Positions 1 to 60,287 of a stretch of 60,287 nt of DNA are shown here, in pieces. Origin of the DNA: an uncultured Holophagaceae bacterium. GTDB lineage: Bacteria; Acidobacteriota; Holophagae; Holophagales; Holophagaceae. Positions within the stretch are counted from its first letter, which is position 1; each line of letters opens with the position of its first letter. The translations under genes and the position numbers were made by a program. The notes beneath the pieces are model-generated. The model was not told where the DNA came from. It saw only the letters and a program-made list of their open reading frames with translations, and did no database searches. The stretch lies in NCBI GenBank assembly GCA_903913215.1, contig CAIWKE010000017.1:1-60287 (forward strand), in the 5' to 3' direction.

Positions 1-221
1 AGCCTTCGCACTACGGGAAAGTGGGCGATCTGGATCCCCATGCGGGTTCGTTTCAGGTCCTTGGACTGGGCCTCCTCCGAGAGCACCAGGTCCAGGAAGT
101 CCATGTAGCCAAGTTCCTTCCGGGCAGCCTCCTGGAGCAGGGCGTCCAGCCGCTCCCGCGTGGCCACCAGCTTCAGCCGGGTCAGATGGCGATTTACCCG
201 TTCCATCTGGGGATCTACCAT
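1..221 (-). CDS. istB: IS21-family helper ATPase IstB (partial, N-terminal end)
   Basis: Reading leftward from an ATG at 221 gives about 73 residues beginning MVDPQMERVNRHLTRLKL and containing ELGYMDFLDLVLSEE. This is the typical N-terminal region of IstB, the AAA+ ATPase that assists the IstA transposase. The gene runs off the left edge, so the Walker motifs are not visible. Its ATG overlaps the istA stop codon (ATGGTAG), which is the usual coupled istA-istB arrangement. Identification rests on the N-terminus plus the position behind istA. Confidence 0.85.
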   Translation of the reverse strand, partial: MVDPQMERVNRHLTRLKLVATRERLDALLQEAARKELGYMDFLDLVLSEEAQSKDLKRTRMGIQIAHFPVVRR

Positions 222-1468
222 TGCTCACCCCCGACCACGGCCTCGTAGTCCGAGAGGGGGCGCTGGAGCTCACAGGGCCTCAGCGCCTTGTAGGTTCTCC
301 GAACCAGCCCCTCCACATGCCCCGGATCCTGGGTGTCCCGGTGACGGCCATCGGTAATTCGATGCTCGGCCACCGCCTGCCCAGCCCAGTGCACGATCAA
401 CTCACCGCCCTCCACTTCCACATCCACCGTGCGGCCCACGAGGTGGTAGGGCACCGAGTAACGGTTGGTCTCGAACTCCACCCGGCAGTCCCCGGTCACC
501 TTCCGGGTGAACCGACGGGCACGCAGGTAGCTCGGGTGGTGGCCGATGGCCAGGAGGGCTTGCCGCTCCCGCTCGAGCCGGTCCAAGGGCCTCTCCCCCG
601 TGGTGCCATGGGTTCGCACATCCGCGACCTCCCGCATCCACCGGACCAGATGGCCATGCAGTGCCTCCCAGCTTGTCCAGGAGATCCGCCCCAGGGCGTT
701 GCCTTTGACATAGCCCACGCCCCGTTCCACCTTGCCTTTCGTCCTTGGCCGATAGGGGCGGCAGGCCCGGGGTTTCATGCCCCAGTGCCGACAGAAGGCT
801 TCGAACTCTGGATGAAAGACCGGGCGGTCCCCCTGCCACCGGAGAACAAGGGCTTTGGCGTTATCCACCACGCACGCCTCGGGCACCCCGGCGAAGTGGT
901 GCAGGGCCGCCTCCAGGCCCTCCAGCCAGTGGCGCTGCCGCAGGGTGGGATAGACCTGGGCGAAGGTGCTCCGGCTGTAGCCCAACGTCGCCACGAACAC
1001 GAACGCCTTCACCCGCTCCCCGGCTACCTCAATCCACTTCTCCCCGAAGTCGATCTGCATCTGCTGACCCGGACCTGTCTCGAACCGCAGCGTGGCCCGC
1101 TCCACGTTCATGGCCTCGGCCCGGAGCGGTGAGACGAACCGCTCCACCGTGCGGATACTGACCAGAACACCGCGCTCCGCCAGTTCCTGCCTCAACACGT
1201 CTGCATTCCGAACCCCAGCCAGGAATCGGGCTTTCAGCCAATCCTCCTGGCCCACCAGGGCCAGGGGTCGACCCGTCCGCGGCCGCTCAGCATCCGGTCC
1301 CCGGCGCACCCAGGCCCGAACCGTGTTGCGCGCCATCCCCAGTTCCCGGGCGATGGCCTTCACCTGCCACCCCCGCCCCAACAGCCCAAAGATTCCCTGA
1401 ACCTCGCGTGCGTCCAACACCTCGGCCCCCAGTTGTCTGGGATCCAGCGTCCTCCACTCCCTATCCAA
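215..1468 (-). CDS. istA: IS21-family transposase IstA
   Basis: This 417-residue protein has an N-terminal helix-turn-helix (residues about 20-55, with KAIARELGMARNTVRAWVRR) and an rve-type DDE integrase core (QMQIDFGEKW, later VVDNAKALV and the glutamate in KGKVERGVGYVKG). It catalyses transposition of the element together with IstB. The start is a TTG at 1468 preceded by a strong GAGGAGG ribosome site; no in-frame ATG fits better. Length and motif order are complete, so the transposase may be functional. istB overlaps its stop codon. Confidence 0.93.
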   Translation of the reverse strand: MDREWRTLDPRQLGAEVLDAREVQGIFGLLGRGWQVKAIARELGMARNTVRAWVRRGPDAERPRTGRPLALVGQEDWLKARFLAGVRNADVLRQELAERGVLVSIRTVERFVSPLRAEAMNVERATLRFETGPGQQMQIDFGEKWIEVAGERVKAFVFVATLGYSRSTFAQVYPTLRQRHWLEGLEAALHHFAGVPEACVVDNAKALVLRWQGDRPVFHPEFEAFCRHWGMKPRACRPYRPRTKGKVERGVGYVKGNALGRISWTSWEALHGHLVRWMREVADVRTHGTTGERPLDRLERERQALLAIGHHPSYLRARRFTRKVTGDCRVEFETNRYSVPYHLVGRTVDVEVEGGELIVHWAGQAVAEHRITDGRHRDTQDPGHVEGLVRRTYKALRPCELQRPLSDYEAVVGGEQW

Positions 1469-1486
1469 GCCGCCTCCTCGGCGACT

Positions 1487-1532
1487 CAGGGGGTCAATAG
1501 TTCTGTCGCCAGGGGGTCAGTTTTGGCTGTCG
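1487..1532. repeat. Terminal repeats of the IS21 element
   Basis: Two imperfect direct copies of the pattern cagggggtcaN(4-6)ctgtcg lie at 1487-1508 and 1510-1532, just outside the istA start. Multiple short repeats at the ends are the known IstA-binding arrangement of IS21-type elements. The exact outer boundary and target duplication cannot be set because the other end lies outside the window. Confidence 0.7.
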
Positions 1533-1558
1533 CCCGATATGGAGCAACAGGAGATTCT

Positions 1559-2017
1559 ATGTTCAAACCATGGACCGCTTTTGTCCTAGCCGCCGCAGTT
1601 GCTTTGCCAGCCGTTGCCCAGACGCGGGATCAGGCCAAGGCTTTTGTGAAGCAGGCGGTGGATTTCGCCAAGAAGAATCCAAAGGAGAAATTCCTTGAGG
1701 AAGTGTCCGGGGCCAAGGGGCAGTTCCACTTCAACAAAGGCCAGAACAGCGACCTCTACATCTTTGTCTACGACCTAGAGGGCAAGGTGATGGCCCATGG
1801 GGTGCGTCGGGAGTTGGTGGGTGTGAACCGCTGGGCTTCCAAAGACCCGGATGGCAAGCCCTGGATCCAGGACTGGACGAAGATGGTCAAGGAAAAAGGG
1901 AATGGCTGGATCGAGTACAAGGAACTGAACCCCGCCCAGAACAACAAGGTCATGAGGAAGGCCTCGTTCGTGGAACTGTTCAACGGCATGGTGATCGGCG
2001 CAGGAATTTACGAATAG
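1559..2017 (+). CDS. Secreted single-Cache-domain protein (copy 1)
   Basis: This 152-residue protein has a signal peptide (about residues 1-21, ending AVAQ) and then one Cache-type sensor fold with FHFNKGQNSDLYIFVYDLEGKV and NGWIEYKELNP. Such folds bind small carboxylates or amino acids, normally as the extracellular part of chemoreceptors or kinases. Here the domain is free in the periplasm with no transmembrane or signalling part. The ATG at 1559 has an AGGAG site 5 nt upstream. An IS21 end lies only about 27 bp upstream, so the native promoter is probably displaced. A paralogue lies at 4907-5359. Confidence 0.8.
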   Translation: MFKPWTAFVLAAAVALPAVAQTRDQAKAFVKQAVDFAKKNPKEKFLEEVSGAKGQFHFNKGQNSDLYIFVYDLEGKVMAHGVRRELVGVNRWASKDPDGKPWIQDWTKMVKEKGNGWIEYKELNPAQNNKVMRKASFVELFNGMVIGAGIYE

Positions 2018-2041
2018 AAGGCATTCCCAAGATGATCAAAG

Positions 2042-2076
2042 ACCCCCTGGGGATCGCCTCCAGGGGGTTTTTCTTT
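2042..2076 (+). terminator. Intrinsic terminator after the Cache gene
   Basis: A 9-bp stem (accccctgg at 2042-2050 with ccagggggt at 2060-2068) is followed by a T-rich run, ttttctttt. It lies 25 bp after the stop codon of the Cache gene. Confidence 0.85.
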
Positions 2077-2206
2077 TCAGCCACTCATCCAGGTCGTTGT
2101 GATGTCGTTTGGGGCAACAATTATAATGGACGGTCTCTCAACCAACCACGTTGGAGCCAGTGACACGCTGATTCGCGGGCATTTGCACCGGTCTTAGACC
2201 TTGGAA

Positions 2207-2415
2207 CTATCCGGCCAGGATGCGCAGTAGTACCGCACCGGCTCCGATGACTGCCAGCAGGACACCACAGCCCAGTTCCCGGCCCACCTTCCTCTGCCGC
2301 CCACTCCGAGACAGGGGAATCCCGATCTTACGGGACAGCCGGGACGAGCGGCCGAGATACCCAAGGCACGGCGCAAGGAGAAGCTGAGGCCAGGGATGCC
2401 GTTGCGTTTGCTCAT
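2207..2415 (-). pseudogene. Frameshifted small gene with a C-terminal membrane segment
   Basis: From ATG 2415 (minus) one frame reads MSKRNGIPGLSFSLRRALGIS. After about 21 codons the sensible reading moves to another frame giving SSRLSRKIGIPLSRSGRQRK and then VGRELGCGVLLAVIGAGAVL, ending at TAG 2207-2209. The joined span is 209 nt, two over a multiple of three, as expected from one lost base. The rebuilt product is about 69 residues: a basic GIPLSRSGRQRK-type segment followed by one hydrophobic helix. I recall similar small conserved proteins but have no function to offer. Apart from this gene and the terminator at 2042-2076, the 592-bp stretch between 2017 and 2610 holds nothing I can recognise. 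Confidence 0.55.
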
Positions 2416-2609
2416 GGCTGGATTCTACGCGGTCTTGATCGCCGACTTTTATGCAGATGGAAGGGGTCTGGATGGACGCGGAGGCGACAAGAAATGTCCA
2501 CTTGGATTCCCTAGCTTCCTCCCTTCCAAGGCAGGCTCAACCTCGGCTGGCTTGGGGGGCTTGACGCCCGCTGACGGTCCTCCCAAACTGCTCCTGACGA
2601 GGTGTTAGT

Positions 2610-3149
2610 TTGAGTTCATCCATGTATGGGGCTGGCGCCGAGTATGCCTTGCACTCGCTGCTCACGCTTGCGACGCGCTCGGAGCCGGTCAGCGTCCGGG
2701 ATCTTGCGACCTATCAGAAGATCCCCGATCGATTTCTCGCGAAGGTTTTCACGCGCCTCAAGAAGGCGAAGCTGGTGGTCGGCACCGAGGGCATTTCGGG
2801 TGGTTTTGTCCTGGCCCGCCCCGCCGAAAACATCCGGGTGATGGAGGTGCTGGCGGCGGTCGACCCTGACCGGACCCTGTTTGCCTGTGCCGAGATCCGC
2901 AGCCAGTGCGCGCTCTTCGAGGCCACGGCGCCCGACTGGGCCACGGCAGGGACCTGTCGCATCCACGCATTCATGCTCGATGCAGAGCGCGTCCTCCAGG
3001 ATTATCTGGCTTCCAAATCGCTGGCGGACCTGGTCTGTGAGTTTGAACGCAAGGCTCCGAAAAAATTCATTCAGGAAACTGGAGCCTGGTTCCAACAACG
3101 CAAGGTTTCGCGCGTTCCCCAAACAAGACCGAAGGCTTCATCCACCTAG
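2610..3149 (+). CDS. Rrf2-family transcriptional regulator, probable Fe-S sensor
   Basis: The N-terminus is an Rrf2 winged helix (YALHSLLTLATRSEPVSVRD, then IPDRFLAKVFTRLKKAKLV and the GTEGISGGFVLARP wing). Three cysteines at about residues 93, 100 and 116 sit where IscR/NsrR-type members bind an Fe-S cluster, though the C-x6-C-x15-C spacing is wider than usual. Total length is 179 residues, with a basic tail. A TTG at 2610 has ACGAGG upstream; an in-frame ATG at 2622 is the alternative. The next gene follows after 36 bp and is probably co-transcribed and regulated, perhaps by nitrosative or redox stress (inference). Confidence 0.85.
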   Translation: MSSSMYGAGAEYALHSLLTLATRSEPVSVRDLATYQKIPDRFLAKVFTRLKKAKLVVGTEGISGGFVLARPAENIRVMEVLAAVDPDRTLFACAEIRSQCALFEATAPDWATAGTCRIHAFMLDAERVLQDYLASKSLADLVCEFERKAPKKFIQETGAWFQQRKVSRVPQTRPKASST

Positions 3150-3185
3150 AAGCACAACTGACTCATTGCATGCCAGGAGGCAACG

Positions 3186-3560
3186 ATGGAAATCCCCGAA
3201 AAACTGACGCAGGTGCTGGAGAAAGATGGAGTGGTCGCGATCGCGACCCTGGGCCAGGGTGGGCCGCACATGGTCAACACCTGGAATAGCTATGTCCGCG
3301 TGACGGAGGATGGGCGGTTGCTGATTCCCGCAGGCTACATGCAGACCACCGAAGCCAACGTGGCCTTCAATGACCAAGTGCTGGTCACCCTGGGCAGCTC
3401 CAAGGTGGCTGGTCACCACGGAGCAGGAACCGGCTTCCTGATCAAAGGCAAGGCGGCCTTTATCACCTCAGGCCCGGACTTTGATGCGCTCAAAGCCAAG
3501 TTTGCCTGGGCCAGGGCCACCCTGGCGATTACTCCAGATTCCATCGCCCAGACGCTCTAG
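3186..3560 (+). CDS. Pyridoxamine 5'-phosphate oxidase-fold (flavin-binding) family protein
   Basis: The 124 residues make a complete short split-barrel protein (VVAIATLGQGGPHMVNTWNS at the N-terminus, FLIKGKAAFITSGPDFDALK and a conserved-looking end WARATLAITPDSIAQTL). Members bind FMN or F420 and act in redox reactions of varied substrates; the substrate here is unknown. A strong AGGAGG precedes ATG 3186. Placement directly behind the Rrf2 regulator suggests a stress-controlled two-gene unit. Confidence 0.82.
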   Translation: MEIPEKLTQVLEKDGVVAIATLGQGGPHMVNTWNSYVRVTEDGRLLIPAGYMQTTEANVAFNDQVLVTLGSSKVAGHHGAGTGFLIKGKAAFITSGPDFDALKAKFAWARATLAITPDSIAQTL

Positions 3561-3692
3561 GTCGGGGGGGGCAAAGGCCTCTTGCTGGCTTCGTCCGGGC
3601 ACCGAATTCCTGGTTCGCAAGGTCACCCTCAACCTCTATAGGCACTTTTGGGTCAGACGTTACACTACTCGCTGGTGCCTTCGGAGCTTTCC

Positions 3693-4832
3693 ATGCGTAT
3701 TCCTGCTTATGCGGTCCTGGTGGTTTCCCTGGCTCTGATGCTGGGTTGCGGCGGGGGCAGTACGGACCGCCCGGCGCCGGCCACGGGGACCCTCAGCCTG
3801 CGCCTGGGTTCGGACAGCCTGCCGGGTTACAGCAGCGTGGTCGTGGGGGTGGAGAAGGTGGAAGCCTCCACGGACGGAAGCAACTGGACCACGCTGGGCA
3901 ACGTGCAGAAAACGGTGGACCTGGTGGCCCTGCAGAACGGCAACAGCGTCTCCCTCCTGGCCGCCACCACGGTGACCCCCACGACCTTCAACCAGTTCCG
4001 GATCACCTGGGCGAAGGTGAACTATCAATCCGCCATCAGCGTGCCCGCGTATACCATCGCCACCGGGGGTGCCCAGCAAGTGCTGACCATGCCCACCACC
4101 AGCAGCGTGAGCGGTCCGGTCACCGTGGGCTCCAATGGCGCCGTCGTCGCCCAGATCATGCTGAGCGGACTCCAGGCTGTGCAGACCCGCGCGGGCCTGG
4201 GAGCCACCTTCCTGGCCCAGGGCGCGGCCTATGACCTGGCCGCCTCGGCCCGCGTGACGGGCCGCCTGCTGGACGGCACCAGTCCCCTGGTGGGCGCGGA
4301 GGTCTTTGCGGAGACCGTGGATGGTCTGGGTGTGGCCACCCTCCAGCGCCGGGCCTTCACGGACGGCACGGGGACCTATGTCCTGGAGGGTCTGCCCCTG
4401 GGGTTCGTCTATGAGGTGGTCTCCCAGCCCGCGGGGGCCTCGTCCTCCTACCCGGCCACGGCGGCAACGCCGGTGAACGCCACCAAGGCCACGACCTACA
4501 CCGCCAATCTGGCCTTCAGCTCCCCCGTTACGCCGGGCTCCCTGACCCTCACGCTCACGCCCGCTTCGACGGCCACCCAGGGGACCTGGGGCGAGCTGCG
4601 GCAGGCGGTGGCCACGGGTACCAGCGGTTCCCAGATCCTCATCGTCCGCTCCCAGACCGCAGCCACCCTCGCGGCCAATGATCAGGTGCTGTTCCAGGGC
4701 CTCACCCCCGGCTTCTACGGCGTGACCGCCCAGCGCAGCGCCGCCGGGGCTGCCCCGGTGATGAAGACGGGCACCCAGGTGCTCGTGAACGCGGGCGGGC
4801 TGCCCTCCGCGGCCACTCTGAGCTTTCCCTGA
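3693..4832 (+). CDS. DUF4382-type surface lipoprotein
   Basis: The start at 3693 gives a lipoprotein signal peptide with lipobox LMLGC, then a DUF4382-like domain (TGTLSLRLGSDSLPGYSSVV, VEKVEASTDGSNW, FNQFRITWAKVNY). A second part around residues 195-270 resembles a carboxypeptidase-regulatory, transthyretin-like fold (RVTGRLLDGTSPLVGAEVFA, FTDGTGTYVLEGLPLG). The 379-residue protein is likely anchored on the outer membrane or periplasmic face. No catalytic motif is visible and the function is unknown. GGAG lies 7 nt before the ATG. Confidence 0.75.
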   Translation: MRIPAYAVLVVSLALMLGCGGGSTDRPAPATGTLSLRLGSDSLPGYSSVVVGVEKVEASTDGSNWTTLGNVQKTVDLVALQNGNSVSLLAATTVTPTTFNQFRITWAKVNYQSAISVPAYTIATGGAQQVLTMPTTSSVSGPVTVGSNGAVVAQIMLSGLQAVQTRAGLGATFLAQGAAYDLAASARVTGRLLDGTSPLVGAEVFAETVDGLGVATLQRRAFTDGTGTYVLEGLPLGFVYEVVSQPAGASSSYPATAATPVNATKATTYTANLAFSSPVTPGSLTLTLTPASTATQGTWGELRQAVATGTSGSQILIVRSQTAATLAANDQVLFQGLTPGFYGVTAQRSAAGAAPVMKTGTQVLVNAGGLPSAATLSFP

Positions 4833-4906
4833 GGCGCTGGGAATTTAAGGACCGCCCGGTTCGCGTCGAATCAGGGAATGGCCGTCATGGTCTTTTCGAG
4901 GTTCCC

Positions 4907-5359
4907 GTGCGTTCATACCTAGCCGCTGCCATCGTTTGCGTCCTGGCGCTTCCGCTCTCCGCCCAGCCGGCGGACCTCCCCAAGGCCCAGGCCCTCGTCA
5001 AGGACGGGATCGCCTTCATGAAGGCCAATGGCAAGGACAAGCTTCTGGCCGAGATCCAGAAGGGCTCCGGGAAGTTCCACGTCAAGCCGGGGAGCACCCT
5101 CTACTTGGCGGCCTACGATCTGAATGGCACGGTGCTCGCGCACGGGGCCGACGCCAGCCTGCTGGGCCTGAATCGGCTCAACGTGAAGGATCCGGATGGT
5201 GTGCAGTACATCAAGCTGCAGATTGCCGCGGGCCAGAAGAAGGCCGGTGGCTGGGTGGACTTCAAGCGGCTGAATCCCGAGACTCGCAAGATCGAGGCGA
5301 AGACTTCGTACTGCCTGGAAGCCGATGGGGTCGTGGTGTTCTGCGGCGTCTACAAGTAG
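4907..5359 (+). CDS. Secreted single-Cache-domain protein (copy 2)
   Basis: This 150-residue protein has a signal peptide ending LPLSAQ and the same fold as the protein at 1559-2017. Shared landmarks are GKFHVKPGSTLYLAAYDLNG, VLAHG, KDPDGVQYI, GGWVDFKRLNP and the GVYK end. The start is a GTG at 4907 with GAGG upstream. Like its paralogue it has no signalling domain, so it may be a periplasmic binding or sensor module acting with a separate receptor (inference). It contains two cysteines near its C-terminus, absent in copy 1. Confidence 0.8.
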   Translation: MRSYLAAAIVCVLALPLSAQPADLPKAQALVKDGIAFMKANGKDKLLAEIQKGSGKFHVKPGSTLYLAAYDLNGTVLAHGADASLLGLNRLNVKDPDGVQYIKLQIAAGQKKAGGWVDFKRLNPETRKIEAKTSYCLEADGVVVFCGVYK

Positions 5360-5473
5360 GACGAGGCCCGCTCAGATTTCTGGGGCCAAGAGGGCACTCG
5401 TGATCTGCGTTAAGGTTTGGGTTTTCCTTCTCTCACGGGAACAACCCCCGCTTGAACGGAATCCCTCGGGCCC

Positions 5474-5869
5474 ATGCTCTCCTTTTTCGCCAACAACTCT
5501 CTTACAACCCGGCGCGCACTCCGGTCCCTGCTCATCGGCCTGAGTCTCTTCGCAGTGGCGGCCATGTTCCCGGCGGCGTCCTTCTGCCTGGTGCAGAAAC
5601 TCTTCCACGTGCCCTGCCCAGCCTGCGGCGGAACCCGGTCCGTGGTGGCGCTGCTGCACCTCCGCTTTCTGGATTCGTTTCGCTGGAATCCGGGCCTGTG
5701 GCTGGGCAGCCTGACCTTCCTGGGGGTCCTGGTGGGCTGTCACGGCAGCCAGGCAAAATACCGCCAGGCCTCTAAGTACTTCCTGATAGTCGGCTTTTTC
5801 GTTGGATTATTGCGAATTGTCCTGTCAGTTTATTGCAAGAATCAGAGCTTCTTTTTCCTGAACCTATAA
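5474..5869 (+). CDS. DUF2752 membrane protein
   Basis: The 131-residue protein carries the DUF2752 signature VPCPACGGTRSVVALLHLRF (CPxCGxTR) after a first hydrophobic segment. At least two further membrane segments follow (LWLGSLTFLGVLVG and FLIVGFFVGLLRIVL). The family is widespread and its function unknown. The C-terminus is aromatic (FFFLNL). A small zinc-ribbon gene follows after 35 bp and may be co-transcribed. Confidence 0.8.
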   Translation: MLSFFANNSLTTRRALRSLLIGLSLFAVAAMFPAASFCLVQKLFHVPCPACGGTRSVVALLHLRFLDSFRWNPGLWLGSLTFLGVLVGCHGSQAKYRQASKYFLIVGFFVGLLRIVLSVYCKNQSFFFLNL

Positions 5870-5904
5870 CCTACCACCGCCCGGTGGACTTCCTGGAGCC
5901 CACC

Positions 5905-6072
5905 ATGGCCCTCGTTTCTTGCCCCAAGTGCTCGACCAACACCCAGCAGGGCGGTTACCCCGTCTGGGTGATCATCGTCTGCATCTGCTTCTTCCCTGTG
6001 GGTTTGCTGGCCCTGCTGGCTGGCAAGAAGCCCTCCACCTGCGGCAGCTGCGGGCACACGTTCCAGAGCTAG
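5905..6072 (+). CDS. Small membrane protein with split zinc ribbon
   Basis: A 55-residue protein with two CxxC knuckles (CPKCSTNT near residue 6 and CGSCGHTFQS at the C-terminus) separated by one hydrophobic segment (VWVIIVCICFFPVGLLALLAG). This resembles LITAF-like or short zinc-ribbon membrane proteins in which the knuckles meet at the membrane face. The ATG at 5905 is chosen because it follows GGAG and starts immediately before the first knuckle. The function is unknown. Confidence 0.7.
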   Translation: MALVSCPKCSTNTQQGGYPVWVIIVCICFFPVGLLALLAGKKPSTCGSCGHTFQS

Positions 6073-6089
6073 GGCTGGTTTCAGTGCAC

Positions 6090-6127
6090 AAAGGAAAGGG
6101 ACCATCCGCGGATGGTCCCTTTCCTTT
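6090..6127. terminator. Bidirectional hairpin terminator between convergent genes
   Basis: A perfect 18-bp inverted repeat (aaaggaaagggaccatcc / ggatggtccctttccttt) with a 2-nt centre lies between the zinc-ribbon gene and the FKBP gene, which converge. A- and T-rich ends on both sides suit termination in both directions. Confidence 0.85.
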
Positions 6128-6138
6128 GGCGCTGATGG

Positions 6139-6636
6139 CTACTTGATCGCGATCAGCTCCACATCGAAGATCAGCTCGGCGTTGGGCGGGATGACCCCAC
6201 CGGCTCCTTGGGCGCCGTAGCCCAGGGCTGGGGGAATGTGCAGGGTGCGCTTGCCGCCCACCTTCATGCTCAGGACGCCCTCGTCCCAGCCCTTGATGAC
6301 CCGACCCACGCCAATGGCGGTGCTGAAGGGATCATTGCGGTCCACGGAGCTGTCGAACTTCTTGCCGGGCTGCCCCTTGTCGGAGAGCCAGCCGGTGTAG
6401 TGCAGCACGCAGGTCTGGCCCTTGGTGGGGCTGGGACCGGTGCCCACCAGGGTGTCGACGTACTTCAGGCCGGAGGCGGTGGTGATCATGGCGGGTTCCT
6501 TTTTCTTAGCGGGTTTGGCCTTCTTCTTGGCAGTCTTGGAGGTCTTGGGGGTGGGCTTCGTGGGCGTGGTGGGCTCGTCGCCCATGAGGGGAAGGCCCAG
6601 GAGCAGGGCCAGCAGACAAACGGCAGGGCGGGTCAT
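6139..6636 (-). CDS. Secreted FKBP-type peptidyl-prolyl cis-trans isomerase
   Basis: The 165-residue protein has a signal peptide (ending near LPLMGD), a Lys/Pro/Thr-rich linker (residues about 22-48) and one FKBP domain. The domain motifs are VLHYTGWLSDKG, FDSSVDRNDPFSTAIGVGRV, IKGWDEGVLSMKVGGKR, IPPALGYGAQG and IPPNAELIFDVEL. It should accelerate prolyl isomerisation during folding of exported proteins. The key aromatic and Asp residues of the FKBP pocket are present. It lies 37 bp downstream of the cystathionine-synthase-type gene and may be read through from it. Confidence 0.92.
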   Translation of the reverse strand: MTRPAVCLLALLLGLPLMGDEPTTPTKPTPKTSKTAKKKAKPAKKKEPAMITTASGLKYVDTLVGTGPSPTKGQTCVLHYTGWLSDKGQPGKKFDSSVDRNDPFSTAIGVGRVIKGWDEGVLSMKVGGKRTLHIPPALGYGAQGAGGVIPPNAELIFDVELIAIK

Positions 6637-6673
6637 GACATCTCCTTGGTGAGTCTTAGTGTAGCGGGGTGAT

Positions 6674-7948
6674 TCAACTGAAGGAGAGGGCCCGCTCCAG
6701 GTCCTCGCGCAGGTCCTTGACGTCCTCCAGGCCCACGGAGAGGCGGATCAGGTCATCGCTGATGCCGGCGCGCTTGCGAGCCTCGGGGGTCATGGAGGCA
6801 TGGGTCATGGAGGCGGGGTGGGCCACCAGGGACTCCACGCCGCCCAGGCTCTCGGCCAGGGTGAACCAGCGCAGGCTGCGGAGCACGTGGTTGAGGCGGG
6901 TCTGGCCGCCCTCCTTAAGCTCGAAGCTGAGCATGGCGCCGAAGCCCTTCTGCTGGCGCTTGGCCAGGGCGTGCTGGGGGTGGCTGGGCAGGCCTGGGAA
7001 GTGGACCTTGCCCACGGCGGAATGGGCCAGCAGGAACTCCGCCAGCACCTGGGCCGTGGCCTCGTGCTGGCGCATGCGCAGGGGCAGGGTCTTGAGGCCG
7101 CGCAGCACCAGGAAGCAGTCGTGGGGCGCCTGGGAGGTGCCCAGCAGGTTGTTCACGCTCTGGATCTGCTGGCTGAGGGCCAGGCGGCCCGGGGCCGCGA
7201 CCACCACGCCGCCCACCACATCGCTGTGGCCGTTGAGGTATTTGGTGGTGGAGTGGATGACCAGGTCCGCACCCAGCTCAAAGGGACGCTGGAGGAAGGG
7301 GGACAGGAAGGTGTTGTCCACGGCCACCAGGCAGTCCGGCTGGGCGTGTCCGATGGCGGCCACGGCGGCGATGTCCGTGAGGCGCAGCAGGGGGTTCGAG
7401 GGCGTCTCCACCCAGATCATGCGCGTGTTGGGCCGCAGGGCGGCCTTGAGGCCCTCCAGGTCCGCCAGGTCCAGGTAGGTGACCTCCAGCCCGAAGAAGC
7501 GCTTGGCGTGCTCCAGGAGACGGAAGGTGCCGCCGTAGCAGTCCACGGTGCTGATGAGGTGGCTGCCATGGGGCAGCAGGTTCAGGGCCACCAGGATGGC
7601 GCTCATGCCGGTGCTGGTGCAGGTGGCGCCGTGGCCGCCCTCCAGCAGGGCGATGGCCTCTTCCAGGGCGGCGCGGGTGGGGTTGCCGCTGCGGGTGTAG
7701 TCATAGCCCGCGTTGGTGAGGATGTCTTTGAAGGCGAAGGTGGAGGAGAGATACAGGGGCGGCATCACCGCGCCGTAGGATGGATCCGGCTGCACGCCGC
7801 CGTGGACGCACTGAGTGCCCAGGCCCGCGCCGGGCACCAGGGCGGGCCGCTGCAGCCAACCCGCCCCGCCCTCTGGCACCGGGGGCAGGATAGTGAAGTG
7901 GTAGGCCGGGTTGCCCGGGACGTTGGTATCGAGGAACTGCTCGCTCAT
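6674..7948 (-). CDS. Cystathionine gamma-synthase / O-acylhomoserine sulfhydrylase-type PLP enzyme
   Basis: A Cys/Met-metabolism PLP enzyme of 424 residues. Motifs include PPLYLSSTFAF, YDYTRSGNPTR, the SerThr-rich TCTSTGMSAI loop, WVETPSNPLLRLTDI, AVDNTFLSPFLQRP and the PLP lysine in HSTTKYLNGHSDVVGG. It should carry out gamma-replacement on an activated homoserine, making cystathionine or homocysteine for methionine synthesis. The ATG at 7948 has GGAGG 5 nt upstream; a longer reading to 7993 would run into the leader. The SAM-I riboswitch just upstream strongly supports a methionine-pathway role. Exact substrate (cysteine or sulfide) is not decided by sequence alone. Confidence 0.88.
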   Translation of the reverse strand: MSEQFLDTNVPGNPAYHFTILPPVPEGGAGWLQRPALVPGAGLGTQCVHGGVQPDPSYGAVMPPLYLSSTFAFKDILTNAGYDYTRSGNPTRAALEEAIALLEGGHGATCTSTGMSAILVALNLLPHGSHLISTVDCYGGTFRLLEHAKRFFGLEVTYLDLADLEGLKAALRPNTRMIWVETPSNPLLRLTDIAAVAAIGHAQPDCLVAVDNTFLSPFLQRPFELGADLVIHSTTKYLNGHSDVVGGVVVAAPGRLALSQQIQSVNNLLGTSQAPHDCFLVLRGLKTLPLRMRQHEATAQVLAEFLLAHSAVGKVHFPGLPSHPQHALAKRQQKGFGAMLSFELKEGGQTRLNHVLRSLRWFTLAESLGGVESLVAHPASMTHASMTPEARKRAGISDDLIRLSVGLEDVKDLREDLERALSFS

Positions 7949-7991
7949 ATGAGCCTCCAAAATGAGGGATCTCATCGTTTCATTGCGACCC

Positions 7992-8030
7992 AAAAAAACG
8001 GAAGGGGCCCGATTGCTCGGGCCCCTTCCG
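7992..8030 (-). terminator. Riboswitch expression-platform terminator
   Basis: On the minus strand a 12-bp GC-rich stem (cggaaggggccc / gggccccttccg, loop of 8) ends in seven T residues. It lies between the SAM-I aptamer and the start codon at 7948, as expected of an OFF-switch terminator. Confidence 0.92.
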
Positions 8031-8047
8031 TGTCAGTTCATGACACT

Positions 8048-8150
8048 TCAGCATCTCTCCGCGAGGACTCGCGGCAGGAATTGGCACCTTGCTTTCGCAG
8101 GTTGCCAAGGTTTCACAGGGCCCGTCCCTCCACCTTTCTGGATATCGCGT
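8048..8150 (-). promoter_or_regulatory. SAM-I (S-box) riboswitch
   Basis: Read on the minus strand the leader contains the S-box core in order: AGAAAGGTGGAGGGA, GGGCCCTGTGAAACCTTGGC, AACCTGCGAAAGCAAGGTGC and CAATTCCTGC, followed by a P4-like CCGCGAGTCCTCGCGG hairpin. The core matches the known aptamer for S-adenosylmethionine. An intrinsic terminator follows directly, so high SAM should stop transcription of the cystathionine-synthase-type gene. The outer P1 stem is weak in my reading, so the outer limits are approximate. Confidence 0.93.
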
Positions 8151-8222
8151 GATGAAACTGACAAAGATCCTGTGTGCCAACAGTATCCAATGCCTGCAGT
8201 GGACTGCCAAGGGCAAAAGCCT

Positions 8223-9083
8223 TCAGGGCTTCCAGTCCGGGTGCAGGAAGCCCTGGAAGACGGGCTGCACGGGGCCGGTCATGAGGATGTGGCCCTCGGG
8301 GGTGAACTCGATGTCCAGGGTACCGCCGGGCATCTCCACATTCACCTTCTCGTCCACCAGGCCCAGGCGGTGGCAGGCGGCGGCGGCGGCACAGCTGCTG
8401 CCGGAGGCTGGGGTGTAGCCGGCGCCGCGCTCCCAGATCTCGAGGCGGATGCGCTTGCGACTGATCACTTCCACCAGCTGCACGTTCACCCGCTCCGGGA
8501 ACTCCGGGTGCTTCTCGATCTGGGCGCCCAGGCGCTTGGCGTTGGCCGGGCTGACCTCGCCGGGGAAGAGGACGCAGTGGGGGTTGCCCAGGCTCAGGGC
8601 CGTGATGGTGATGGGGCCCGTGGGCGTGAAGAGGGGCGTCTCCAGAACCTCCAGGTGGGCGGCGATGCCTGTGAAGGGGATGTCTCCGGCCCGGAAGCTG
8701 GGTTTGCCCATGTCCACCTGGACCAGGCTGCCATCTTCGGCCAGGAACTTCACATCCGCCGTTCCGCCTTCCGTGTGGATGCGGCAACCCGTAGGTTTCG
8801 CATGGCCGGCGCCCAGAAGGAAGCGGGCGAAGATGCGCAGGCCGTCGCCGCTCTTCTCAGCCTCGGTGCCATCGGGGTTGAAGATGCGCAGGCCGAAGGC
8901 TTCAGGATCTTCGGGCACGGGCAGGGGGCCCAGCAGGATGCCGTCGGAACCGATGCCCTTGCGCCGGTCGCAGAGGGCCTGGGCGAAGCGGGGCGTCATC
9001 TCGATGGCTGCCTGGGTGGGGTCCAACACGAGATAGTCGCTGCCGAGGGCCTGGAACTTGTAGATGGCGAGATCGTTGGGCAT
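8223..9083 (-). CDS. DapF-like (diaminopimelate epimerase fold) protein without catalytic cysteines
   Basis: The 286-residue protein follows DapF end to end: YKFQALGSDYLVLD, SGDGLRIFARF, SLGNPHCVLFPG, IWERGAGYTPASGSSC, MPGGTLDI and the C-terminal MTGPVQPVFQGF. In characterised DapF, two cysteines in GNGxRC and ACGSGA act as the acid/base pair. Here these positions are Ile84 (SGDGLRIF) and Ser227 (ASGSSC). A normal cofactor-independent two-thiol mechanism is therefore not possible with this sequence. It may use other residues or a different substrate, or be non-catalytic. The ATG at 9083 has AGGA upstream. Confidence 0.8.
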   Translation of the reverse strand: MPNDLAIYKFQALGSDYLVLDPTQAAIEMTPRFAQALCDRRKGIGSDGILLGPLPVPEDPEAFGLRIFNPDGTEAEKSGDGLRIFARFLLGAGHAKPTGCRIHTEGGTADVKFLAEDGSLVQVDMGKPSFRAGDIPFTGIAAHLEVLETPLFTPTGPITITALSLGNPHCVLFPGEVSPANAKRLGAQIEKHPEFPERVNVQLVEVISRKRIRLEIWERGAGYTPASGSSCAAAAACHRLGLVDEKVNVEMPGGTLDIEFTPEGHILMTGPVQPVFQGFLHPDWKP

Positions 9084-9288
9084 GAGTTCTTCCTGGGGTG
9101 AAGCCTGGACTTCGGGGTGCTTCATATCTTCCGCGGGCGATCAGGGCTGACGCGGATGATGGAATTCCGAAGTGCTTCGTAAAGCAGAGGAAGGCTAGCA
9201 CCCGGCAGGCTCCAGCGGCAACCGGTCGGCGCCTTCAGGGGGAAGAACGCGTCGACCGGGCTGCCGGGGGCTACAAAGTGATAAGCAA

Positions 9289-9870
9289 CTACAGGGTGAT
9301 GCGGGTGCCGAGCACGTGGAGGAATTGGGCAATCCATGCAGGATGGGCGGGCCAAGCCGGGGCCGTGACCAGGTTGCCGTCTGTGACAGCGCCATCGATG
9401 GCGATCTCCGCGTACTTCCCGCGGGCCACCTCGACTTCGGCCCGGCAGGCGGGGTAGGCCGAGCAGGTGCGGCCCTCCAGCACTCCGGCGGCGGCCAGGA
9501 GCTGGGCTCCGTGGCAGATGGCGGCCACGGGCTTCTGGGCCGTGAAGAAGTGGCGGACCAGCTCGAGGACCTTGGGATTGAGGCGCAGATACTCGGGGGC
9601 CCGACCTCCGGGGATCACCAGGGCGTCGTAGCTCTCGACCTTCACATCCGCGAAGCTCGTGTTGAGCGTGAAGCGATGGCCCGGCTTCTCCGAGTAGGTC
9701 TGGTGGCCCTCGAAGTCGTGGATGGCCGTGGCGATGGACTCGCCTGCGGCCTTGTCCGGGCAGACAGCGTGGACCGTGTGGCCCACGGCCAGCAGGGCCT
9801 GGAAGGGCACCATGATTTCGTAGTCCTCGCCGAAGTCACCGACGAGCATGAGGATGCGTTTCGCGGCCAT
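9289..9870 (-). CDS. DJ-1/PfpI-family protein
   Basis: The 193-residue protein has the class I glutamine-amidotransferase-like fold of DJ-1/Pfp[19 protein letters not shown] at the start, [16 protein letters not shown] and the nucleophile elbow [14 protein letters not shown] with Cys and His. A glutamate early in the chain matches the partner residue of this family. Members act as glyoxalase III, deglycase-like or peptidase-like stress proteins; the precise activity is open. It stands alone downstream of thiC, which has its own terminator between them. AGGAGG-like bases precede the ATG at 9870. Confidence 0.87.
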
Positions 9871-9939
9871 GGGAGCCTCCTGTGGGGTGGAATGGCCCCG
9901 ATTATGCGCTCCTCGGCGGGGCTCTGGCGGCTTGTTACA

Positions 9940-9967
9940 GAAAAGTCCCGCCGGGGCGGGACTTTCA
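9940..9967 (-). terminator. Intrinsic terminator after thiC
   Basis: An 11-bp stem (aaagtcccgcc / ggcgggacttt, 9942-9965) with a T-rich end on the minus strand lies 24 bp beyond the thiC stop codon. Confidence 0.8.
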
Positions 9968-9990
9968 TAGGAGCTGATGGGAAGACCAGC

Positions 9991-11907
<1,917 letters not shown>

Positions 11908-11955
11908 TCAAAGATTATCTGGCCTTGGCCGATAGAGGGTGCACGGAGTCATTCC

Positions 11956-12480
11956 ATGACGGACAAGCCTCAGGACAATCAGGCCATCCCCGATCAGCTC
12001 ATGCAGATAGCCCGGGAGCAGGAGGGCGGCGCCGAGCGGGTCCTGGACCAGATAGAGGTGGTCCAGCACAGCTTCGAGGAGATCCAGGCCCTGGCCAGGG
12101 AGTGCCAGGAGATCCTCCGGACCCTGGTCCCCCCCTCCAATGAACTGGAGAGCCTCACGGCCAAGCTCGAGGAGATCGGCTTCCACGCTGATAACGGGGC
12201 CTACAACATTCAGGGCGCTTTCGACCTCTATCAGTATCAGGATGTGGTCCGCCAGAAGCTGGAGCGGGTGGGGCGCAGCCTCATCGAGGTGGCCCAGTAC
12301 GTGCTTGGGCGTCTGCAGCCTTCCGAGGACCACCTGCCCAAGATGGCCCCTTCCGGGCGGGATATCCTGGCCCGAGAGCCCCAGATGGCAGATGTGACCA
12401 AGACCGACGCAGATTCCATCGTCGCCGCCTTCTTCGCCCAGGCCCTGAAGGACAAGGCCGCCAAGAAGGCCGAAGGCTGA
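11956..12480 (+). CDS. CheZ-like putative chemotaxis phosphatase
   Basis: The 174-residue protein is predicted mainly helical, with a long coiled-coil-like N-terminal half (residues about 10-75) and a FDLYQYQDVVRQKLERVG segment at residues 89-106. Within it Asp96 and Gln100 keep the D-x3-Q spacing of the CheZ catalytic pair (Asp143/Gln147 in E. coli). The C-terminus ends in a Lys/Ala-rich tail after DADSIVAAFFAQAL, which could serve as a response-regulator-binding helix. It would dephosphorylate CheY-P to reset motility signalling. Overall similarity to classical CheZ is low, so the call relies on the motif and helical design. The MotAB genes lie 4 kb away. Confidence 0.55.
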   Translation: MTDKPQDNQAIPDQLMQIAREQEGGAERVLDQIEVVQHSFEEIQALARECQEILRTLVPPSNELESLTAKLEEIGFHADNGAYNIQGAFDLYQYQDVVRQKLERVGRSLIEVAQYVLGRLQPSEDHLPKMAPSGRDILAREPQMADVTKTDADSIVAAFFAQALKDKAAKKAEG

Positions 12481-12519
12481 GCGTTCCCGCTTAGGGCTAA
12501 ACTGGTTCCGGGAGGAACC

Positions 12520-12840
12520 ATGGCCCGTCGTGTCCTGTTCATCAGCAGCCTGGCCTTGGCCCTGGCGGCCTCGCCCCAGGGGCAGGAGGATCCTGTGCTG
12601 CGCGCCCGGGCCCAGCGGGCCACGGCCCAGGGGATCGCCGAGGGGGATCTGCCCGCCGTGCCCCGGGGCATCATTGAGCCACCCCCCCTGCCGCCGCCGG
12701 AAGCCCACGTGAAGGACACCCGCAAGGCCCAGAAGGCCAAGGGCCGCAAGGGCAAGGCCAGTGCCACGGCCAAGGGGAAGAAGCACTCCACCAAGCCCAA
12801 GACCTCGGCCAAGGCCCCAGCGAAGCGGAAGGCCAAATGA
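12520..12840 (+). CDS. Small secreted Lys/Ala/Pro-rich protein
   Basis: A 106-residue protein with a signal peptide (LFISSLALALAASPQG), a short proline-rich centre (IIEPPPLPPPE) and a very basic C-terminal half of repeated AK/GK/PK steps resembling histone-like tails. No known domain is visible. A GGAGG site sits 4 nt before the ATG. Its stop codon overlaps the pfkA start (ATGA), so the two are translationally coupled. The function is unknown; the basic tail might bind cell wall, lipopolysaccharide or nucleic acid (speculative). Confidence 0.65.
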   Translation: MARRVLFISSLALALAASPQGQEDPVLRARAQRATAQGIAEGDLPAVPRGIIEPPPLPPPEAHVKDTRKAQKAKGRKGKASATAKGKKHSTKPKTSAKAPAKRKAK

Positions 12841-13805
12841 AGATCGGCGTCCTGACCTCCGGGGGCGACGCCCCCGGCATGAACGCCGCCATTCGTGCGG
12901 CCGTGCGCCAGGCCGATGCTCTGGGACACGAGGCCTGGGGCATCTACCGGGGCTACCAGGGCCTGCTGGAAGGCGACCTGGCCCCCCTGCCCAACCGGGC
13001 CTGCGCCAACATCCTCCAGCGGGGCGGCACCATCCTGCAGACGGCCCGCTGTCCGCAGTTCCATGATCCCGCCCAGCGGGCCATCGCCGCCGGGCACCTG
13101 AAGCGGGCTGGCATCGAAGCCCTGGTGGTCATCGGGGGGGATGGCAGCTTCCGGGCCGCCGAGGTCTTCCAGCGGGAACAGGGCGTGGCCTGTGCGGGCA
13201 TTCCCGGCACCATCGACAATGACCTCTCCGGCACCGAGCGGACCCTGGGTTTCGATACGGCCCTGAACACTGCCGTGGAGGCCATCGACCGCATCCGCGA
13301 CACGGCCTCCAGCCACGGGCGCCTCTTCCTCATCGAGGTCATGGGCCGCAGTTCCGGCATGCTGGCCGTGCACACCGCCGTGGCCTGCGGCGCCGAGGCG
13401 GTGCTCTACCCGGAGTCCCCCGAGGACAGCTACGAGAACCTGGTCTCCCAGCTCAACGCCAACTGGCTGCGGGGCAAGCGCAGCTCCATCGTGGTGGTGG
13501 CCGAAGGCGACACCGTGGGCCGCGCCGTGGCCGTGGGCGAGCGGCTGAAGCGGGACCACGACCTGGACCTGCGCGTGGTGGTGCTGGGCCATATCCAGCG
13601 CGGGGGCAGCCCCACTGCCACCGACCGCATCTGGGGCAGCCGCTGGGGTGCTGAGGCCGTGCGCCGCCTGGACAAGGGCGAGCGGGGTTTCTACCTGGGT
13701 GAGGTGGCCGGGGCCCTGGTGGCCCAGCCCCTGTCCCGGGTGCTCGAAGCCCAGCCCGTGCCCCCCGGCGAACTGGGGCGGCTCATCTCGGTGTTGGCAC
13801 GGTAG
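12837..13805 (+). CDS. pfkA: 6-phosphofructokinase
   Basis: The 322-residue enzyme phosphorylates fructose-6-phosphate in glycolysis. Motifs include GVLTSGGDAPGMNAAIRA, VIGGDGSFRAAEVF, the catalytic GIPGTIDNDLSGTERTLGFD and MGRSSGMLAVHTA. Gly in GGDGS and in PGTIDND points to ATP rather than pyrophosphate as donor, since PPi enzymes usually have GGDDS and PKTIDND. It has the usual bacterial length. It overlaps the preceding small basic-protein gene by 4 nt. An inverted repeat of the ACCGCCAAG family starts 22 bp after the stop codon. Confidence 0.95.
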   Translation: MKIGVLTSGGDAPGMNAAIRAAVRQADALGHEAWGIYRGYQGLLEGDLAPLPNRACANILQRGGTILQTARCPQFHDPAQRAIAAGHLKRAGIEALVVIGGDGSFRAAEVFQREQGVACAGIPGTIDNDLSGTERTLGFDTALNTAVEAIDRIRDTASSHGRLFLIEVMGRSSGMLAVHTAVACGAEAVLYPESPEDSYENLVSQLNANWLRGKRSSIVVVAEGDTVGRAVAVGERLKRDHDLDLRVVVLGHIQRGGSPTATDRIWGSRWGAEAVRRLDKGERGFYLGEVAGALVAQPLSRVLEAQPVPPGELGRLISVLAR

Positions 13806-13826
13806 CCGTGGCTTAAAAAAAATGAA

Positions 13827-13911
13827 ACCGCCAAGACGCCAAGGGCGCCAAGAAAGGGCTTCTTGTATGCGGCTTTTTTTAGTTCTTGGTGCCTTGGCGT
13901 CTTGGCGGTGA
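13827..13911. repeat. Inverted repeat element A (CCAAGACG family), no gene inside
   Basis: The left arm 13827-13855 reads ACCGCCAAGACGCCAAG followed by GGCGCCAAGAAA. The right arm 13881-13911 is nearly its reverse complement. Each arm holds three CCAAG-centred units 8-9 nt apart. The 25-bp centre is T-rich with no coding potential. It lies between pfkA and the mannose-1-phosphate guanylyltransferase gene and could fold as one long hairpin in RNA. Confidence 0.85.
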
Positions 13912-14000
13912 ATTCTTTTGTTGTATTGATCACACCTCGAAATGATGGGTTGCAGCGCTAAATTGAGTGGCAATGATCCTCACTGATTCGGAGCAGCGTC

Positions 14001-15068
14001 ATGTCTGACAAAACCAAGGATTCCCTCGTAGCTGTGGTGATGGCAGGAGGGAGAGGGACAAGATTCTGGCCCCGCAGCCGCAACGCGTGGCCCAAGCAGT
14101 TCCTGGCCATCGTGGGCACTGAGACCCTGCTGCACCAGACCGTGCGGCGCCTGGACGGGCACGTGGATCCGGAGCGGATCTTCGTGGTGACGACTGAGGA
14201 TCTGGCGGAGGAGACCCGGCGCATGCTGCCCGAGCTGCCCGCGGAAAACGTCATCGTCGAGCCCGAGGGCCGCAACACCGCGCCCTGCCTGGCCCTGGCC
14301 CTGGTGGAGATCGAAAAGAAGATCCCCAACGGCGTCATGGCCGTGCTGTCCGCGGATCACTGGATCGGGGACCGGGAGCTCTTCCTGGAGGATCTGGACC
14401 TGGCCGTGAAGCACGCCGCCTGGGAGCGGGAGCTGGTCACCTTCGGCATCCGGCCCACCTATCCGGAGACTGGCTACGGCTACATCGAGTCCGAAGGCCA
14501 TGGCGCTGTCCTGAAGGTGAAGGCCTTCCGGGAGAAACCCCCCGTGGAGGTGGCCGTGCAGTACCTGGAGTCCGGCCGCCACTTCTGGAACGCCGGCATG
14601 TTCGTTTGGACCCTGGCGGACTTCCGCGAAGGTCTGCACAAGCACGCTCCCGAGGTGCTGGCCCCCCTCGACGCCTGGATCAAGGCCGGCGCCAAGCCAG
14701 AAGCCCTGGCCGCCGCCTACCGGCAGCTGCCCAAGGTGGCCATCGACGTGGCCCTAATGGAGAAGGCCGAGTCCGTGGCGGTGGTCCCCACCCGCTTCCG
14801 CTGGTCCGACGTGGGCTCCTGGCCCGCCGCCATCGAGTTCCAGGAGACGGATTCCGAAGGCAATGTCAGCCAGGGCGAGACCCTGCTGCTGGATACCCGG
14901 AACAGTGCCTTCTTCGGCGGCAAGCGCCTCATCGCCGCCAGCGGCGTGGACGACCTCATCGTGGTGGACTCCGAGGATGCCCTCCTCATCTGCCACCGGG
15001 ACCGCGCGCAAAGCGTGAAACAGATCGTGGAACGGCTGAAGGCCGAGGGGCGGGAAGACCTCCTCTGA
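14001..15068 (+). CDS. manC: Mannose-1-phosphate guanylyltransferase
   Basis: A 355-residue nucleotidyltransferase that makes GDP-mannose from GTP and mannose-1-phosphate. The signature VVMAGGRGTRFWPRSR and PKQFL are at residues about 12-35, with EPEGRNTAPCLALAL, LSADHWIGD, TGYGYIE and FWNAGMFVW further on. It lacks the fused C-terminal cupin isomerase domain found in the type II bifunctional form. Instead a separate cupin gene follows 57 bp downstream. GGAG precedes the ATG. Likely role is sugar supply for surface polysaccharide. Confidence 0.93.
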   Translation: MSDKTKDSLVAVVMAGGRGTRFWPRSRNAWPKQFLAIVGTETLLHQTVRRLDGHVDPERIFVVTTEDLAEETRRMLPELPAENVIVEPEGRNTAPCLALALVEIEKKIPNGVMAVLSADHWIGDRELFLEDLDLAVKHAAWERELVTFGIRPTYPETGYGYIESEGHGAVLKVKAFREKPPVEVAVQYLESGRHFWNAGMFVWTLADFREGLHKHAPEVLAPLDAWIKAGAKPEALAAAYRQLPKVAIDVALMEKAESVAVVPTRFRWSDVGSWPAAIEFQETDSEGNVSQGETLLLDTRNSAFFGGKRLIAASGVDDLIVVDSEDALLICHRDRAQSVKQIVERLKAEGREDLL

Positions 15069-15125
15069 GTCCCGTCCTCGGGCTGTCCTACACTGACCAA
15101 CGAACCTTTCCAGCGAGCGACCCTC

Positions 15126-15485
15126 ATGCAGCGACCCACCACCCTCCACGTCGAAAAACCCTGGGGTTCCTTCGACCAGTACGCCCTGAATACGACCTGC
15201 ACGGTGAAGATCCTCACCTGCAATCCCGGGCAGCAGCTGAGTTTGCAGCGGCACAGCCACCGCGGGGAGTTGTGGGTGGCGCTGGATCCGGGCGTGGTGG
15301 TGGATCGCGATGGCGCCGAGCTGCGACCTGCCGTGGGCGAGGAGATCTGGCTGCCACTGGGCAGCACGCACCGCCTGCGCTGCGACGCAGCCACGACCCA
15401 TCCCGTGCGGGTGCTGGAAGTGAGCCTGGGCACCTTCGACGAGGCGGACATCGAGCGCCTCCAGGACGACTACGGCCGCAGCTGA
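15126..15485 (+). CDS. Mannose-6-phosphate isomerase type II cupin domain protein
   Basis: This 119-residue single cupin begins with EKPWGSFDQYALN, and LSLQRHSHRGELWVAL provides the metal-binding His/Glu set. EEIWLPLGSTHRLRC completes the second cupin motif. It corresponds to the C-terminal domain of bifunctional ManC/AlgA proteins, here encoded separately right after the guanylyltransferase. It should interconvert mannose-6-phosphate and fructose-6-phosphate. Its stop codon overlaps the next start (TGATG). Confidence 0.87.
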   Translation: MQRPTTLHVEKPWGSFDQYALNTTCTVKILTCNPGQQLSLQRHSHRGELWVALDPGVVVDRDGAELRPAVGEEIWLPLGSTHRLRCDAATTHPVRVLEVSLGTFDEADIERLQDDYGRS

Positions 15486-16165
15486 TGCGTCACGTTCCTT
15501 TGCTGCTGATCCTGCTCGCCGCGCCCCTGGTCGCCCAGAGCGGTGAGGAACTGCTGACCCGGGTGGACCGCCTGCGCCATCCCTGGCCGGACTTCACCGT
15601 GGAGTTGGAACTGAAGGACGCCAAGGCCAGCCAGCGTTGGCAGGTGGCCACGCGAGAGAACGGGGATGCCCGCCTGGATGGCCTCAGCGCCAAAGAGAAG
15701 GGTCGTGCGGTGCTGCTGCTGGGCGACAAGATGTGGCTGCTGGTGCCGGGTTCCAAGCGCCCACTGCAGGTGACGCCCCAGCAGCGCATGATGGGCTCCG
15801 CGGCCGGGGGCGATGTGGCCCGCACCCGCTTCCGCCAGGACTACACGGTGCAGGCCCTGCACGAGGAGAGCCTGGAAGGTCGCCCCTGCTGGCGCCTGGA
15901 CCTGGTGGCCAAGACCGCCCAGGTGAGCGCCCGCACGGCCCAGCTCTGGGTCGCCAAGGAGCCCCTGCTGCCCCTGAAGGCCGAGTTCCACCTGGCCTCG
16001 GGAAAGCTGGCCCGTACGGCCAGCTTCGGCCCGCCGGTCCAGGCCCTGGGCCAGACCGTGCTCTCAGGCATGGAGCTGCTGGAACCCTCGGGCGCCAAGG
16101 TGAGCCTGGCCTTCAGCCACTGGGCCAAGGGCGGGCTGGACCCGGAGCGCTTCGAGCTGCCCTGA
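15485..16165 (+). CDS. LolA-like periplasmic lipoprotein-sorting family protein
   Basis: The 226-residue protein has a signal peptide (LLLILLAAPLVAQ) and a LolA/LolB-like beta half-barrel of the outer-membrane lipoprotein-sorting type (ELLTRVDRLRHPWPDFTVEL, MWLLVPGSKRPLQVTPQQRM, PCWRLDLVAKT, AQLWVAKEPLLPLKAEF). Such proteins bind acyl chains in the periplasm, but many of this branch have no assigned cargo. It overlaps the cupin gene by one base and is likely in the manC operon. A terminator follows at 16306. Confidence 0.75.
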   Translation: MRHVPLLLILLAAPLVAQSGEELLTRVDRLRHPWPDFTVELELKDAKASQRWQVATRENGDARLDGLSAKEKGRAVLLLGDKMWLLVPGSKRPLQVTPQQRMMGSAAGGDVARTRFRQDYTVQALHEESLEGRPCWRLDLVAKTAQVSARTAQLWVAKEPLLPLKAEFHLASGKLARTASFGPPVQALGQTVLSGMELLEPSGAKVSLAFSHWAKGGLDPERFELP

Positions 16166-16305
16166 GCGCCGCCTGGGTGTAGACTGATCGTGAGGTGCCC
16201 GCAAGGGCTTCCCGCCACCAATCATCCCTCCAATTGATACCAGTCCCTTCTTGGGACTCCCGCTCAAACTCCCCACCACTCGAAACCCCGCCAAACTCTC
16301 CTCTC

Positions 16306-16337
16306 GAAGCGCCCGAGCCTCCGGGCGCTTCTTTTTT
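16306..16337 (+). terminator. Intrinsic terminator of the manC operon
   Basis: A 10-bp stem gaagcgcccg / cgggcgcttc with a 6-nt loop is followed by six T residues. It lies 141 bp after the LolA-like gene and just before the convergent motB gene. The 140 bp before it contain no feature I recognise. Confidence 0.9.
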
Positions 16338-16344
16338 GGGGACG

Positions 16345-17271
16345 CTAGTGATGGGCCGAGTGCTCGTCGGCCTTGGGTTTGGCTTCGGACTTGACCTTGT
16401 CCTTCTCACGGGGCTGGGCCTTCTGGTGCTTGGTCTCAGCCTTCTCGGTGGCGGCTGAGACCACCACGATGGAGATGCGGCGGTTCGCGGGATCCTTGGG
16501 ATCCTTGCCTTCGAGGGGGATGGTGTCGGCATAGCCCGTGACCCGGCGCACCTGACCCGGCTTCAGGCCCCCGGCGGCGCTCTCCATGATGCGGCGGGCG
16601 GCGTTGGCCCGCTCGGAGCTCAGTTCCCAGTTGGTGTAGCCCTTGGCGGAGTACTGGGAGGCGTCCGTGTGGCCGCCGATGACGATGCGGTTCGGCAGCT
16701 TGCCCAACTCCTTGGCAATCTCTTTGAGGATGGACATGGTGTAGCTCTTGAGCTGGGCACTGCCCGAATCAAAGAGCACCTGGGCCGCCTTGTCCTGGAT
16801 CTGGACCCGCAGACCCTCGTCCGTGAAGTCCATGCTGATCTGGTCCTGGAAGGCTTGGAGCAGCTCGTCCTTCTGGAAGGCCTGCTCAATCTTCTCGGCG
16901 GTGGCCTCCATGGCCTTGTGCTCCTCCTCGGCGGCGCCGGGGGACTCCTTGTCGGTGTCCGTGCCGCCATCCCCGTCGGGGCCCGGGGACATGCCCCGCC
17001 CACCGGGCAGGATGCCCTTGCCGTGGTTCTCCAGGATCTCCTTGCCCCGCTCGGTGTTGAAGAAGTTCGCGTCCTGGAACATGCCGGCGATGCCCGCCTT
17101 GGTGTTGGCATTGGCGCTACTCAGCAGCCACATCAGGAGGAAGAAGGCCATCATGGCCGTCACGAGATCTGCGTAGGCCACCTTCCAGGCCCCCCCGTGG
17201 GCAGCGGCGTGGCCGCCCTTCTTCTTGACGAACTTGATTTTGACTTCGGGGGCTTGCTGTTGGTCAGCCAT
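16345..17271 (-). CDS. motB: Flagellar motor stator protein MotB
   Basis: The 308-residue protein has a basic N-terminus and one membrane helix carrying the proton-channel aspartate (YADLVTAMMAFFLLMWLLSS, Asp35). It also has a plug/linker region with a Gly/Asp-rich stretch, and an OmpA-like peptidoglycan-binding domain (VLFDSGSAQLKSY, IVIGGHTDASQY, SSERANAARRIM, ANRRISIVV). It forms the torque-generating stator with MotA, whose gene ends 6 bp upstream. The tail is highly charged and ends in histidines. Confidence 0.94.
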   Translation of the reverse strand: MADQQQAPEVKIKFVKKKGGHAAAHGGAWKVAYADLVTAMMAFFLLMWLLSSANANTKAGIAGMFQDANFFNTERGKEILENHGKGILPGGRGMSPGPDGDGGTDTDKESPGAAEEEHKAMEATAEKIEQAFQKDELLQAFQDQISMDFTDEGLRVQIQDKAAQVLFDSGSAQLKSYTMSILKEIAKELGKLPNRIVIGGHTDASQYSAKGYTNWELSSERANAARRIMESAAGGLKPGQVRRVTGYADTIPLEGKDPKDPANRRISIVVVSAATEKAETKHQKAQPREKDKVKSEAKPKADEHSAHH

Positions 17272-17277
17272 GCGCCG

Positions 17278-18144
17278 CTACCTTGGCTTGATCTGCCGGA
17301 CAACTTCCTCAAGCTCGCCAGAGCCAGGTCGCTCCGTGGAAGGGATGTTGCGGCGGGCGAACTCCACGGCGGTGATGGGGGCGGCGCCGTTGCCGAAGCT
17401 GGTGAGGCCAGAACGGATGCAGTTGAAGTAGTAGGCCTCCACTGCATTCACCGCATCGATGTTCTTGGCCAGGGGCTGGAACACGCCGTAGGCCAGCAGG
17501 ATGCCCAGGAAGGTGCCCACCAGGGCCGCGCCCACCTTGCCGCCGATGATGTTGGGCGGCTGGTCTAGGAAGCCCATGGTGATGACCACGCCCATGACGC
17601 AGGCCACGATGCCGAAGGCCGGAAAGGCATCGGCCAGGTTGCCCATGGCAGCGCCCGGGGCGGCATTTTCCGCGTGGTGCACGTCCAGTTCCGCGTCCAT
17701 GACCAGGTCGATCTCATCCATCTTGGCGCTGCCGTTGATGAGGAGCTTCATGGAGTCGCAGAAAAAGTCCATGGCGTGGTGGTTGTGAGTGAAGATGGGG
17801 TACTTCTTGAAGATCGAGGAATTGTGGGGGTCGTTGACGTCCTGCTCCAGGGCCAGAAGGCCGCCCTTCTTCACGTTGACGTAGACCTCGTACTGCAGCA
17901 TGAGCACTTCCATGTAGACAGCCTTGGTGTAAGGGCTGCCCTTCAGGGGCTTGGCCATATCAGCGGCCACCCGCTTGATGACGTTCATGGGGTTGGCGGC
18001 CAGGAAGGAGCCGATACCGGCCCCGAAGATGATGAGACCTTCCGCCGGGAGCGGGTGCAGCAGGGCGGGTATGCTGCCGCCCTCCATCAGGTAACCCCCG
18101 ATGACTGCGCCAAAGACCACCACCAGCCCGATGATGAAGAACAT
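17278..18144 (-). CDS. motA: Flagellar motor stator protein MotA
   Basis: A 288-residue inner-membrane protein with four hydrophobic segments. The N-terminus is MFFIIGLVVVFGAVIGGYL, and the family motifs GGKVGAALVGTFLGILLAYG and PNIIGG lie near the last two helices. The cytoplasmic loop carries the charged region KAVYMEVLMLQYEVYVNVKKGG. It conducts protons with MotB and drives flagellar rotation. ATG 18144 is preceded by AGGAG and is the correct start; upstream codons give no membrane sequence. Confidence 0.93.
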   Translation of the reverse strand: MFFIIGLVVVFGAVIGGYLMEGGSIPALLHPLPAEGLIIFGAGIGSFLAANPMNVIKRVAADMAKPLKGSPYTKAVYMEVLMLQYEVYVNVKKGGLLALEQDVNDPHNSSIFKKYPIFTHNHHAMDFFCDSMKLLINGSAKMDEIDLVMDAELDVHHAENAAPGAAMGNLADAFPAFGIVACVMGVVITMGFLDQPPNIIGGKVGAALVGTFLGILLAYGVFQPLAKNIDAVNAVEAYYFNCIRSGLTSFGNGAAPITAVEFARRNIPSTERPGSGELEEVVRQIKPR

Positions 18145-18247
18145 GCAGCAACTCCTGCCCGCTTCATCGGCCGGGGGAGCCCGAGCCTGAAATCTGGACT
18201 CGGTGAGTTTACATTCGGCTGGCACAATAAATGGATTCGGAGGATTT

Positions 18248-19240
18248 ATGGCCCCTTCCACCCCGGTTCTCGGCCCCGTCGGCAGCTACGTGAAGCATCA
18301 TTTTCGGCATTTCAACGCTGCGGCCCTGGTGGACGCGGCCGAAGGCTACCGGGTCTACCTTGAGCAGGGCGGCAAGATGATGGTCACCCTGGCCGGGGCC
18401 ATGAGTACCGCCGAGCTGGGACTTTCCTTCGCCGAGATGATCCGCCAGGACAAGGTGCACCTCATCGTCTGCACCGGCGCGAACCTGGAAGAGGACATCT
18501 TCAACTTGGTGGCCCATGACTTCTACGAGCGCGTCCCCCACTACCGGGACCTCACCCCCCAGGACGAGGCTGACCTCCTCAGCCGCCACATGAACCGCGT
18601 GACGGACACCTGCATCCCCGAGATGGAAGCCATGCGCCGCATGGAAAAGGCCATGTTGGACGTCTGGACCAGGGCCGACCAGGCCGGGGAACGCTACTTC
18701 CCCCATGAGTTCTTCCAGCAGGTTCTGAAGGCCGGGGTTCTGAAGCCTTCCTATCAGATCGACCCCAAGCACTCCTGGATGCTGGCCGCCCTCGAAAAGA
18801 ACGTGCCCATCGTCGTTCCGGGCTGGGAGGACAGCACCCTGGGCAACATGTACGCCGCCGCCGTCATCCGGGGCGACGTGAAGAACGTCCACACCGTGCG
18901 CACCGGCATCGAGTACATGACCTGGCTGGCCCAGCATTACCAGGACGTCACCAAGACCGCGACGCTCGGCATGTTCCAGATCGGCGGCGGCATCGCCGGC
19001 GACTTCCCCATCTGTGTGGTGCCCATGCTCCACCAGGACCTGGAGCTGACCTCCGTGCCCCTCTGGGGCTACTTCTGCCAGATCAGCGACAGCACCACCA
19101 GCTACGGCTCCTACTCCGGCGCCGTGCCCAACGAGAAGATCACCTGGGGCAAGCTGGGCATCAACACGCCCAAGTTCATCGTCGAGAGCGATGCCACCAT
19201 CGTGGCCCCGCTGGTCTTCGCATACTTATTGGGCTGGTAG
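18248..19240 (+). CDS. Deoxyhypusine synthase-like protein (homospermidine-type)
   Basis: The 330-residue protein belongs to the deoxyhypusine synthase family: KMMVTLAGAMSTAELGLSFA, the NAD-binding VCTGANLEEDIFN, PIVVPGWEDSTLGNMYAA, FQIGGGIAGDF and the C-terminal WGKLGINTPKFIVESDATIV with the lysine that in eukaryotic enzymes carries the aminobutyl group. Bacteria lack eIF5A, and several bacterial relatives make homospermidine or modify other amines, so the substrate is likely a polyamine. GGAGG lies just before ATG 18248. Confidence 0.85.
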   Translation: MAPSTPVLGPVGSYVKHHFRHFNAAALVDAAEGYRVYLEQGGKMMVTLAGAMSTAELGLSFAEMIRQDKVHLIVCTGANLEEDIFNLVAHDFYERVPHYRDLTPQDEADLLSRHMNRVTDTCIPEMEAMRRMEKAMLDVWTRADQAGERYFPHEFFQQVLKAGVLKPSYQIDPKHSWMLAALEKNVPIVVPGWEDSTLGNMYAAAVIRGDVKNVHTVRTGIEYMTWLAQHYQDVTKTATLGMFQIGGGIAGDFPICVVPMLHQDLELTSVPLWGYFCQISDSTTSYGSYSGAVPNEKITWGKLGINTPKFIVESDATIVAPLVFAYLLGW

Positions 19241-19255
19241 AAAAGCCAAAAAGAT

Positions 19256-19335
19256 CCACCGCCAAGACGCCAAGACGCCAAGAAGGCAGGAAAACCAGAC
19301 CTGCTCTTTTCTTGGCGCCTTGGCGTCTTGGCGGT
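19256..19335. repeat. Inverted repeat element B (CCAAGACG family), no gene inside
   Basis: The left arm 19256-19284 reads CCACCGCCAAGACGCCAAG then ACGCCAAGAA. The right arm (about 19308-19335) is its near reverse complement. The centre pairs further (gcagg with cctgc), so the whole forms one 80-nt hairpin. It lies between the convergent deoxyhypusine-synthase-like and methyltransferase genes and may double as their terminator. Confidence 0.88.
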
Positions 19336-19364
19336 AATTCAGTTGTCTTTGGCGCCAGTCCAGT

Positions 19365-20114
19365 TCACAGGTCCCAGACCAGCAGCCGTGAACCTTCGCG
19401 GCCTTTCACGGGGATCACGCGGGCGGGGGTCTCGCCGGGGACTTCGAAGCTGTGGCTGATAAAGCGGGTGCCGGGTTGCATCTCGCGCAGGGCCTTGGCC
19501 CAGAGGGCGGGCATGGGCACGGGGGAGAGGAAGGCGTAGGCCACGTCGAATGTGGCGAGGTCCGTAGACCAGAGGCTACCCAGGCGGATGTGGGCATTGG
19601 GCAGGGGGAGGCAGCGCAGCCAGGCCACCAGCCAGGTGAGAGGCGAAGCCTCCACGCCCATGAAGACGCCGTCGGGGCGGGCCTTGGCCAGGTGCGCCAC
19701 GGGGCCGCCCAGGCCGCAGCCCAGGTCCACGAAGCGGGTGCCCGGCAGCTCAGGCACCAGGCTTTCCAGCTTGGCCCAGGCATCCTCGCTGGCGTGGTAG
19801 AGGGGCACGCGGTTCAGCAGTCCGCCCCCGAACACGAGCGCCAGGCCCAGGAAGAGGCCCAGGTAGACCCAGCCAGGGATGGGGGCCCCCCAGAGGGCCC
19901 GCACCAGGAAGGGCAGGGCGGCCTGCATGAAGACCCAGCGGGGATCCAGGTCCAGGCTGCGGGAGATGAACACCGCCAGCACCGCCTGGAGCAGCACCCA
20001 GAGGAAGGGACTGAAGCGCAGCCCCAGCCGCGCCAGCCCCACCAGCACCGCAAAACCCAGGGCCTGCGCCAGCAGGGCGCGCAGGATCGGAGGCAGGCGG
20101 CGGAGGAGCGACAT
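19365..20114 (-). CDS. Membrane-anchored class I SAM-dependent methyltransferase
   Basis: The first about 115 residues hold three or four hydrophobic segments (LLAQALGFAVLVGLARLGL, FLWVLLQAVLAVFIS, WVYLGLFLGLALVFGGGLL). They are followed by a Rossmann-type methyltransferase domain with motif I FVDLGCGLGGPVAHLA and the acidic FMGVEASPLTW. Substrate is unknown; the fusion to membrane helices suggests a membrane-embedded substrate such as a lipid or quinone (inference). The start is uncertain: ATG 20114 and 20123 are both plausible, and no clear ribosome site decides. Confidence 0.7.
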   Translation of the reverse strand: MSLLRRLPPILRALLAQALGFAVLVGLARLGLRFSPFLWVLLQAVLAVFISRSLDLDPRWVFMQAALPFLVRALWGAPIPGWVYLGLFLGLALVFGGGLLNRVPLYHASEDAWAKLESLVPELPGTRFVDLGCGLGGPVAHLAKARPDGVFMGVEASPLTWLVAWLRCLPLPNAHIRLGSLWSTDLATFDVAYAFLSPVPMPALWAKALREMQPGTRFISHSFEVPGETPARVIPVKGREGSRLLVWDL

Positions 20115-20184
20115 GGGGCCCATGCGAGGAAAGTCAAAAAGGGCGGGTGGTGAGAGATACATCGGGAACGCGGATAAAAGCATT

Positions 20185-20353
20185 TAACCGCAGAGGCCGC
20201 AGAGGGCGCAGAGAAAGACCTCCGTTCGGCAGCTGTGCCCATTAGTTCTTTGTGGCCATGCTTTTGTTTAAGTTGCGGCCCCGGTCGCGCTGCGTGAACC
20301 TGGGCAAGTTAAGACCCATCTCCCTCTGCGCTCTCTGCGTCCTCTGCGGTTGA
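20185..20353. repeat. Inverted repeat element C (CAGAGGACG family) with 100-bp interior
   Basis: The left arm 20185-20217 reads TAACCGCAGAGGCCGCAGAG then GGCGCAGAGAAAG. The right arm (20323-20353) is the near reverse complement (CTCTGCG, CTCTCTGCG, TCCTCTGCGGTT). Units are 9 nt (CGCAGAGGA-like). The roughly 100-bp interior has no open frame I trust. It sits in the divergent gap between the methyltransferase and gluQ genes. Confidence 0.87.
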
Positions 20354-20381
20354 ATATCTTTTTCAGGCATCCTCCACTCCT

Positions 20382-21281
20382 ATGTCCCTCGGTCGCTTCG
20401 CTCCTTCGCCCACGGGTGTGCTGCACCTGGGGAACCTGCGCACGGCGCTGGCCTCCTGGCTTTCCGCGCGGGCGGTGGGCGGGTGCTGGCTCATCCGCAT
20501 GGAGGATGTGGACGGACCCCGCTGTCGCCGGGACCTGGGCGAGGCGCAGCTGCGCGACCTGGGGGCCCTGGGCCTGGACTCCGACGAGCCCCTGCTCTGG
20601 CAGTCGGAACGCGGCGACCGCTACCGCGCCGTGCTGGAGACCCTGCACCAGGCGGGTCACCTTTATCCCTGCGCCTGCAGCCGCAAGGATCTCCAAGCGC
20701 TGGCCTCGGCCCCCCACCTTGAGGACGGCCTGCGGCCCTACCCAGGCCGCTGCCGGGGGCAGGGCTGGGAGGGCTTTGACCGGGCTCTGCGCCTGCGGTT
20801 GCCCGAGGGACCGGTGACCTGGGCGGACCTGGTGCTGGGATCCCAGCACGATGACCCCGCCACCCTCACGGGCGATCCCCTGCTGTTCCGGCGGGACGGC
20901 TGCTTCGCCTACCACCTGGCCGTGGTGGTAGATGACGGAGACCAGGGCGTCACGGAGGTGGTGCGGGGCGGGGATCTGCGCGCCGTGACTGCCACCCAGA
21001 TCCGCCTCCAGGAGGCCCTCGGCCTCCCCCGCCCGGCCTACGCCCACCTGGGCATGGTGGTGGGCCCCGATGGAAGCCGCCTGGGCAAGCGGGCCGGGGC
21101 CCTGGGGGTGGCGGCCCTGGCCGCCCGGGGCGTGGGGACCGCCGAGGTGCTGGGTTGGCTGGGCTGGAGCCTGGGCTGCCTGGCCGAGCCTCAGCCCTGC
21201 CAGGCCGCAGAGCTGGTGGTGGCCTTTCGCTGGGACCGGGTGCCCGCCGGGGAGCTGCGGGTACCTCTGGACTGGGTCTGA
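20382..21281 (+). CDS. gluQ: Glutamyl-Q tRNA(Asp) synthetase
   Basis: The 299-residue protein is a truncated glutamyl-tRNA synthetase with only the catalytic core: RFAPSPTGVLHLGNLRTAL (HIGH region), LIRMEDVDGPRC, the zinc-site CACSRKDL with YPGRC, and the KMSKS-like region SRLGKRAGA. There is no anticodon-binding domain. Known relatives attach glutamate to the queuosine base of tRNA-Asp. The start follows the repeat element C by 28 bp, so its promoter may lie within or next to that element. Confidence 0.9.
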   Translation: MSLGRFAPSPTGVLHLGNLRTALASWLSARAVGGCWLIRMEDVDGPRCRRDLGEAQLRDLGALGLDSDEPLLWQSERGDRYRAVLETLHQAGHLYPCACSRKDLQALASAPHLEDGLRPYPGRCRGQGWEGFDRALRLRLPEGPVTWADLVLGSQHDDPATLTGDPLLFRRDGCFAYHLAVVVDDGDQGVTEVVRGGDLRAVTATQIRLQEALGLPRPAYAHLGMVVGPDGSRLGKRAGALGVAALAARGVGTAEVLGWLGWSLGCLAEPQPCQAAELVVAFRWDRVPAGELRVPLDWV

Positions 21282-21466
21282 TCCAGCGGGTTCACCCCAG
21301 GAACAGAGACCTCCGATCCATTCCTCCCGAAATGCTGCCATCCGAGCCACCAAGGCCGAAGGCCAAGGCACAGGGCAGCCAGGTGGCCTGAGGTCGATCT
21401 TCTGCGCCTCGCAGTTGGTGCGGTGGTGACCAGGACTAAAGCCGCTCCGAGGCGCCCGAAAACGAC

Positions 21467-21492
21467 AAAGGACCCGCCGAGGCGGGTCCTTT
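21467..21492 (-). terminator. Intrinsic terminator after rpsT
   Basis: On the minus strand a 12-bp stem (aaaggacccgcc / ggcgggtccttt) lies 20 bp beyond the rpsT stop. The 185 bp between it and gluQ hold nothing recognisable. Confidence 0.85.
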
Positions 21493-21511
21493 GATTGAAG
21501 TTGAGCGACCG

Positions 21512-21775
21512 TTAGGCCAGCTTGTTGACCTTAAGCGCCAAGCGGGACTTGGAGCGGTCCGCGGCGTTCTTGTGCATGACGCCCTTGCGGCAGGCCTTGT
21601 CGATGAGGCCCTGGGTCAGGGGCAGCACCTGGGCGGCCTCGTCCTTCTTGCCGCTGGCGACCAGGGCGAGGAAGGTCTTGACGGCGGTCTTGAGGGTCGA
21701 GCGGTTGCTGCGGTTGCGCAGGCGGGCCTCGGCATCGCGACGAGCCTTCTTGGCGGCAGACTTGTGATTGGCCAT
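21512..21775 (-). CDS. rpsT: 30S ribosomal protein S20
   Basis: The 87-residue basic helical protein begins MANHKSAAKKARRDAEARLR and contains SNRSTLKTAVKTFLA and GVMHKNAADRSKSRLALKVN, the standard S20 pattern. It binds 16S rRNA early in 30S assembly. The start is the ATG at 21775, since the MANHKSA beginning is universal in the family. It is a single-gene unit with its own terminator. Confidence 0.97.
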   Translation of the reverse strand: MANHKSAAKKARRDAEARLRNRSNRSTLKTAVKTFLALVASGKKDEAAQVLPLTQGLIDKACRKGVMHKNAADRSKSRLALKVNKLA

Positions 21776-21964
21776 GTTCGGATCTCCAGCCTCGGAACAG
21801 ACCCCTTGACAGGGGCTTGGCGAAGCACGAAAGACCATCCTATCGCAATCCAGCCGGAGTTCAAGGCCAAAATACCGGGCCCAGGCCTCAATCGCCCCTT
21901 CCTCGCAGAGCCGCCGTGGGTCATCCTAGTCGGAGGCGAATGGCCTCCCGGGAAGGGTGGGACC

Positions 21965-22795
21965 ATGCCGCAGTTGAAATTGGAGTCCGTCGTGGAGCTT
22001 GCGACGAAGGCGAAGGCCTTGCGCAGGGACGTGCTGTTGCAGATCTACAAGGCCCAGAGCGGCCATCCAGGCGGGAGCCTCAGCTGGATCGACATCGGTG
22101 TGGCGCTTTATTACCACGAGATGAAGGTGTTCCCCGAGAATCCCGCCGATCCCGCCCGGGACCGCTTCGTGCTCTCCAAGGGCCACGCCTGCCCCAGTCA
22201 GTACGCCATCCTCGCGGACCAGGGCTTCTTCCCCCGGAGCTGGCTGGAGACCTTCCGCATCTACCCCACCAAGCTCCAGGGCCACGCTGAGAACCACTAC
22301 ACCCCCGGGGTGGAAGTGACCACTGGCAGCCTGGGCCAGGGCCTGCCCCAGGCCGTGGGCATCGCCATCGGCCTGAAGGTGCAGAAGTCCGGGTCCCGCG
22401 TCTACTGTGTGGTGGGCGATGGCGAAAGTCAGGAAGGCGTCATCTGGGAGGCGGCCATGTCGGCGCCCCACCACAAGCTGGACAACCTCTGCGTCTTCCA
22501 TGACCTCAATGGCCTGCAGATCGACGGTGCCGTGAAGCAGGTCATGAACATCAACCCCGTCCCTGACAAGTGGCGCGCCTTCGGGTGGGCTGTGAAGGAG
22601 ATCGACGGCCACGACTTCACTCAGATTCTCGAGGCCCTGGCCTGGGCCCGGACCATCCAGGGCCAGCCCGCCATGATCTGCGCCCGCACCGTCAAGGGCA
22701 AGGGCGTGAGCTTCATGGAGAACCAGGCCGGCTGGCACGGCGTACCCCCAAAACAGGCGGAATACGAGCAGGCCCTGGCCGAGCTGGCGGATTGA
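21965..22795 (+). CDS. Transketolase, N-terminal (TPP-binding) subunit
   Basis: The 276-residue protein is the N-terminal half of transketolase: IYKAQSGHPGGSLSWIDIG, RFVLSKGHACPSQYAI, GSLGQGLPQAVGIAIGLK, the TPP motif VVGDGESQEGVIWEA and NLCVFHDLNGLQIDG. In split transketolases this half binds the TPP diphosphate and needs a separate C-terminal subunit. Here the next gene is argS, 11 bp on, so the partner gene must lie elsewhere. GGGAAGGG-type bases precede ATG 21965. Confidence 0.9.
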   Translation: MPQLKLESVVELATKAKALRRDVLLQIYKAQSGHPGGSLSWIDIGVALYYHEMKVFPENPADPARDRFVLSKGHACPSQYAILADQGFFPRSWLETFRIYPTKLQGHAENHYTPGVEVTTGSLGQGLPQAVGIAIGLKVQKSGSRVYCVVGDGESQEGVIWEAAMSAPHHKLDNLCVFHDLNGLQIDGAVKQVMNINPVPDKWRAFGWAVKEIDGHDFTQILEALAWARTIQGQPAMICARTVKGKGVSFMENQAGWHGVPPKQAEYEQALAELAD

Positions 22796-22806
22796 GGACA
22801 CACGGC

Positions 22807-24606
22807 ATGGATGCACTGCGACGCACCTTCGAACAGCAGCTGGGCGCGGCCCTGCCCGGCGTGGACATCACGCTGGAGCGGCCCCGCTCCGGCGAGCTGG
22901 GCGACCTGGCCTTCCCGTGCTTCCGGGCCGCCAAGCAGCTGGGGAAGAACCCCGTACAGCTCTCGCAGGAGCTGGCCGGGAGCCTCCACATCGAAGGGGC
23001 CACCCTGGTGGCCGCAGGGCCTTACCTGAATCTGAAGCTGGCCCCGGCCACCCGCGCTGCGGCCATCCTGAGCGCCCTCCTAGCGGCTCCGGCGGAGCAG
23101 CCCTTCGGGCGCCAGCCCGCCAACGGGAAGAAGGTCATCGTCGAGTACAGCTCGCCGAACATCGCCAAGCTCTTCACCATCGGCCATCTGCGCTCCACCA
23201 TGATCGGCCACGCCCTGGCCCAGGTGCACCAGTTCCTGGGCTACGAGGTCACCCGCCTCAACCACCTGGGGGACTGGGGCACTCAGTTCGGCACCCTGCT
23301 GGCGGCTTATACCCGCTGGGCCCAGGCGGACAACGCGGATCTGGAAGCGGACTTCGAGTGGGCCGAACCCGCGCCCGAGAAGCGGCGCACGCCGCTGTTC
23401 CGGCTCTTCCAGCTCTACGTGCGCTTCCACGCCGACGAAGAGCAGGATCCGGCCATGCGCGACGAGGCCCGGGACTGGTTCAAGCGCCTGGAGGCCGGTG
23501 ATCCAGAGGCCCGGCGCCTCTGGAAGTGGTTCCGCACCATCTCCCTCAAGGAGTTCCAGCGCATCTACGACCGCCTGGGCGTCAGCTTCGACACCCTGGA
23601 GCAGGGCGAGGCCTTTTACGAGGACCAGCTGGTCCCCACCATGCAGAAGCTGGAAGATGCCGGCCTTTTGGTGGCGGGTGACAAGGGCGCCCGCATCATC
23701 AACCTGGAAGATGTGGGCATCAGCACCCCCTGCCTCGTGCAGAAGGGCGACGGCACCAGCATCTACGCCACCCGCGACCTGGTGGCGGCCCTCTACCGCA
23801 AGCAGGCCTACGACTTCGACCGCTGCCTCTACGTGGTGGGCACGGACCAGGTGCTGCACTTCCAGCAGATCTTCGCGGTGCTGGCGAAGCTGGATCCCTG
23901 GTTCCAGGGCCGCATGCTCCACACGCCCTTCGGCATGGTCAAGCTGCCCGAGGGCAAGATGAGCACCCGCAAGGGCAATGTCATCTTCCTGGAGGATGTG
24001 CTGGACGAGGCCCGAGATCGCGTGGCCGCCATCATCGAGGAGAAGAACCCCGACCTGCAGGGCCGCGAGGTCGTCGCCGAGCAGCTGGGCATGGGCGCCG
24101 TGGTCTTCTTTGACGCCATGAATGACCGTGTGAAGCCCATCACCTTCACCTGGGATCGCGTCATCGCCCTGGATGGGGACACGGGCCCCTACGTGCAGTA
24201 CGCCCACGCCCGCATCCTCAGCGTGCTGCGCAAGGCGGGCGGCGACTGGGCGGCCAAGGCCCAGTGCGGCGCTGCCACCGGTCCCGTGCTGCCCTTCGCG
24301 CCCACGCCATTGCCCGCAGACCTGGGCGGCTTGGAGGCCCCGGAAGCCCAGGCCCTGCTCTTTGAGTTGGCTGGCCTGCCCGGCGCCATCGCCACCGTGG
24401 TCGAGGGCTGCATGGCTACGCCCCTGGCCCGGCAGCTGGTGAGCGTGGCCCGCGCCTTCAGCGGCTACTACACCAACTGCCCCATCCTGGCCCCGGACAA
24501 CAGCCCTGCCGTCCGCGACGCCCGTCTGGCCCTCTGCGTCGCGACCGCCCGCGCCCTCCGCCAGGGCCTCTACCTCATGGGCATCCAGGCCCCGGAGGAG
24601 ATGTGA
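22807..24606 (+). CDS. argS: Arginyl-tRNA synthetase
   Basis: The 599-residue class I synthetase has the N-terminal Add-1 domain, the HIGH-type motif SSPNIAKLFTIGHLRSTMIG, TRLNHLGDWGTQFG, and the KMSKS-like EGKMSTRKGNVIFLEDVL. The DALR anticodon-binding domain follows (YVQYAHARILSVLRK). The HIGH region reads AKLFTIGH rather than the more usual AKPMHVGH, as in some lineages. GAGGA precedes ATG 22807. Its stop overlaps the GTG of the next gene (the GxxExxY protein). Confidence 0.95.
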   Translation: MDALRRTFEQQLGAALPGVDITLERPRSGELGDLAFPCFRAAKQLGKNPVQLSQELAGSLHIEGATLVAAGPYLNLKLAPATRAAAILSALLAAPAEQPFGRQPANGKKVIVEYSSPNIAKLFTIGHLRSTMIGHALAQVHQFLGYEVTRLNHLGDWGTQFGTLLAAYTRWAQADNADLEADFEWAEPAPEKRRTPLFRLFQLYVRFHADEEQDPAMRDEARDWFKRLEAGDPEARRLWKWFRTISLKEFQRIYDRLGVSFDTLEQGEAFYEDQLVPTMQKLEDAGLLVAGDKGARIINLEDVGISTPCLVQKGDGTSIYATRDLVAALYRKQAYDFDRCLYVVGTDQVLHFQQIFAVLAKLDPWFQGRMLHTPFGMVKLPEGKMSTRKGNVIFLEDVLDEARDRVAAIIEEKNPDLQGREVVAEQLGMGAVVFFDAMNDRVKPITFTWDRVIALDGDTGPYVQYAHARILSVLRKAGGDWAAKAQCGAATGPVLPFAPTPLPADLGGLEAPEAQALLFELAGLPGAIATVVEGCMATPLARQLVSVARAFSGYYTNCPILAPDNSPAVRDARLALCVATARALRQGLYLMGIQAPEEM

Positions 24607-25058
24607 GTCCTTCTCCCAAATCCGACCCCCAAAAAACTGAAACTGATCACCACCAAGACACCAAGGCACCAAGAAAAGATCTTTCGATAGACGAGGAGCG
24701 GGCGGCCTCATGCATCGTGGACGCGGCCATTAAGGTCCACAAGGCGTTGGGGTCTGGGCTACTTGAGAGTGTCTACGAAACCTGCCTGGCCTATGAGTTA
24801 GGTCACCGGGGGCTTCGAGTGGAAACGCAGGTTCCATTGCCAGTGGTATATGAGGGGCTGACCCTGGATGCCGGATACCGCCTGGACATAGTGGTCGAGG
24901 ATATCGCCGTCATCGAACTCAAAGCGCTGGAGAAGCTCGGCCCGATCCATGACGCCCAGCTACTGACCTATCTTAAGCTTTCTGGCCGTCGTCTCGGCTT
25001 CTTGCTCAACTTCAACGTGCCCCTCATGAAAAACGGAATCTCCAGATTCGTCCGTTAG
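24603..25058 (+). CDS. GxxExxY-family protein, PD-(D/E)XK nuclease-like
   Basis: The 151-residue protein has the family hallmark GLLESVY (Gly52, Glu55, Tyr58) after AAIKVHKALGS. A PD-(D/E)XK-like core follows: RLDIVVEDIAVIELKA with Asp95, Glu105 and Lys107, then HDAQLLTYLKLSGRRLGFLLNFN. GxxExxY proteins have this restriction-endonuclease-like core but no established role. The GTG at 24603 overlaps the argS stop; no better start is visible, so residues about 14-27 (TDHHQDTKAPRK) are translated from the left arm of the flanking inverted repeat. The stop lies at the edge of the right arm. A link between nuclease and repeat is inference. Confidence 0.85.
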   Translation: MSPSPKSDPQKTETDHHQDTKAPRKDLSIDEERAASCIVDAAIKVHKALGSGLLESVYETCLAYELGHRGLRVETQVPLPVVYEGLTLDAGYRLDIVVEDIAVIELKALEKLGPIHDAQLLTYLKLSGRRLGFLLNFNVPLMKNGISRFVR

Positions 25059-25105
25059 ATCTTTTTTCAGTTCTTGGTGTCTTCGTGTCTTGGTGGTGAT
25101 CAGTT
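24641..25105. repeat. Inverted repeat element D enclosing the GxxExxY gene
   Basis: The left arm 24641-24682 begins AACTGATCACCACCAAGACA and ends AAAAGATCT. The right arm 25057-25105 is its near reverse complement, with 21 outer bases matching perfectly. Units are CACCAAGA-like at 8-nt steps. The inner AGATCT ends directly border the coding sequence. The element sits between argS and pyrG and its right arm ends 20 bp before the pyrG start. Confidence 0.9.
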
Positions 25106-25124
25106 CTGTTTTAGGAGTTAGGCG

Positions 25125-26720
25125 ATGACCAAGTATGTGTTCGTCACGGGTGGTGTGTTGTCGAGCCTGGGCAAGGGGATCGCGGCGGCTTCGCTGGGGG
25201 CGCTGCTGGAGGCGCGTGGGATCAAGGTCACGCTCATGAAGATGGATCCCTACCTCAATGTGGATCCGGGCACCATGTCGCCCTTCCAGCACGGCGAGGT
25301 CTTCGTCACCGATGACGGTGCCGAGACGGACCTGGACCTGGGCCACTACGAGCGGTTCACCTCGGTGCCCACCACGTCGAACCACACCATCACCACGGGG
25401 CGCATCTACAACACGGTGATCCAGAAGGAGCGCCGCGGCGACTATCTGGGCAAGACCGTGCAGGTGATCCCGCACATCACGGACGAGATCAAGGGCGTCA
25501 TGAAGAAGGTCGCCAAGGACATGGACGTGGTGATCGTGGAGATCGGCGGCACCGTGGGTGACATCGAGAGCCAGCCCTTCATTGAGGCCATCCGCCAGTT
25601 CAAGCTGGAGGCGGGTCTGGGCAACGCCATCAACATGCACCTCACCTACGTGCCCTACATCAAGACAGCCGGGGAGCTGAAGTCCAAGCCCACCCAGCAC
25701 AGTGTCAAGGAGCTGCGGGCCCTGGGTATCCAGCCGGACGTGCTGCTCTGCCGCGCCGAGCAGCACATCCCCCGGGAGCTGAAGGACAAGATCGCGCTGT
25801 TCTGCTCCGTCACGCAGGATGCGGTGTTCAGCGCCCTGGACGCTCACTCCATTTACGAAGTTCCCCTGAACCTGCACAAGGAGGGACTGGATGCCAAGGT
25901 CTCGGCCCTGCTGGGCCTGGGTGAGCAGGTGCCGGACCTCAGCGCCTGGGAAAACCTGCTGCATCGCATCCGCAATCCCAAGGGCAGCGTGCGCATCGGT
26001 GTGGTGGGCAAGTACGTGGAGTTCAAGGAGAGCTACAAGAGCCTCATCGAAGCCCTGCACCACGCGGGCTACGGTCTGGAGACCCAGGTGGACCTCAAGT
26101 GGATCGAGGCCGAGGATCTGGAGACCGTGGATCCCGCCAGCCTGCTGCAGGACTGCCACGGCATCCTCGTGCCCGGAGGCTTCGGCGTGCGTGGCACCCG
26201 CGGCATGATCAAGTCCATCCAGTACGCCCGTGAGCACAAGATCCCCTTCTTCGGCATCTGCCTCGGCATGCAGATGGCGTCCGTGGAGTTCGCACGGAAT
26301 GTGGCAGGCCTGGAAGGCGCGGACTCCACCGAGTTTGACGACGCGCCCAAGCACCGGGTCATCTTTAAACTGCGAGAGCTGGTGGATGTGGAGGAACTGG
26401 GCGGCACCATGCGGCTCGGCGCCTACCCCTGCCACTTGGCCCCGGATAGCCAGGCTGCCAAGGCCTACGGCACCACGGCCATCAGTGAACGCCATCGCCA
26501 CCGCTACGAGTTCAACCACGAGTTCAAGAAGGCACTGGAGGCCCAGGGCCTCCTGTTTACGGGCATGAGTCCCGATGGTGTCTTCGTGGAGATTGTGGAG
26601 CTGAAGGACCACCCCTACTTCCTGGCCTGCCAGTTCCACCCTGAGTTCAAGAGCCGCCCCCTGAACCCGCACCCGCTCTTCACCGCCTTCGTGAAGGCCA
26701 GCACCGCGGCACGGGGCTAG
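25125..26720 (+). CDS. pyrG: CTP synthase
   Basis: The 531-residue enzyme makes CTP from UTP, ATP and glutamine. The N-terminal synthetase domain starts [17 protein letters not shown], with [20 protein letters not shown] and [11 protein letters not shown]. The C-terminal glutamine amidotransferase domain has [10 protein letters not shown], the nucleophile [11 protein letters not shown] and the His/Glu pair in QFHPEFKS. Full length. TTAGGAG precedes ATG 25125. The repeat element D lies immediately upstream, so pyrG transcription may be affected by it. Confidence 0.97.
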
Positions 26721-26739
26721 GGTCTTTTTGGAGCGCGAG

Positions 26740-26786
26740 AATCGATCCAGGACGCATGCATGACATGCGGGCTGGATCGATTTTTC
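26740..26786 (+). terminator. Intrinsic terminator after pyrG
   Basis: An 11-bp stem aatcgatccag / ctggatcgatt, with extra internal pairing (gcatg/catgc), is followed by a T run (26781-26785). The remaining 218 bp up to 27005 are AT-richer and probably hold the promoter of the citrate-lyase-like operon; I cannot assign boxes with confidence. Confidence 0.8.
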
Positions 26787-27004
26787 TGTCACGACGCCCA
26801 GTGCAAGCAATCTGAAAGGTTTGCGGTGGTCCAATGGTTTTTCGGGAAAGATTATCGGCAGGTAAATAATCTTGCATCGTAATGCGACCTACCGGTAATC
26901 TTTGAGCTTGGCACTAAAGATGATGTGAGTATCATGTATTAGGACGCGGGATCCCAGGTGGACCGGTGCTCCAGGTCATTGCCAGATTCGATTGAGGGGG
27001 GACC

Positions 27005-28282
27005 ATGCAACTTTCGGGCTTGCGCTACGGATCCAAACTGCTGCAACTGGTGGAATTTCCAGTCGCAGACTTCATCGATGGCTCCGCCACGAACCAGGAG
27101 ATCCAGCAGTTCTTGGAAAAGCACAAGAAGCTGGTGGTGAAGCCGGCTTTCTACGGGGGTGTGGGCAAGAAGGGGAAAGCCGGGCTCGTGCGGGTGGTGA
27201 GCACCCTGCAGGAGGCCCTGCAGGCCAAGCGGGACCTTTTCTTCGCGCAGCACACCTACGGCAACAAGGTGGTCACGGCCAACGGCGTGACCATGGAGGC
27301 CTTCGTGCCCTCGGATCTGGAGGTCTACTTCAGCATCTCCAGTTCCAGCATCCACCGGGGTCCCGTGTTCACCATCACGCCCTGGGGTGGGGTGGACATC
27401 GAGGACCTGCCAGCCGAGAAGAAGGCCGTGGTGGAGATCGACCCCTTCATCGGCATCAACGCCTTCGAGATCACCAACGCTCTCACGGATACGGGCTGCC
27501 CCGAGGCCTTCATCTCGGCCCTGGTCCAGCACCTGCCCAAGCTGTGGGAACTCTACGACGGCTATGGCCTCACCACCATCGAGCTGAACCCCATCCGCGT
27601 GCAGCGGCGGGGTAATCAGATCCTGCCCGTGGCCTGCGATGTGAAGGCCAGCTTCGACCAGGACAACCCGGCCTGGAAGCGCATCGGCCTTCCGGATGTC
27701 CTCTTCCAGACTGAGACCACCCCCTTCGAGGCCGATATCAACGAGCTGCGCACTTACCAGGGCCAGAGCGACGTGCTGGAGATGAATCCCAAGGGGAGCA
27801 TCCTCCCCTTCATGTTTGGCGGCGGCGCCAACAGCGCGGGTACCGAGAGCCTGGGCGATGCGGCCATCTTCTCCTCGGACTTCGGCGGCAATCCACCCTA
27901 CGAGAAGATCTACGAAATCAGCCGCATCGTGTTCGAGCACTGGTACCAGCAGGCGGACATGCTCCTGCTCATCGGCGGCAAGGCCAACAACACGGACATC
28001 TACGTGACCTTCAAGGGGGTCTTCGACGCCCTGCGGGACCATGTGGCCAAGGCCGGCTGGAAGCCGCTGTACGTGGTGATCGGGCGGGGCGGTCCCAACG
28101 TGGTGAAGGGCATGTTCTACGCCAAGGACATCCTGGATCGGCTGCGGATGCCCTACCAGATGTTCGGCCACGACACGTCGATGATCCTCACGCTGGAACA
28201 CGCGCGGAAGATCGACCGATGGTGGCGCGCCGAGGGTGCCGATGCCTACCGCAAACAGATTGAAATCCAGGCGAGGTCCTAG
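27005..28282 (+). CDS. ATP-citrate lyase / citryl-CoA synthetase-type small subunit (ATP-grasp)
   Basis: This 425-residue protein matches the small (beta) subunit of ATP-citrate lyase and the N-terminal part of human ACLY. It has an ATP-grasp domain with KKLVVKPAFYGGVGKKGKAG, VPSDLEVYFSISSSSIHRGP, YGLTTIELNPIRV, and a CoA-ligase citrate-binding domain with LPFMFGGGANSAGTESLGDA, ADMLLLIGGKANNTD and VIGRGGPNVVKG. It should bind ATP and citrate and pair with the next gene product. GGGGGG bases precede ATG 27005. The next gene starts 2 bp after its stop. Confidence 0.83.
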   Translation: MQLSGLRYGSKLLQLVEFPVADFIDGSATNQEIQQFLEKHKKLVVKPAFYGGVGKKGKAGLVRVVSTLQEALQAKRDLFFAQHTYGNKVVTANGVTMEAFVPSDLEVYFSISSSSIHRGPVFTITPWGGVDIEDLPAEKKAVVEIDPFIGINAFEITNALTDTGCPEAFISALVQHLPKLWELYDGYGLTTIELNPIRVQRRGNQILPVACDVKASFDQDNPAWKRIGLPDVLFQTETTPFEADINELRTYQGQSDVLEMNPKGSILPFMFGGGANSAGTESLGDAAIFSSDFGGNPPYEKIYEISRIVFEHWYQQADMLLLIGGKANNTDIYVTFKGVFDALRDHVAKAGWKPLYVVIGRGGPNVVKGMFYAKDILDRLRMPYQMFGHDTSMILTLEHARKIDRWWRAEGADAYRKQIEIQARS

Positions 28283-28284
28283 TC

Positions 28285-31011
28285 ATGCGCAAACTCATCA
28301 CCCGCCCCTTCCCCTACTACGTGGGTCTCCACTCACTTGAGGAGCTGGTCACCAAGGAGAACCGCGTCTGCGTCATGAACATCCTGGGCAGCGAAAGCCG
28401 CAAGGTGACGCCCGTCTCCCATGAGTACAGCGGAGGCAACATCGTGGCTGGCGTGCAGTACGGTCGCCGGGGTTCCCTGGAGACCAAGCTCGGCCCCATT
28501 CCCGTGTATCGCAGCATCCGCGAGGTCATGGAGAAGGGCATCACCTTCGACATGGGCGTGGTCTACATTCCCCCCCTCGGTGTCTGCAAGGCCGTCTCCG
28601 AGCTGGTGACCCACAACGAGGCCCTCAAGCGCATCGTCATCGTCACGGAGAAGGTGCCCGCCCGCGACTCGCGCAACATCCGGGCGCTCTGCCAGGAAGC
28701 CGGCGTCGACGTCATCGGCGCCAACTGCCTGGGCATGGCCAATGCCTGGGACTGCGTGCGCATCGGTGGCAGCCTGGGCGGTGACCACCCGGAAGAAACG
28801 CTGAAGAAGGGCTCCATCGCCATTCATTCCAACTCAGGGAACTTCACCACCACCATGGCCGAGTACCTGCGGACGGCGGGCTTCGGCATCAGCACGGCGG
28901 TGTCCAGCGGGAAGGATGTCTACATCCACTTCGCCTTGCCGGAATTCCTCTATGCGGCCCAGAACGACCCCCGCACCAAGGCCGTGGTGATCTATGTGGA
29001 ACCCGGTGGATACTACGAAAAGATGGCCCTGGACTGGATCCAGGATCGCACCTTCGGCTTCACGAAGCCCATCATCGTCTGCGTCACAGGCCGCTGGAAA
29101 AAGAACATCACCCGGGCCTGTGGGCACGCGGGCGCCCTCTCGGGCAGCGGTGATGATGCCGAAGCCAAGGAACGCTGGTTTGACGAGTATTTCGGCGTGG
29201 GCGTCTTTGATCCGAAGACCCGTCAGGTCAGCAAGCGGGGCGTTCGAGTCTCCAGCATCCAGTACATCCCCGATGCCGTGCGGGCCGTCTACGAGAAGAT
29301 GGGCGAGCAGCCGGACTTCGAGACCACCGGCGACTTGTCCCTGAAGCTGTGGTTGGGCGACACCCAGGTGAAGCTTCCCGAGGGACTCAACCTGCCCCTG
29401 ACGACGCCGCCGTCGCCCTATGATCACCAGATCATCGAAGTGAACAAGCAGGTGGGGGCCCACTACCTCCGCCAGAACATGGCGGACAAGTCTGGTGCTT
29501 CCCGCATCAACCCCGAGTCCCAGGTCTCGGAACTGCACGGGAAGACCGTGCTCGATCTGTCCAAGCACACCATGGAGGAGAACCTCTACTTCGCGCTGGC
29601 CAAGGTGATGCCGGAGAAGACGGACCTGCCCACCCTGAACCTCATCCTGAACCTCTTCATGAAGATCGATGAGCGCCGCATGGAGCTTATCGATGTGGCC
29701 CGGGCCAACGGCTGCACGCCCAACGCCTACCTGGCTTCCCAGATCGCCCTGGTGGGCGACAAGGACCTGCTGGCGAAGTCCAGGAAGCACTCGCAGTTCA
29801 TCATCAACCTCATCCGCGAGTTCGGGCTGAACGAGTTGACCCGTGAATTCCCGATGGCGCTGGACCAGTACGTGGTGGAACACCTGCTCAGTGCCGAGCC
29901 CTCCCGCAAGACGGATGTCTCTGAGCTGCTCTTCAAAGAGGTCAAGCGGTCCAAGAAGTCCTGCGTGGCTCTGAAGGTCTGCCAGCACATCATCGATCTG
30001 GCCGAGCAGCGCCAGATGGAGATCCGCGACACCTACGAGTTCCTGCTCGCCACCATCGCAGTTTGCGTGCTCTGGAATCCCATGCTGGAGAAGCGCATCA
30101 GCCGGCAGATGGTGGAGGACGCCGTCACCTACTTCTACCTCATGAGCCGCATCGTGGCCTACTCGGCCGTGGATCGTGCGAACAATCCCCACTGGAAGAA
30201 GCTGGTGGACCAGAAGCTGTCCAACCTGAACCACAGCTTCACGGAGAACACGTTCAAGGTGCTCTTCGCCCGGGTGCCCGAACCGGGGGAGCTGCTAGAG
30301 CTGCAGACCCTCCTGGGGCTCACCATCACCAACGGTCCTGGCACCCTGTCTTCCAAGGGCGCCAAGGAGAGCGTCAGCGCCCGCAACGACATCTCCATGG
30401 CCTTTGTGGGCTTCCTGTCGAACACGGGGCGGGCTCATGGCGGCAACGGCTACGAGGCCATCGAGTTCCTGGTGGAGCAGTTCCAGGGCATCACCCTCGC
30501 CGATCCCGCCGATCCGAAGCATGGCCTGGACCTCAAGGCCATGGCCAACCGGGCGGCCAAGGCCTACGGCGCCTACAAGAAGGAGGCCCAGGAAGTTGAG
30601 GATGGCGTCGTGAAGCCCATCCCCTGCATCAACCACCCGGTCTTCCGGGGCAACAAGATCAATGTGGATCCCCGGGAGCAGTTCGTGGCGGCCCTCCTGG
30701 CCGAAAAGGGCGTCTACAACGTGTTCTGGGAGTTCTACCGCCACCTGGTGAAGGAACTCTACGCCGAGGGGGTCACGCGGAATGTGTTCTGCGTGAACGT
30801 GGACGCGGTTCTGGCCGTCATCACCCTCAAGCTGGTCTGGAAGGACCTCCAGGCGGGGCGCATCAACCTCCGCCAGGTTCAGGATCTGGCCTTCACCCTC
30901 TTCCTGTTCAGCCGCACCATCGGCATCACGGCTGAGATCGCCGATCACCGCGACCGCGGCCAGGACATGGACTGCCGCACGCCGGAGAATGAGCTGACGT
31001 TCGTGCTCTAG
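28285..31011 (+). CDS. ATP-citrate lyase-like large subunit, oversized, with citrate-synthase-like C-terminus
   Basis: This 908-residue protein starts with a CoA-binding SucD-like domain (GANCLGMANAWDCVRIGGSL, SIAIHSNSGNFTTTMAEYLR) and the phosphohistidine motif ACGHAGALSGSGDD (His281). From about residue 430 a citrate-synthase-like region follows, with GPGTLSSKGAKESVSARNDI, GGNGYEAIEFLVEQFQG, INHPVFRG (His784) and a NVDAVLAVI region near the end. Known AclA is about 600 residues, so about 300 are extra, mostly helical sequence between the two parts. It would form citryl-CoA with the small subunit and may cleave it to acetyl-CoA and oxaloacetate. Whether the lyase site is complete is not clear. 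Confidence 0.75.
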   Translation: MRKLITRPFPYYVGLHSLEELVTKENRVCVMNILGSESRKVTPVSHEYSGGNIVAGVQYGRRGSLETKLGPIPVYRSIREVMEKGITFDMGVVYIPPLGVCKAVSELVTHNEALKRIVIVTEKVPARDSRNIRALCQEAGVDVIGANCLGMANAWDCVRIGGSLGGDHPEETLKKGSIAIHSNSGNFTTTMAEYLRTAGFGISTAVSSGKDVYIHFALPEFLYAAQNDPRTKAVVIYVEPGGYYEKMALDWIQDRTFGFTKPIIVCVTGRWKKNITRACGHAGALSGSGDDAEAKERWFDEYFGVGVFDPKTRQVSKRGVRVSSIQYIPDAVRAVYEKMGEQPDFETTGDLSLKLWLGDTQVKLPEGLNLPLTTPPSPYDHQIIEVNKQVGAHYLRQNMADKSGASRINPESQVSELHGKTVLDLSKHTMEENLYFALAKVMPEKTDLPTLNLILNLFMKIDERRMELIDVARANGCTPNAYLASQIALVGDKDLLAKSRKHSQFIINLIREFGLNELTREFPMALDQYVVEHLLSAEPSRKTDVSELLFKEVKRSKKSCVALKVCQHIIDLAEQRQMEIRDTYEFLLATIAVCVLWNPMLEKRISRQMVEDAVTYFYLMSRIVAYSAVDRANNPHWKKLVDQKLSNLNHSFTENTFKVLFARVPEPGELLELQTLLGLTITNGPGTLSSKGAKESVSARNDISMAFVGFLSNTGRAHGGNGYEAIEFLVEQFQGITLADPADPKHGLDLKAMANRAAKAYGAYKKEAQEVEDGVVKPIPCINHPVFRGNKINVDPREQFVAALLAEKGVYNVFWEFYRHLVKELYAEGVTRNVFCVNVDAVLAVITLKLVWKDLQAGRINLRQVQDLAFTLFLFSRTIGITAEIADHRDRGQDMDCRTPENELTFVL

Positions 31012-31022
31012 TTGCTGAGTGC

Positions 31023-31062
31023 CAAAGAAAAGGGCGGGCCGAATGGCCCGCCCTTTTCTTTG
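31023..31062. terminator. Bidirectional terminator between convergent citrate genes
   Basis: A perfect 18-bp stem caaagaaaagggcgggcc / ggcccgcccttttctttg with a GAAT loop. It lies 12 bp after the large citrate-lyase-like gene and 15 bp after the end of the citrate synthase gene on the other strand. Confidence 0.92.
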
Positions 31063-31076
31063 CAGAGAAGCCGTTT

Positions 31077-32384
31077 CTACCGGCCGCCCTTGGTGGCCCA
31101 CTCTTCGAGCATGGCGGTGGTGACAGACTTGGGACGCTCCAGGGCATAGCCCAGGGCGCGGTCCCAGGTGATGTTGGCCAGCACGCCGATGGCGCGACCG
31201 ACACCGAACAGCACGGTGTAGTAATCGTACTCGGTGAGGCCGTAGTACCACTGGATCACGCCGCTCTGGGCATCGACGTTGGGCCAGGGGTTCTTGGTCT
31301 TGCCCTGCTCCGTGAGGACGCCTGGCGCCACGCGGTAGATCATGTTGACCAGCTTGAAGAGCGGGTCGTTGGGCAGGTGCTTCTGGCAGAACTCCATCTG
31401 GGCGGTGTACCGGGGATCGGTCTTGCGCAGCACCGCGTGGCCGTAACCGGGAATGACGTGGCCGGAGTTGAGGGTGTCCCAGAGGGCCTGCTTCACGTTC
31501 TCTTCGGTGGGCTCGGCGCCGTTCAGCTTCTTCTGGAAGGACTTGATCCAGTCCAGCACTTCCTGGTTGGCCAGGCCGTGGAGCGGGCCGGCCAGGCCGT
31601 TGAGGCCGGCACTGAAGGAGTAGTAGGCGTCCGACAGGGCCGAAGCCACCAGGTGGGTGGTGTGGGCGCTGACGTTGCCGCTCTCGTGGTCGCTGTGGAG
31701 GATGAAATACATGCGGGAGACATCGTCGTAGGGCTTGGGGATGCCCATCATGTGCGCGAAGTCGGCGCCGAAGTCGAGGGTGGGATCCGAGGCGATGATC
31801 TCGCCGTTCTTGTACTTGTAGCGGTAGATGAAGGCGGCGATCTCGGGCAGCTTGGCCAGCAGGTCGCAGGCATCCTCATACATGGGATCCCAGTAGTCGT
31901 TCTTCTTCATGCCATGGTAGGCGGCGGCGAACTTGCTTTCCTTCTGCATGGCCAGCACGGCCGAGGACAGCATCACCATGGGGTGGGTGTCCTTGGGCAG
32001 GGCGCGGAGCACGTCGAAGACGTAGGCGGGCACCTTGGCGCGGGACCGGAAGTCCTGGTGGATCTCTTCGGCCTCCTCGGGGGTGGGAATGTCGCCGGTG
32101 AGCATGAAGAAGAAGAAGGACTCCACCGTGGGGTACTCGGCGCCGGGCAGCTTAGGCAGGGCGGCGAAGGTCTCGGGGATGTTCTTCCCGCGGAAGCGGA
32201 TGCCTTCCTGGGAATCCAGGTAGGACAGGTCCGTCACCAGGCACTTGATGTCCCGGGCGCCGCCGATGCACTGGTCGATGGTCACCTCATCGATGACGAC
32301 CTTCCCGTGTTCCTTCAGGAGGTTGGCGGTTCGCGGGCGGAGTTCCTGGATCTTTTCCAGAAGCCTGGCTTTGAGTCGGGTCAT
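31077..32384 (-). CDS. gltA: Citrate synthase, eukaryote-like type
   Basis: The 435-residue enzyme resembles mitochondrial citrate synthase rather than the E. coli type. The catalytic His regions are SDHESGNVSAHTTHLVASAL and VIPGYGHAVLRKTDPRY. The aspartate region is PNVDAQSGVIQWYYGL, followed by YYTVLFGVGRAIGVLA. Such synthases are known in Geobacteraceae. It condenses acetyl-CoA and oxaloacetate in the TCA cycle. ATG 32384 has AGGAGG upstream; the longer reading to 32453 lacks family sequence. The convergent citrate-lyase-like pair may run the reverse chemistry. Confidence 0.93.
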   Translation of the reverse strand: MTRLKARLLEKIQELRPRTANLLKEHGKVVIDEVTIDQCIGGARDIKCLVTDLSYLDSQEGIRFRGKNIPETFAALPKLPGAEYPTVESFFFFMLTGDIPTPEEAEEIHQDFRSRAKVPAYVFDVLRALPKDTHPMVMLSSAVLAMQKESKFAAAYHGMKKNDYWDPMYEDACDLLAKLPEIAAFIYRYKYKNGEIIASDPTLDFGADFAHMMGIPKPYDDVSRMYFILHSDHESGNVSAHTTHLVASALSDAYYSFSAGLNGLAGPLHGLANQEVLDWIKSFQKKLNGAEPTEENVKQALWDTLNSGHVIPGYGHAVLRKTDPRYTAQMEFCQKHLPNDPLFKLVNMIYRVAPGVLTEQGKTKNPWPNVDAQSGVIQWYYGLTEYDYYTVLFGVGRAIGVLANITWDRALGYALERPKSVTTAMLEEWATKGGR

Positions 32385-32558
32385 GGGGCGCCTCCTGTGG
32401 AAGAAAACAAAAAGGAATTGGGAGAACAAGGTAGCGAATGGTTGCATGCCCACCTACCCTCAGGGCACGCTGGATTGCTCTGAACTACTCAAGAATTAGT
32501 CCACCTGGACTGTCGGGAACGTCAGGGCAGGATATTACCTTTGTGCAAAGGATGTTCC

Positions 32559-33542
32559 GTGACGTTGGTCAATCTATCCCTCCGCATTTTTTTTGGGGTC
32601 GGGGGGTTGTTGGTTCTGGGCTCCCTTCCCCTGTCCGCTCAGGACACGCCCCGCCCCAACCGCGTGGCCTGGTTCGAGGGCTTTCCCGAGCCGCTGCCCC
32701 AGGGGATCAGTGAGCTGACCATGGAAATGACCAGCCAGATGCTGCGCCCAGATCTGGAACGCACCGGGGACAAGCGCAGCTTCGCCCGCCTGGACGGGGA
32801 GGAGTGGCAGCTCGTGGGGGACTGGGCCACGAGTGTTGGCAACTCCAAGATCAATGTGCGAGTCCGGCTGGCCTCCCGGTCCGGTGGCATCGCCGATCAG
32901 GCCATCTGGAACTGGCACACGATGTTCAGCATGCCCCAGGGCGGGCGGGAGGACGCCCCCAAGGGCCGCCTGGCCTACCACCTGGAGCGGGATGGCCACG
33001 TGATCGGTGATCTGTCCAAGCCCAACCTGGGCCTCATGGACGTGGACGTGGCCTGGATCCGGCCCTTCGGCACCCAGGACGAGGGGGGCCGCTTCGGGGC
33101 TTCTGTGCAGCTGCCCACGGGCAAGCAGGCTGACTTCTCGGGGGACGGCGGCACGGATGGCCTGGTGGGCGGGGCCCTCTGGAAGCGCTTCGGCCACTGG
33201 AAGGTGTTCGGTCAGGCCGAGCACGTAGTGCTGGTGCTGCCCCAGAGCAGCCCCCTGCGCTACGTCCTGGACAAGCCCAATTTCAACCGGGCCTGGGCCT
33301 CCCTGGGCTGGCAGGGCGAGGGCGCGGGCTTACTTACCGGCCTGGGTATCGAAGTCTGCCTGGAGTACGCCGGCAGCCCCTACCACACGGACCTGCCCCG
33401 CCTAGACCGGGCCGGCTGGCAACAGCACTGGACCCTCCGCCACACCCAGCTCCCCAGGTGGCGCTTCGGAGTCAGCGAGGAGGCTGGCACCTGGACGGCC
33501 CCGGACATCACCTTCTTCACGGCCTATCGCTTCGGTAACTAG
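32559..33542 (+). CDS. DUF3187-type outer-membrane protein
   Basis: The 327-residue protein has a signal peptide (IFFGVGGLLVLGSLPLSAQ) and a beta-rich body with repeated aromatic-ending strands (VDVAWIRPFGTQDEGGRFGA, SVQLPTGKQADFSGDGGTD, GHWKVFGQAEHVVLVLP), ending in YRFGN. It fits the DUF3187 outer-membrane barrel family, function unknown. GTG 32559 is preferred because AAAGGA lies 6 nt upstream; a TTG at 32541 would add six residues. The 174 bp before it contain no other feature I see. Confidence 0.7.
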   Translation: MTLVNLSLRIFFGVGGLLVLGSLPLSAQDTPRPNRVAWFEGFPEPLPQGISELTMEMTSQMLRPDLERTGDKRSFARLDGEEWQLVGDWATSVGNSKINVRVRLASRSGGIADQAIWNWHTMFSMPQGGREDAPKGRLAYHLERDGHVIGDLSKPNLGLMDVDVAWIRPFGTQDEGGRFGASVQLPTGKQADFSGDGGTDGLVGGALWKRFGHWKVFGQAEHVVLVLPQSSPLRYVLDKPNFNRAWASLGWQGEGAGLLTGLGIEVCLEYAGSPYHTDLPRLDRAGWQQHWTLRHTQLPRWRFGVSEEAGTWTAPDITFFTAYRFGN

Positions 33543-33582
33543 GGAAGCTCAGCTAAACTAGTGGGTTAGTGCCGGAGTCCCC

Positions 33583-35112
33583 ATGCAGCCCAACCAGTAC
33601 CGTGATGTGCGCCTCGAGAAGCTGGAGAAGCTGAAGGCCCTGGGCCTGGACGTCTGGCCCCGCAAAGCCCAGCGCAGCCACGGCATCGCCCAGCTGGTCG
33701 AGGCCTACGCGGATGCCGAGGTCTGGACCAACGAGAAGCTGGAGGGGCTCGGCCTCACAGTCTCAGTCATGGGGCGCATCCTCACCATCCGCGAAATGGG
33801 GAAGAGCGTCTTCGCCCACCTCACGGAGAACGGCGAGAAGATCCAGGGTTTCTTCCGCATGAACGACCTGTCCGAGACCACCTGGGAAGTCCTCAAGCTC
33901 CTCGACATGGGTGATTTCATCTGCGTGACCGGGCCCCTCATGCGCACCAAGACCGGCGAGCTGAGCGTGCGCGTCAAGGAAGTGCAGTTCCTCAGCAAGG
34001 CCCTGCTGCCCCTGCCCGAGAAGTGGCACGGCCTGCAGGACAAGGAGCAGCGCTACCGCCAGCGGTACCTGGACCTCATCTCCAACGCCGACGTCCTGAA
34101 GACCATGCAGACCCGCTCCCGCATCGTGAGCGCCATCCGGCGCTACATGGAGGAGGACGGCTACCTCGAGGTCGAGACGCCCATGATGCAGCCCATCCCG
34201 GGCGGCGCCACGGCGCGGCCCTTCGTGACGCACCACAACGCCCTCGACATGGACCTCTACCTCCGCATCGCGCCAGAGCTCTACCTCAAGCGCCTCATCG
34301 TGGGCGGCTTCGAGAAGGTCTTCGAAATCAACCGGAACTTCCGGAACGAGGGCCTGAGCGTCCGCCACAACCCCGAGTTCACCATGATGGAGTTCTACGC
34401 CGCAGGCCAGGATCTGCGGGACATGATGGCCCTCACCGAAGGCCTCATCTCCAGCCTGGCCCTGGGCGTCGTGGGATCCGTCGAGCTGCCCTGGGGCGAG
34501 CAGACCATCTCCTATGCCGCGCCCTTCCGGCGCCTGTCCATGAAGGACTCCATCGCCGAATACGGCACCATCGAGCGCGGCCTCCTGGAGGACGGAGAGA
34601 GTGTGCGCAGCCTGGCGCGGGCGGTCCACATCGAAGATGTGGAGAAGAAGAGCGTGGGCATGCTCCTCGGCGACCTCTTCGAGCACCACGTGGAGAAGCA
34701 GCTCATCCAGCCCACCTTCATCACGGACTACCCCATCGAGCTGTCCCCCCTCACCAAGACACTGGAGGGCAACGAGGCCTTCGTGGACCGCTTCGAGCTC
34801 TTCATCGGCGGCATGGAGCTGGCCAACGCCTACTCCGAGCTGAATGACCCCGTGGACCAGATGGCCCGCTTCCAGGCCCAGATGGATGAGCGTGAATCGG
34901 GCAACGACGAGGCCATGCTGTTGGACCAGGACTTTGTGACCAGCCTGGAGCACGGCTTTCCGCCCACCGGCGGCGAGGGCATCGGCATCGACCGCATGGT
35001 CATGCTGCTCACCAACAGCGCCAGCATCCGCGACGTGATCCTCTTCCCCCTCATGAGGCCCCACTCTGCTCCGCAGGGCGTCAGCCCTGCGGAGCAGGAG
35101 GACGCAACTTAA
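33583..35112 (+). CDS. lysS: Lysyl-tRNA synthetase (class II)
   Basis: The 509-residue enzyme has an OB-fold anticodon domain (residues about 50-150) and class II motifs: motif 2 FEINRNFRNEGLSVRHNPEF with TMMEFY, and motif 3 GEGIGIDRMVMLL. It ends FPLMRPHSAPQGVSPAEQED and then AT. Most LysS proteins stop soon after the FPxMRP motif, so the last about 15 residues are extra. They are encoded by a perfect 14-bp hairpin (35066-35097). GGAG precedes ATG 33583. Confidence 0.95.
   Translation: MQPNQYRDVRLEKLEKLKALGLDVWPRKAQRSHGIAQLVEAYADAEVWTNEKLEGLGLTVSVMGRILTIREMGKSVFAHLTENGEKIQGFFRMNDLSETTWEVLKLLDMGDFICVTGPLMRTKTGELSVRVKEVQFLSKALLPLPEKWHGLQDKEQRYRQRYLDLISNADVLKTMQTRSRIVSAIRRYMEEDGYLEVETPMMQPIPGGATARPFVTHHNALDMDLYLRIAPELYLKRLIVGGFEKVFEINRNFRNEGLSVRHNPEFTMMEFYAAGQDLRDMMALTEGLISSLALGVVGSVELPWGEQTISYAAPFRRLSMKDSIAEYGTIERGLLEDGESVRSLARAVHIEDVEKKSVGMLLGDLFEHHVEKQLIQPTFITDYPIELSPLTKTLEGNEAFVDRFELFIGGMELANAYSELNDPVDQMARFQAQMDERESGNDEAMLLDQDFVTSLEHGFPPTGGEGIGIDRMVMLLTNSASIRDVILFPLMRPHSAPQGVSPAEQEDAT
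35066..35097. repeat. Palindrome overlapping the lysS 3' end
   Basis: A 14-bp perfect inverted repeat ctgctccgcagggc / gccctgcggagcag with loop GTCA lies within the last codons of lysS. It may be a REP-type element that has extended the reading frame, or act as a terminator stem, but no T run follows. Confidence 0.7.
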
Positions 35113-35168
35113 TGTCGCGTCCGTTCGTGGGCTGAGGAGCAGGAATAATCAGGCCGAAAAGTCGGAGC

Positions 35169-35498
35169 TCAGTAGCCTGGCTTGAGGCTCGCGAGTTCAT
35201 CCAGCTGGTCCTGCTGCTCCAGCACGACGGCGAAGCGGTCGCCGAAGTAGAGGCGGTCCCCCGGGCTCAGCAAGCGCTCCGCTTTCTCCAGCTCCGAGTT
35301 TACGCGGGTTCCGTACTGGCTGAGGTTCACCAGCAGGCAGCCTGCGGGGCCAGGGCGGATCTCCGCGTGTTCCCGGGAGACCTGGGGTTCCACGAGGCAG
35401 ATCTCGCATTCAGCTCCGCGCCCGATGCGGATGGGCTTGTCCTTCAGGGGCACCTGCAGTTCCAGCGTTTCAAGGCAGTACACGTCCAGACGGGACAT
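35169..35498 (-). CDS. FHA-domain protein
   Basis: A 109-residue protein made of one forkhead-associated domain: IRIGRGAECEICLVEPQVSR, EHAEIRPGPAGCLLVNLSQY, GTRVNSELEKAERLLSPGDR. The Arg, Ser-Arg-His and Asn positions that read phosphothreonine are present. It probably binds a phosphorylated partner; no kinase is adjacent. TGGGGAGGTCAG precedes ATG 35498. The gap of 180 bp to the divergent aminotransferase gene likely holds both promoters. Confidence 0.88.
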   Translation of the reverse strand: MSRLDVYCLETLELQVPLKDKPIRIGRGAECEICLVEPQVSREHAEIRPGPAGCLLVNLSQYGTRVNSELEKAERLLSPGDRLYFGDRFAVVLEQQDQLDELASLKPGY

Positions 35499-35678
35499 CT
35501 GACCTCCCCATTTTGATGGTGGGCCAAGGCTACAACCCCCCATTTCGACCCGAACTGGGAAAGGGATTAGTCCCTTGCAGCCCTGACCGGCCGAACCCTC
35601 AAGGTCCCGGCGCCTGCCGATGTGACGAAATCTGGCGATGGCCGCTGGCATACTTGAGCCTCCTGAATGGAGGCTTCC

Positions 35679-36806
35679 ATGCCTGTCCCGATGCTCGAGC
35701 TCGCGCCGCAGAACGCCGCCATCAAGGCAAAGGTGCTGGAGGGCCTTTCGGGGCTGATTGACCGCTCCTCCTTCATCCTGGGTGAGAACGTGAAGGGCCT
35801 GGAAGCCGAGATCTCCGCCTATGCCGGCGCTGCCCACGCCGTGGGCATGTCCAGCGGCACCGACGCGCAGCTGGCGGCCCTCATGGCCCTCGGCATCGGC
35901 GCGGGCGACGAGGTCATCGTCCCCAGCTTCACCTTCTTCGCCACCGCGGGCGTGGTCTCGCGGCTGGGTGCGAAGCCCGTCTTCATCGACCTGGAGCCCG
36001 CCACCTTCAACGCCACGGGCGCCCTGGTCGAAGCGGCCATCACCCCCCGCACCAAGGCCATCATGCCCGTGCACCTCTTTGGTCAGCTGGCGGACATGCC
36101 CGGCATCATGGCCGTGGCGAAAAAGCACGGCCTGCCCGTCATCGAGGATGCCTGCCAGAGCCTGGGGGCCAAGGGCTGGGGCAAGTCCGCGGGCCAGTTC
36201 GGTGATATGACCGCCTACAGCTTCTACCCCACCAAGAACCTGGGTGCCTTTGGCGATGCCGGCATGACGGCCATCCGCGACGACGCAGCGCTGGCGGGAC
36301 GGGTGCGTCGCATCCGCGTCCACGGCATGGAGCCTGTCTACATGCATCACGAAGTGGGCATGAATGGCCGCATGGACGAGTTCCAGGCCCTGGTGCTCCG
36401 GGCCAAGCTGCCCATGCTGGACGGCTGGCACGAGGGACGCCGGAAGCACGCCGCCTGGTACCTGGACCGCATGCAGGAGCTCAGCGCCGACGAGGTGGTG
36501 CTGCCCCTGGAGCTGGTGCCCGATGGCCGCCACATATACAACCAGTTCACCATTCGCGTGGCGGGTGGCCGGCGCGACGCTTTGCAGGCCCACCTCAAGG
36601 AGCGGGGCATCGGCTGCGCCATCTACTACCCCATCTGTCTCCACGAGCAGCCCTGCTTCAAGGATCTGGGCTACCGGACCGGCCAGCTCCCAGAATCAGA
36701 GCGCGCCGCCAAGGAAGTACTGAGCCTGCCCGTCTATCCCGAAATGACCGAGGCCATGCGCGAAGAAGTGGCCGCCGCGATTTTGGGCTTCTTCGGGAAG
36801 AAGTAA
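35679..36806 (+). CDS. DegT/DnrJ/EryC1/StrS-family aminotransferase
   Basis: The 375-residue PLP enzyme has SSGTDAQLAALMALGIGAGD, IVPSFTFFATAGVVSRLGA, PVHLFGQLADM, VIEDACQSLGAKGWGKSAG and the PLP lysine in YSFYPTKNLGAFGDAGM. Family members transfer an amino group to nucleotide-linked keto-sugars for cell-surface glycans. No sugar genes flank it, so the exact sugar is unknown. ATG 35679 is chosen because GGAGG lies 5 nt upstream; an ATG at 35667 would overlap that site. Confidence 0.9.
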   Translation: MPVPMLELAPQNAAIKAKVLEGLSGLIDRSSFILGENVKGLEAEISAYAGAAHAVGMSSGTDAQLAALMALGIGAGDEVIVPSFTFFATAGVVSRLGAKPVFIDLEPATFNATGALVEAAITPRTKAIMPVHLFGQLADMPGIMAVAKKHGLPVIEDACQSLGAKGWGKSAGQFGDMTAYSFYPTKNLGAFGDAGMTAIRDDAALAGRVRRIRVHGMEPVYMHHEVGMNGRMDEFQALVLRAKLPMLDGWHEGRRKHAAWYLDRMQELSADEVVLPLELVPDGRHIYNQFTIRVAGGRRDALQAHLKERGIGCAIYYPICLHEQPCFKDLGYRTGQLPESERAAKEVLSLPVYPEMTEAMREEVAAAILGFFGKK

Positions 36807-36808
36807 CC

Positions 36809-37189
36809 TCAGTCCACCGGAGTGATGTGGGCGGCGGTGACCCAGACGTCCAGGGCGCGCTGGGCCTCGTCGTCCATGCCCAGGAACTGGACGCCGAGGC
36901 CCACCATTTCCATGGGGTCTGCCCCGGGGTGGCCGCCCAGCACGTAGGAGACGGCGGCGAGGATGGGGGCCTTGGGCAGCTCTGGGTGGAGCAGGACAAG
37001 ACCCTCCAACACCGAGCCCCGGGAGAGGAGACGGGCATCCCTTGCCCCCACCAGGGCGAAGCAGCCCCCGGTGCTGAGGTTGGTGATCCGCACATCCCCG
37101 TAGAAGTGCCCCTTCAGGTTGAAGGAGATGCCGTACTCCCGCCCGACGATGATGCGCCTGGTATCGCGCCGATCGGGATGGGTGGACAT
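36809..37189 (-). CDS. PilZ-domain protein
   Basis: The 126-residue protein begins with an RRDTRRIIVGREYGISF stretch matching the PilZ RxxxR c-di-GMP motif, followed by VRITNLSTGGCFALV (the D/NxSxxG motif). This suggests binding of cyclic di-GMP, a regulator of motility and surface growth. The C-terminal part (MVGLGVQFLGMDDEAQRALD) is typical of short PilZ proteins. AAGGAG precedes ATG 37189. Its end touches the DegT gene end (convergent, 2 bp apart). Confidence 0.85.
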   Translation of the reverse strand: MSTHPDRRDTRRIIVGREYGISFNLKGHFYGDVRITNLSTGGCFALVGARDARLLSRGSVLEGLVLLHPELPKAPILAAVSYVLGGHPGADPMEMVGLGVQFLGMDDEAQRALDVWVTAAHITPVD

Positions 37190-37395
37190 GGACACTCCTT
37201 GAATGGGAAATCCCTGCTTGGGTATCGGCCTTCTCCGAGATAAACTGGATTTTCTGATTGGTCTGAACCCATCGGGGGACAGGGCGGGTGTCCACACAAC
37301 CGACCCTGACGGCGCCAGACGCCGTCTCACCCACCTGGGGACAACGCGAGCCCGTGGCGCTGACCAAACCCAAACCCACCCTCCCTGGAGTCCCC

Positions 37396-37848
37396 ATGGA
37401 AATCCTGCTCATCGAGAACGTTCAGCACCTCGGCATCCGTGGCGATGTCGTCAACGTCAAGGACGGCTACGCCCGCAACTTCCTGCTGCCCCGGAAGATG
37501 GCCCTGCCTGTCACCGCCGGCAACAAGCGCCAGATCGAGCTCGAGAAGGTTCGCGCCGAGAAGCTCCGCGCCAAGGAACTCTCTGACGCCAAGAGCCTCT
37601 GCGAGAAGCTCGAGGCCATCAGCCTCGCCGTGGCCAAGAAGGCTGGCGAGAACGGCCACCTCTTCGGTTCCGTCACCAACGCCGACGTGGCCGAGATGTT
37701 CAAGGCCAAGGGCTTCACCCTGGATCGTCGCGAAATCACCGTTCCCCACATCAAGGATGCTGGCATCTACGTCGTGGACGTGCGCCTATACAGCGGCGTG
37801 CACGCGAAGGTGAACCTCGACGTCAGCGCCGCCACGGCCGCCGAGTAG
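37396..37848 (+). CDS. rplI: 50S ribosomal protein L9
   Basis: The 150-residue protein has the L9 N-terminal fold MEILLIENVQHLGIRGDVVN with VKDGYARNFLLPR, a long helix (residues about 45-75) and the C-terminal domain (HLFGSVTNADVAEMFKAKGF). The start is ATG 37396, which gives the universal L9 beginning, with GGAG upstream. The usual rpsF-rpsR partners are not next to it; a DNA-binding HU gene follows instead. Confidence 0.96.
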   Translation: MEILLIENVQHLGIRGDVVNVKDGYARNFLLPRKMALPVTAGNKRQIELEKVRAEKLRAKELSDAKSLCEKLEAISLAVAKKAGENGHLFGSVTNADVAEMFKAKGFTLDRREITVPHIKDAGIYVVDVRLYSGVHAKVNLDVSAATAAE

Positions 37849-37956
37849 GCCTAGCGCACCCCATTCCCACCTGTGGCCGGGCCCTGCGGGGCCCTGGCCG
37901 CACCGGGGTTTCCAGGCCAGCAGGAAACCCGACCCCCCATCTTTAGGAGCCCTTCC

Positions 37957-38253
37957 ATGCCCAAGACCAACAAGCCCGACACCCTCGGTATCGCCGAGCT
38001 CGCCGCCAACCTCGCGGAGGCCCAGGATCTCTCCAAGGCCCGTGCCAAGTCCATCCTGGACGGCGTCCGCGACCACATCGTCGAGACCCTCCTGACCGGT
38101 AACCGCGTCAACCTCTTCGGCCTCGGCACCTTCGAAGTCCGTGCCACCAAGGAGAAGATGGGCCGCAACCCCAAGACCGGCGAGAGCATCAAGATCCCCG
38201 CCGGCCGTAAGGTCGTCTTTAAGACCGCGAAGGGTCTCAAGGACCAGATGTAG
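37957..38253 (+). CDS. HU-family DNA-binding protein
   Basis: A 98-residue histone-like protein: a helical N-terminus (GIAELAANLAEAQDLSKARA), then VNLFGLGTFEVRATKEKMGR, NPKTGESIKIPAGRKVVFK and the C-terminal helix. The proline-bearing arm (IKIPAGR) intercalates DNA. It should bend and compact DNA. TAGGAG lies upstream of ATG 37957. The intergenic stretch after rplI contains a GC-rich hairpin at about 37873-37903 that may attenuate read-through. Confidence 0.93.
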   Translation: MPKTNKPDTLGIAELAANLAEAQDLSKARAKSILDGVRDHIVETLLTGNRVNLFGLGTFEVRATKEKMGRNPKTGESIKIPAGRKVVFKTAKGLKDQM

Positions 38254-38291
38254 GTTCGTTCAGGAGCTGCAAACCTGCGGTTTGCAGTTTG

Positions 38292-38324
38292 ACAAAGGCC
38301 GCCGAAAGGCGGCCTTTGTGTTTT
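38292..38324 (+). terminator. Intrinsic terminator after the HU gene
   Basis: A 12-bp stem acaaaggccgcc / ggcggcctttgt with GAAA loop is followed by gtttt. A smaller stem (ctgcaaacc / ggtttgcag) lies at 38267-38287. Confidence 0.9.
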
Positions 38325-38361
38325 CTGGGGGAAAACCACTGCCCGCGCAGCGGGTAGCTAA

Positions 38362-38386
38362 CTCCAAATTACGTAGTAATTTGGAG
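38362..38386. repeat. REP-like palindrome 1
   Basis: A perfect 11+3+11 palindrome, ctccaaattac gta gtaatttggag, is followed by CCGGGAGCCAAGCC. It closely resembles the palindrome at 39101-39123; the two bracket the lipoprotein gene between them. Confidence 0.75.
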
Positions 38387-38485
38387 CCGGGAGCCAAGCC
38401 CAAGGACGGCAGTGCACCCTGCCCGCAGGACCAGAGCTACCGATGCGGTCGTATCATGAATGGACCTTCAGCCAAGGAGGCCGCC

Positions 38486-39055
38486 GTGAAGCGCTCACTT
38501 CTCTGCGTTTGCTCGATGCTGCTCCTGATCCCGCTCCTGGGTTGCTGGTGGTACGTGACTCCCGAAGCCCAGAGAAGGTTCCAGGCGCGGCCCCAGAAAC
38601 CCACGATCACGGTCTATCCCGTCCATGTGGCCCTTCGGGGGAAAGTGACCCAGGGCGACTTCCGCCTTGGCCGTGAGGTGGTCTCCTGGCTGAATGCCCA
38701 ACAGCTGGCCGAGGCGAGCTTCGGTCATCCGGGTGTGCCAATCGCGGTGCAATGGCACCGAAACCAGGCCAAAATGGCCGAAGAAAGCGCTAAGGCTTTC
38801 GGCACTTGGGTGCAACAGGCCCAGATCGCCACGGACTATGCCCTGCTCGTGGAGATCCTGTGCAATGGCGAGGAGACCAAGGTCCTGGGCGTGCATTTCT
38901 ACCTCGCGGAGAAATCGGGTCTGCTCGCTGACGGCAGCCTCACCAACTCCCACTGGGAGGAGTTCAAGCGCATCAACCCCGTGGACCGTTACGGGGGCCT
39001 GAGCGTGTTCAAAGAGATGCTCCAGAAGCGCTGGCAGGGCCCCAGTCGCCCGTAA
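38486..39055 (+). CDS. Small lipoprotein of unknown function
   Basis: The 189-residue protein begins MKRSLLCVCSMLLLIPLLGC, a lipoprotein signal with lipobox LLGC, then WWYVTPEAQRRF. The body is mixed alpha/beta (TITVYPVHVALRGKVTQGDF, ATDYALLVEILCNGEETKV, GVHFYLAEKSGLLADGS) and ends GGLSVFKEMLQKRW. I do not recognise the family. GTG 38486 is preferred over ATG 38456 because AAGGAGG lies 5 nt upstream and it yields a clean signal peptide. REP-like palindromes flank the gene. Confidence 0.7.
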   Translation: MKRSLLCVCSMLLLIPLLGCWWYVTPEAQRRFQARPQKPTITVYPVHVALRGKVTQGDFRLGREVVSWLNAQQLAEASFGHPGVPIAVQWHRNQAKMAEESAKAFGTWVQQAQIATDYALLVEILCNGEETKVLGVHFYLAEKSGLLADGSLTNSHWEEFKRINPVDRYGGLSVFKEMLQKRWQGPSRP

Positions 39056-39100
39056 CTGACGGGGCAGGTCACCGAGGAACCAGGCTTGATTTCCGCCCCT

Positions 39101-39123
39101 TCCAAATCGCGCAGCGATTTGGA
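39101..39123. repeat. REP-like palindrome 2
   Basis: A perfect 10+3+10 palindrome, tccaaatcgc gca gcgatttgga, is followed by GCCAAGCC like palindrome 1. It lies 8 bp beyond the end of the LysR gene and may also stop its transcription. Confidence 0.75.
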
Positions 39124-39130
39124 GCCAAGC

Positions 39131-40036
39131 CTACGACCCAAACTCTGAAGGACTCAACCCCTGAAGGTACCGGGTCAGCAGCCGCAGCTTCGCCTGTGGT
39201 GCCCGCACCTTCTTCTGATACACGGAAAAGCGGTCCTCCGCAGGCCGGATGCCGGGGAAGAGGGCCAGCAGGTCGCCGCGCTCCAATTCTTCCAGGACGC
39301 TGTAGCGGGGCACCAGGAGGACGCCCATGCCGGCGACGGCGGCGTGGATCATGGCGCGGATGTGGTCCACGGCCAGGATGCGATCCAGCTGGGGCTGGTC
39401 CTGGCCGTGGGTGGCCAGCAGGAAGCGGTTCCACCAGGCCCCGGCCTTGTCCAGGGAGAGCACGGGCACGCGGCCCAGGTCCTGGGGCTCCTGCAACCGG
39501 TGCAGCTTCTGGAAGGCTGGGGCGCAGGCCACCACGTAGGTCTCGCGAAAGAGGGGCAGCTTCTTGAGGGCGGGCAGGGGATGCTCCTGGCAGTCGATGA
39601 TGAGGTCCAGGTCGTCGCGGAGCAGGGGGGCGAGCAGGTCCTGGCTGAGGGTGAAGTCCAGGTCCAGGTCCGGGTGGGCGGCCAGGAAGGGCTGCATGTG
39701 CTTCATGAGGATGCTGCTGCCGAACTCCACGGTGGTGCCGATGCGCAGGCGGCCCTGGGCCAGGCTCTGGTGGCGGCGCAGGTCGTCGACGGCCCCGTCC
39801 AGGAGCGCGAAGACCTGCTCACAGGTCTGGTGGAGGCGGCGGCCCTCCTCCGTGAGGCCCAGCTCCCGGCCCCGGCGGGTCAGGAGGGGCACCCCAGCCA
39901 GGTCCTCCAGCTTGGCCATGGCATGGCTCACGGCGGATTGCGTGCGACCCAGGCGCCGGGCGCACTCCGTGAAGCTGCCTACCTGGACCAGGGTGAAGAA
40001 GGTTCTGAGTTGGGGGAGGTCCAGGAGGGCGTCCAT
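39131..40036 (-). CDS. LysR-family transcriptional regulator
   Basis: The 301-residue protein has the LysR winged helix (LPQLRTFFTLVQVGSFTECA, RRLGRTQSAVSHAMAKLEDL, LLTRRGRELGLTEEG). A periplasmic-binding-like effector domain follows (GRLRIGTTVEFGSSILMKHM, DDLDLIIDCQE, GMGVLLVPRYSVLEEL). It is divergent from the ALDH7 gene, and the gap holds an exact palindrome, so it probably regulates that gene and itself. ATG 40036 lies inside the family start; no clear ribosome site is seen because the palindrome occupies that spot. Confidence 0.9.
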   Translation of the reverse strand: MDALLDLPQLRTFFTLVQVGSFTECARRLGRTQSAVSHAMAKLEDLAGVPLLTRRGRELGLTEEGRRLHQTCEQVFALLDGAVDDLRRHQSLAQGRLRIGTTVEFGSSILMKHMQPFLAAHPDLDLDFTLSQDLLAPLLRDDLDLIIDCQEHPLPALKKLPLFRETYVVACAPAFQKLHRLQEPQDLGRVPVLSLDKAGAWWNRFLLATHGQDQPQLDRILAVDHIRAMIHAAVAGMGVLLVPRYSVLEELERGDLLALFPGIRPAEDRFSVYQKKVRAPQAKLRLLTRYLQGLSPSEFGS

Positions 40037-40037
40037 G

Positions 40038-40063
40038 ACATGAATCATATTCATGATTCATGT
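40038..40063. promoter_or_regulatory. Putative LysR operator palindrome
   Basis: A perfect 11+4+11 inverted repeat, acatgaatcat attc atgattcatgt, lies immediately upstream of the lysR start and 61 bp before the ALDH7 start. It contains the T-N11-A pattern typical of LysR-type sites. The position would block lysR translation start or transcription when bound (autoregulation, inferred). Confidence 0.7.
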
Positions 40064-40124
40064 TAGAAAAATGAATTTCTTAATTGAAACAAAAAACGTT
40101 ACTAATGATGGTTGGAGGTGCGGT

Positions 40125-41639
40125 ATGCAATCGATTCTTGAGTCGCTCGGCATTGGTGCGGTGAATCCTGGGGGCTTTGGTGGCACCTGGGGCGGCAGCG
40201 GCAAGGCGCAGGTGGTGGTCTCTCCCATCAATGGCGAGACCCTGGCCACGGTCACAAATGTCACCCCGGCGGAGTTCGACGCCATCCTGGCCAAGAGCCA
40301 CGCGGCCTTCGCCTCCTGGAAGCTGGTGCCCGCCCCCAAGCGTGGCGAGGTGGTGAAAGCCATCGGCGACGAGCTGCGCCGGCAGAAGGCCGCCCTGGCT
40401 GAACTGGTGACCCTGGAGATGGGCAAGACCCTGCGCGAGGGCCTGGGCGAGGTCCAAGAGATGATCGATATCTGCGACTTCGCCGTGGGCCTCTCCCGGC
40501 AGCTCTACGGCCTGACCATGCCCAGCGAGCGTCGGCAGCACCGGCTCCAGGAGCAGTGGCACCCCCTGGGCGTGGTGGGCGTCATCACGGCCTTCAACTT
40601 CCCCGTGGCCGTTTGGAGCTGGAACACCGCCATTGCGCTGGTCTGCGGCGATACGGTGCTCTGGAAGCCCTCCTCCAAGACGCCCCTGACCGCCATCGCC
40701 TGCACGAAGATCGCCGAGAAGGTCCTGCGGGACTTCGGCTATGACCCCGCCATCTGCAGCCTGGCCATCGGCCGGGGCAGCGACATCGGCGACCTCATCA
40801 ACACGGACCCCCGGGTGGCCCTGGTCTCCTACACGGGCTCGGTCCCGGGCGGGCGCCACGTGGGCAAGCTGGTGCAGGAGCGCTTCGGCCGCCACATCCT
40901 GGAACTGGGCGGCAACGGCGCCGTGATCGTGAGTGAGAAGGGGGATCTCGAGATTGCCCTGCGCGCCATCTACTTCGGCGCCATCGGCACCTCGGGCCAG
41001 CGCTGCACCTCCACCCGCCGCGTCATCGTCCACCGCTCCCTCCACGCCACCTTCCTGGAGCGCCTGGAAGCCCTCTACGCCAGGACCCCCATTGGCGACC
41101 CCCGCCAGAATGAGATCCTCATGGGCCCCCTGGTGGACCAGGGCGCCGTGGCCACCATGGAGGCAGCCATCGCCACCATCAAGGCCCAGGGCGGGCGCAT
41201 CGTCTGTGGCGGCCAGCGCCTGGACCTGCCTGGCGGCTGCTACATCAGCCCCTGCATTGCCGATGTGGCCGGAGACCTGCCCATGGTGCAGGAGGAAACC
41301 TTCGCGCCCGTGCTCTACGTTCAGGCGTATGACAGCTTCGAGGAGGCCATCGCCCTCCAGAACGGCGTGCCCCAGGGGCTCTCCAGCGCCATCATCACCA
41401 ATGACCAGCGGGAGAGCGAGCTGTTCCTCTCGGCCGCGGGCAGCGACTGCGGCATCGCCAACGTGAACACCGGCACCAGCGGCGCCGAGATCGGCGGGGC
41501 CTTCGGGGGCGAGAAAGAGACTGGCGGCGGCCGCGAAAGCGGCTCCGATGCCTGGAAGGCCTACATGCGCCGCCAGACCAGCGCCATCAACTTCAGCGGT
41601 GGCCTGGAGTTGGCGCAGGGAATCACGTTGGAGCTTTGA
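40125..41639 (+). CDS. ALDH7 (antiquitin)-type aldehyde dehydrogenase
   Basis: The 504-residue enzyme aligns with the antiquitin branch: GVVGVITAFNFPVAVWSWNT, ELGGNGAVIV, the catalytic GTSGQRCTSTRR cysteine, ETFAPVLYV, and the family-typical end CGIANVNTGTSGAEIGGAFG then GEKETGGGRESGSDAWK. Antiquitins oxidise alpha-aminoadipic semialdehyde in lysine breakdown, which is the likely role. TTGGAGG precedes ATG 40125. The divergent LysR gene is the likely regulator. Confidence 0.9.
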   Translation: MQSILESLGIGAVNPGGFGGTWGGSGKAQVVVSPINGETLATVTNVTPAEFDAILAKSHAAFASWKLVPAPKRGEVVKAIGDELRRQKAALAELVTLEMGKTLREGLGEVQEMIDICDFAVGLSRQLYGLTMPSERRQHRLQEQWHPLGVVGVITAFNFPVAVWSWNTAIALVCGDTVLWKPSSKTPLTAIACTKIAEKVLRDFGYDPAICSLAIGRGSDIGDLINTDPRVALVSYTGSVPGGRHVGKLVQERFGRHILELGGNGAVIVSEKGDLEIALRAIYFGAIGTSGQRCTSTRRVIVHRSLHATFLERLEALYARTPIGDPRQNEILMGPLVDQGAVATMEAAIATIKAQGGRIVCGGQRLDLPGGCYISPCIADVAGDLPMVQEETFAPVLYVQAYDSFEEAIALQNGVPQGLSSAIITNDQRESELFLSAAGSDCGIANVNTGTSGAEIGGAFGGEKETGGGRESGSDAWKAYMRRQTSAINFSGGLELAQGITLEL

Positions 41640-41719
41640 TCGGTCGAAAGGGGAGGACGTCATTGGCTTGACGGGGCTTCCCGTTAAGCTGGTCACCGCC
41701 ATTTTTTCCGAGTCGCCCA

Positions 41720-43495
41720 GTGCCCGGGTACACCCTGCCTGAACAGCCCAAGGAAGCGCCCACCGGCCCCGCGCAGAGGCCGGTGGGCGGGATCGTCCCC
41801 GCAGGCCTGGCGCAGGCGGCCCGGGTGCTGCTGGTGGGCACCTGGTCCCTGCTGGCCCTGATCCACCTCTGGCTGGAGCCCGCCCAGCGGCCCCGGGTCT
41901 GGTTCCCGGGCTACCTGGTGTTGGCCCTCCTCGCCTGCCTCAGCATGGCCTATCGCTCCCTGCGGACCCAGGGCCGGGAGCGGCTGGCCTGGGCCTTGCT
42001 CGCGGGTTCCGCCTTCCTGGATATCCCGAACCTCTCGCTCCAGTTCCTGCATGTCCAGGGCCGTCTGGGCTGGGGGTGGATGATCCATGCCGTCAGCCTG
42101 CTGAACCTGGGGACCGGCCTGCTGGTCCTGCTGGGCGTCCTCAGCTTCCCCATCGGCCCGCAGCGGGGCGGTATGTTCCGGCGCCGGGCTCTGGACGGCC
42201 TGCTCTTCGCCACCTCCGTGCTGTTTCTGCTCTGGGTCATGGGGGTGCAGGGCTCCCTGCGCACGGCGGCCCAGGGCATGGGCCTGCGGGTGCTGGCGAA
42301 CTTCCTGAACGCGGCCCTCTTCGGGGGCGGCCTGATCTTCGTCACCTCGTACAACCCAGACCGCGCCCGGGGGCCCCTGGGCTGGCTGGCGGTCTCGGCC
42401 CTGGCCTGGCTGGCGGCACTCTCCTGCTGGACCTTCCTGGGCCTGCCCGATGCCTTCGCCCGGGAACCCTGGGTCCTCCTGGCGGGGGCCATCCCCCTGT
42501 TCCAGGGGCTGGCCGCCTGGTCCTCGGCGCCGGTGGATGGCAGCGACGGTACCAGCGAGAACCAGCGCCGGGTGGCCCGGCAGCTGCCCTACTTCCCCGT
42601 GGTGGCGGCCCTGGTGGTGCTGGCCCTGCTGCTTCCCTGGGTCTCCCTGAACATGATGCGGGGCGCCTTCGGCATCTTCCTGGCCATGGTGGCCCTGCTG
42701 TTGCTGCGGCAGCTCCAGGCCATCCAGGACCTGCAGGCGGCCCGCCGCACGCTGGAAGAGCGGGTCCAGCAGCGCACCCAGGCCCTGGAGCAGGCCCAGG
42801 ACACCCTCCTGCGCACGGAGCGCATGAACACCCTGGCCCTCATGGGCGCGGGCCTGGCCCATGACCTGAACAACCTCCTCAGTGCCATCAAGGGCTCCGC
42901 GGACCTCGCAGCCATGAACATCGAGGAAGGGCGGCTGCCTGCGGAGGCGGACTTCACGCGCATCTCGAAGGCCGCCGATCATGCGGCCCTGCTGACCCGG
43001 CGCCTCATGGGCTTCGTGCGCCGGGAGCCGGAGGACCTTGGCGCCCTGGACCTGGGCCAGGAAGTTCGTGACCTAGAGACCACGCTGCGGCTCCTGCTGC
43101 CCCGGACGGTGGCCCTCAGTCTGGAGTCTCTGGAACGGGAGCCCCTCCGAGTGAAAAGCTCCAAGCTCCGCGTGGAGCAGATGCTCGTGAACCTGGTGGC
43201 CAACGCCGGAGATGCCATGCCCGGGGGTGGCACCCTCAGGGTGCGGACTGGCCTGACGGCCACGGAGCCGGTCGAAGTGAGCCTCGAGGTCATCGACACC
43301 GGCACAGGAATGTCCCCGGAAACCCTGGAGCGGATCTTCGAACCCTTCTTCACCACCAAGGCCCCCGGCAGGGGCACGGGCCTCGGCCTGCCCTCCCTCA
43401 AGGCCATGGTCGTCCAGGACGGCGGCCGCATCGAAGTCAGCAGCGAACCGGGGGTCGGAACCTGGTTCAGGATCCTATTGCCGCGAGTTGGATAG
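41720..43495 (+). CDS. Membrane sensor histidine kinase
   Basis: The 591-residue protein has about eight hydrophobic segments in residues 30-340, a short coiled coil (LQAARRTLEERVQQRTQALE), the dimerisation and phosphorylation region NTLALMGAGLAHDLNNLLSA (His381), and an HATPase domain (QMLVNLVANAGDAMPGGG, VIDTGTGMSPETLERIFEPF, GTGLGLPSLKAMV). No response-regulator gene is adjacent, so it is an orphan kinase. The sensed signal is unknown; the seven- or eight-helix input suggests a membrane-embedded ligand. The start is a GTG at 41720. Confidence 0.85.
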   Translation: MPGYTLPEQPKEAPTGPAQRPVGGIVPAGLAQAARVLLVGTWSLLALIHLWLEPAQRPRVWFPGYLVLALLACLSMAYRSLRTQGRERLAWALLAGSAFLDIPNLSLQFLHVQGRLGWGWMIHAVSLLNLGTGLLVLLGVLSFPIGPQRGGMFRRRALDGLLFATSVLFLLWVMGVQGSLRTAAQGMGLRVLANFLNAALFGGGLIFVTSYNPDRARGPLGWLAVSALAWLAALSCWTFLGLPDAFAREPWVLLAGAIPLFQGLAAWSSAPVDGSDGTSENQRRVARQLPYFPVVAALVVLALLLPWVSLNMMRGAFGIFLAMVALLLLRQLQAIQDLQAARRTLEERVQQRTQALEQAQDTLLRTERMNTLALMGAGLAHDLNNLLSAIKGSADLAAMNIEEGRLPAEADFTRISKAADHAALLTRRLMGFVRREPEDLGALDLGQEVRDLETTLRLLLPRTVALSLESLEREPLRVKSSKLRVEQMLVNLVANAGDAMPGGGTLRVRTGLTATEPVEVSLEVIDTGTGMSPETLERIFEPFFTTKAPGRGTGLGLPSLKAMVVQDGGRIEVSSEPGVGTWFRILLPRVG

Positions 43496-43525
43496 AGGAA
43501 CTGATCCAGCACCAAGCCTGAAAAA

Positions 43526-43723
43526 TCACCCACCACTAATAAGGTGGATCACCTTCACCACGGCCTCGTCCGGGACGACAGTGGTGTCGTAGTCCTGCTT
43601 GGGAATCAGAGTGTCGTTCACGTGGATGATGAGCATGGGGAAGCGGTAGTTCTTGGCGCGCAGGATGTCCCGCACGGTCATGCCCACCTGCCAGGCCAGC
43701 GGTTCCTCATTCACCAGGATCAT
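43526..43723 (-). CDS. ThiS/MoaD-like sulfur-carrier protein of the AOR cluster
   Basis: A 65-residue ubiquitin-fold protein: MILVNEEPLAWQVGMTVRDI, IIHVNDTLIPKQDYDTTVV, ending in the Gly-Gly (HLISGG) that is adenylated and thiocarboxylated in ThiS/MoaD. It lies behind the aldehyde oxidoreductase gene on the same strand, after a hairpin. MoaD-like proteins supply the dithiolene sulfur of the pterin cofactor, so a role in tungsten-cofactor making for this AOR is likely. Thiamine-thiazole synthesis is the alternative. Confidence 0.82.
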   Translation of the reverse strand: MILVNEEPLAWQVGMTVRDILRAKNYRFPMLIIHVNDTLIPKQDYDTTVVPDEAVVKVIHLISGG

Positions 43724-43756
43724 GGAGGTACCTACCCTTCCGATCTTTTCCCCTGA

Positions 43757-43786
43757 GCAAATCGGCCGCTTTCGCGGCCGATTTGC
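43757..43786 (-). terminator. Hairpin between the AOR and ThiS-like genes
   Basis: A 13-bp perfect stem gcaaatcggccgc / gcggccgatttgc with loop tttc directly abuts the AOR stop. Bases after it on the minus strand are CAGGGGAAAAG with no T run, so it is more likely a partial terminator or RNA processing site that lowers ThiS-like expression than a full stop. Confidence 0.6.
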
Positions 43787-46012
43787 TTAGAGGTGCTGCT
43801 TGACCACTGCCACGACTTCCGGGAAGGCGTCCAGGCCCAGCTCCTGCAAGCGAGCCAGGGTGGGCACGCCGTCCAGGGTCCAGCCCCGGCGGGTGTAGAC
43901 GGCATCCATGAGCTGGGAGAACCGGCCCGTGCGCCACTCGCGGTGGAGGGCCATTTTTTCTTCGGTGCTCTTGCCCTTGGGGTCGAGGCCCATCTCGGTG
44001 ACGATCTGCTGATCATAACGCTCGGCCCGGGACTCGTATTCTTCCTTGGTGACGGGGCCCAGGGAGCGGTAGGGAGCAGCGTCGTGGAGGCGGAGCCCCT
44101 TGCCCATGCGGATGTTGAACACTCGCTGGAAGTTGTAGACCTTGGCGGACTGCCGGATCAGCTCTTCCTTGTCGATCTGGATGCCCGTGGTGGCGCTGAA
44201 GAGGTCCACGTAGTTCTGCACATGCTCGGGCACCTTCTGGGGCTCGGGCTGGGAGGCGTTGTCACTGGGGACCACGTCGTTCCAGGGCAGCTTGCAGAAT
44301 CCGTTGAGGCCGAACCAGGTGCGGAAGAGGGGGAAGTAATAGAGCGCTTCGGCCTTGTCCTCGAAGGTGGGCAACTGCTTGTTGACCATGTCCATGAAGA
44401 TCAGCCAGGCCTCATCGTGCTGGGGGCCCTTGTTGGTGAGGGCGTAGCCGCCCTGCTGAGCCAGGCTCTCCTTGGACATGTACTGGGAGTATTCGAGGCC
44501 CTTGTTCTCCATGCCGATGTCGTTGATGAGCTGGGGATCGCCGTAGCCGTTCCGGATGAAGTATTCCTTCATCTTCTTCACGCCCATGCCGGCGATCTTG
44601 CCGAAGCCTTCGCCCCGGGCCATCTGGTGCATCATCTCCAGGTCCGCCTCGGCATTGCCCCAGGTCATCTCCAGGCCGCCGGTGCGCTGCTTGTCGAGGA
44701 TGCCGCGCTGGTAGCACTCCATGACAAAGGCCGTGAGGGTGCCATAGGTGATGGTGCAGATGCCGTAAGTGTCGCAGTAGAAGTTCAGCTCAAGCAGGTA
44801 GTCGGGATCGAAGACGCCGCAGTTGGAGCCCAGGCCCGCCGCGTTCTCGTACTCGGGGCCATCCACGGTGACCATGTCGCCCTTGTAGGGGCCGGTCTGG
44901 AGGATGAGGCCGTCAGCGCCCTTGGCGCAAGCCATGGAGCAGCCGTACCAGCAGCCGTCCACGGTGACCTGGGTGCAGCGCTGCTGCCAGTAGCTGGAGT
45001 CGATGCGGTGCACGTCCGGGTGCGAGCCGTACTGGAAGTTGTGGACGGGCAGCAGGTCGTAGGCGTCCATGATCTCTACGATGTGCGCCGTGCCGTTGCG
45101 CCGCATCATGCACTGGTGGGGATCATTCTCGCGGATCTCCTTGTGGTACTTGATGCCGGTCTTGGCGATGGTCTTGGGGTCGGCGGGGTGGTTGAGATCC
45201 CCGGCCACCTTGGGCCCACGCACCACCAGGGCGCGGATGCGCTTGTCCCGGAACACGGTGCCGATGCCGCCCCGGCCCGCCTGCTTGAAGCGGACGCACT
45301 TGCGACGCCGGTCATAGAAGGAGAAGTTCAGCATGCCGATGAGGCTGTGCTCGGCGGCGGCGCCCGTGGAGACCACGGAGATGTTGGGCAGATCGGCCTC
45401 GTCCTCGGCGTAGAGGTGGGTGAGCACCTCGCCCAGCACGTGGCTGTCCACGGGGCCCACGGGGGCTTCCTCCACGCGGATGATGCCCTTCACGCCGTCG
45501 ATGAAGAGGATGACGTCCTTGTTGGCCTTGCCCTGCAGCTCCAGGGCGTCGAAGCCCGAGAACTTGAGCAGGGGGCCGAAGTAGCCGCCCACGTTGGAGT
45601 CAATGGGGATGTCCGTCTGGGGCGAGAGGCTCACCACCAGGGACTTGCCCGTGCCCGCGTACTGGGTCATGCCCGCCACGGGCCCGGGGCTGATGATGAT
45701 CTCGTTCTCGGGGTCGTTCCAGCGGGTGGTGGGCTTCACCGCGTTCCAGAGGTGGAAGAGGCCGAATCCTCGACCGCCGATGAAGACATCCTTCATCTGC
45801 TGGGTGACGGGCTTCTCCGTGATCTCCAGCGTGTCCACGTTCACATAGAGGCTGCGGTTGTTGTAGCCCTTGTCCGGCAGGCTGGGGGTGTAGGTGATCT
45901 CCTTGAGCACCTTCCGGTCGGCCTTGATGGCCGCGAGGCCGTCCAGGTACTCGGTGCGCTTCGTGTGATCGATGGGCATGACCTTGGTGGGATCGAAGAC
46001 GAGCTGGCTCAT
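43787..46012 (-). CDS. Tungsten-type aldehyde:ferredoxin oxidoreductase, catalytic subunit
   Basis: The 741-residue protein is full-length AOR: IGGRGFGLFHLWN, NEIIISPGPVAGMTQYAGTG, GYFGPLLKFSGFDALELQGK, RFKQAGRGGIGTVFRDKRI and PEYENAAGLGSNCGVFD. The Fe-S ligands are CWYGCSMAC (Cys354, 358, 362) and a later NGFCKLPW (Cys573). AOR binds a bis-pterin tungsten cofactor and interconverts aldehydes and acids; relatives also include the benzoyl-CoA reductase subunit BamB. The gene starts 7 bp after the ferredoxin gene and forms one operon with it. The first spacing is CxxxCxxxC, not the CxxCxxxC of the Pyrococcus enzyme. Confidence 0.88.
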   Translation of the reverse strand: MSQLVFDPTKVMPIDHTKRTEYLDGLAAIKADRKVLKEITYTPSLPDKGYNNRSLYVNVDTLEITEKPVTQQMKDVFIGGRGFGLFHLWNAVKPTTRWNDPENEIIISPGPVAGMTQYAGTGKSLVVSLSPQTDIPIDSNVGGYFGPLLKFSGFDALELQGKANKDVILFIDGVKGIIRVEEAPVGPVDSHVLGEVLTHLYAEDEADLPNISVVSTGAAAEHSLIGMLNFSFYDRRRKCVRFKQAGRGGIGTVFRDKRIRALVVRGPKVAGDLNHPADPKTIAKTGIKYHKEIRENDPHQCMMRRNGTAHIVEIMDAYDLLPVHNFQYGSHPDVHRIDSSYWQQRCTQVTVDGCWYGCSMACAKGADGLILQTGPYKGDMVTVDGPEYENAAGLGSNCGVFDPDYLLELNFYCDTYGICTITYGTLTAFVMECYQRGILDKQRTGGLEMTWGNAEADLEMMHQMARGEGFGKIAGMGVKKMKEYFIRNGYGDPQLINDIGMENKGLEYSQYMSKESLAQQGGYALTNKGPQHDEAWLIFMDMVNKQLPTFEDKAEALYYFPLFRTWFGLNGFCKLPWNDVVPSDNASQPEPQKVPEHVQNYVDLFSATTGIQIDKEELIRQSAKVYNFQRVFNIRMGKGLRLHDAAPYRSLGPVTKEEYESRAERYDQQIVTEMGLDPKGKSTEEKMALHREWRTGRFSQLMDAVYTRRGWTLDGVPTLARLQELGLDAFPEVVAVVKQHL

Positions 46013-46019
46013 GGGTACC

Positions 46020-46442
46020 TCAGAGGATCCGGGCGGCCGGTTCGGGCACGTCCACGATGGAGAGGGCCCCGTGGGGGCAGACCTTGACGCAGATGCCGCA
46101 GGAGGTGCACTTGTGCGGGGTGATCCAGTCGGAGTTGTGCATGAAGGCCTCCTTCTCGCAGAAGCCGATGCACATGAAGCAGCCCACGCAGACCGTCTTG
46201 TTGAGGATCACGGCGCCTAGCTTGTTGCGCTTGAGGGCTTCCGTGGGGCAGACCACCACGCAGTCCCCGCACTGGTCGCAGAGCACGGCAATCCCGCCAC
46301 CGTCCTCGTAGGCCTTGATCTGCAGGGCAGCCTTGGCGGGATCGTCCACCTTGAAGACCTTCACCGCGCACTCGAGTTCACACTCGTGCTCGCAGTTGCG
46401 GCCCGCATCGCATTTCTTGAAGTCGATCACCAACTGTTTCAT
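46020..46442 (-). CDS. Four-cluster ferredoxin partner of AOR
   Basis: A 140-residue protein with 16 cysteines in four sets: CDAGRNCEHECELEC, CDQCGDCVVVCP, CVGCFMCIGFC and CTSCGICVKVCP. This suggests four [4Fe-4S] clusters. It resembles the small electron-transfer subunit of bacterial AOR complexes (the AorA type known from Aromatoleum). It probably passes electrons between the AOR active site and a ferredoxin or NAD-linked partner; no FAD subunit gene is adjacent. It leads the AOR operon. Confidence 0.9.
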   Translation of the reverse strand: MKQLVIDFKKCDAGRNCEHECELECAVKVFKVDDPAKAALQIKAYEDGGGIAVLCDQCGDCVVVCPTEALKRNKLGAVILNKTVCVGCFMCIGFCEKEAFMHNSDWITPHKCTSCGICVKVCPHGALSIVDVPEPAARIL

Positions 46443-46466
46443 GGCGCGGACGCCTCCGGTCGGGTT

Positions 46467-46509
46467 AGGGGCTGTTACGGAATAATCAGAGCCTTCTGTT
46501 ACAGCCCCT
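46467..46509. promoter_or_regulatory. Inverted repeat upstream of the AOR operon
   Basis: Nine-bp arms aggggctgt and acagcccct (46467-46475, 46501-46509) frame an AT-rich centre with ttacggaataatc, 25-67 bp upstream of the ferredoxin start. A smaller palindrome gaaac agtt gtttc lies at 46532-46545. They may be an operator or leader structure for AOR expression. The remaining gap to tupC shows nothing further. Confidence 0.45.
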
Positions 46510-46645
46510 TATGTCGCGGGTGCCTCAGAACGAAACAGTTGTTTCTCGACAGCGACGTAGGGGAAAGCAACAGCACAGAGGGAAGGCGGAGCCATCCCTA
46601 TAGCTGAGGCTAGGCCCGGGCCACTCCGGTCGCAATGGCTGCCGG

Positions 46646-47764
46646 TCACAGTTCGGTGTCGAGACCCTCCGTGCGGATGACGTGGACGGCCGTGGCTTTG
46701 AAGGCGGCAACAATGGCCCGACCCGGTCGGAGATCAAGTTCTGACAGGGATTGGGGCGTCACGTAGGCCGCCAGGAAGAACCCGCAGTCCAGCTCGATTT
46801 TGAAGAAAGGCCCCCGGGGTATGACCTTGGTCACAGCCCCCGGAAAGGCATTGCGGGCGCTGCTGGTGTTATCAGTTTGTAAAGATAGGGCCACGTGCTC
46901 CGGGCGCACGCCGATGAGCACCGTCTGGCCAGGCTGGGCCTCGCCGATGGCCACCAGCTCGCGGTCCGCGGGGCCCTTGCGGAGACGCAGGGACAGGAGA
47001 CCGTCCTGGCAGCTCAGCACCTGTCCCTTGAGCAGGGTCTCCATGCCCACGAAGGTGGCCACGAAGGGATCCTCCGGGTGGTTCATGACCTCGCGCAGGC
47101 CCCCCAATTGGAGGATCCGGCCCTCCTTCATGACCGCCAGGCGGTGCGCCAGCCGAGCGGCTTTGCTCTGATCGTGGGTGGCCAGCACCGCCGAGGTGCC
47201 GGTCTCCGTGAGGAGGCGGCCCAGGTCTTCGATGAGCTCCTCGCGGGTCTGGCTGTCCAGAGAGGAGAAGGGCTCGTCCAGGAAGAGGAGCTCCGGCTGC
47301 AGCACGAAGGCCCGGGCCAGGGCCGTGCGCTGGGCTTCACCCCCGGAGAGCTGGTGGGCGGGGCGCTGCAGCAGGGCGCCCAGGCCCAGGCGCTGGGCCC
47401 ATTCCTTCACTCGCGGTGCGCGCTCGGCGGTGCTCAGGCCGCGCAGCTTCAGGCCGGACTCGATGTTCTGCGCCACGGTGGCATCGAAGAGCAGGGGATC
47501 CTGGAACACCATGGTGGTGCGGCGGCGGAAGGCCTCCCGGTCGGCGTGGGACCGGAGGGGGGTGCCCTTGAAACTCAGCTCGCCCCGCGTCGGCGCCAAC
47601 AGGCCGGCCAGGCTGAGCATGAGGCTGCTCTTCCCGGCGCCATTGGGCCCCATGAGGGCCAGCACCTCACCGGCCCGGAGGTCCAGTTCCGGCACATCGA
47701 GCACAGGGACACCGCCCCGGTGCAGGGCTAGATTTCGGACCTGGAGGAGGGTCTCGCGGCTCAT
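46646..47764 (-). CDS. tupC: Tungstate ABC transporter ATP-binding protein with TOBE-like domain
   Basis: The 372-residue ATPase has Walker A LMGPNGAGKSSLML, signature QLSGGEAQRTALARAF, Walker B LLFLDEPFSSLD and the switch His in LATHDQSKAAR. A C-terminal extension from about residue 240 (IGVRPEHVALSLQ, FFKIELDCGFFLAAYVT, IVAAFKATAVHVI) fits a TOBE-type oxyanion-sensing domain. It powers tungstate uptake with the permease whose gene it overlaps by 4 nt (ATGA). The substrate call rests on TupA. Confidence 0.87.
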   Translation of the reverse strand: MSRETLLQVRNLALHRGGVPVLDVPELDLRAGEVLALMGPNGAGKSSLMLSLAGLLAPTRGELSFKGTPLRSHADREAFRRRTTMVFQDPLLFDATVAQNIESGLKLRGLSTAERAPRVKEWAQRLGLGALLQRPAHQLSGGEAQRTALARAFVLQPELLFLDEPFSSLDSQTREELIEDLGRLLTETGTSAVLATHDQSKAARLAHRLAVMKEGRILQLGGLREVMNHPEDPFVATFVGMETLLKGQVLSCQDGLLSLRLRKGPADRELVAIGEAQPGQTVLIGVRPEHVALSLQTDNTSSARNAFPGAVTKVIPRGPFFKIELDCGFFLAAYVTPQSLSELDLRPGRAIVAAFKATAVHVIRTEGLDTEL

Positions 47765-48459
47765 GAGCGCCGTCCCCGCTGCTGCAAGTGCGTGAGCAGG
47801 GTATTCACCCCGAAGGCCAGGATCAGAAGGATGAAGCTGAGGGCGAAGGCCACGTCGAAGTTGCCGCGGCTGGTCTCCATGACCGTGGCGGTCGTGAGCA
47901 CCCGGGTACTCCCCTTGAGGTTGCCGCCCACCATGATCGATGCGCCCACCTCCGAGATGACGCCACCAAAACCCGCCATGACCGCCGCCAGCAGGGGCAG
48001 GCGGGCCTCCTTCAGGAGGAGCCAGACCATCTGGGGGCGCGTGGCGCCAAGGGAGAGGATCTGGAGGCGCAGGCCTGGGGGGAGGTGCTGCAGGGCGGCC
48101 AGGCCCAGGCCCGCGATGATGGGTGTGGCGATGACCGCCTGCGCCAGGATGATGGCCGCGGGCGTGTAGAGGATGCCCAGGAAGCCCAGGGGTCCGTTCC
48201 GCCACAGGAAGACGGTGACAAACAGGCCCACCACCACCGGGGGCAGGCCCATGCCTGTGTTCACCAGGGCGATGACCAGGCGCTTGCCCGGAAACTCGTT
48301 GAGGGCCATGAGCACCGCCAGCCCCAGCCCCAGCACGACGCTGATGAGGGTGGCGATGCCCGAGACCTTCAGGGAGAGCCAGGTGATCCGCAGGACCTCG
48401 GGATCCAGCCGGAGCAGCAGCTCCAGCGCCTTCCGAAGGCCCTCCCAGATCAGGTCCAT
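47761..48459 (-). CDS. tupB: Tungstate ABC transporter permease
   Basis: A 232-residue permease with five or six membrane segments (LVIALVNTGMGLPPVVVGLF, VTVFLWRNG, AAIILAQAVIATPIIAGLGL) and the EAA-type loop SLGATRPQMVWLLLKEARLP with the cytoplasmic coupling helix. The end segment VAFALSFILLILAFGVNTLL is typical of TupB. It overlaps tupC at its 3' end and follows the dehydrogenase gene by 1 bp. Confidence 0.88.
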   Translation of the reverse strand: MDLIWEGLRKALELLLRLDPEVLRITWLSLKVSGIATLISVVLGLGLAVLMALNEFPGKRLVIALVNTGMGLPPVVVGLFVTVFLWRNGPLGFLGILYTPAAIILAQAVIATPIIAGLGLAALQHLPPGLRLQILSLGATRPQMVWLLLKEARLPLLAAVMAGFGGVISEVGASIMVGGNLKGSTRVLTTATVMETSRGNFDVAFALSFILLILAFGVNTLLTHLQQRGRRS

Positions 48460-48460
48460 C

Positions 48461-50092
48461 CTATTCCGCTTCGAGGAAGGGGAACTTCAGATCCCGAGGT
48501 GGGGTGAAGCTCTCCTTGATGGTGCGGGGCGAGGACCAGCGGATGAGGTTCAGGAAGCTGCCGGCCTTGTCGTTGGTGCCCGAAGCACGGGCCCCGCCGA
48601 AGGGCTGGTGGCCCACCACAGCGCCGGTGCACTTGTCGTTGATGTAGAAGTTGCCCGCGGCGTTGGCGAGGGTCTCCGTGAGGTGGTTGATGACGTAGCG
48701 ATCCTTCGCGAAGATCGCCCCCGTGAGGGCATAGGGCGAAGTGCCGTCCAGGATCTGGAGGGTCTCCTCCAGCTTCGCGTCCTCGTAGACGTAGATGGTG
48801 ACCACGGGGGCGAAGATCTCCTCCTCCATGGTCACAAACTTGGGGTCCGTGGTGAGGATGACGGTGGGCTCGATGAAAAAGCCCTTGGTCTTGTCGCCCT
48901 TCCCGCCGGCAATGATCTTGGCGTCCTTGGCATTCCGGGCCAGCTCGATGTAATTCATGGTGCCGTCGAAGGCGGCCTCGTCGATGACGGCGTTGAAGAA
49001 GTTGCGGAAGTCCCGCACATCGCCCATCTTCACTTCGGCGAGCAGGCCCAGGACCAGGCCCTCCACCTCGGCCCAGCGTGAGGCGGGGATGTAGACCCGG
49101 GAGCAGGCGGAGCACTTCTGTCCCTGGTATTCGAAGCCCGCGCGGACGATGGCGGCGGAAGTCTCCTCCGCATCCGCAGAGGCGTGCATGAAGATGAAGT
49201 CCTTGCCGCCGGTCTCACCCACGATGCGGGGGTAGCTGCGGTACTTCCCGAGGTTGTCGCCGATGGTCTTCCACATGCTGTTGAAGACCCCCGTGGAGCC
49301 CGTGAAGTGCAGGCCCGCGAAGTTGGGATCCTCCAGAGCGATCTTGCCGATCATGGAGCCTCGGCCCGGGATGAAGTTGATGACGCCGTCGGGCAGACCC
49401 GCTTCCTTGAAGAGCTGCATGAGGTAGTAGTTCGACAGGATCGAGGTGGAGGCGGGCTTCCAGACCACGGTGTTGCCCATGATGGCGGGGGCCGTGGCGA
49501 GGTTGGCGCCGATGGCCGTGAAGTTGAAGGGTGTCACAGCGAACACGAAGCCTTCGAGCGCCCGGTAGTGCACCCGGTTCCACACGTGGGGATCCGAGAT
49601 GGGCTGCTGCCGGTAGATGTCCTCCATGAACTTCGCGTTGAAGCGGAAGAAGTCCGCCGTCTCACAGGTGCTGTCGATCTCGGCCTGGTAGGCGCTCTTC
49701 GACTGGTTGAGCATGGTGGCGGCGTTGAGGATGTAGCGGTACTTCGAGGAGATGAGGCTGGCCATCTTGTGGAAGATGGCGGCGCGGTCTTCCCAGGGCG
49801 TGGCTTCCCAGGCTTTTTTGGCGGCCAGGGCGGCGGCAATGGCCTGGTGCACCTCGGCCTCGCCCGCTTCGTGGTAGATGGCCAGAACGTGCTGGTGGTC
49901 ATGGGGGCAGACGGCTTGTTGCGTCTTCCCCGTGCGGACTTCCTTCCCGCCGATGATGAGCGGGATGTCGAGGACCTGATTGAACTGGCGCTCCAGCTCC
50001 GCCTTCAGCAGCGCCCGCTCCTTCGACCCAGGGGCGTAGGAGAGGATGGCTTCATTGTGGGATTCGGGGAGGCTGAAGATCGCGTTGGACAT
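48461..50092 (-). CDS. pruA: L-glutamate gamma-semialdehyde (1-pyrroline-5-carboxylate) dehydrogenase
   Basis: The 543-residue enzyme matches the standalone ALDH4A1-type P5C dehydrogenase: GFVFAVTPFNFTAIGANLAT, VVWKPASTSILSNYYLMQLF, GLHFTGSTGVF, IVGETGGKDFIFMH, the catalytic cysteine in GFEYQGQKCSACSRVY, and a conserved end YINDKCTGAVVGHQPFGGAR. It oxidises glutamate semialdehyde to glutamate in proline breakdown. It is wedged between tupA (5 bp) and tupB (1 bp) on the same strand, an unexpected place that makes it co-transcribed with the tungstate importer. Confidence 0.92.
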   Translation of the reverse strand: MSNAIFSLPESHNEAILSYAPGSKERALLKAELERQFNQVLDIPLIIGGKEVRTGKTQQAVCPHDHQHVLAIYHEAGEAEVHQAIAAALAAKKAWEATPWEDRAAIFHKMASLISSKYRYILNAATMLNQSKSAYQAEIDSTCETADFFRFNAKFMEDIYRQQPISDPHVWNRVHYRALEGFVFAVTPFNFTAIGANLATAPAIMGNTVVWKPASTSILSNYYLMQLFKEAGLPDGVINFIPGRGSMIGKIALEDPNFAGLHFTGSTGVFNSMWKTIGDNLGKYRSYPRIVGETGGKDFIFMHASADAEETSAAIVRAGFEYQGQKCSACSRVYIPASRWAEVEGLVLGLLAEVKMGDVRDFRNFFNAVIDEAAFDGTMNYIELARNAKDAKIIAGGKGDKTKGFFIEPTVILTTDPKFVTMEEEIFAPVVTIYVYEDAKLEETLQILDGTSPYALTGAIFAKDRYVINHLTETLANAAGNFYINDKCTGAVVGHQPFGGARASGTNDKAGSFLNLIRWSSPRTIKESFTPPRDLKFPFLEAE

Positions 50093-50097
50093 GGGCT

Positions 50098-50952
50098 CTA
50101 TCTCCTTCCGGCCTCCACTTCCGGGAGGCCAGCATCTGGGAAGAATAGCGGCGAGCCATAGGTTGCGATTCCGAAATCTTTGATGCGATTCTGCACGGCT
50201 TTCGACACCATGAAGTCAGCAAAGGCGCGGCCTCCCGCGGCATTCACCTTGGGGAACCGCGCCGGGTTTACCTCAATGACATGGTAGACATTCATGAGGG
50301 CGGCATCGCCTTCGTGCAGGATGGGCAGGCCGAGCTTTTTCCGCAGGGCCAGATACGTGCCCCGGTCTGACAATGTGTAAGCCTTCTTTTCGGCGGCGAT
50401 GGCCAGGGTCTGGCCCATGCCCAGGCCTGACTGCTGGTACCAGGGCTGCCCGTCGGGGGCCACGCCCGCGGCCTTCCAGAGCTTCAACTCCATGGCGTGG
50501 GTGCCGGAGTTGTCGCCCCTGGACATGAAGAGGGCCTTCGCAGCGGCGATGCGCTGGAGGCACTGGATGGTGCTGAGCTTGGCCAGTCCTGCGGGATCGT
50601 TGGCAGGGCCCACCAGGATGAAGTCGTTGTGCATGACCAGGCGCCGGTTCACGCCGCCCCCATCCACCAGCAGGCCTTTTTCCGCGTCAGGGGAGTGGAC
50701 AAGCAGCACGTCCGCCTCGCCGCGCTTGCCCATGGCGATGGCCTGTCCCGAGCCCACCGCGATGGTCTTCACCGAGTAGCCCGTCTGGGCCTCGAACATG
50801 GGGATCAGCTCATCCAGCAGCCCCGAGTCCTGGGTGCTGGTGGTGGTGGCAAGGATCACCGCCTTCTGTGCTGGAGGCCCGGCCGGGAGCAGGGTGGCGG
50901 TAAAGGCAAGGAGCAGGGCCAGGAAGCCGCTGAGCTTGCTGAATCGTCGCAT
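50098..50952 (-). CDS. tupA: Tungstate ABC transporter substrate-binding protein
   Basis: The 284-residue protein has a signal peptide (LSGFLALLLAFTATLLPAG) and the TupA signature LATTTSTQDSGLLDELIPMF, where the TTTS loop binds tungstate. Further motifs are AVGSGQAIAMGKRGEADVLL, VMHNDFILVGP, FMSRGDNSGTHAMEL and YTLSDRGTYLA. It delivers tungstate (possibly molybdate) to TupB. ATG 50952 follows GAGGAG. It heads the operon tupA-pruA-tupB-tupC; the leader contains a ModE-like palindrome. Confidence 0.92.
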   Translation of the reverse strand: MRRFSKLSGFLALLLAFTATLLPAGPPAQKAVILATTTSTQDSGLLDELIPMFEAQTGYSVKTIAVGSGQAIAMGKRGEADVLLVHSPDAEKGLLVDGGGVNRRLVMHNDFILVGPANDPAGLAKLSTIQCLQRIAAAKALFMSRGDNSGTHAMELKLWKAAGVAPDGQPWYQQSGLGMGQTLAIAAEKKAYTLSDRGTYLALRKKLGLPILHEGDAALMNVYHVIEVNPARFPKVNAAGGRAFADFMVSKAVQNRIKDFGIATYGSPLFFPDAGLPEVEAGRR

Positions 50953-50962
50953 GGGGGCTCCT

Positions 50963-50986
50963 CGATAGAGTTGCAAGGATATAGCG
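50963..50986 (-). promoter_or_regulatory. Possible ModE-like operator of the tup operon
   Basis: On the minus strand cgctatat and ctctatcg half-sites flank a ttgcaa-type centre (cgctatatccttgcaactctatcg). This partly resembles the known ModE box (CGnTATATA with its inverse). It lies 10-34 bp upstream of the tupA start. Match is imperfect, so the call is tentative; the ModE-like gene next door makes it plausible. Confidence 0.35.
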
Positions 50987-51060
50987 GATGGTCGCAGGAA
51001 ACCACTCGGCTGGCGCATTCATCGGTTGATTCATTACTGAGAACAAAATGAAAAGACATT

Positions 51061-51171
51061 TAACCGCAGAGAGCGCAGAGGACGCAGAGGACGCAGAGAG
51101 GTGCACTCAGCCCCAAAGATCGCAGAGAAGGGCAGCTCTTTCCTCTGCGCTCTCTGCGTCCTCTGCGGTTA
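51061..51171. repeat. Inverted repeat element E (CAGAGGACG family), no gene inside
   Basis: The left arm 51061-51100 starts TAACCGCAGAGAGCGCAGAG and continues with two GACGCAGAG units. The right arm 51141-51171 is the near reverse complement (CTCTGCG, CTCTCTGCG, TCCTCTGCGGTTA). The 40-bp interior contains another gcagag unit. It separates the ModE-like gene from tupA. Confidence 0.87.
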
Positions 51172-51209
51172 CATTTTTTGGTTTTCCACCCCGAGTCCCA
51201 CACGGCCCA

Positions 51210-51611
51210 TCACAGCAGCAGTCGCTTCCGGAAGGTCTTCACGTCGGTGTCGATGGCGGCGAAGGCCTTGGCCTGGATCTCCCGGAAGCGGGTGAGGGCC
51301 TCCAGGCCCATGGGGGTCACCTCGGCGCCGCCGCCCTGAGGGCCGCCCTTGGAGGCCACGACCACGGGGGTGCGGAAGCACTGGTTCATCTCGTCCATGA
51401 GCAGCCAGGCTTTCCGGTAGCTCATGCCCAGGTCCCGGGCCGCGGCGGAGATGGAGCCCGTGCGGTGGATGGCCTCCAGGAGGTCCGCCTTGCCCTGGCC
51501 GATGGCGATGTTCTCCCCTGCGCCAATGCGGATGCGGATGGTCGCGGGCTGGTACGTGGTGGTTCGCTTGGGCGCGGGTTTGGCCGCGGACTTGGGCGCT
51601 GACTTGGGCAT
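51210..51611 (-). CDS. ModE-like winged-helix regulator without TOBE domain
   Basis: The 133-residue protein is the ModE-type DNA-binding domain alone: ADLLEAIHRTGSISAAARDL, GMSYRKAWLLMDEMNQCF, VASKGGPQGGGAEVTPMGLE. An N-terminal Lys/Pro/Ala-rich tail precedes it. Full ModE has C-terminal molybdate-binding domains, missing here; single-domain forms are known. It is likely to control the adjoining tup and AOR genes in response to tungstate or molybdate. The start at 51611 gives MPKSAPKSA; upstream bases weakly match a ribosome site. Confidence 0.85.
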   Translation of the reverse strand: MPKSAPKSAAKPAPKRTTTYQPATIRIRIGAGENIAIGQGKADLLEAIHRTGSISAAARDLGMSYRKAWLLMDEMNQCFRTPVVVASKGGPQGGGAEVTPMGLEALTRFREIQAKAFAAIDTDVKTFRKRLLL

Positions 51612-51692
51612 GATCGACACCTGATGCGCCCATTTCAGCACAGTTCGGAGGACAGCGCGCCCGGCCGGGGCGGAACCTGCTAGAACGGAGGC

Positions 51693-52133
51693 ATGGCTTC
51701 CGCTTCCGCCCAACGGCCCCCGGGGCAACTCCGGGCCCTCCTCTGCCCCGAGGTTCCGCGACACTTCGCCTGGGCTCGCCCGGTGCAGTTGCTGCTGCGC
51801 AGCCTGCACCTTGCCGCCATGGCCCTGGTCCTCGGGGCCATCCCCTTCGGCGCGGACTTCGCGGCCCTGCGCGGTCCCATCCTCGCGACGATCCTCAGTG
51901 GCCTCCTGCTCTTCGCCATCGACCTGGCCCGGGACGCGGCCATCCTCGTGCAGGGCAGTGGCGTGGCAGTGCTGCTGAAGCTGGCCCTGCTGGGGATTGG
52001 CGTGCTGCAGCCAAGCCACCGGCTGGCCTGGAACCTGACCGCCACCGTGGTGGCCTCGGTGGGGGCGCACATGTCCGGCAATTGGCGCCACTTCTCCTTC
52101 ACGGCCTGGAAGGTGATGAGGTACTCCAAGTGA
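51693..52133 (+). CDS. Small membrane protein upstream of moeA
   Basis: The 146-residue protein has about four hydrophobic segments (LLLRSLHLAAMALVLGAIPF, GPILATILSGLLLFAIDLA, GVAVLLKLALLGIGVL, LTATVVASVGAHMSG). It contains histidines near helix starts that could bind haem or metal (SLHLAAMAL, VGAHMSGNWRHFS). I do not recognise a named family. Its stop overlaps the moeA GTG by 4 nt, so the two are coupled, hinting at a role in metal-oxyanion or redox metabolism. Confidence 0.7.
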   Translation: MASASAQRPPGQLRALLCPEVPRHFAWARPVQLLLRSLHLAAMALVLGAIPFGADFAALRGPILATILSGLLLFAIDLARDAAILVQGSGVAVLLKLALLGIGVLQPSHRLAWNLTATVVASVGAHMSGNWRHFSFTAWKVMRYSK

Positions 52134-53371
52134 TTCCCACGCCTGCTGAAGCCCTGGCCCGCATCCTCGCCGAGGTGGCGCCCCTGCCGCCCCAGCGCCG
52201 CCCCCTGCCCGAGGTCCTGGGCCTTGCCCTGGGGGAAGACCTCCACTCCCGGGCGACGGTCCCGCCCTTTACCAACTCCGCCATGGACGGCTATGCCGTG
52301 CGCGCTGGAGATCTGGCAGCAGTTTCGCCCGAACAGCCGTTACGCCTGCGTGTGCTTGGTGATCTTGCCGCGGGCGATACGCCCCGGCAGCCCGTGGGCC
52401 CCGGCGAGGCCCTGCGCATCATGACCGGCGCACCTCTGCCGGAGGGAGCGGACACCGTGGTGCCCGTGGAGCAGACCACGCGGGGCGATGGAGCTGGGGA
52501 GGCCTGGGTGGAACTGCACCAGCCCCAGCGAGCGGGCCTGCACGTCCGGCACACCGGAGAGGACCTGCGGGAAGGTCAGCTCCTGCTGCGGGCGGGCCAC
52601 GGCCTGCGGCCCGGGGATCTCGGGGCCCTGGCGGCGGCGGGCATCCCTGAGCTGGCCGTGCACCGGCGCCTGCGCGTAGCGGTGCTCACCACCGGCGACG
52701 AACTGGTGGATGTCAGCGAGGAGCCCGGCCCTGGCCGCATCCGGGACGCCAACATCCACGCCCTCTGCGCCCAGGTGCGGGCCTGTGGGGCCACGCCGCT
52801 GCCCTTCGAGCGGATCCCCGACGACCGGGAGCGCCTGCTGCAGACCCTGCGCCAGGCCCTGGAAGCAGATGTGGTGCTCACCACCGGCGGCATCTCCGTG
52901 GGCGATTACGACCACATGAAGGGCCTGCTGGAGGAACTGGGCGCCCAGCGTATCTTCTGGAAGGTGGCGCAAAAGCCCGGCGGCCCCCTGGGCTTCTGGA
53001 AGCTCGGCGAGACGCCCATCTTCGGCATCCCCGGCAACCCCGTGGCCGCCATGCTCATGGTGGAGGAGTTCGTCCGCCCCGCCCTGCGCCGCCTCATGGG
53101 CTTCACCAAGCTGCATCGCCCCATGGTGGAGGCCAGCCTGGAGGGCGGCTGGGCGGGCAAGCTGGGCGACCACCGCACCACCTACTTGCGTGTGGTGGCT
53201 GAGCGCGCAGGTGCCGCCTACCGCGCCCAGCTCACGGGTCCCCAGGGCTCCGCCATCCTCTCCTCTATGATCCTGGCCAACGCCCTGGCCGTCATTCCCG
53301 CCGGTGTGGATCGGGTGGAACCAGGGGGGCAGGTAACCCTGCATTTGACGGATGAGAACGAGGATCACTGA
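52130..53371 (+). CDS. moeA: Molybdopterin molybdenumtransferase MoeA
   Basis: The 413-residue enzyme inserts molybdate (or tungstate) into adenylated molybdopterin. Motifs are VPPFTNSAMDGYAVRAGD, GEALRIMTGAPLPEGADTVV, STTGDEL-like VLTTGDELVDV, TTGGISVGDYDHMKG and IFGIPGNPVAAMLM. The C-terminal MoeA domain IV is present. GTG 52130 overlaps the preceding stop. Its nearness to TupABC and AOR suggests service to the tungsten cofactor. Confidence 0.94.
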   Translation: MIPTPAEALARILAEVAPLPPQRRPLPEVLGLALGEDLHSRATVPPFTNSAMDGYAVRAGDLAAVSPEQPLRLRVLGDLAAGDTPRQPVGPGEALRIMTGAPLPEGADTVVPVEQTTRGDGAGEAWVELHQPQRAGLHVRHTGEDLREGQLLLRAGHGLRPGDLGALAAAGIPELAVHRRLRVAVLTTGDELVDVSEEPGPGRIRDANIHALCAQVRACGATPLPFERIPDDRERLLQTLRQALEADVVLTTGGISVGDYDHMKGLLEELGAQRIFWKVAQKPGGPLGFWKLGETPIFGIPGNPVAAMLMVEEFVRPALRRLMGFTKLHRPMVEASLEGGWAGKLGDHRTTYLRVVAERAGAAYRAQLTGPQGSAILSSMILANALAVIPAGVDRVEPGGQVTLHLTDENEDH

Positions 53372-53479
53372 AGTAAAAATGACCGGGGCGGGCTCGGTCG
53401 CCCTCCCTGGTAAATTCGTTTTGGATCGAGGAAGCAGGCAAGCGCTGGGTTCAATGCACTGTTGTGCCAGGGACTCGGC

Positions 53480-54976
53480 CTAGGGCGTTACCACCACCTG
53501 CACCGTGCGCGTCACACTCCCGTAGGGCCCCTGGGCCTCCAGGGTATAGGTGGTGGTGGCCGTGGGGTGGACCGTGGCGCTGCCCCCGGTGACCCAGCCC
53601 ACCTCGGGGCTGAGAAACCACCGGGTCGCATTGGCGCTGGTCCAGCTGAGCAGGGCGCTGGCTCCCTTGGCGATGGAGGCGGGGCTGGCCGCGAAGGTGG
53701 GCAGGGTGGGGGCCGAGCCGGTGGGGTCAGCGGTGTAGACGATGCTCATCTGGACCACCTCCAAGTCCGACCCCTTGATGCCCGACAGGGTGGCCAGTTG
53801 GGTGTTGTCCCAGCGGTCGTCCGGGGCACCGGAGATGAACCATGCGCTCCCGTTGTCGGCCAGGATGAGGCCGTAGCGTTTCAAGGCGGTGAGCACCACT
53901 TTGGCCTGGGCAGGGTAGGCACTGATGTCCACGCTGGCCTTCAGGCGCACCCGCAGGCCCATGGGGGGCGCGTTGGTGCTGGTGTTGCTCGAGGCCCAGT
54001 GTGTGGCGGGCAACACATAGGCCTTGCGGGAGGTGGGCACCGTGAAGCGCAGGGCATGGTTGATGGCCCCGGCGGCCACCTCGTCGTACCGGGCCAGGCC
54101 CGGGAAGATGGGCAGCCCGGCCGCGTCAGCGCTGGTCCAGCCATAGGGCCGCAGCGTATTGGCCTTCAAGTCCCAGGTGGCGGCGGAGTCCGCGGTCCAG
54201 CTGCCGTCGGCTTGAAGGAAGGCGCGGTACAGCTCGTAGAGGGTGCAGGTGTCCCGGTCCAGGACGAGCACGTGGCGATCTCCCGTGGAAGCACTGCCGC
54301 CCTCCACGGCTGCGGTGGCGGGGATGGGCGTGGGGCCGGGGTCGCTTTCGCTGCCGTAGGCGGTGAAGGTCACGGGCACCTTGGCCTGAGAGGAGGAACC
54401 CACGACGGCATAGGGGATGCCGATGGGAGCACCGGCCCAGAGGCCCGCGCCGAAGTCCGGGTGCAGGCCCGTGCCTGCGCCGATGAAGGTGATGATGGCC
54501 GCGCTGTTGGGGTCCACGGGGTCGGCGGAGACATCGCGGTTCCAGGGGTTGTCAGCAGGGAAGGGGAGGAAGCCCTGGAGGCTGGCGCCGGGACCCAAGG
54601 CAGCGCCGTTGCAGGCCCCGGCAGGTGCTTGCAACGACACGGTCACCAGGGTCTGGGCCGATTTGGTGGCATCAGCTGCGCTGACGGCCTGTACATGGAA
54701 GGTTCCGGCCGTGGCCGGTGCGGTGTAGACGCCTGCGGTGGTGATGGTGCCGCCCGCGGCTTCCAGGACGCTCCAAGTGACAGCGGTGTTGGTACTGCCC
54801 GTCACCGTGGCCGTGAAGGTCTGCGTACCGCCCGTCCAGAGGCTGACGTTCGCAGGCATGATGAACACACTGATGGAAGCCGGCGGTGGGGGCAGGATGG
54901 GCAAGACGGTCTTGCTGCTGCCACAGCCCATGGTCAAAGTCAGCAGTGCCCCGAAGGCCAATCCCATTCCGCGCAT
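53480..54976 (-). CDS. Secreted lipoprotein with Ig-like (Big_2) N-terminal domain
   Basis: The 498-residue protein has a lipobox (LTLTMGC) and a Ser/Pro linker, then an Ig-like domain (ASISVFIMPANVSLWTGGTQ, TWSVLEAAGG, GVYTAPATAGTFHV). A large central domain has FPADNPWNRDVSADPVDPNS, VLVLDRDTCTLYELYRAF, GLPIFPGLARYDEVAAG and INHALRFTVPTSR. The end repeats an Ig-like or PKD-like motif (WTSANATRWFLSPEVG). The central part resembles secreted proteins of soil Acidobacteriota, function unknown. No catalytic set is evident. It stands alone. Confidence 0.65.
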   Translation of the reverse strand: MRGMGLAFGALLTLTMGCGSSKTVLPILPPPPASISVFIMPANVSLWTGGTQTFTATVTGSTNTAVTWSVLEAAGGTITTAGVYTAPATAGTFHVQAVSAADATKSAQTLVTVSLQAPAGACNGAALGPGASLQGFLPFPADNPWNRDVSADPVDPNSAAIITFIGAGTGLHPDFGAGLWAGAPIGIPYAVVGSSSQAKVPVTFTAYGSESDPGPTPIPATAAVEGGSASTGDRHVLVLDRDTCTLYELYRAFLQADGSWTADSAATWDLKANTLRPYGWTSADAAGLPIFPGLARYDEVAAGAINHALRFTVPTSRKAYVLPATHWASSNTSTNAPPMGLRVRLKASVDISAYPAQAKVVLTALKRYGLILADNGSAWFISGAPDDRWDNTQLATLSGIKGSDLEVVQMSIVYTADPTGSAPTLPTFAASPASIAKGASALLSWTSANATRWFLSPEVGWVTGGSATVHPTATTTYTLEAQGPYGSVTRTVQVVVTP

Positions 54977-55091
54977 GGGTCCTCCCTGGATGTGGTTCGA
55001 GACCTTGAGTGTTGTCGCGCCCCAGGGAAAGTCAATCGCCCGAAGGGTCTAGCGCTGGGCCGTGGCACACTAAACGGACCTAGAGGTCACC

Positions 55092-56459
55092 ATGAGCACT
55101 GAGCCCAGCTTCCGCGAAAAGTATTCGTTCCCCGCCAGCTACTGGAACGCGAACCTCACGGAGCTCTTCGAGCGGGCGGCCTACTATTCCATGGCCAGCT
55201 TCATCGTCATCTACCTGGGGCGCCTGGGGCTGGGCGACTACTGGCCCAGCACGCTGAACGGCATCCTCTGGTTCCTGGTCTACTTCCTGCCCATCCTCAG
55301 CGGCACCATCGCGGACCAGATCGGCTTCCGCCGCAGCCTCCTCATGGCCTGTGTACTGCTGGTCTGCGGCTACTTCCTCATGGGCTATCCCGTCTGGTTC
55401 GGTGGCCAGACCCTGGCCCTGCAGGCGGGTAAGGACGTCACCGCGGGCCTGGGCGTCATGGTGCCCGTGGCGGCGGCCATCGTGCTGATTGGCGTCGGCG
55501 GCTCCTTCGTGAAGCCCTGCATCGCGGGCACCGTGCAGCGCACGCACCTGGGCAAGGCCACCCTGGCCTTCGCCATCTTCTACATGGTCATCAACATCGG
55601 GAGCGTCTTCGGCCGTCTCACGGCCTTCTACGTGCGGACCAAGCTGGGCAAGCTGGACACCATCTTCATCGTTTCCATGATCGCCGCCCTGCTGGCCTTC
55701 CTGGTGGTGATGCTGCTCTACCGGGACCCCGAGACGGCCGTGGACCCGGACAAGCCCAAGCACAGCCTCGCCGACATCTTCTTCGGCATGTTCAAGGTGC
55801 TGCGCAGCGGTCGCTTCGCCCTCTTCCTGGTGGTGAGCAGCGGATTCTATTTCATCTACAACCAGGTCTACAACGTACTGCCCCTCTATGTGAAGAAGAC
55901 CGTGGAGCTGAGCCCCGCCATGGACCTCTACACCATGGCCAACCCCATCACCATCGTGCTGTTCCAGCTGCTCATCACGAAGCTCCTTGGCAAGCTGCCC
56001 CCCATCAAGTCCATCATCATCGGCACCGTCATCATCGGCCTGGCCATGCTGATCAATGTGGCGCCCCTTTATATGGCGGGGGGCGTGACCCTGCGCGTGT
56101 GGCTGCCTCTGGGCAGCCTCTTCGTCGTCATGACCGTGGCCCTCATCGCCTTCGGTGAGCTGTTCGCCTCCAGCCGCCTCTACGAGTACATCGGTTCTCT
56201 GGCGCCCAAGGGCCAGGAGGGCCTCTTCCTGGGCTACGCGAACCTGCCCATGGCCATCGGCAGTCTGGTGGGCGGCCCCGCCGGGGCCTGGCTCTTCAAC
56301 AAGGTCATGTGCGCCGGGGCTGTGAAGCTCCCCAGCGGCCTCCTGGCCCTGGACCCCAAGGCCGCCGCCACCGGCTGGATCATCCTCACCCTCTTCGGCC
56401 TCGGCAGCGCGGCGAGCCTCTGGGTCTACAACCGCTGGCTGCAGAGGCAGGCGATCTGA
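55092..56459 (+). CDS. POT-family proton-coupled oligopeptide transporter
   Basis: The 455-residue membrane protein begins with the POT signature ANLTELFERAAYYSMASFIV (the ExxER-like proton/substrate motif), then YFLPILSGTIADQIGFRRSL. It has about 12 hydrophobic segments; the second family region appears as NIGSVFGRLTAFYVRTKLG. It should import di- or tripeptides with protons. It precedes homogentisate dioxygenase by 95 bp; that gap contains the degenerate repeat F. Confidence 0.9.
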   Translation: MSTEPSFREKYSFPASYWNANLTELFERAAYYSMASFIVIYLGRLGLGDYWPSTLNGILWFLVYFLPILSGTIADQIGFRRSLLMACVLLVCGYFLMGYPVWFGGQTLALQAGKDVTAGLGVMVPVAAAIVLIGVGGSFVKPCIAGTVQRTHLGKATLAFAIFYMVINIGSVFGRLTAFYVRTKLGKLDTIFIVSMIAALLAFLVVMLLYRDPETAVDPDKPKHSLADIFFGMFKVLRSGRFALFLVVSSGFYFIYNQVYNVLPLYVKKTVELSPAMDLYTMANPITIVLFQLLITKLLGKLPPIKSIIIGTVIIGLAMLINVAPLYMAGGVTLRVWLPLGSLFVVMTVALIAFGELFASSRLYEYIGSLAPKGQEGLFLGYANLPMAIGSLVGGPAGAWLFNKVMCAGAVKLPSGLLALDPKAAATGWIILTLFGLGSAASLWVYNRWLQRQAI

Positions 56460-56468
56460 ACAGACAGG

Positions 56469-56508
56469 TCCACAGATTTCACAGATTAATAGGGACCGGA
56501 TCTGTGGA
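56469..56508. repeat. Degenerate inverted repeat F (CACAGATT family)
   Basis: The arms tccacagat (56469-56477) and atctgtgga (56500-56508) are perfect 9-bp complements; a second left unit ttcacagatta follows the first at 9-nt step. The layout of repeated units and reverse complement parallels elements A-E in shorter form. It lies between the POT and hmgA genes. Confidence 0.6.
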
Positions 56509-56554
56509 TAAAATTCTTTTTTGGAGATAATGAAACCCCGCTCCCGAGGTTCCC

Positions 56555-57697
56555 ATGTCCCAGAAGGCAACGCTGCTCTTCCCCCTGCGCAAGGGTGTCC
56601 ACGCGCGGCAGGCCCACGTGGACCTTCCGCCGGGCACCTTCGAGGAGGAACATGCGCGCCAGGGCTTTTTCGGGCGCACCACGCACCTGTACCGCCTGCA
56701 CCCGGTCACGGACTGGACCCGCATCGAGGGGCCTCTGCGGCCCCACAGCTACGACCTGAATCACCTGAAGACTTCAGCAGAAGAGGCTGTCCGAGCCTCG
56801 ATGCTGGGCTCCACGGAGGCCGCCTATGCGCCCATCTGCCTGCTGCACAATCAGGACGTGGCCCTGCACTGGGTGGCGCCTGCGGCCATGGACTTCTTTT
56901 ACCGGAATGCCGATGGCGATGATGTCTACTACATCCACGCCGGGGCCGGGAAGCTGGAGACCAGCTTCGGTGCCCTGACCTATGCCACCGGTGACTATCT
57001 GGTGATCCCTCGGGGCACCACGTATCGTTTCCTGCCCACCCATGGCGAACAGCGCTACCTGCTCATCGAAAGCTTCAGTGAGGTCACCATCCCCGACCGG
57101 AATCAGCTCGGTCCCAACGCCATCTTCGACCCGGCCATGATCGACACGCCAGAGCTGGAGCCCTACGATGCGACACCTGGAGAGTGGGCCGTCCACATCA
57201 AGCGCGAAGGTCAGATCACCAAGGTCTTCTACCCTTTCAACCCCCTGGATGTGGTGGGCTGGAAGGGGGACCTCACGGTCTGGCGCATCAACGTGAAGGA
57301 CATCCGGCCCGTGCTCAGCGCCCGCTACCACCTGCCGCCCAGCGCCCACAGCACCTTCATCGCCCAGAACTTCGTCATCTGCTCCTTCCTGCCCCGGCCC
57401 TTCGAGGAAGAAGAAGGCGCCATGCGCGTGCCCTTCTTCCATTCCAACATCGACTACGACGAGGTGCTGTTCTACAGCGCGGGTCACTTCTTCAGCCGGG
57501 ACGGCATCGGCGCGGGGATGATGACCTGGCATCCCCAGGGCATCCACCACGGCCCCCACCCCAATGCCATCCCCCTCAGCCGCACCAAGGACCGCACGGA
57601 CGAGGTGGCCGTCATGGTGGACACCTACCGGCCCCTGAAAGCCACGCCTGCGGCGGAACTGGTGGAGAACCCCGACTACTGGGCCTCCTGGAAGTAG
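56555..57697 (+). CDS. hmgA: Homogentisate 1,2-dioxygenase
   Basis: The 380-residue protein opens the homogentisate ring in tyrosine and phenylalanine breakdown. It has the cupin-like motifs ADGDDVYYIHAGAGKLETSF, TYATGDYLVIPRGTTYRF and the metal-site region VPFFHSNIDYDEVLFYSAG with HPQGIHHGPHPNA near the end. It is shorter than the human enzyme (about 445) but typical of a bacterial branch. The ATG at 56555 follows CGAGG. No fumarylacetoacetase gene is adjacent. Confidence 0.9.
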   Translation: MSQKATLLFPLRKGVHARQAHVDLPPGTFEEEHARQGFFGRTTHLYRLHPVTDWTRIEGPLRPHSYDLNHLKTSAEEAVRASMLGSTEAAYAPICLLHNQDVALHWVAPAAMDFFYRNADGDDVYYIHAGAGKLETSFGALTYATGDYLVIPRGTTYRFLPTHGEQRYLLIESFSEVTIPDRNQLGPNAIFDPAMIDTPELEPYDATPGEWAVHIKREGQITKVFYPFNPLDVVGWKGDLTVWRINVKDIRPVLSARYHLPPSAHSTFIAQNFVICSFLPRPFEEEEGAMRVPFFHSNIDYDEVLFYSAGHFFSRDGIGAGMMTWHPQGIHHGPHPNAIPLSRTKDRTDEVAVMVDTYRPLKATPAAELVENPDYWASWK

Positions 57698-57844
57698 GAG
57701 AGCCTCGCAAATTCCGACAAGGCCCCGTGGGGCTTTCGGAGCTCGCTTGGGGGTGGCCCAGGCGATTTCTTGAAAGCGGTCCTGTTGGGGGTGGACGAAC
57801 CTCTCGACACTTGGGACATGATCCCTTCTTGTATCGGAGAACCC

Positions 57845-59452
57845 ATGTCCAGCTCCTCCAGCCGCACCGGTGTCTTTCGGCTTCATTCCAGGCTGGTGGT
57901 CGGCCTGCTCGGTCTTGGGCTCCTCCAGGCCTGCGGCGGGGGTGGGGGTACCGCAGCCCCTGCTCCCACGCCCATTTCCACCACTCGCACCCTCAGCGGT
58001 CTGGTGACCTACGACTTCGTGCCGACGGCCTACAACCTGAGCACCCAGGTCGGGGGGCTCAACTTCGCTGGTGCTGTCCAGAAACCCGTCCGCAATGGCC
58101 TGGTCCAGGTGATGAACGGGAATGCGGTGCTGGCTGCAGGTGTCACCGATGCCACCGGGCACTACAGCCTGACCTTCACACCTCCGGCCAGCGGCACCCT
58201 GCAGTTGGTGGCCCTGGCTTCCTGTGCCAACCCCGCCATCATCGTGCAGGACAACACCTCCTCTGGCGCTGCCCTTGGGCTGAGCGCGACCGTGGGTACC
58301 GGCAACAGCCTGGATCTGCGTGCCACCCACGGTTGGACCGGCAGCAGTTACAGCGCGGCAGATCGGCAGGCGGCCCCCTTCGCGATCCTCGATTCCATGT
58401 ACACCGCCAGTCAGGCTTTCCTCGCGGTGCGGCCCGGCGTGGTCTTCCCGACCCTGAAGGTGAACTGGAGCCCCAACAACGCACCTCAGACGGGCACCGT
58501 GGCCCTGGGCCAGATCGGCACCTCTCACTTCTCCCCAGCGGACAACCAGATCTACATCCTTGGCAAGGAGGGGGCTGATACCGACGAGTTCGACAGCCAT
58601 GTGATCGTCCACGAGTGGGCCCACTTCTTCGAGCGGAACCTCTCCCGTTCGGACAGTCCCGGCGGGCCCCATGGGGGCGGTGACATCCTGGATCCGCGCC
58701 TGGCCTTCGGTGAAGGCTACGGCAACGCCCTGGCGGCCATGCTGCTGCCTGAGTCGGTCTACGTGGATACGGTCTGGAGTGGTGGCACGATCCGGGCCTT
58801 CGGTTTCGATGCGGAAACTGCTCCCATCCCCACGGATGATGCCCTACCCAGCGTCTTCTCGGAAACCACGGTGATGCGCCTGCTCTATGACATTTTCGAT
58901 GGCGGCGCCAGTGAGTCCTACGATCAGGTCCAGGCCGGCCTGGGGGTCATCTACGATGTGCTGATCGGCCCCGAAAAGGGCACGGATGCGCTCACGACCA
59001 TGGCCTCCTTCATCACGGGCCTGAAGGCCCAGGCGGGCATCAGCACCGCGGCGGTGGACGCGCTGTTGGCTCATTACCAGATCGGCCCCATCAGCAGCCA
59101 ATGGGGGGATGGTGATCCGGACCTGGCTGCCATGTACACCCAGGTGAACGCCGTTCCCTACAGCGGGGTGATCCAGTTTGACGGTGGCTTCGACTCAAAT
59201 AAATGGCAGCAGAACCAGTATTTCGTGGGAGCTGGCACCGGTGGACAGCTCACGATCAAGACCACCTGCACCCAGGACGTAGACATCAAGGTCTTCCGTT
59301 CCGGCACCGTGGTGGCTGCAGCCGCGACCACCTCTGGCAATGAAACGGTATCGTTCAATTCCCTGGCGGGGGTGAAATACGTGGTCGTGATTACCGGCTA
59401 CGGTGCGACCACAGGCCCCTACAACGTCGGCGTCTCCATCACCGCGCCCTGA
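57845..59452 (+). CDS. Secreted lipoprotein with HExxH metallopeptidase motif
   Basis: The 535-residue protein has a lipobox (LGLLQAC) and a Gly/Ala-rich linker. A carboxypeptidase-regulatory-like domain follows (NGLVQVMNGNAVLAAGVTDA, TGHYSLTFTPPASG). A zinc-binding helix VIVHEWAHFFERNLS (HExxH) comes next, with LAFGEGYGNALAAMLLPES downstream as a likely third ligand (Glu). A C-terminal beta-sandwich (QLTIKTTCTQDVDIKVF) resembles pre-peptidase domains. It is likely an extracellular zinc peptidase of unknown family. CGGAG precedes ATG 57845. Confidence 0.72.
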   Translation: MSSSSSRTGVFRLHSRLVVGLLGLGLLQACGGGGGTAAPAPTPISTTRTLSGLVTYDFVPTAYNLSTQVGGLNFAGAVQKPVRNGLVQVMNGNAVLAAGVTDATGHYSLTFTPPASGTLQLVALASCANPAIIVQDNTSSGAALGLSATVGTGNSLDLRATHGWTGSSYSAADRQAAPFAILDSMYTASQAFLAVRPGVVFPTLKVNWSPNNAPQTGTVALGQIGTSHFSPADNQIYILGKEGADTDEFDSHVIVHEWAHFFERNLSRSDSPGGPHGGGDILDPRLAFGEGYGNALAAMLLPESVYVDTVWSGGTIRAFGFDAETAPIPTDDALPSVFSETTVMRLLYDIFDGGASESYDQVQAGLGVIYDVLIGPEKGTDALTTMASFITGLKAQAGISTAAVDALLAHYQIGPISSQWGDGDPDLAAMYTQVNAVPYSGVIQFDGGFDSNKWQQNQYFVGAGTGGQLTIKTTCTQDVDIKVFRSGTVVAAAATTSGNETVSFNSLAGVKYVVVITGYGATTGPYNVGVSITAP

Positions 59453-59485
59453 ATCCAGCCCCTGTCACCTCACGGAGTCGACCCC

Positions 59486-59968
59486 ATGTTCTCGCTCGGA
59501 ATTGCCCTCACCACCCTGCTGATCACCCTGCCGGGCTCCGGTACGCCCCCCGCCAAGGCTGCGACCAAGGCCGCACCCACGCACAAATCCAAGGTCCCCG
59601 TTACCGTGACTACGGTCTTCGGAGAGGGCAAGGCCAGCATCACCCTTTGCTTCGATCAGGCGGTCACCGAAGCTTCCATCGGGGTCCGCGGTCTGGACGG
59701 GCTCCAGGTCACCCGTGTGCCAGGCATCGACAAGACCAGCTTCAGCCGGGGGGAGATCCTGAACCTGGACGTGTCCTTCTCGCCGGGCCCTGGCCGCTCC
59801 CACCTGGCCGTGGATATCGAGGGGAGGTTCCGGGGGCAGCGGCGCATGGGGGTTCAGACCTTTGCCGTGGGCAGCCCTTCCGCGGAGCAGCAGAAGCGGG
59901 CCGAAGACACCATCGTCACCACCCCTGAGGGCCAGCGGCTGAAGCTGATGCCCGTGAAGCAGCAGTGA
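59486..59968 (+). CDS. Secreted protein of unknown function
   Basis: The 160-residue protein has an N-terminal signal-like segment (LGIALTTLLITLPGSG), a Lys/Ala-rich stretch and a beta-rich body (VPVTVTTVFGEGKASITLCF, IGVRGLDGLQVTRVPG, ILNLDVSFSPGPGRSHLAVD). A charged tail ends the chain. I recognise no family. It follows the metallopeptidase gene by 33 bp with CGGAG before its ATG and precedes the CsgG-like gene by 52 bp, so the three may be an export-related operon. Confidence 0.6.
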   Translation: MFSLGIALTTLLITLPGSGTPPAKAATKAAPTHKSKVPVTVTTVFGEGKASITLCFDQAVTEASIGVRGLDGLQVTRVPGIDKTSFSRGEILNLDVSFSPGPGRSHLAVDIEGRFRGQRRMGVQTFAVGSPSAEQQKRAEDTIVTTPEGQRLKLMPVKQQ

Positions 59969-60020
59969 TCCGGGCTGCCTTCCCCTGCCTGGCCTGGACT
60001 TTTCACTTTGGAGCCTTCTG

Positions 60021-60287
60021 ATGCATTTTCGCAACGTCCTGCTTTACCTGCTGGCCCTGGTCGCCCTCTCCACGCCCGGCTTCGCCCAGAAGCGGCTGTC
60101 CAAGGAGGACAAGGCCAAGCTCCCCCGGGTGGCCATCCTCGAGTTTAAGGCCGCTCCGGATGCCTGGCACGGCTGGCATCACGGCGGCTGGGGCAACAAC
60201 ATGAGCACCATCTCCAACCAGCTCCGGGACATGTTCACCACGGAGATCATGGAGAAGGGCAAGAACAAGATCCGGGTCATCGAGCGG
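60021..60287 (+). CDS. CsgG/HfaB-like outer-membrane secretion protein (partial)
   Basis: The first 89 residues are visible before the window ends. They contain a signal peptide (LLYLLALVALSTPGFAQ), a charged SKEDKAKLPRVAILEF stretch and ISNQLRDMFTTEIMEKGKNK with IRVIER. The VAILEF start and the LRDMFTTEIMEKG helix followed by a short strand fit CsgG-type proteins, which form outer-membrane export channels or related assemblies. There is no lipobox cysteine in the visible part. TTGGAG precedes ATG 60021. Confidence 0.6.
   Translation, partial: MHFRNVLLYLLALVALSTPGFAQKRLSKEDKAKLPRVAILEFKAAPDAWHGWHHGGWGNNMSTISNQLRDMFTTEIMEKGKNKIRVIER

Follow-up and report, generated by a model that had tools for sequence, protein, structure and literature searches.

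The window analysed here is the whole 60,287-nucleotide stretch of a contig from an uncultured Holophagaceae bacterium. Two open reading frames on its forward strand, P1 (425 aa) and P2 (908 aa), are separated by a gap of 2 bp and were found exactly where an earlier note on this DNA had placed proteins of these lengths. They lie between a gene that we take to be the CTP synthase gene pyrG and a convergent citrate synthase gene, with the following features.

25125..26720, + strand: pyrG, left border of the cassette (open reading frame list; neighbourhood in the genus)
27005..28282, + strand: P1, ATP-grasp / citrate-binding subunit, AclB / CcsA-like (PF16114, 6hxq_B, GGKANNTD)
28285..31011, + strand: P2, CoA-ligase alpha part followed on one chain by two citryl-CoA-lyase-like modules (profiles and model)
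28327..29319, + strand: P2 residues 15-345, CoA-binding / ligase alpha part, which contains phospho-His281 and E122 (6hxq_A, conservation)
29320..29466, + strand: P2 residues 346-394, variable linker of low model confidence (pLDDT, conservation)
29467..30219, + strand: P2 residues 395-645, first, degenerate citryl-CoA-lyase-like module (model alignment, profile comparison)
30220..31008, + strand: P2 residues 646-908, second citryl-CoA-lyase module, predicted to be catalytic (profiles, residue map)
31023..31062, no strand: perfect 18-bp inverted repeat, probably a bidirectional terminator that serves both P2 and the citrate synthase gene (repeat and fold)
31077..32453, - strand: convergent eukaryote-type citrate synthase (family models)

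The stop-to-stop spacer between P2 and the citrate synthase gene is 65 bp long and holds the inverted repeat, which has a 4-nt loop, A-rich and T-rich flanks and a predicted fold of -47.5 kcal/mol (z -6.3). This hairpin probably terminates both genes. A shared terminator between convergent genes had been claimed before; the convergence and the hairpin were confirmed, but a simple terminator scan did not list the repeat. Upstream of P1, a promoter search returned a single match, which is the chance level (1 found, 1.0 expected), and a conserved operator was rejected as a candidate because, beyond the start, 11 upstream regions have in common little more than a patch that loosely resembles a promoter. 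The citrate synthase, which likely starts at a Met 23 codons into its open reading frame, scored 778 bits with NF007128 and 581 bits with TIGR01793, below the cut-off of the latter (619.75). These family models place it close to the eukaryote type, as had been proposed, and it is the sole separate PF00285 gene detected in the genome.

The proposal that P1 and P2 correspond to the two subunits of ATP-citrate lyase (ACL) was supported at the level of homology for both proteins. As in ACL, P1 combines an ATP-grasp beta part with a citrate-binding domain (PF16114, 60.9 bits, cut-off 26.8; ATP-grasp_2, 53.5 bits, cut-off 29.5), and the ACL-specific ATP-grasp model PF24948 gave 52.8, below its cut-off of 83. 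The best solved relative of P1 is the large subunit of Hydrogenobacter citryl-CoA synthetase (6hxq_B, E 5.7e-33). The motif GGKANNTD is invariant in all 28 distinct sequences; in alignments, ANNT is common to P1 and the Hydrogenobacter synthetase and RGGPN to P1 and Methanothrix ACL, and within the P1 family ANNT and GRGGP are retained in 28/28 and the following Asn in 27/28. Of 29 loci, 27 have P1 upstream of P2, and the remaining two start inside P2. All NCBIfam scores for P1 and P2 stayed below the respective cut-offs, so that annotation may leave without a name an enzyme that probably cleaves citrate in Geothrix, Ignavibacteria and KSB1.

P2 matched the Succ_CoA_lig, CoA_binding and Citrate_synt profiles, and the best relative of its ligase part (residues 25-301) is CcsB (6hxq_A, E 1.6e-35). 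H281, which the earlier note had assigned to the CoA-ligase part, sits in the GHAGA loop of the alpha part, where ACL carries its phospho-histidine, and is invariant together with E122 (42/42 distinct sequences). At 908 residues, P2 exceeds Chlorobium AclA (617 residues, PDB chain 6hxj_B) by 291, in agreement with an initial estimate of about 300. Its unusual length alone could suggest an assembly or gene-fusion artefact. This explanation is refuted, since a stretch of 899-910 residues (matched stretches, not open reading frames with determined start codons) is present in each of 42 distinct sequences, that of the window among them, from named isolates and from MAGs labelled with several phyla. 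In the linker (346-394), 9 of 49 positions are invariant and pLDDT is below 50 at residues 343-406; the model of full-length P2 is of low quality in its ligase part (mean pLDDT 67). With profiles and model combined, P2 reads as a CoA-ligase followed by a degenerate and then a putatively catalytic citryl-CoA lyase (CCL) module.

As in ACL, a single polypeptide carries both the CoA-binding alpha part and the second module. In profile comparison this module matched 23 CCL sequences with an E of 2.7e-11, covering P2 residues 640-908, and 20 citrate synthase (CS) sequences with an E of 1.6e-8; NF004869 gave 38 bits, under its cut-off of 212. The residue map bears out most of the expected lyase residues, with H718, H784, R797, D840 and R877 retained in all 42 distinct sequences, but one His common to the CCL and CS profiles is replaced by N683 in the same 42. 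We take H718, H784 and D840 to be the equivalents of His274, His320 and Asp375 of pig citrate synthase, and N683 that of its oxaloacetate-binding His238. By motif, N683 and D840 presumably correspond to H900 and D1026 of human ACLY. Since the replacement of the shared His by Asn extends to every distinct copy, a changed acid substrate is possible. H900 and D1026 belong to the ACLY lyase module according to PMC10115795.

Unlike ACL, which has one CCL module per chain, P2 is predicted to carry a second CCL-like fold at residues 395-645. When residues 392-650 were modelled alone (mean pLDDT 75.7), the 19 top rows of the VIA alignment, on which the fold assignment rests and in which helical folds may reach a Z of about 13 through common arrangement, were all CCL modules at Z 9.9-11.4, coming from four proteins only and belonging either to CCL itself or to ACL chains whose CCL module was aligned. 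The human CCL module (6hxk_B, ACLY 841-1079) gave Z 11.4 over 194 aligned residues and Hydrogenobacter Ccl (6hxp) Z 10.5 over 182, compared with up to 8.9 for citrate synthases, most of which were aligned in their C-terminal rather than N-terminal part, and 4.6 or less for unrelated folds. Foldseek with the same domain model returned weak matches (best E 0.67, probability 0.75), a mixture of CCL and unrelated helical proteins. The stretch between ligase and lyase had been described simply as helical sequence; it is helical, but with a CCL fold when modelled alone it is no mere spacer.

Comparison of the profiles of the first and second copies gave a colinear match over 196 columns with an E of 2.6e-4, one single comparison, against 0.022 and 0.030 for reversed controls. 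The first copy against the CCL profile gave an E of 0.015 (0.043 with sides swapped), no better than reversed controls. A 17-row profile of residues 365-908 found nothing significant in a PDB sequence search, where citrate synthase 2c6x (E 0.33) and Ccl 6hxp (E 0.39) came after the first unrelated matches at E 0.18. On this sequence evidence, the case for a doubling of the lyase module is weak. A global profile alignment of the two copies was discarded, being spoilt by six residues common to both at their border. The final helices of the first module correspond to those at the end of the second. The first copy varies fast and has lost both catalytic His, and only 12 of its 251 positions are invariant among the distinct sequences compared, against 68 of 263 in the second copy.

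The two modules together also resemble a complete citrate synthase. Residues 397-899 of the whole-P2 model align with whole CS chains (3hwk_B, Z 26.3, 332/364 aligned), methylcitrate synthases being tied with citrate synthases among the top folds, and the model and the residue map together indicate a whole CS-type fold with the catalytic His/His/Asp. NF010636 matches residues 399-503 as CS 17-121, and PF00285 matches residues 619-889 as positions 123-348 (36.5 bits, cut-off 27; 18 of 27 family members at E 0.01). These successive matches, together with an E of 1.7e-4 over 87 columns between the CS N-terminal half and the first copy, as strong as the match between the two copies, would also fit a single CS-type domain (N part about 398-515, C part 645-908) that holds an unrelated helical insertion of about 130 residues and is fused to a citryl-CoA synthetase. 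We consider this unlikely, as the stretch that includes the supposed insertion, modelled alone, covers most of the length of a CCL module, aligns in most rows to the C-terminal, not the N-terminal, part of CS, and ends in helices that match those of the second copy. The single-domain reading and a duplication largely coincide, because the CS N-terminal half is itself similar to the beginning of CCL (E 1.7e-7).

Gene layout, domain make-up, the predicted fold of the extra part and residue conservation, all computed, point to an ATP-dependent citrate-cleaving enzyme formed by P1 and P2, whose extra ~250 residues would be an inactive duplicated lyase module partnering the active one; we put the probability of this reading at about two in three. 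As judged from sequence, ATP-dependent citrate cleavage is the most likely function that we infer for the pair. Citrate, ATP and CoA would be converted via phospho-His281 and citryl-CoA to acetyl-CoA, oxaloacetate, ADP and Pi. Synthesis of citryl-CoA would fall to P1 together with the first third of P2, as in ACL and Hydrogenobacter citryl-CoA synthetase, and the last module of P2 would cleave this intermediate or, following the reading of PMC10115795, may instead steer the cleavage. The first module, its catalytic residues lost, would serve as a structural partner, so that one P2 chain might form a lyase pseudo-dimer. In principle the reaction can run in either direction. In Geothrix, where the only detected citrate synthase adjoins the pair, our guess is that it may cleave citrate for acetyl-CoA supply or citrate use; no CitF over the cut-off was found in the 14 Geothrix genomes searched.

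The fixed Asn at the position of the His of CCL, CS and ACLY (H900), and the methylcitrate synthases among the top folds, could mean that the same scaffold serves as a ligase/lyase for another hydroxy acid, for example a methylcitrate- or citramalate-like one, with N683 marking the change. This seems improbable to us: those folds are tied with citrate synthases, P1 scores above the Pfam citrate-binding cut-off and keeps ANNT, GRGGP and nearly always its Asn, and the remaining lyase residues are retained. We give just as little credence to a role as key enzyme of the reductive TCA cycle for CO2 fixation. ACL is called diagnostic of that cycle in PMC9560492, but PMC6137239 warns that aclAB alone is no proof; moreover, a search of 47 Geothrix genomes, incomplete ones included, did not find the pair in 30 of them, and citrate synthase is present in all 14 examined.

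Like AclA/AclB (Chlorobium 6hxj, Methanothrix 6hxi), P1-P2 has the ligase alpha part and a CCL module on one chain and a separate beta subunit, and it shares with AclA/AclB and human ACLY the phospho-His and, as judged by motif, a lyase His and Asp. ACL, however, has one CCL module in 617-631 residues, whereas P2 has two CCL-like modules in 908, and His900 of human ACLY is Asn in P2. Among solved structures, Hydrogenobacter CcsA/CcsB (6hxq) come closest to both ligase parts, for which the same chemistry is expected, but Hydrogenobacter Ccl (6hxp) is a separate protein, whereas in P2 the lyase appears fused and doubled on one 908-aa open frame. Compared with citrate synthase (PF00285; 3hwk, 3tqg), the two modules align with nearly the whole chain and keep the three catalytic residues, the first being more complete than the CS N-terminal half; unlike CS, they are attached to an ATP-dependent ligase, and Asn replaces the equivalent of His238. 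Verschueren et al. reportedly proposed in 2019 that the tetrameric lyase core found in the reverse cycle gave rise to citrate synthase. If P2 does join two lyase modules, one of them degenerate, to a ligase that makes citryl-CoA, it would be a natural and living test object for this step. More speculatively, and with considerable doubt, P2 may represent the tandem stage between a four-module CCL and the two-chain citrate synthase, kept in a working ACL; its degenerate and active modules would then form a CS-like pseudo-dimer within an inferred (P1)2(P2)2 complex with two active sites, not four, which may condense acetyl-CoA and oxaloacetate without nucleotide. With one of its two copies devoid of catalytic residues, P2 also bears on the dispute, described in PMC10115795, whether the human ACLY lyase domain cleaves or only regulates. 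A two-lyase-module ACL architecture was not described among the matches listed in the searched literature on ACL in Geobacter, Geothrix, Ignavibacteria and KSB1, on fused or duplicated CCL and on the TCA cycle or citrate use of Geothrix, a scope that leaves most subscription papers outside and covers the others in part.

The long form of P2 occurs in Holophagaceae, another acidobacterial lineage, Ignavibacteria and KSB1. The survey of co-occurrence with citrate synthase suggested in the earlier note revealed a tie, but in Holophagaceae-like loci only (12/29). Five of 24 genomes had no separate citrate synthase over the cut-off, and within the phylum to which the KSB1 carrier belongs a separate PF00285 match was missing from 8/16 carriers and 15/66 non-carriers, a PF00285 match that is the fusion itself being scored as none. 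A role of the fusion as a citrate synthase substitute was rejected, as the genomes that lack one are listed close together and many of them are non-carriers, and MAG completeness is unstated. In Geothrix, P1-P2 is a presence/absence cassette found in 17 of 47 genomes; Geothrix fermentans DSM 14018 has the pair. A tree of 14 genomes (citrate synthase and neighbouring protein) was weakly supported and did not unite the five carriers in one clade, so that gain and loss are both possible. In the Holophagaceae-like loci the pair lies between pyrG and the citrate synthase gene; it is missing from this position in 9 of the 14 Geothrix genomes examined, and where it is missing pyrG neighbours citrate synthase.

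The gene pair P1-P2, located in a genome of 3.9 Mb, is a real and conserved variant of ATP-citrate lyase (ACL), and we found no description of its architecture in the portion of the literature covered by our searches. The genes at the locus are as follows:

25125-26720 (+), pyrG
27005-28282 (+), P1, ATP-grasp/citrate-binding subunit, 425 aa
28285-31011 (+), P2, 908 aa, 2 bp after P1: ligase part (residues 15-345), linker (346-394), first (395-645) and second (646-908) copy of a citryl-CoA-lyase-like (CCL) module
31077-32453 (-), citrate synthase, convergent to P1-P2

P1 passed the Pfam cut-off for the ACL citrate-binding domain, and among solved structures it is closest to the Hydrogenobacter citryl-CoA synthetase large subunit and then to ACL. 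The alpha part that goes with it makes up the first third of P2 (6hxq_A, E 1.6e-35) and contains H281 in its phospho-His loop. No NCBIfam model reached its cut-off for P1 or P2. The last 260 residues of P2 gave weak single-sequence matches to CCL and to the C-terminal domain of citrate synthase, and profile comparison yielded E values of 2.7e-11 against 23 CCL sequences and 1.6e-8 against 20 citrate synthases. The citrate-binding domain in P1 and the alpha part and CCL match in P2 support the identification of the pair as ACL subunits in the earlier note. In the profile alignment of the second copy, H718 (HGGN), H784 (INHP), R797 (DPR), D840 (NVDA) and R877 match residues of CCL and citrate synthase, and they are invariant in all 42 distinct P2 sequences (window counted). 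Conservation of the citryl-CoA lyase residues, which the earlier note proposed to test, thus holds for these five, but not for the DHG/DHE-motif His common to both families, which is replaced by N683 in 42/42. Invariant positions amount to 133/331 in the ligase part and 68/263 in the second copy.

A model of the whole of P2, built from a 27-sequence alignment, had a mean pLDDT of 67, with blocks of 66-93 across 411-680. Its residues 397-899 aligned with complete citrate synthases (3hwk_B, Z 26.3, 332/364 residues, rmsd 4.1), so that an insertion into a citrate synthase could, on the model, account for this part. Residues 392-650 were therefore modelled alone (mean pLDDT 75.7) as a test of this possibility. 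The best 19 VIA rows, which stem from only four proteins (human ACLY, Chlorobium ACL, Methanothrix ACL and Hydrogenobacter Ccl), were without exception either CCL modules or ACL chains whose alignment fell in the CCL module, with Z of 9.9 to 11.4, a size that helical folds can reach through common arrangement. They were followed by 15 citrate synthase rows (Z 6.4 to 8.9), mostly aligned to the C-terminal part, after which Z fell to 4.6 or less. This placing of CCL modules above citrate synthases argues against the insertion, and because of the row order and the gap beneath we read the first copy as a CCL fold; the best CCL/ACL match in Foldseek had an E value of only 0.67. The proposed comparison with ACLY placed the stretch on the ACLY CCL module (6hxk_B, 194/261 residues, model 41-243 on ACLY 841-1079, rmsd 5.0), so that the stretch, described as helical sequence in the note, is by its predicted fold more than a spacer.

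The first-copy profile (40 sequences) matched the second-copy profile (39) over 196 colinear columns with an E value of 2.6e-4, compared with 0.022 and 0.030 for reversed controls. Against CCL, 187 colinear columns gave E 0.015, no better than these controls (0.002 in global mode, 0.043 with sides swapped), and the N-terminal half of citrate synthase was matched over 87 columns, at E 1.7e-4 when this half was used alone and 0.0013 when the whole chain was used. The CCL profile itself matches citrate synthase at 193-429, and its start matches again at 53-111 (E 3.1e-7), so that citrate synthase, as judged from profiles, shows the same apparent trace of doubling as P2. The most economical reading is that P2 contains two CCL modules in tandem, the first degenerate; predicted structure makes a fairly strong case for this architecture, sequence a weak one. 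On this reading, the halves of citrate synthase correspond to the two modules in the same order, but the first copy is more complete in P2. That P2 keeps a tandem stage between CCL and citrate synthase is attractive but unproven. The first copy has no His at the catalytic His positions of the second, carries E585 (38/42) and R622 (33/42) at the positions of D840 and R877, and is invariant at 12/251 positions; the lost His and low invariance would fit a structural, non-catalytic role.

A contig scan returned 29 loci, including Geothrix fermentans, G. oryzisoli, G. paludis and G. limicola as well as MAGs labelled Ignavibacteria, KSB1 and Thermoanaerobaculia. P1 lies upstream of P2 in 27 of them, and the remaining 2 start inside P2. 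In the proposed survey of co-occurrence, the convergent citrate synthase was seen in 12/29 stretches, all labelled Holophagaceae or placed there by 83-91% identity, but not in the other 17, several of which stop shortly past P2. P1-P2 was present in 17/47 genomes of the window's genus (taken as Geothrix) and in 1/30 of the family's other genera, incomplete genomes counted. Among 199 Acidobacteriota there were at least 6 full-length matches, all others among the matches listed spanning the ligase part only. The phylum of an Ignavibacteria carrier gave 5/296 and its class 9/294 (those 5 included), and that of a KSB1 carrier 16/82 (3 of the 16 partial or split). Identity across P2 falls to 49% in distant members. 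In the phylum of the KSB1 carrier, many genomes listed close together (G829-G857, G211-G214) had no PF00285 match, with or without P1-P2. Among the 29 loci, the pair nearest to that of the window (95 and 91%) is in a MAG labelled Myxococcales (CAIZWN010000076.1, 3530-7542), with no citrate synthase found within 6 kb beyond P2; either transfer or a binning error would account for it.

Of 14 genomes compared within the window's genus, P2 adjoins citrate synthase in 5/5 carriers, while in the 9 non-carriers the next window gene found beside citrate synthase is pyrG, at ~70-90 bp in 7 and 1.1-1.3 kb in 2. P1-P2 is therefore a cassette that some genomes have between these two genes and others lack. 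In a tree with weak support, the carriers did not group together as a single clade. The 1.1-1.3 kb of other sequence in the two non-carriers (L136, L139) are possibly remnants of loss or another insertion. The 65 bp between the stops of P2 and citrate synthase contain an inverted repeat, perfect over 18 bp, which is flanked by an A-run on one side and a T-run on the other and can hence be used by both genes. It is probably the shared terminator proposed in the note, though a simple terminator scan did not list it.

An ACL mechanism would be the simplest for P1-P2, and an ATP-citrate-lyase-type reaction is likely. In PMC10115795, the lyase-like domain of human ACLY is argued to be allosteric, not catalytic, while D1026 acts as the base in the older model; since P2 keeps the equivalent Asp, both roles are possible. 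A PF00285 search of the genome matched the convergent citrate synthase alone. CitF (ATP-independent citrate lyase) exceeded its cut-off in 8/37 genome handles searched, all within 11 carriers (G207-G217), in 0/14 genomes of the window's genus (2 with a weak partial match) and in none of the named Holophagaceae handles, partly the same genomes. P1-P2 is thus the only citrate-cleaving system found in Geothrix carriers besides citrate synthase; searches for CitF and P1-P2 found none in non-carriers. Geothrix fermentans ferments citrate, a trait not mentioned in the text consulted. Geobacter bemidjiensis has a different route, a citCDEFXG cluster (PMC2996986), reversed citrate synthase is discussed for G. 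sulfurreducens (PMC7894505), ACL was not found in Melioribacter roseus (PMC3534657), and aclAB is reported in one MAG from a phylum near KSB1 (PMC10464287).

A separate CCL gene exceeded the family cut-off in 0/14 genomes of the window's genus and in 25/199 Acidobacteriota (e.g., G093:C104, G162:C41, G111:C8; loci L104-L128), with a ligase-alpha gene no more than 1 kb away in at least 11 of these, which points to Ccs/Ccl-like sets in this phylum. Elsewhere in the window, a predicted SAM riboswitch (RF00162, 8048-8148 (-), 80.9 bits) lies directly upstream of the gene at 6674-7993 (-), whose product we take to be a cystathionine-synthase-like enzyme, an ordinary placement.
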